Shown: positions 1 to 13,400 of the stretch, piece after piece | Numbering within the stretch: the stretch's first letter is position 1 | Layout: each line of letters opens with the position of its first letter | Assembly: GCA_946408295.1 (NCBI GenBank) | Contig: CAMJRT010000014.1 | Location: 1-13,400, forward strand | Direction of reading: 5' to 3' | Source of the DNA: an uncultured Bacteroidales bacterium | GTDB taxonomy: Bacteria > Bacteroidota > Bacteroidia > Bacteroidales > UBA932 | Length of the DNA: 13,400 nt | Position numbers and translations under genes: made by a program | Notes under the pieces: generated by a model | Database searches by the model: none | What the model saw: the letters and a program-made list of their open reading frames with translations, nothing else | Told to the model about the DNA's origin: nothing

Positions 1-705
1 GAGAGCGCCCTTATCCGCTTCGATATGTCCGAATTCAAGGAAGAACATTCCGTCGCCCTCCTCTACGGAGCGCCTCCGGGCTATGTGGGTTATGAAGAAG
101 GCGGTCTGCTGGTGAACAAGATTCGCCAGAACCCCTATTCCGTCGTCCTTTTCGACGAGATTGAGAAAGCCCACAAGTCGGTGTTCGACCTCTTCCTCCA
201 AATCCTGGACGAAGGCAAGTTGCACGACCGTCTGGGCCGCGTGGGTGATTTCTCCAACGCCCTCATCCTCTTCACCTCGAACATCGGCAGCAAGTTTGTC
301 GTCGAGCAGTTCAACAAGGGCGTCGTCCCGGGCAACAACGACCTGATGGACATTATGCAGGACTACTTCCGTCCCGAGTTCCTGGGCCGTCTGACCGAGA
401 TCGTCCCCTTCTCCCCGATTACCGAAGTGACGGTCACCAAGATTTTCGACGTCCACCTCAAAGGCCTGCTGAAACTCCTGCAAGAGCAGGAAATCACCCT
501 CGACATCGCCCCCGAGGTCAAGACGAAGATTGCGATGATGGGCTTCAACCCCGAGTACGGCGCCCGTCCCATCATCGGCATCATCCGCAAACAACTGCGC
601 AATCCCCTCTCCAAGATGATCATCTCCGGTCAGATCAAAGCCGGCGACACCGTCACGGTGGTCTTCGAGAAGGACGCTCCCGAATTTAAAGTCAACAAAA
701 AATAA
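1..705 (+). CDS. tssH: TssH (ClpV) sheath-recycling AAA+ ATPase, C-terminal part
   Basis: Cut by the window start; the reading frame is open from base 1. This is the second AAA+ module of a ClpB/ClpV-type disaggregase, which in a T6SS takes apart the contracted TssB/TssC sheath in the cytoplasm. Visible elements: the pore-loop motif GYVGYEEGG (about 79-105); Walker B FDE (151-159) followed by IEKAH; the sensor-1 asparagine in FTSNIGS (280-282); the arginine-finger segment FRPEFLGR (367-390); and the sensor-2 GAR (559-567) of the C-terminal lid. ClpB usually has FLNR where this has FLGR. All key residues in this part are intact, so the gene looks functional. It is called TssH rather than housekeeping ClpB because tssB starts 11 bases after its stop. 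The N-terminal domain that would settle this lies outside the window. Confidence 0.93.
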   Translation, partial: ESALIRFDMSEFKEEHSVALLYGAPPGYVGYEEGGLLVNKIRQNPYSVVLFDEIEKAHKSVFDLFLQILDEGKLHDRLGRVGDFSNALILFTSNIGSKFVVEQFNKGVVPGNNDLMDIMQDYFRPEFLGRLTEIVPFSPITEVTVTKIFDVHLKGLLKLLQEQEITLDIAPEVKTKIAMMGFNPEYGARPIIGIIRKQLRNPLSKMIISGQIKAGDTVTVVFEKDAPEFKVNKK

Positions 706-716
706 AACCTGCAATT

Positions 717-1181
717 ATGGCTATCAAAGAAAATTTCATTTCGATGGCTCCCGATGAGGAGTCGAATGCAAAGGTTAATCCCATTGACAACAACAAGACC
801 TTGATGATTGACCAGTACACCTCCGACGCCGAGCCCGGCAACCCGGAACTGGTCGAGGACATCCAGAACATCGACGACGCGTTCCGTCATTTCCAGCCCA
901 AGGTCGAGGTCGATTTCACCGACGAAAACGGAGAATCGGTCAACGAGACCCTTCATTTCAGTGAAATCCGTGACTTCGAGGCCCAGGGTGGCAAAGGGAA
1001 GCTGGTCGAGAACAGTGCCTTCCTCGGCGGTGTCAAGAAGAAAATCGACACCAGCGCCAAGATTCAGAAGAGCATCGAGCAAAGCCGCAAACTGCGCGAC
1101 ATTCTCAAAGACGCCGGCTCCCGCGAAGAACTCAAAGAAATGCTTCAAGCTATGCTTGATGAATTGGAATCCGCTAAATAA
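717..1181 (+). CDS. tssB: TssB (VipA-like) small sheath subunit
   Basis: A 154-residue protein of the Bacteroidetes TssB form, the small subunit of the contractile sheath. Residues about 60-85 carry the family pattern: a beta strand (KVEVDF), then LHFSEIRDFEAQGG, equivalent to the 'F.s..DF.P' element of TssB. The last 50 residues are helical and charged (RKLRDILKDAGSREELKEMLQAMLDEL in two pieces), where TssB packs against TssC. The first 55 residues are acidic and low in hydrophobics, probably flexible. It lies 11 bases after tssH and 8 bases before tssC, so the three are almost certainly co-transcribed and TssB and TssC made together. No Shine-Dalgarno site is obvious; the ATG is preceded by A/T-rich sequence, as is usual in Bacteroidetes. 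Confidence 0.9.
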   Translation: MAIKENFISMAPDEESNAKVNPIDNNKTLMIDQYTSDAEPGNPELVEDIQNIDDAFRHFQPKVEVDFTDENGESVNETLHFSEIRDFEAQGGKGKLVENSAFLGGVKKKIDTSAKIQKSIEQSRKLRDILKDAGSREELKEMLQAMLDELESAK

Positions 1182-1189
1182 TTACAACC

Positions 1190-2545
1190 ATGGCAGATAC
1201 TCAAATGCAAAAAAGCACCGCGGTTGAGCAGGCTCAAGGCGGCGCACAGGAACAGAAAAAAGACGTTTCGCAGCTTCTTTCCGCTTTCGGCGGCTTCAAC
1301 GCCGTCCGGGGTTTCCTTCCCGATGCGGACAATATGAACCCCGCCCACAAAGCGGCCAAGAACGTTTTCCTGACGGACAAACGTTTCAAAGACAAACGGG
1401 AGAACCTCATCGAAGACCTCAAAGGCTGGATTGAACTGTTGGACGAGAACCACGGCACCGCCTCCGAGATGGTGGACGCCTGCAAGGCCAAACAGGAGAC
1501 CTACCAGAAGGTCCTCGCCCAGGGTGTGACCGATGCGCTCTTCGCCACCCGTCAGTTGGAGCTGGCCTACCGCAACCTGGACAACTTCTTCAAGACCTGC
1601 GGCACCGACAAGGTCAAGAACCTCCGCGTCGTCAATGTCTACAAAGACGATATCGCCGATGCCGACTCCGGTTTCAGCGGTGAAGTGGAGAACCTGCTCC
1701 GCAACGGCTTCGACCGCCTCAGCCTGAAAGACTGCTACAGCCTTGTCGTCGTTCCCGGCAACGTGTTCCAGGACAAACCGACCCTGCTGCAATGGGCGAA
1801 AATAGCCTACAAATATAAAGTGATGCTCATCACCGACCACGCCGATGAATTCTCTTTCGACGACCTCTATGCCAACACCGAAGGCTACAAGGACTCCGAC
1901 GCCGAGCTGATGAACGTGATTATGACCGCCAACTGGATCGTCGGCCGCGAGAGCGAGAAACTCTCCGAGGACGAGAAAGAGAACGCCGCATTCTATGTCA
2001 CCCCTTCGGGCGCCTTGGCCGGCAAGCTCTATGACGAGAGCGCCAATATGGCCCAGGGTGCCGGCGGTAAGAAATATGGTACCCTCGACGGCGTGAAGGG
2101 CGTCAAACTCGACCTTCTTAAATCCGAAATCGCCGCCCTGATGGACAACCAGGTCATCCCTATGGTCTATTCGGAAGGCCGCGTGATGGCGTTCAACAAC
2201 ACCACCCTCTACAACGGCGACCTCACCGCGATGAAGGAATACCCCATCGTCCGCGTGTTCGACTGGGTGAAGAAAGTGCTGATGAACTTCGTTCACGAAG
2301 TCGCGCTGGAAAACTGGGATCCCTACAATTCACCGAAGAACCTGAAAGCGAAGATCCAGGCCTTCCTGAACGATTACAAGGGCTACGGCAACCTGTTCCA
2401 GAACTACGAGATCAAGGAGCCCACGCAAGATCCCGTCACCAAACGCATCACCTGCGACATCAGCCTCACGCCTTTCTACTCCGCCAAGAACTTTATCATC
2501 AAAGTTTCTGCCGATAAGAAAGAAAAAGGTGCAGAGATGGCATAA
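1190..2545 (+). CDS. tssC: TssC (VipB-like) large sheath subunit
   Basis: A 451-residue protein matching the Bacteroidetes TssC form (shorter than the roughly 490-500 residues of proteobacterial TssC). TssC builds the sheath with TssB. The first 22 residues are Gln/Lys rich and disordered-looking; the rest is a mixed alpha/beta protein without signal peptide or membrane segment, as expected for a cytoplasmic sheath. The middle section (about 180-270) contains the VVVPGNVF strand and the ITDHADEFSFDDL stretch. The C-terminal third holds TTLYNGDLTAMKEYPIVRVFDW and ends in a beta hairpin leading to an acidic/basic tail. The start was chosen as the ATG 8 bases after tssB. A 45-base A/T-rich gap follows before the first tube gene, the first real break after the sheath genes. 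Confidence 0.9.
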   Translation: MADTQMQKSTAVEQAQGGAQEQKKDVSQLLSAFGGFNAVRGFLPDADNMNPAHKAAKNVFLTDKRFKDKRENLIEDLKGWIELLDENHGTASEMVDACKAKQETYQKVLAQGVTDALFATRQLELAYRNLDNFFKTCGTDKVKNLRVVNVYKDDIADADSGFSGEVENLLRNGFDRLSLKDCYSLVVVPGNVFQDKPTLLQWAKIAYKYKVMLITDHADEFSFDDLYANTEGYKDSDAELMNVIMTANWIVGRESEKLSEDEKENAAFYVTPSGALAGKLYDESANMAQGAGGKKYGTLDGVKGVKLDLLKSEIAALMDNQVIPMVYSEGRVMAFNNTTLYNGDLTAMKEYPIVRVFDWVKKVLMNFVHEVALENWDPYNSPKNLKAKIQAFLNDYKGYGNLFQNYEIKEPTQDPVTKRITCDISLTPFYSAKNFIIKVSADKKEKGAEMA

Positions 2546-2590
2546 GTTTTGCCAATGGTCTAATAAACAAACTTCTTAAATTCTACTACT

Positions 2591-2983
2591 ATGGCAAAGA
2601 CACCTGTTTCAATGAAAATTGATGGCTACAAAGAAAGAGAAGTCCTGATGGTCACTTATTCCTTTGAGCAAGCCACCGACGTGGAAGGCCAGATGGCCGG
2701 CATCCCCCGTGGAGGTAAAATCACCGTCCGTGTCAAAGCGCTGAATGACGGCACCCCCGATTTGCTCGCCTGGATGGTGGAGCGCAACCTTCCCAAGAAC
2801 GGCGAAATCTCCTTCCTGGAGACCAAGACCGGCAAGAGTATGAAATCCATCAAGTTCACCAACGGTTACTGCGTGGACTTCGAGGAGAAGTGGGAAGACA
2901 AGATGGGTCACTTCGAGGAGATTGTCATTTCCTGCAAGAAAATCGAGTTCGGCTCGGTCGTTTACGAGAACGATTGGGCATAA
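2591..2983 (+). CDS. tssD: TssD/Hcp tube protein, copy 1
   Basis: A 130-residue tube protein of the Bacteroidetes TssD family, which stacks as hexameric rings inside the TssB/TssC sheath and is expelled on firing. Family landmarks: TYSFEQATDVEGQMAGIPRGG (in the first 40 residues), the LLAWMVE helix, FEEKWED and the closing ENDW. It is all-beta with one central helix, with no signal peptide, as for Hcp. It is followed 51 bases later by a close paralogue sharing SFEQATD/AFNQATD, AGIPRGGK, VRVKALNDG/VRVKAMNDG and EKWED; by eye roughly 45 percent of residues are the same. The upstream 45 bases contain no clear TAnnTTTG promoter box, so it is probably read from the upstream operon. Confidence 0.92.
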   Translation: MAKTPVSMKIDGYKEREVLMVTYSFEQATDVEGQMAGIPRGGKITVRVKALNDGTPDLLAWMVERNLPKNGEISFLETKTGKSMKSIKFTNGYCVDFEEKWEDKMGHFEEIVISCKKIEFGSVVYENDWA

Positions 2984-3034
2984 GGATTTCTCCCCTAAGA
3001 GCAATATGTTGAACCGATTAAAAAAGTAAAGATT

Positions 3035-3433
3035 ATGGCAGACAATACAACCCCCGTACAACTTGCAGTCAAAGATTTTGAAGCAAGAGAAGTGATTTTG
3101 GTCGACTACGCTTTCAACCAGGCCACCGACCGTGAAGGACAGATCGCCGGCATTCCCCGTGGCGGCAAAGTCAAAGTCCGCGTGAAAGCGATGAACGACG
3201 GCAACAACCAGCTCCTCCAGTGGATGCTCGCGGCCAACGACCCGCGTGATATGAAGATCACCTTCTACAACACGGTGGACGGCTCCACGATGAAAGAAAT
3301 TGAAGGCAAAGGTTGCTACTGCGTCCACTACATCGAGAAATGGGAAGACGGAGAAGAGCACTACGAAGAAATCGAAATCGTGTGCCAGACCCTCAAGAAC
3401 GGACCTGTATCCTTCGACAATCCCTGGAAATAG
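3035..3433 (+). CDS. tssD: TssD/Hcp tube protein, copy 2
   Basis: A 132-residue paralogue of the preceding gene, apparently a tandem duplication that has diverged. It keeps every landmark: YAFNQATDREGQIAGIPRGG, LLQWML, YIEKWED and the terminal DNPW. Copies differ most in the central loop after the helix and in the C-terminal strand, regions that in Hcp face neighbouring rings or the lumen, so the two could make mixed tubes or tubes with different cargo preference (inference). The start at 3035 follows an A-rich leader (gattaaaaaagtaaagatt) without a strong Shine-Dalgarno. An 85-base gap with a long RNA hairpin follows the stop and may separate the abundant tube messages from the rest. Confidence 0.92.
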   Translation: MADNTTPVQLAVKDFEAREVILVDYAFNQATDREGQIAGIPRGGKVKVRVKAMNDGNNQLLQWMLAANDPRDMKITFYNTVDGSTMKEIEGKGCYCVHYIEKWEDGEEHYEEIEIVCQTLKNGPVSFDNPWK

Positions 3434-3448
3434 TTTCAAGTAATCCGT

Positions 3449-3501
3449 TATTCCCGGTTCAGGCTCCCTTTTCTATGAAAAACGAGTTTGAATCGGGAAT
3501 A
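3449..3501 (+). promoter_or_regulatory. Long intergenic RNA hairpin after the hcp pair
   Basis: An 18-nt arm at 3449-3466 pairs along its whole length with 3484-3501. Fifteen pairs are Watson-Crick and three are G.U in the + strand RNA; in the complementary strand those three would be A.C mismatches. The 17-nt loop can add a second 5-bp stem (ttttc 3469-3473 with gaaaa 3477-3481). No U run follows (next bases ttaataaaag), so it is not a standard intrinsic terminator. More likely it is an RNA element that protects the 3' end of the hcp message, blocks or directs processing, or attenuates transcription into the downstream genes. The role is inferred; the pairing is read directly. Confidence 0.75.
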
Positions 3502-3518
3502 TTAATAAAAGAATTGTT

Positions 3519-3938
3519 ATGGCAATGTCCGCAGTCCTGCAGTTCGGCGACAACGATGCAGGCGTGTATTCCAGCGAATATCCGGTCGTGAAATGTGACT
3601 GCCACTTCTCCCGGCACCACGACTTTTACAGCCCCGACTCGGATCCCAAATGCGAGCAAGTGATGATTATGGTCGTCGCTCCCGGTAAAGAGGACCTCGA
3701 GTTGATTGAATGGTATATTGACAACTCCAACCTCAGCGGACGCATCGTCTTCGATGTTTCCGATCAGGCGGGCAGCAAAGGCAACGATACCAAACGCGAG
3801 ATTCGTTTTGAAGATGCACGGTGCTATCTGATTGAGGAGAATTACGACATTTCCAACGGGAAACGCCGGCTCTTGAAGATGGAATTCCTCGCCGAATCCG
3901 TCCAAATTGACGACAACCGGTTTGATAGATTATATTGA
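3519..3938 (+). CDS. Divergent TssD/Hcp-like protein A
   Basis: A 139-residue all-beta protein with a short central helix and no signal peptide, resembling the Bacteroidetes TssD family but clearly diverged. Shared layout: an early strand then HFSRHHDFYSPDSDP where tube proteins have the YxFxQxTD..G segment; LELIEWYIDN in place of the LLxWM helix; then GRIVFDV, and a late strand LLKMEFLAESVQI. The final N.W of the tube proteins is replaced by NRFDRLY. Such a diverged ring-forming protein could be a tube initiator or baseplate adaptor, like the phage tail proteins that share the Hcp fold, or a second tube type. The next gene begins one base after its stop, so the two are translationally linked. 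The start at 3519 was chosen; a second ATG two codons on (3525) is also possible. Confidence 0.65.
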   Translation: MAMSAVLQFGDNDAGVYSSEYPVVKCDCHFSRHHDFYSPDSDPKCEQVMIMVVAPGKEDLELIEWYIDNSNLSGRIVFDVSDQAGSKGNDTKREIRFEDARCYLIEENYDISNGKRRLLKMEFLAESVQIDDNRFDRLY

Positions 3939-3939
3939 T

Positions 3940-4428
3940 ATGGCCGACCGTTTTTCAACCAACCTCAAAGCCATCCTCGTGATGGAGGATTTGAGCAGCG
4001 GAAGTTTCCAATTTTCGCAACAGGACTGCCTGACCATCCAAGACTTCCACTATTGCTGCAACCGGGGCAAGAACGACGAAGGCATCGTCGGCGGCGTGAC
4101 CGGTTCATCGATGATGAGTATGACGGTCCGTCTGCACGAACTGTCTGAAAACAAACGTTTTTACGACGGTCTCATCAGCCGCTCCCCCTCTCCGTTCACC
4201 ATCCTGTTCAATGCGGAGTTCGGCAACGACGGCAAATTGAAGGACTATGAAAATGCGATGACGGTCTTCGGCTACATCGTGGATGTGCAGGAACATTTCA
4301 GCACCTTGGTCAGCCAAGATAAAGCGAACGCCCCGATGAGCATCCACATCGACATCCAACTCACAAAGATGGTGTTCCACGGAAAAGACAGCAGCAAGAC
4401 CTTAGACATTATCCACACGGACGAATGA
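3940..4428 (+). CDS. Hcp/TssD-like protein B, probable tube or baseplate accessory
   Basis: A 162-residue protein, starting at the ATG one base after the preceding stop (an in-frame TTG at 3907 would overlap that gene and is less likely). No signal peptide or membrane segment. The core looks like the TssD beta-barrel arrangement: a strand pair around GSSMMSMTVRLHEL, a helix SENKRFYDGLISR where TssD has its LLxWM helix, then strands FTILFNAEF, FGYIVDVQEHF and SIHIDIQLTKMVFHG. Motifs of true tube proteins (QATD..G, EKWED, N.W) are missing, so membership is structural guesswork from the strand pattern. Its ATG-side coupling to protein A and its ATGA overlap with the next gene suggest fixed stoichiometry. 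An alternative is a small spike or baseplate subunit unrelated to Hcp. Confidence 0.5.
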   Translation: MADRFSTNLKAILVMEDLSSGSFQFSQQDCLTIQDFHYCCNRGKNDEGIVGGVTGSSMMSMTVRLHELSENKRFYDGLISRSPSPFTILFNAEFGNDGKLKDYENAMTVFGYIVDVQEHFSTLVSQDKANAPMSIHIDIQLTKMVFHGKDSSKTLDIIHTDE

Positions 4429-5273
4429 AAAAGTTCGCGCTCATACTGATGACGCTTACATTGGGCGTCCTCGGGCTGCAGGCCCAGGGACTGGCCATCG
4501 AGAAGTATGCCTCCGGCGCCAACGAAAAACAATGGGCGCTGCTGCGCATCGATCCGGCCAACGCCATCGTCACCCTCGACTCGACGGATGTACGGATGAT
4601 ACGGGGCGGAATCCTGCAAGCCTTTCTGCCGCTGGGCGAGCACAACTTCATCGTCGAATCCCCCTTCTACCATCGTTACGAATCGAAATTTACCCTCACG
4701 GACTCGCTGAAAGTGGAGCTGGATATCCGGCTGCAACCCGCGTTCGGCTTCCTGAGCGTCGTCACTCCGCTGAGAAACGGACTGATTTTCATAGACGGGC
4801 GCTTTTGTGGGAAAGGAATCACCCCCGTGAGCAAATATGAAGAAGGCTCGCACGACATCGTGATTCTTCGGGACAGTACGAAATATTATGACGCACCCTA
4901 CGTCGTGGAAAGCGGCAGCAAAAGCAAATTGGTCATTTCCGATTACACCCCTACGCCGCAATCCCGCGCCGAAGCCCAAGCCCTCCGCAATGCGGAAGCC
5001 GGTCTGTCCGGAGCCGTCCTGGATGCAGAAAGCGACGCCGGAGACGGAGAGAACCAATGGGGTATGATCAACCTTCACTCCAATGTGGCCGGAGCGACGG
5101 TGCTGGTCAACGGCATCGAATACGGACAGACACCCTGCGTCGTCAAAGGCCTCAAGCCAGCCGTCAAGTACCGCATCACCCTCCGCAAGGATGGTTGGCG
5201 TGAAAAGACGCGGATGGTCTCCGTCAAAAGCGGAGAAATGCCTGATATTGAAATCAAGATGAAAAAGAAATAA
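4425..5273 (+). CDS. Exported protein with three PEGA-type repeats
   Basis: A 282-residue protein with a clear signal peptide: MKKF, a hydrophobic core to about residue 18, then LQAQ as likely cleavage region. There is no lipobox cysteine, so it is probably periplasmic rather than lipid-anchored. Three repeats of the PEGA surface/cell-wall-associated domain are visible: about 37-91 (imperfect), 106-165 (FLSVVTP...GLIFIDGRFCGKGITP) and 211-279 (the most typical: INLHSNVAGATVLVNGIEYG, then QTPCVVKGL). A low-complexity stretch of Ala, Glu and Asp (about 180-208) links repeats 2 and 3. The ATG overlaps the previous stop (ATGA), tying it to the T6SS operon. Bacteroidetes T6SS lack TssJ/L/M and use other envelope proteins; this could be one that contacts peptidoglycan. 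That role is inferred, and I do not equate it with a named TssN-R protein. Confidence 0.75.
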   Translation: MKKFALILMTLTLGVLGLQAQGLAIEKYASGANEKQWALLRIDPANAIVTLDSTDVRMIRGGILQAFLPLGEHNFIVESPFYHRYESKFTLTDSLKVELDIRLQPAFGFLSVVTPLRNGLIFIDGRFCGKGITPVSKYEEGSHDIVILRDSTKYYDAPYVVESGSKSKLVISDYTPTPQSRAEAQALRNAEAGLSGAVLDAESDAGDGENQWGMINLHSNVAGATVLVNGIEYGQTPCVVKGLKPAVKYRITLRKDGWREKTRMVSVKSGEMPDIEIKMKKK

Positions 5274-5275
5274 GT

Positions 5276-7039
5276 ATGGACTACCTCTTCAAAGATTGGA
5301 AAGACGCGTTGGACAAATTCCAGGACTGCGTGGAAAAAGACCTCGCCGAGATTCGCAAGGAAAAAGAAAACATCCGGGCGATGAAGCGGGATTTCTTTGA
5401 CAAACTGGAAAAAGGTCAGTATATCCGCCATCCCGAACGCATTGTCATCTCCGCTCCCGAAATCGTCATCGGGAATGTGGACAAGAGCGGTCAGCTTATC
5501 GGCAATGGCGGCACCATCGTCCTGCGCGGTGTCCAGCTCAATATGGACGCCTCCGGCGAAAGCGGCGCCATCAACCAGCGCGCCACCCACATCCGCCAAC
5601 TGGCGGTCGACCCCGGTCCGGACGGATTGGATGCGGTGGTTCACCCCTCGTCTTCGGTGTCCACCAAGGCCCGCAACATCGCACTCGGCAGCGAAAATGC
5701 CGCCGATGCGTTTATCGAAGGGTTCCCCGGCGGTTTCTCCGGTATTCATCTAATCAGCGACAGCGATGTGGACATCCAAGCCAACAAAGGCAGTGAAACG
5801 CTGGCTAAGAAAATTGATTCCGGCAGCAAAGCGCTGAAACAGAAACAGGGCGATTTGAAGAAAGCCGTTTCCGACCGCAAGAAAGTGATGGATGATCTTT
5901 TCAAGCAGATGGAGGACACGATGAAAAAGAGCGAGAAACTCAACAAAAACATCGTGGACACCCGTTCCAATGTGCTGGATTTGCTGGATGTGGGCCGCGA
6001 AATCGATGTGCTCTCCCCCGCCTTCTACCAGGCCGTCAAGGACTATACCCGCTGCGTAGCCGAACTGGCCGAAGTAAACCGGCGCATCAAAGCGATGGAC
6101 GAAAGCAAGAAAGCGGTGGACAACGCCAAGAACGATTACAAGAAAGAATCCACGGGTGTAGGCCTGAACCTTCTCAGCGAGAACATCAACCTGAGCGTCG
6201 TGGACGGTGACGGCAACATCCGCGACAATGAGACGGCCGGCATCGACATACTCAGTCCGCACGTCAAGGTACATTCCACAACCCCGGACGGTTCGCTGAT
6301 TGACAAGAGCGATGTCAGCATCAACACGCAGACCATCAATCTGAGCACCGCCAGCACCAAGATGAAGGACGAGAAAAACGGCGAATCCCCGGCCGTAGGC
6401 GACATCAAGATTACCACCAAGACCCTCGACATCGAGTCGGTAGACTACGACATCAAGGACGGGAAGCCCGAAGAGAAAGCCCTCACCGACAAGAGCGGAA
6501 TCACCATCCGCACGCAGGCCCTCGATTTCCGCGCAACGGACAAGGAAGGCAAGGCGGTCGGACACGCCACCCTCAATGCGAAAGCCGTCGAACTCAAGTC
6601 GATGGATATCGACAAAGACAGCAAGGACGACAAACAGCTGGCGGCGGGCAGTACGATGCTCCTCGTCTCCGAGAAGATGTACGCAGGCGCCAAGGACGAC
6701 AAGAACAAGAGCAAACAAGTGCAACTTTCTTCCGAGAAAGTGGGCGTGTTCGCCAAGACCACGGCCGAGATTCAACAGGAAAAAGCGACCGTCCAGCTCG
6801 ACGGCGGCAATGTCAGCGTAGGCGGCAGCAAGACGAATGTCTTCGGCGAAACGACAGTCAACGGAAAAGCGGCGTTCAAGGCCGATGTCACGGCTCCGAA
6901 GGCCACCGTCGACAACCTCGAAGCCAAAACCTCCTTCAAATCGACCAACATCAGCGACGGCATCGCCGTTCCCGGCGCCCCGTCCACGGCCAGCCTCAGT
7001 CAGAAACTCAAAGCGGAAGACGCGCCTAAAGCGAAATAA
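5276..7039 (+). CDS. 587-residue coiled-coil and beta-repeat protein, probable spike-associated structural protein
   Basis: Not a family I recognise. Layout: residues 1-45 charged helix; 50-175 strand-rich and glycine-rich (IVISAPEIVIGNV, GGTIVLRGVQLNM), reminiscent of beta-helix rungs; 186-292 a long charged coiled coil (LKQKQGDLKKAVSDRKKVMD onwards); about 298-545 a run of eight to ten repeats of 20-32 residues, each a short hydrophobic strand pair such as VSINTQTINLST, DIKITTKTLDIES, GITIRTQALDFRA or VQLSSEKVGVFA, followed by a Lys/Asp-rich turn. The tail is Ala/Lys/Pro rich. No signal peptide. The alternating pattern resembles trimeric beta-helix needles of gp5/VgrG and tail fibres. It starts 2 bases after the PEGA gene and ends 2 bases before the PAAR-like tip gene. 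Inference: a long fibrous partner of the spike, or a cargo carrier. A very large non-enzymatic effector is the alternative. Confidence 0.6.
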   Translation: MDYLFKDWKDALDKFQDCVEKDLAEIRKEKENIRAMKRDFFDKLEKGQYIRHPERIVISAPEIVIGNVDKSGQLIGNGGTIVLRGVQLNMDASGESGAINQRATHIRQLAVDPGPDGLDAVVHPSSSVSTKARNIALGSENAADAFIEGFPGGFSGIHLISDSDVDIQANKGSETLAKKIDSGSKALKQKQGDLKKAVSDRKKVMDDLFKQMEDTMKKSEKLNKNIVDTRSNVLDLLDVGREIDVLSPAFYQAVKDYTRCVAELAEVNRRIKAMDESKKAVDNAKNDYKKESTGVGLNLLSENINLSVVDGDGNIRDNETAGIDILSPHVKVHSTTPDGSLIDKSDVSINTQTINLSTASTKMKDEKNGESPAVGDIKITTKTLDIESVDYDIKDGKPEEKALTDKSGITIRTQALDFRATDKEGKAVGHATLNAKAVELKSMDIDKDSKDDKQLAAGSTMLLVSEKMYAGAKDDKNKSKQVQLSSEKVGVFAKTTAEIQQEKATVQLDGGNVSVGGSKTNVFGETTVNGKAAFKADVTAPKATVDNLEAKTSFKSTNISDGIAVPGAPSTASLSQKLKAEDAPKAK

Positions 7040-7041
7040 CG

Positions 7042-7428
7042 ATGGGAAAGTTTGTCACCAACGGAGCCCTGCTCCAATGTTCTTTTGGGATGGCACCCTC
7101 CCCGCTGACCGTGCTGCCACCCCGGCCGATGGTCCAGAATATGCCGATGGCCAACATTATGGACTTTGCGCCGATGGTCAACATCAAACCGTTCGGGATG
7201 TGTCAGTCGATGTCCAATCCCCAGGTGGCGGCGGCCACGGCGGCGGCCTGCGGCGTGCTCACGCCGATGCCCTGCATCCCCGTCATCACGGCTCCCTGGG
7301 CCCCGGGCGGTCAGGAAAAAGTATGTATGATGCCGGCCCTTCTGGACAACTGCAAATGTATCTGCGCCTGGGGCGGAAACATTTCCATCAACTTCCCCGG
7401 CAACGGCGCGATGGCGACCGGAAAATAA
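7042..7428 (+). CDS. DUF4280 PAAR-like spike-tip protein
   Basis: A 128-residue protein of the DUF4280 (PAAR-like) family, thought to cap the VgrG spike with a sharp, metal-stabilised cone. It opens with the family's start, GKFVTNGALLQCSFG, and then alternates short strands with Pro/Met-rich turns. Nine cysteines are present (13, 54, 70, 78, 95, 104, 106, 108 among them), including the CKCIC cluster at 104-108, suitable for metal binding at the tip. It ends with the strand ISINFPGNG. There is no extra N- or C-terminal domain, so this is a plain tip and not a tip-effector fusion. It starts 2 bases after the beta-repeat gene and is followed by the 227-residue gene and VgrG, the expected neighbourhood for a spike tip. 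Confidence 0.85.
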   Translation: MGKFVTNGALLQCSFGMAPSPLTVLPPRPMVQNMPMANIMDFAPMVNIKPFGMCQSMSNPQVAAATAAACGVLTPMPCIPVITAPWAPGGQEKVCMMPALLDNCKCICAWGGNISINFPGNGAMATGK

Positions 7429-7439
7429 AAGAATAAATT

Positions 7440-8123
7440 ATGAGAGAGAACACCACCTTACTATTGGAAGAGATGCGGGGCAAAATGACCGCCTACGCCC
7501 TTCAGTTCAGTTATTACCTGAGCAACCTCTGCGTCAAGACCGATGCCGTCGCCCTGCTTTCCATCGAAGTGGAGATGGGTGGGCGCACGGTCCATCTGGA
7601 AGACGCCGCGGCGGCCGGCATCGAGGATGACACCCATTATTTCTTCTACCCCAAGGACAAGAAACTGCTCCCGATGCTGGAGCAAGGGATTCTGAAAGCC
7701 CATCCCGAATTCAAGCTCTCCCATCAGAAAGTGGAAGAGGCACCCGAAGAAAACGACGAACAGATTATCGCGGAAATCCCCCCGGTGGACAAGGACCGTC
7801 ACCAACAGTTGAAAGACGCCGTCGGTACGCTCGCCGACAACTGCAAATCCCAGATGGACGCCAACAGCCAGCTCTACAACGGGCGCATCGCTCTCACGCT
7901 GACCGGCGCGAGCGCGGATGACCAGAAACAGGCGAAAGACGCCGCCCAGGAAATCTGCGACTGGCACAACGACCTGGTCAAGCAATACCGGGAAAGCAAA
8001 GAAAAAGAAATCGACGATGCCTACGCCGCGTGGCAGGAAGGCAATGCGCAACAAAAGAGCCAGCAAAGCGAACAAGAGCAGGCTCAGGGCGAAGACACGA
8101 AGTTCAATATGAAAATGAGTTAG
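7440..8123 (+). CDS. Unknown protein between PAAR-like tip and VgrG
   Basis: A 227-residue cytoplasmic protein I do not recognise. Residues 1-100 look like a small alpha/beta domain (helix MTAYALQFSYYLSNLCV, strands ALLSIEVEMGGRTVHL and DTHYFFYP); residues 100-118 are acidic; 118-200 are helical with coiled-coil character (two helices joined around residue 165); the last 25 residues are a Gln/Glu/Lys low-complexity tail. It is acidic overall. It sits exactly where proteobacterial T6SS carry loading chaperones or adaptors (DUF4123, DUF1795, DUF2169), but shows none of their motifs. Inference: an adaptor that helps mount the tip or the VgrG extension. The VgrG ATG follows its stop after 2 bases, so both are co-translated. 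No signal peptide or membrane segment. Confidence 0.6.
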   Translation: MRENTTLLLEEMRGKMTAYALQFSYYLSNLCVKTDAVALLSIEVEMGGRTVHLEDAAAAGIEDDTHYFFYPKDKKLLPMLEQGILKAHPEFKLSHQKVEEAPEENDEQIIAEIPPVDKDRHQQLKDAVGTLADNCKSQMDANSQLYNGRIALTLTGASADDQKQAKDAAQEICDWHNDLVKQYRESKEKEIDDAYAAWQEGNAQQKSQQSEQEQAQGEDTKFNMKMS

Positions 8124-8125
8124 TT

Positions 8126-11100
8126 ATGGCGGAGATTAAAAATGTTTACTGTCTTGAACTGATTCCCAGCTCCGGCAGCAGCGTGCAGCTTTACCCCGGA
8201 AAGGTGGTTTCGGACATCACGATGGACAGCAAGAAATATTCATTGAGCCTCAACTCATTGGATTTCACGAAAAGGGTATACGAACCTTGCCACGTCACGG
8301 CGGATATCAAGATAGCGATGCTCGAAAACACCCAGTCGTTGCCGACGGTCGACAAGACGGTGAAGTACTTCGAAGATTTTAAAAGCCTCTCGCTCAAAAT
8401 CGTCAGCATCGAAATGTCCGGCCCGGGCGGACACACCATCAAATTTGTGAAAGAAGTTGGAACTCTCGGAACGAACTATATCATTATGGACACCCGCCCC
8501 ACCTATCGCACCGGCGGAGGCTCTACGGCGATGAGTGTGATTTTGGACATCTACAGTCCTGATTATTATTTCACGCGCAGGAGGTACAGCAAGACCTATA
8601 CGGGCGTGAAGCTGGGCGAACTGATCGATGCGGCCGTCACTTCTTTCGGTCTCGGCTCGAAGTTGACGGTGATGCACAAGTACCAGACCTTCCTCTCCTA
8701 CGAAAATTCACAAAAAAAGGATGAGAAAGGGAATCCCGTTCCGGAGGAACTCATCCAGCCCTATCTGGTCCAATACAACGAAAGCTTCTATGAACTGATT
8801 GCCCGCACCGCCAACCGTTGCGGCGAATGGTTGTATTTCGAGGATGGCCAGCTCTATCTGGGATGGAAAGCCAAGCGGGGAAGTTTGGGTGATACGACCT
8901 TGACGGCCGATCAGTTCCAGAGCGCCTCTTTCCGAAGCCGGTGTAAAGAAGAAACGACAGACGCCATCACTTCCGTCAGCCGAAACCCGATAGGGACGGA
9001 TGCGGCAACCGGAAGCTGGAACTACAATATGGAAATGTCCGCCGATGAATACCTCTATCCGTTGACGAAAGACCAATTCGACAGTGCTTCAGGCTGGCGG
9101 GACACCGAGAAGAGCCGTTTTTCAACCCTTGTCGCCCAACTGCTTTCCAGCGATTCCTTATACAAAGGTCTCATCGATTTCGGTTTCAATATCGCCAAAT
9201 CGGAGGCCACTTACGCCCAGTTTGCCGACAAGACCAACAAGAAGCAAAACAAAACCTATTTCCAGAATATCGCCGATGCGAAACTGGACCGTTACAACGA
9301 TGCAAAAGACAGCGCAACAACCGTCACTCCGTTCAGCACCAACCCCAGTTTCAAGCAGTTGGAAGCGAATTTCAAGAATAACGTCAATCTGGACTTGTAT
9401 AAGAACGTGAGAAACTTGCAGCTTGAATTGGACAGCAAGATTCTTGACTTGGACCTGGGAGGAAAACTGCAAGCGCTTCAAGTGGGCAGCATACTCAAAA
9501 TCCCCGCAATGTCGGGAGATAATTTGTATATGATTACGGAAGTCTGCGGAACAGATGAAACAGTGGGTGATACCCGCACCGAGTTGATGACCGCACGAGC
9601 CGTTCCCATTGATAAAGACAAAAAGGCGATGATTCCCCTCGCCCGCAAGCAGGACTATGTACCCCGGGGCGAACAGCAATACGGCTACATCGTCGATGCC
9701 GACGACCCGCTCCGCCTCAACCGGGTGCGCATCCGCTTCTCCTGGGAAGCTTCCAACAGCGAGGGTTCTCCCTGGGTGCGCATGGCGACACCTTACGCCA
9801 GCAAAGACGGGGCCGGTGTCTTCTACACCCCTCAGAAAGGGGACGAAGTCGTCTTGCAGTTTGCCGGAGGCAATATGGAAAGGCCGGTAGTGATTGGCTC
9901 TGTTTATAACAGCGCGAACACGCCCGCCTATGGCAAACACTTGTACGACTGGGTGTTCCGAACCCCCCACGGGCATGTTATCAAAACGACCGATTATTCG
10001 GATATTATGGCGTTCGTCGGCGGTCTCATACCCGCTATCGGTTTTGCCCGTTCATTCGCCCCGGCCCTCGTCAGTTGCCCCGTCGGCGAAGACAACGGAG
10101 CGAAGAAACTGTTGGGGGCGATGCAATTCACCGATGCATACGGCATATACAACGTATGCCTGGACTCCGCCAAGCGGCAGGTCGCTATCGCCTCCCCTTT
10201 CGGAGATGTCACGATTGATGCGTACACGGGCATCACCATCAGCGCCCCCAACGGAGATGTGAAGATTGTCGGCAAAAATGTGGAAATCGTAGCCAACAAC
10301 AACCTTACCCTCACCTCCGGACAGAACATCAAGAACAAATCCATCAACGCTCTGGCCAGAGGAAATATGAGCGCAGGAGATTTGGGCAAGGAAGTGCTCA
10401 AATCCATTTTCTACGACAACATTCTGAAAAAAGCGCTGGACCTCTCGCTGCTGAGAACCATCTTCGAGACATTTGTCAAGCCCATCGAGGGCACCCTGAC
10501 GCTCAAGTCGCATCGCTTTGTCAAGTTGGAAGCCGGCAAAGGCGCCGCGCACATTCCATCCTCCGCCTACAAACGTCCGAGCGAGGGAGCTTTCGGCAAA
10601 CGAGAAATCACCCTGCGCAAACTGACAAGCTCCATCGAAAGGCTGGACGGGTACATCGACGCCGTCGTTGATACATACCGGGCGAAGTTCAACAACATCC
10701 ACGAAAAGAGAGTCGATGTGATGGATGACATTGTCTTGATTGACAATTTTGTCATCAGCAGCGACGCTATTATCCAGCGCGGGCACGCAGACAATGTACG
10801 GGAATACAGTTTGGATGACATCACGAATGCCATTCCTGAGGCGGCACGGGCCCATATCTCGACCAGGCGTCGCAAAGCGTTACGGGACAAGATGAACGAG
10901 TTCATCAAACTCATCAACACTTTCGACAAGCGGGATGAGTTCAAGCCGTCCATACTGGGGGGCCTGACCAGCGAGTACTGCCTGCTGGACAAGATGGACA
11001 GCGTTTTCAAAGCGATTCCTAACAACGACGCTTTCAAAATTCTCAAGAAAGACACGAACGAAAAATTTGAGAATGAAGCGGCTCTCACGGAAGCGGAGAT

Positions 11101-11644
11101 TAACACGTTCAAGACGAAATACAAACGATTGTTCATCGTCAAACTGATTGAAGCCTGTATGCAGGATGCCGCCATCAAATTCGCGGACGCGACACAAGAT
11201 TTCAACCCCACTCCGGTCAGGAACAACGCCAAGCAAGGAAACGATATTCAGCCCGCCGATTGGAACAATCTTATCGCGGCCGTCATCCGCAGCGAAGAGG
11301 CAGACAACAAAGATGCCACGAAACAGGATCCGAACGGCTCGTTGGTGCAAATACTCGGAAAAATCCCCTTCGTCAAGGCTTCAGAACGCAACTTCTACAA
11401 AGCCGACAACTCGATGGGACGCATTCTGATTTCCGATCAGGAAGACGGAAATACCATCCAGATTGAAGAAGGAACGCTGGTCCGGCACGACAATACCGGA
11501 TACAGTCAGGTGCTCAAGCAGCTCAAGGAAATCTGCGGTGTCCCTGTTCAGGCGCCGGCCGACCCTCCTCAGGACAACGCCCAAGACCAGCACGTCGAGG
11601 AGAACAACGATGAGGATTGGGGTAATCTGGGGCCTCTTTTATAA
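8126..11644 (+). CDS. vgrG: VgrG (TssI) spike protein with large C-terminal extension
   Basis: 1172 residues from the ATG at 8126, which lies 2 bases after the previous stop; the frame is open further upstream but that part overlaps the preceding gene in another frame. Residues 1 to about 500 are the gp27-like/phage-GPD part (TYTGVKLGELIDAAVTSFGL, YNESFYELIARTANRCGEWLYFEDGQ in two pieces). Residues about 519-598 form the gp5-like OB domain (YGYIVDADDPLRLNRVRIRF, GDEVVLQFAGGNMERPVVIGS). About 690-735 is the beta-needle (GDVTIDAYTGITISAPNGDVKI). Between OB domain and needle lies a hydrophobic insertion (627-649). From about 740 on, some 430 residues are mainly helical and Lys/Asp/Asn rich, with no fold I recognise, ending in a short strand pair (RILISDQEDGNTIQIEEGT) and a Pro/Asp/Glu tail. 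Usual VgrG length in this group is about 600 residues. The extension may be an effector or a docking arm. Confidence 0.88.
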   Translation: MAEIKNVYCLELIPSSGSSVQLYPGKVVSDITMDSKKYSLSLNSLDFTKRVYEPCHVTADIKIAMLENTQSLPTVDKTVKYFEDFKSLSLKIVSIEMSGPGGHTIKFVKEVGTLGTNYIIMDTRPTYRTGGGSTAMSVILDIYSPDYYFTRRRYSKTYTGVKLGELIDAAVTSFGLGSKLTVMHKYQTFLSYENSQKKDEKGNPVPEELIQPYLVQYNESFYELIARTANRCGEWLYFEDGQLYLGWKAKRGSLGDTTLTADQFQSASFRSRCKEETTDAITSVSRNPIGTDAATGSWNYNMEMSADEYLYPLTKDQFDSASGWRDTEKSRFSTLVAQLLSSDSLYKGLIDFGFNIAKSEATYAQFADKTNKKQNKTYFQNIADAKLDRYNDAKDSATTVTPFSTNPSFKQLEANFKNNVNLDLYKNVRNLQLELDSKILDLDLGGKLQALQVGSILKIPAMSGDNLYMITEVCGTDETVGDTRTELMTARAVPIDKDKKAMIPLARKQDYVPRGEQQYGYIVDADDPLRLNRVRIRFSWEASNSEGSPWVRMATPYASKDGAGVFYTPQKGDEVVLQFAGGNMERPVVIGSVYNSANTPAYGKHLYDWVFRTPHGHVIKTTDYSDIMAFVGGLIPAIGFARSFAPALVSCPVGEDNGAKKLLGAMQFTDAYGIYNVCLDSAKRQVAIASPFGDVTIDAYTGITISAPNGDVKIVGKNVEIVANNNLTLTSGQNIKNKSINALARGNMSAGDLGKEVLKSIFYDNILKKALDLSLLRTIFETFVKPIEGTLTLKSHRFVKLEAGKGAAHIPSSAYKRPSEGAFGKREITLRKLTSSIERLDGYIDAVVDTYRAKFNNIHEKRVDVMDDIVLIDNFVISSDAIIQRGHADNVREYSLDDITNAIPEAARAHISTRRRKALRDKMNEFIKLINTFDKRDEFKPSILGGLTSEYCLLDKMDSVFKAIPNNDAFKILKKDTNEKFENEAALTEAEINTFKTKYKRLFIVKLIEACMQDAAIKFADATQDFNPTPVRNNAKQGNDIQPADWNNLIAAVIRSEEADNKDATKQDPNGSLVQILGKIPFVKASERNFYKADNSMGRILISDQEDGNTIQIEEGTLVRHDNTGYSQVLKQLKEICGVPVQAPADPPQDNAQDQHVEENNDEDWGNLGPLL

Positions 11645-12791
11645 ATTGAACTTGTTTTCCTTCATACCCTCCACTCGCGCAGCCGATGCCCGTATGATGG
11701 TCATCGGCTGCGGCGCGTTGGGCAACGAAGTGCTCAAGAATCTCGCATTGCTGGGAATACGCCATCTCACACTGGTCGATTTCGACCGGGTCGAGCCGGA
11801 CAATCTCTGCAAGAGCGTACTTTTTTCGGCGGAGGATGCCGCCCGGCGACGTTTCAAGGTGGATGCCGCCGCCGACGCTTTGCTGCGGTTAAATCCGGCG
11901 TTGCAGATCGAGCGTCATTACGGAGATGCGGTTTATGATCTGGGACTGGGCATTTTCGCCCGGCAGGATGTGGTCATCGGCTGCGTGGACAGCCGTTGGG
12001 CCCGCTACGGCATCAACCGCAACTGTATGCGGACGGGGGTTCCCTGGGTGGACGGCGGCATCGGCCAACTGGAAGGCACGGCCCGCGTCTTCCGTCCGGG
12101 CGAGAACTGCTATGCCTGCAACCTCGGGACGGAGGGACTGAAGGAACTCCGCCTGCGTCTCCCCTGCCCGGGCATCGTGCGCCGCAACCTGGCGGCGGGC
12201 AAGGCGGCCACCAGCGTTCTTTCCGCCTCCATCATCGCCGCCGTACAGGTGCAGGAAGCCCTCAAGCTGCTCTGCCCCGAAGCCCTTGCGGAAGGGCGCG
12301 TACGCTCGCTTTGCGGCGCCATTTTCCACTACGAAGGCGAACAGTTGTCCGGGCGGACGGCCTCCTTCCAAGCCTGGGACGAGGATTGCCCCTGCCACGA
12401 AAGATGGATGCCCGACGGCACGCTGCCGGTGGATGTGGAACAGACGAGCGTAGAACAGTTGCTGGCGCTCGCCCGTCGTGTAAGCGGAGAGGACGAAATG
12501 ACTTTGCTGCTGCGTGACGACTGCTTTGTCGATGTGGTGGAAGACCGACGCGACGGAACCCGTTGCGAGGTGATGCGCCCGGGGCGGAAAGTCGAAGCGT
12601 TTCTGGAGGCCCATCCCGCCCTGCAAGGGGCTGAGAGCGCCCGGTTTTACCAAAATGAGTGGAAAGAGGTCTCAAAAATTTTCCCATATCAAAAACTTTC
12701 ACTATCTTCGCTCGGAATACCGCAATGTGATTTCCTGCGTTTTCGCGGAAAGAAAAAGGACTATTGTTATGAGTTACGCAAACCTCTCTGA
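11610..12791 (+). CDS. E1-like (ThiF/MoeB-fold) adenylating enzyme in the T6SS locus
   Basis: 393 residues from the ATG at 11610, which overlaps the VgrG 3' end by 35 bases and has AGGAG six to seven bases upstream; an in-frame TTG at 11646 just after the VgrG stop is a weaker alternative. E1-like signature, in order: nucleotide loop GCGALG (33-38), VDFDRVEPDNL (aspartates 57 and 59, asparagine 65), a Lys at 83 before VDAAADALLRLNP, CVDSRWAR with the adenylation aspartate 127, CxxC (167/170), a Cys at 186 in the region that carries the catalytic Cys in ThiF/MoeB, and a second metal pair CPC (260/262). ATP and metal sites therefore look intact. MoeB/ThiF are about 250 residues; the extra 120 at the C terminus are unassigned. 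Enzymes of this fold activate the C terminus of a ubiquitin-like or other protein. No such partner gene is visible here. Role in secretion unknown. Confidence 0.82.
   Translation: MRIGVIWGLFYKLNLFSFIPSTRAADARMMVIGCGALGNEVLKNLALLGIRHLTLVDFDRVEPDNLCKSVLFSAEDAARRRFKVDAAADALLRLNPALQIERHYGDAVYDLGLGIFARQDVVIGCVDSRWARYGINRNCMRTGVPWVDGGIGQLEGTARVFRPGENCYACNLGTEGLKELRLRLPCPGIVRRNLAAGKAATSVLSASIIAAVQVQEALKLLCPEALAEGRVRSLCGAIFHYEGEQLSGRTASFQAWDEDCPCHERWMPDGTLPVDVEQTSVEQLLALARRVSGEDEMTLLLRDDCFVDVVEDRRDGTRCEVMRPGRKVEAFLEAHPALQGAESARFYQNEWKEVSKIFPYQKLSLSSLGIPQCDFLRFRGKKKDYCYELRKPL
12679..12710 (+). promoter_or_regulatory. Possible Bacteroidetes promoter inside the 3' end of the E1-like gene
   Basis: TATCTTCG at 12703-12710 is one base off the Bacteroidetes -7 box TAnnTTTG. 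It is preceded, after 19 bases, by a T-rich -33-like element (ttttc, 12679-12683). The stretch 12660-12768 is much more A/T rich than the surrounding coding sequence and looks like an intergenic leader. A start point near 12717 would give a leader of about 50 bases before the ATG at 12769. Moderate similarity only; the -33 element is poor. Confidence 0.35.
12731..12751 (+). promoter_or_regulatory. Small hairpin in the leader of the last gene
   Basis: tttcc (12731-12735) pairs with ggaaa (12747-12751), and inside it gcg (12737-12739) with cgc (12744-12746), with one bulged T and a TTTT loop. The AAGGA at 12756-12760 lies just 3' of it, 8 bases before the ATG at 12769, so the structure could affect translation start. 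It also lies within the E1-like reading frame. Short, so it may be chance. Confidence 0.25.
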
Positions 12792-13400
12792 AATCAGTGC
12801 CGAGATGCTGCTGAACCAGCTGTATCCCGACTTGATGGATGAGTGGAGAGTGCGTTTCAAAGGGACCTTCTACCGCAATTACAGCAACGATGCGATGAGC
12901 GTCGACGCCGCTTCGCAGGAAGTTTCCCTGGCCCGTGACGGTTTTCTCAAATTACTCCCCGCCGGCCTGATTTCGGAAGAAGGCGAGCTCCGCGAAGGCT
13001 CCTTCCCCGACAACTACCGCAAAATCAACGAAAGGGTCGAACTGTTGCGCGAGCAGTTTCTGCCGATGGACAGTTTCGTCTTCCGGCAGAGCTTGCATAT
13101 CGAACGGCAAATCAGCGAGGCGCTCGTCGAGAAAGAACTTTTTGTGTTGAAGCAATGGTTCAGCATCGAATGGACCGAGTTGAAGGACCCGATGGTCCAG
13201 GAACTGGCCCTGATGCTCCCCTACCTCAAAGACAAGCGCGGCAACATCTTCTTTGTGCGGGATTTGCTCCAAAGTATGTTGGGGTGGGAAGTCCGCCTGC
13301 ACCGGGGCGTCTGGTCGGAGAGCGACACCTCCCGCCGCCACCTGCCCCTGCTCCGCTATGAGATTATCCGGGACGGAATGGACCGCGAGACCTACCTGCG
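12769..13400 (+). CDS. Unknown protein, possible divergent T6SS baseplate subunit, 5' part
   Basis: An open frame that runs off the window end (about 210 residues seen). Start: the ATG at 12769 with AAGGA eight bases upstream, overlapping the E1-like stop by 23 bases. An in-frame ATG at 12655 exists but the added codons show none of the GC bias of the gene. The product is cytoplasmic-looking: helical start (LSEISAEMLLNQLYPDLMDEW cut short here), then FKGTFYRNYSNDAMSV and VSLARDGFLKLLPAGLIS, then long charged helices (INERVELLREQF, HIERQISEALVEKEL), and LPYLKDKRGNIFFVRDLLQSML. The RDGFLKLLP element and the order strand, LP-loop, helix bundle faintly resemble TssG/TssF-type baseplate proteins, which a subtype iii locus must carry and which are not seen elsewhere in this window. 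That identification is tentative. Confidence 0.4.
   Translation, partial: MSYANLSEISAEMLLNQLYPDLMDEWRVRFKGTFYRNYSNDAMSVDAASQEVSLARDGFLKLLPAGLISEEGELREGSFPDNYRKINERVELLREQFLPMDSFVFRQSLHIERQISEALVEKELFVLKQWFSIEWTELKDPMVQELALMLPYLKDKRGNIFFVRDLLQSMLGWEVRLHRGVWSESDTSRRHLPLLRYEIIRDGMDRETYL

What the first reader, a model, noticed from the sequence alone, without database searches (positions are those of the whole stretch)
11610..12791. E1-like adenylating enzyme translationally overlapped with a VgrG
A ThiF/MoeB-fold enzyme with intact nucleotide, aspartate and metal-binding residues is encoded in the middle of T6SS structural genes, its start lying inside the VgrG coding end. Enzymes of this superfamily activate protein C termini for conjugation or sulphur transfer. 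I know of no standard T6SS part with this fold, and no thiamine, molybdopterin or sulphur-carrier gene is nearby. It could modify the VgrG extension, load or tag cargo, or itself be cargo.
Basis: partly seen in the sequence, partly recalled or inferred. Interest (0 to 1): 0.72.

Follow-up and report, generated by a model that had tools for sequence, protein, structure and literature searches.

The report
Ubiquitin-like tagging enzyme inside T6SS
A gene inside a bacterial harpoon-like weapon cluster (a type VI secretion system) encodes the first enzyme of what looks like a ubiquitin-like tagging pathway, whose tag, second enzyme and probable third enzyme lie in the same cluster in relatives; I know of no injection machine reported to carry such a pathway.

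The parts
11646..12791 (+).
   Evidence: PF00899 E=5.6e-42; invariant E1 residues in 22 sequences; start shared with L001, L002, L004
12769..13400 (+). TssG-like baseplate gene, cut by window end; shares 23 nt with the E1 ORF; directly next downstream of E1 in 19 of 20 relatives
   Evidence: tblastn; its homologue in classical locus L026 hits PF06996 TssG weakly, E=0.0037, below cut-off
8123..11644 (+). VgrG spike with long C-terminal extension; upstream neighbour of E1 in 3 of 21 relatives, those close to the window
   Evidence: PF04717 E=3.3e-19; gene order
7440..8123 (+). 227-aa protein with ribosome-recycling-factor-like domain; nearest recognised upstream gene of E1 in 14 of 21 relatives
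   Evidence: PF01765 E=1.9e-12; gene order
7042..7428 (+). DUF4280, PAAR-like (PAAR link recalled)
   Evidence: PF14107 E=2e-30
5276..7039 (+). 587-aa T6SS-locus protein of unknown role, found in 16 of 21 relatives (several loci are cut short)
   Evidence: no Pfam hit above cut-off
4425..5273 (+). PEGA-domain protein
   Evidence: PF08308 E=2.8e-20
3907..4428 (+). 173-aa T6SS-locus protein, no Pfam hit
3519..3938 (+). TssD/Hcp 3
   Evidence: PF17642 E=2.6e-11
3035..3433 (+). TssD/Hcp 2
   Evidence: PF17642 E=1.9e-22
2591..2983 (+). TssD/Hcp 1
   Evidence: PF17642 E=1.5e-30
1190..2545 (+). TssC sheath
   Evidence: PF17541 E=7.5e-104
717..1181 (+). TssB-like (named by position before TssC; no Pfam hit)
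25..705 (+). C-terminal part of ClpV-like AAA+ ATPase
   Evidence: PF07724, PF10431

Best explanation
The window gene is the E1 of a ubiquitin-like protein conjugation cassette that has become a built-in part of one subtype of Bacteroidales type VI secretion system. Proposed working: the E1 adenylates the C-terminal glycine of the Ubl encoded just after TssF, forms a thioester (candidate: invariant Cys174), and hands the Ubl to the E2 cysteine (in the HPNI...GxVC[IL]N motif). The membrane protein with periplasmic VWA-like, cytoplasmic RING-H2-like and C-terminal FHA-like regions would act as E3 and bring the charged E2 to substrates at the membrane/baseplate docking site, with the FHA part and a neighbouring SpoIIE phosphatase gating it by phosphorylation. 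In divergent relatives a JAMM peptidase with a predicted membrane segment would trim or remove the Ubl. Shown: gene content, linkage, sequence motifs and predicted folds of Ubl and E2. Inferred: catalytic activity, topology, the E1-E2-Ubl-RING pairing, and that the substrates are parts or cargo of the secretion machine.
Against: No biochemistry. Ubl matches to ubiquitin families are below Pfam cut-offs and no Foldseek hit is under E=0.001; the top VIA rows are talin F0, with EccD scaffold domains close by. E2 Pfam hits are below cut-off in the loci I scanned, and L007's E2 has none; the PDB profile match is only E=0.014. RING hits are below cut-off, and L063 and L065 show no RING pattern. No JAB was found in the window-type loci, nor in 20 of their 21 genomes (G015 has one, in a second cassette). 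The cassette also occurs where no TssC was found: G331 (eCIS), G425, and G037 (SrfB/Virul_Fac), so it is not obligatorily a T6SS part. 28 of 32 TssC-positive genomes lack the E2 at E<=0.01. The window itself ends before the Ubl and E2 genes.
Confidence: 0.85

Rival explanations
1. The Ubl is a non-covalent scaffold, like the ubiquitin-fold cytoplasmic domain of TssN or EccD; the E1 and E2 are remnants or act elsewhere, and the Ubl only helps dock the baseplate.
For: TssN's cytoplasmic domain is described as EccD-like/ubiquitin-like and TssN binds TssK (PMC10781749, passages); EccD domains rank high for the Ubl model; no TssN/TssO Pfam hit in the nine L007 genes, while classical L026 has both.
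Against: The C-terminal Gly is kept in all 20 loci and 120 of 120 listed homologues; E1 and E2 motif residues are kept in the same loci; divergent relatives add a JAMM peptidase.
Confidence: 0.1
2. Sulfur-carrier chemistry: the E1 activates the Ubl to a thiocarboxylate for a cofactor or tRNA thiolation, as ThiF/MoeB/UbaA do.
For: Fold shared with ThiF/MoeB.
Against: Scores far below ThiF/MoeB/UbaA cut-offs; an E2-like protein with HPN and Cys next to the Ubl; no cofactor-gene family among the L007 genes scanned.
Confidence: 0.03
3. A phage-defence ubiquitin-like system (CBASS/Bil/Bub type) that merely sits in the T6SS island.
For: PADLOC hits to E1-E2 proteins (best 51.7 bits) and BilD (24.1 bits); BubCD among the PDB hits (7.6e-12); JAB in divergent cassettes; nSTAND1 gene beside the cassette in G331.
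Against: In 20 of 20 relatives with flank the E1 and the Ubl/E2 enclose the TssG-TssK-TssE-TssF run; the E1 is not fused to an E2; no PADLOC hit for the E2 (two tested) or Ubl (one tested).
Confidence: 0.08
4. E1, E2 and Ubl are injected cargo that tags proteins in the recipient cell.
For: T6SSs do inject enzymes (established knowledge); the cassette also sits in a cluster with an eCIS and an eCIS_core protein.
Against: The Ubl is among the better conserved proteins of the locus (median 72% identity), unlike typical effectors; RING and JAB proteins have hydrophobic, probably transmembrane segments.
Confidence: 0.06

Closest known systems
Predicted bacterial E1-E2-RING-JAB-YukD-like Ubl operons (Burroughs, Iyer, Aravind 2011; recalled, paper not held; related 2006 survey PMC1779556, passages)
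   Same: E1, E2 with Cys, JAB, RING and a Ubl whose best Pfam neighbour in the distant L062 is YukD (26.0 bits, cut-off 27)
   Different: Here, in 20 of 20 window-type loci with flank, E1 and Ubl-E2 enclose the T6SS baseplate genes; no JAB was found in that subtype; the RING pattern lies in a VWA-TM-RING-TM-FHA protein. I recall no T6SS in that work but could not check it
Bil, Bub and CBASS Cap2 ubiquitin-like systems (recalled; PDB 8tyz 'bacterial E1-E2-Ubl complex' and 'Citrobacter BubCD' seen as hits; PMC10097602 search listing only)
   Same: E1, E2 and Ubl set
   Different: BubCD and the PADLOC 'E1-E2' entries are by name fusions, here separate genes; the setting is a T6SS locus
T6SS subtype iii of Bacteroidota (PMC10781749, PMC4714493; passages)
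   Same: TssB-, TssC, TssD, VgrG, TssE, TssK, TssF/TssG-like and ClpV-like genes
   Different: No TssN/TssO Pfam hit in L007 genes; lower TssC scores (94-171 as -log10 E against 222 or more for the four classical ones); added E1, E2, Ubl, RING-like genes
UBA5-UFC1-UFM1 (recalled)
   Same: Compact E1 and single-Gly tail; UBA5 is among the PDB hits (E=1.2e-18)
   Different: The E2 here has the HPN motif; bacterial; separate evolutionary setting

Membership tests
Ubl-conjugation cassette (E1-E2-Ubl with RING/JAB) | E1 adenylation domain with ATP, acidic and metal residues | tested here: met
   PF00899; invariant residues in 22 sequences
Ubl-conjugation cassette (E1-E2-Ubl with RING/JAB) | Catalytic E1 cysteine able to form a thioester | tested here: inconclusive
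   Cys174 is invariant, 16 residues after the CxxC; 111 of 120 listed homologues match CYACNL plus that Cys; role inferred
Ubl-conjugation cassette (E1-E2-Ubl with RING/JAB) | Ubl with ubiquitin fold and C-terminal Gly | tested here: met
   AF2 model and PDB matches; Gly in 20/20 loci and 120/120 listed homologues. Sequence hits below Pfam cut-off
Ubl-conjugation cassette (E1-E2-Ubl with RING/JAB) | E2 fold with catalytic-type Cys | tested here: met
Ubl-conjugation cassette (E1-E2-Ubl with RING/JAB) | RING E3 | tested here: inconclusive
   Zn-ligand pattern in 21/21 distinct loci covering it: 19 window-type, L022, L024; also L059, L060 and a variant in L061; Pfam RING below cut-off; not recognised in L063, L065
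Ubl-conjugation cassette (E1-E2-Ubl with RING/JAB) | JAB/JAMM peptidase | tested here: not met
   For the window subtype: none in L001-L021. Present in the 5 other cassettes found without it (G199, G067, G037, G331, G425) and in two loci found through it (L059, L060); above Pfam cut-off in L022 and L061
Ubl-conjugation cassette (E1-E2-Ubl with RING/JAB) | Covalent conjugation activity | not testable with these tools
   needs biochemistry
ThiF/MoeB/UbaA cofactor E1 | Reaches equivalog cut-off; cofactor genes nearby | tested here: not met
   99.7 of 275, 91.4 of 266, 90.4 of 450 bits; T6SS context in 21/21 relatives
Bil / Bub / CBASS | E1 or E1-E2 fusion of those families; defence gene set | tested here: inconclusive
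   Not fused to an E2; PADLOC E1-E2 51.7 bits and BilD 24.1 bits over parts of the models, no hit for E2 or Ubl; the PADLOC table shows no cut-off
T6SS subtype iii | TssC PF17541, TssD PF17642 and baseplate genes | tested here: met
T6SS subtype iii | TssNQOPR membrane complex | tested here: inconclusive
   No TssN or TssO hit in the L007 genes scanned, while the same library finds both in classical L026; homologues may be too divergent

The most novel reading that the evidence does not exclude
A subtype of type VI secretion system, and at least one extracellular contractile injection system, carries its own ubiquitin-like pathway (E1, E2, Ubl, a RING-type E3 in the T6SS forms and, in some, a JAMM deconjugase), which tags parts or cargo of the injection machine at the membrane docking site and so controls its assembly, loading or turnover.
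Probability: 0.5. Interest if true: 0.92.

Novelty: new variant of a known kind. Interest (0 to 1): 0.82.

Why it matters
To my knowledge (recalled) ubiquitin-like conjugation in bacteria is so far mostly tied to phage defence or sulfur chemistry. A cassette placed around the baseplate genes of a T6SS, with a Ubl conserved nearly as strongly as the sheath genes (72% against 77% median identity), would mean that a contractile weapon is controlled by eukaryote-like protein tagging, and would give a defined, testable set of candidate substrates in one locus. It also marks out a subtype of Bacteroidales T6SS (4 of 8 TssC-positive genomes in an order-level sample) that differs from the classical loci seen here.

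Tried and rejected
VgrG-E1 overlap: rejected. Cofactor E1: rejected. JAB in window-type loci: sought by motif, by a two-sequence profile and in whole genomes; only G015 has one, in a second cassette; the Pfam genome search missed the G067 gene, so it is insensitive. Plasmid and phage collections: no match for L007's E2. First TssC tree had an artefact row for L002 (two frames under one name) and a very long row L051; redone with the name fixed, L051 dropped, and G615 and G457 taken from longer loci: 34 rows, the Ubl label needs two changes, with Ubl-less G615 beside the main Ubl clade and Ubl-bearing G067 next to the classical systems, so one origin is neither shown nor excluded. In one search the L022 E2 was read in a wrong frame; the right reading is. 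Weak Ubl hits in G070 and G201 (E about 0.005) were treated as chance and not followed up; the same profile would also have missed distant Ubls such as those of G037, G331 and G425 (12 bits or no hit), so one search is a lower bound. My notebook count of 23 RING rows is wrong; it is 22 rows, 21 distinct. Literature: searches in an open-access library listed no paper whose title or abstract start joins a T6SS with an E1/E2/Ubl set; the lists were capped (for instance 20 of 491, 20 of 49), I looked into four papers only, by passages (PMC10781749, PMC4714493, PMC1779556, PMC3482391), and subscription papers and preprints are not covered.

Full report
1. The observation. The ORF at 11610-12791 is real and carries a strong ThiF/E1 domain (PF00899, E=5.6e-42). 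No cofactor equivalog model is reached. The start inside VgrG is doubtful: close relatives L001, L002 and L004 have an in-frame stop a few codons upstream of a TTG that matches window 11646, just after the VgrG stop, and an identical database protein has 381 residues. The E1 ORF shares 23 nt with the gene after it (ATG 12769, ORF end 12791), and in L007 4 nt.

2. Neighbourhood. A scan of genome contigs with patterns from the window protein, which finds close relatives only, gave 21 loci (50-90% identity); all 21 lie beside T6SS genes. The nearest recognised upstream gene varies (RRF-like 14, VgrG 3, PEGA 2, PAAR 1, none 1), but in 19 of the 20 loci with flank the next gene downstream is the same TssG-like gene; in L003 an RRF-like gene and VgrG intervene. 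After it come TssK-, TssE- and TssF-like genes in 20 of 20. TssK and TssE have Pfam hits in L007; TssF is named by its homology to a classical-locus protein that hits PF05947 below cut-off.

5. RING and others. Further downstream lies a protein with a predicted transmembrane segment, then C-x2-C-x(12-15)-C-x-H-x2-H-x2-C-x(5-9)-C-x(5-7)-C, then further hydrophobic segments and an FHA-like end. The zinc pattern is present in 21 of 21 distinct loci that cover it. Pfam RING scores stay below cut-off; the FHA region hits PF00498 below cut-off and T6SS TagH weakly in L022, and FHA and VWA are above cut-off in L063. A SpoIIE phosphatase with a Cache sensor follows in L027, the G007 locus.

6. How specific is the link? 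In 247 genomes of the order of G007 (the genome of L007, a Prevotella) TssC (PF17541) was found in 8, the Ubl at E<1e-5 in 4 and the E2 in 5. All 4 Ubl genomes are among the 8 and among the 5; Ubl and TssC lie on one contig within about 10 kb in each. In three the E2 and E1 are on that contig too; in G263 the E1 is on another contig, followed by TssG-, TssK-, TssE- and TssF-like genes. The fifth E2 genome, G037, has the cassette beside SrfB and Virul_Fac genes and no TssC hit. In 395 genomes of the phylum TssC was in 25 and the E2 in 3: G007, plus G331 and G425, which have no TssC hit. In G331 the cassette lies about 20 kb from a contractile sheath, tube, spike and gp25 set, with PAAR, eCIS_core and nSTAND1 genes between; G425 has the same local gene order by appearance, but its eCIS genes were not tested. 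Of 32 TssC-positive genomes in both samples, 4 have the E2.

7. A fuller cassette in divergent relatives. L022 (G199), L024 (G067), L061 (G037), L063 (G331) and L065 (G425) encode a JAMM motif H[ST]HP-x6-S-x2-D; a search with the L022 protein then led to two more, L059 (a second cassette of G015, beside T6SS baseplate genes) and L060 (a small G263 contig). JAB is above the Pfam cut-off in L022 and L061. In L059 the order is Ubl, E2, two genes, JAB, RING, E1, TssG-like, TssK, TssE, TssF. In L062/L063 it is E1, Ubl, E2, JAB and the VWA-FHA protein, without a recognisable RING pattern. Two of the distant Ubls carry residues after the Gly (L061 IIAG-YLVV, L064 VPG-GK), which would need trimming, and both have a JAB; but five other Ubls from JAB-bearing genomes (L022, L023, L024, L059, L062) end exactly at Gly, like the window-type ones.

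8. Conservation. Against L005-L021, median identity is TssD1 85%, TssC 77%, Ubl 72%, E2 53%, E1 52%, TssK 35%, VgrG 28% (n from 4 to 17 for these). The Ubl behaves like a core part, not like a diversifying effector (inference).

9. Mechanism. E1 activation, transfer to the E2, and RING-guided tagging near the membrane complex is the simplest reading. Steps beyond gene content, motifs and fold are inference. Substrates are unknown.

10. Known and new. TssN's cytoplasmic domain has been called ubiquitin-like and TssN binds the baseplate protein TssK (PMC10781749, passages); that is a scaffold domain, not this Ubl. The 2006 survey (PMC1779556, passages) lists bacterial E1/E2/Ubl/JAB operons. RING-containing ones were, as I recall, described in 2011 (not held). 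The searches named in Tried and rejected, in open-access papers and with capped lists, showed no report of such a cassette in a T6SS. I therefore rate it a new variant of a known kind: known cassette type, new and striking setting.

Noticed in passing
window 7440-8123: A ribosome-recycling-factor-like domain (PF01765, E=1.9e-12) in a T6SS gene, nearest recognised upstream gene of E1 in 14 of 21 relatives; its role in a T6SS is unexplained.
   Followed up: partly
L059 (G015 contig C81): Genome G015 carries a second, JAB-containing Ubl cassette beside T6SS baseplate genes, besides the one in L015.
   Followed up: partly
L062, L063, L067 (G331); L064, L065 (G425): The E1-Ubl-E2-JAB-VWA/FHA cassette; in G331 about 20 kb from eCIS sheath, tube, spike and gp25 genes, with nSTAND1, PAAR and eCIS_core genes between.
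   Followed up: partly
L061, L066 (G037 contig C685): The cassette in a genome without a TssC hit, beside SrfB (PF07520) and Virul_Fac (PF10139) genes; a 357-aa protein at L066:6811-7884 opens with nearly the same residues as the Ubl there.
   Followed up: no
L027:4004-6202 (-): Cache-SpoIIE-HATPase protein directly after the RING/FHA gene, suggesting phospho-control of this T6SS.
   Followed up: no
window 8123-11644: VgrG of 1173 aa with a long C-terminal stretch (after about residue 735) without a Pfam hit.
   Followed up: no
L054, L055 (G615): T6SS locus whose TssC groups beside the Ubl-type clade but with no E1/E2/Ubl found in 40 kb; possible loss or pre-cassette state.
   Followed up: partly
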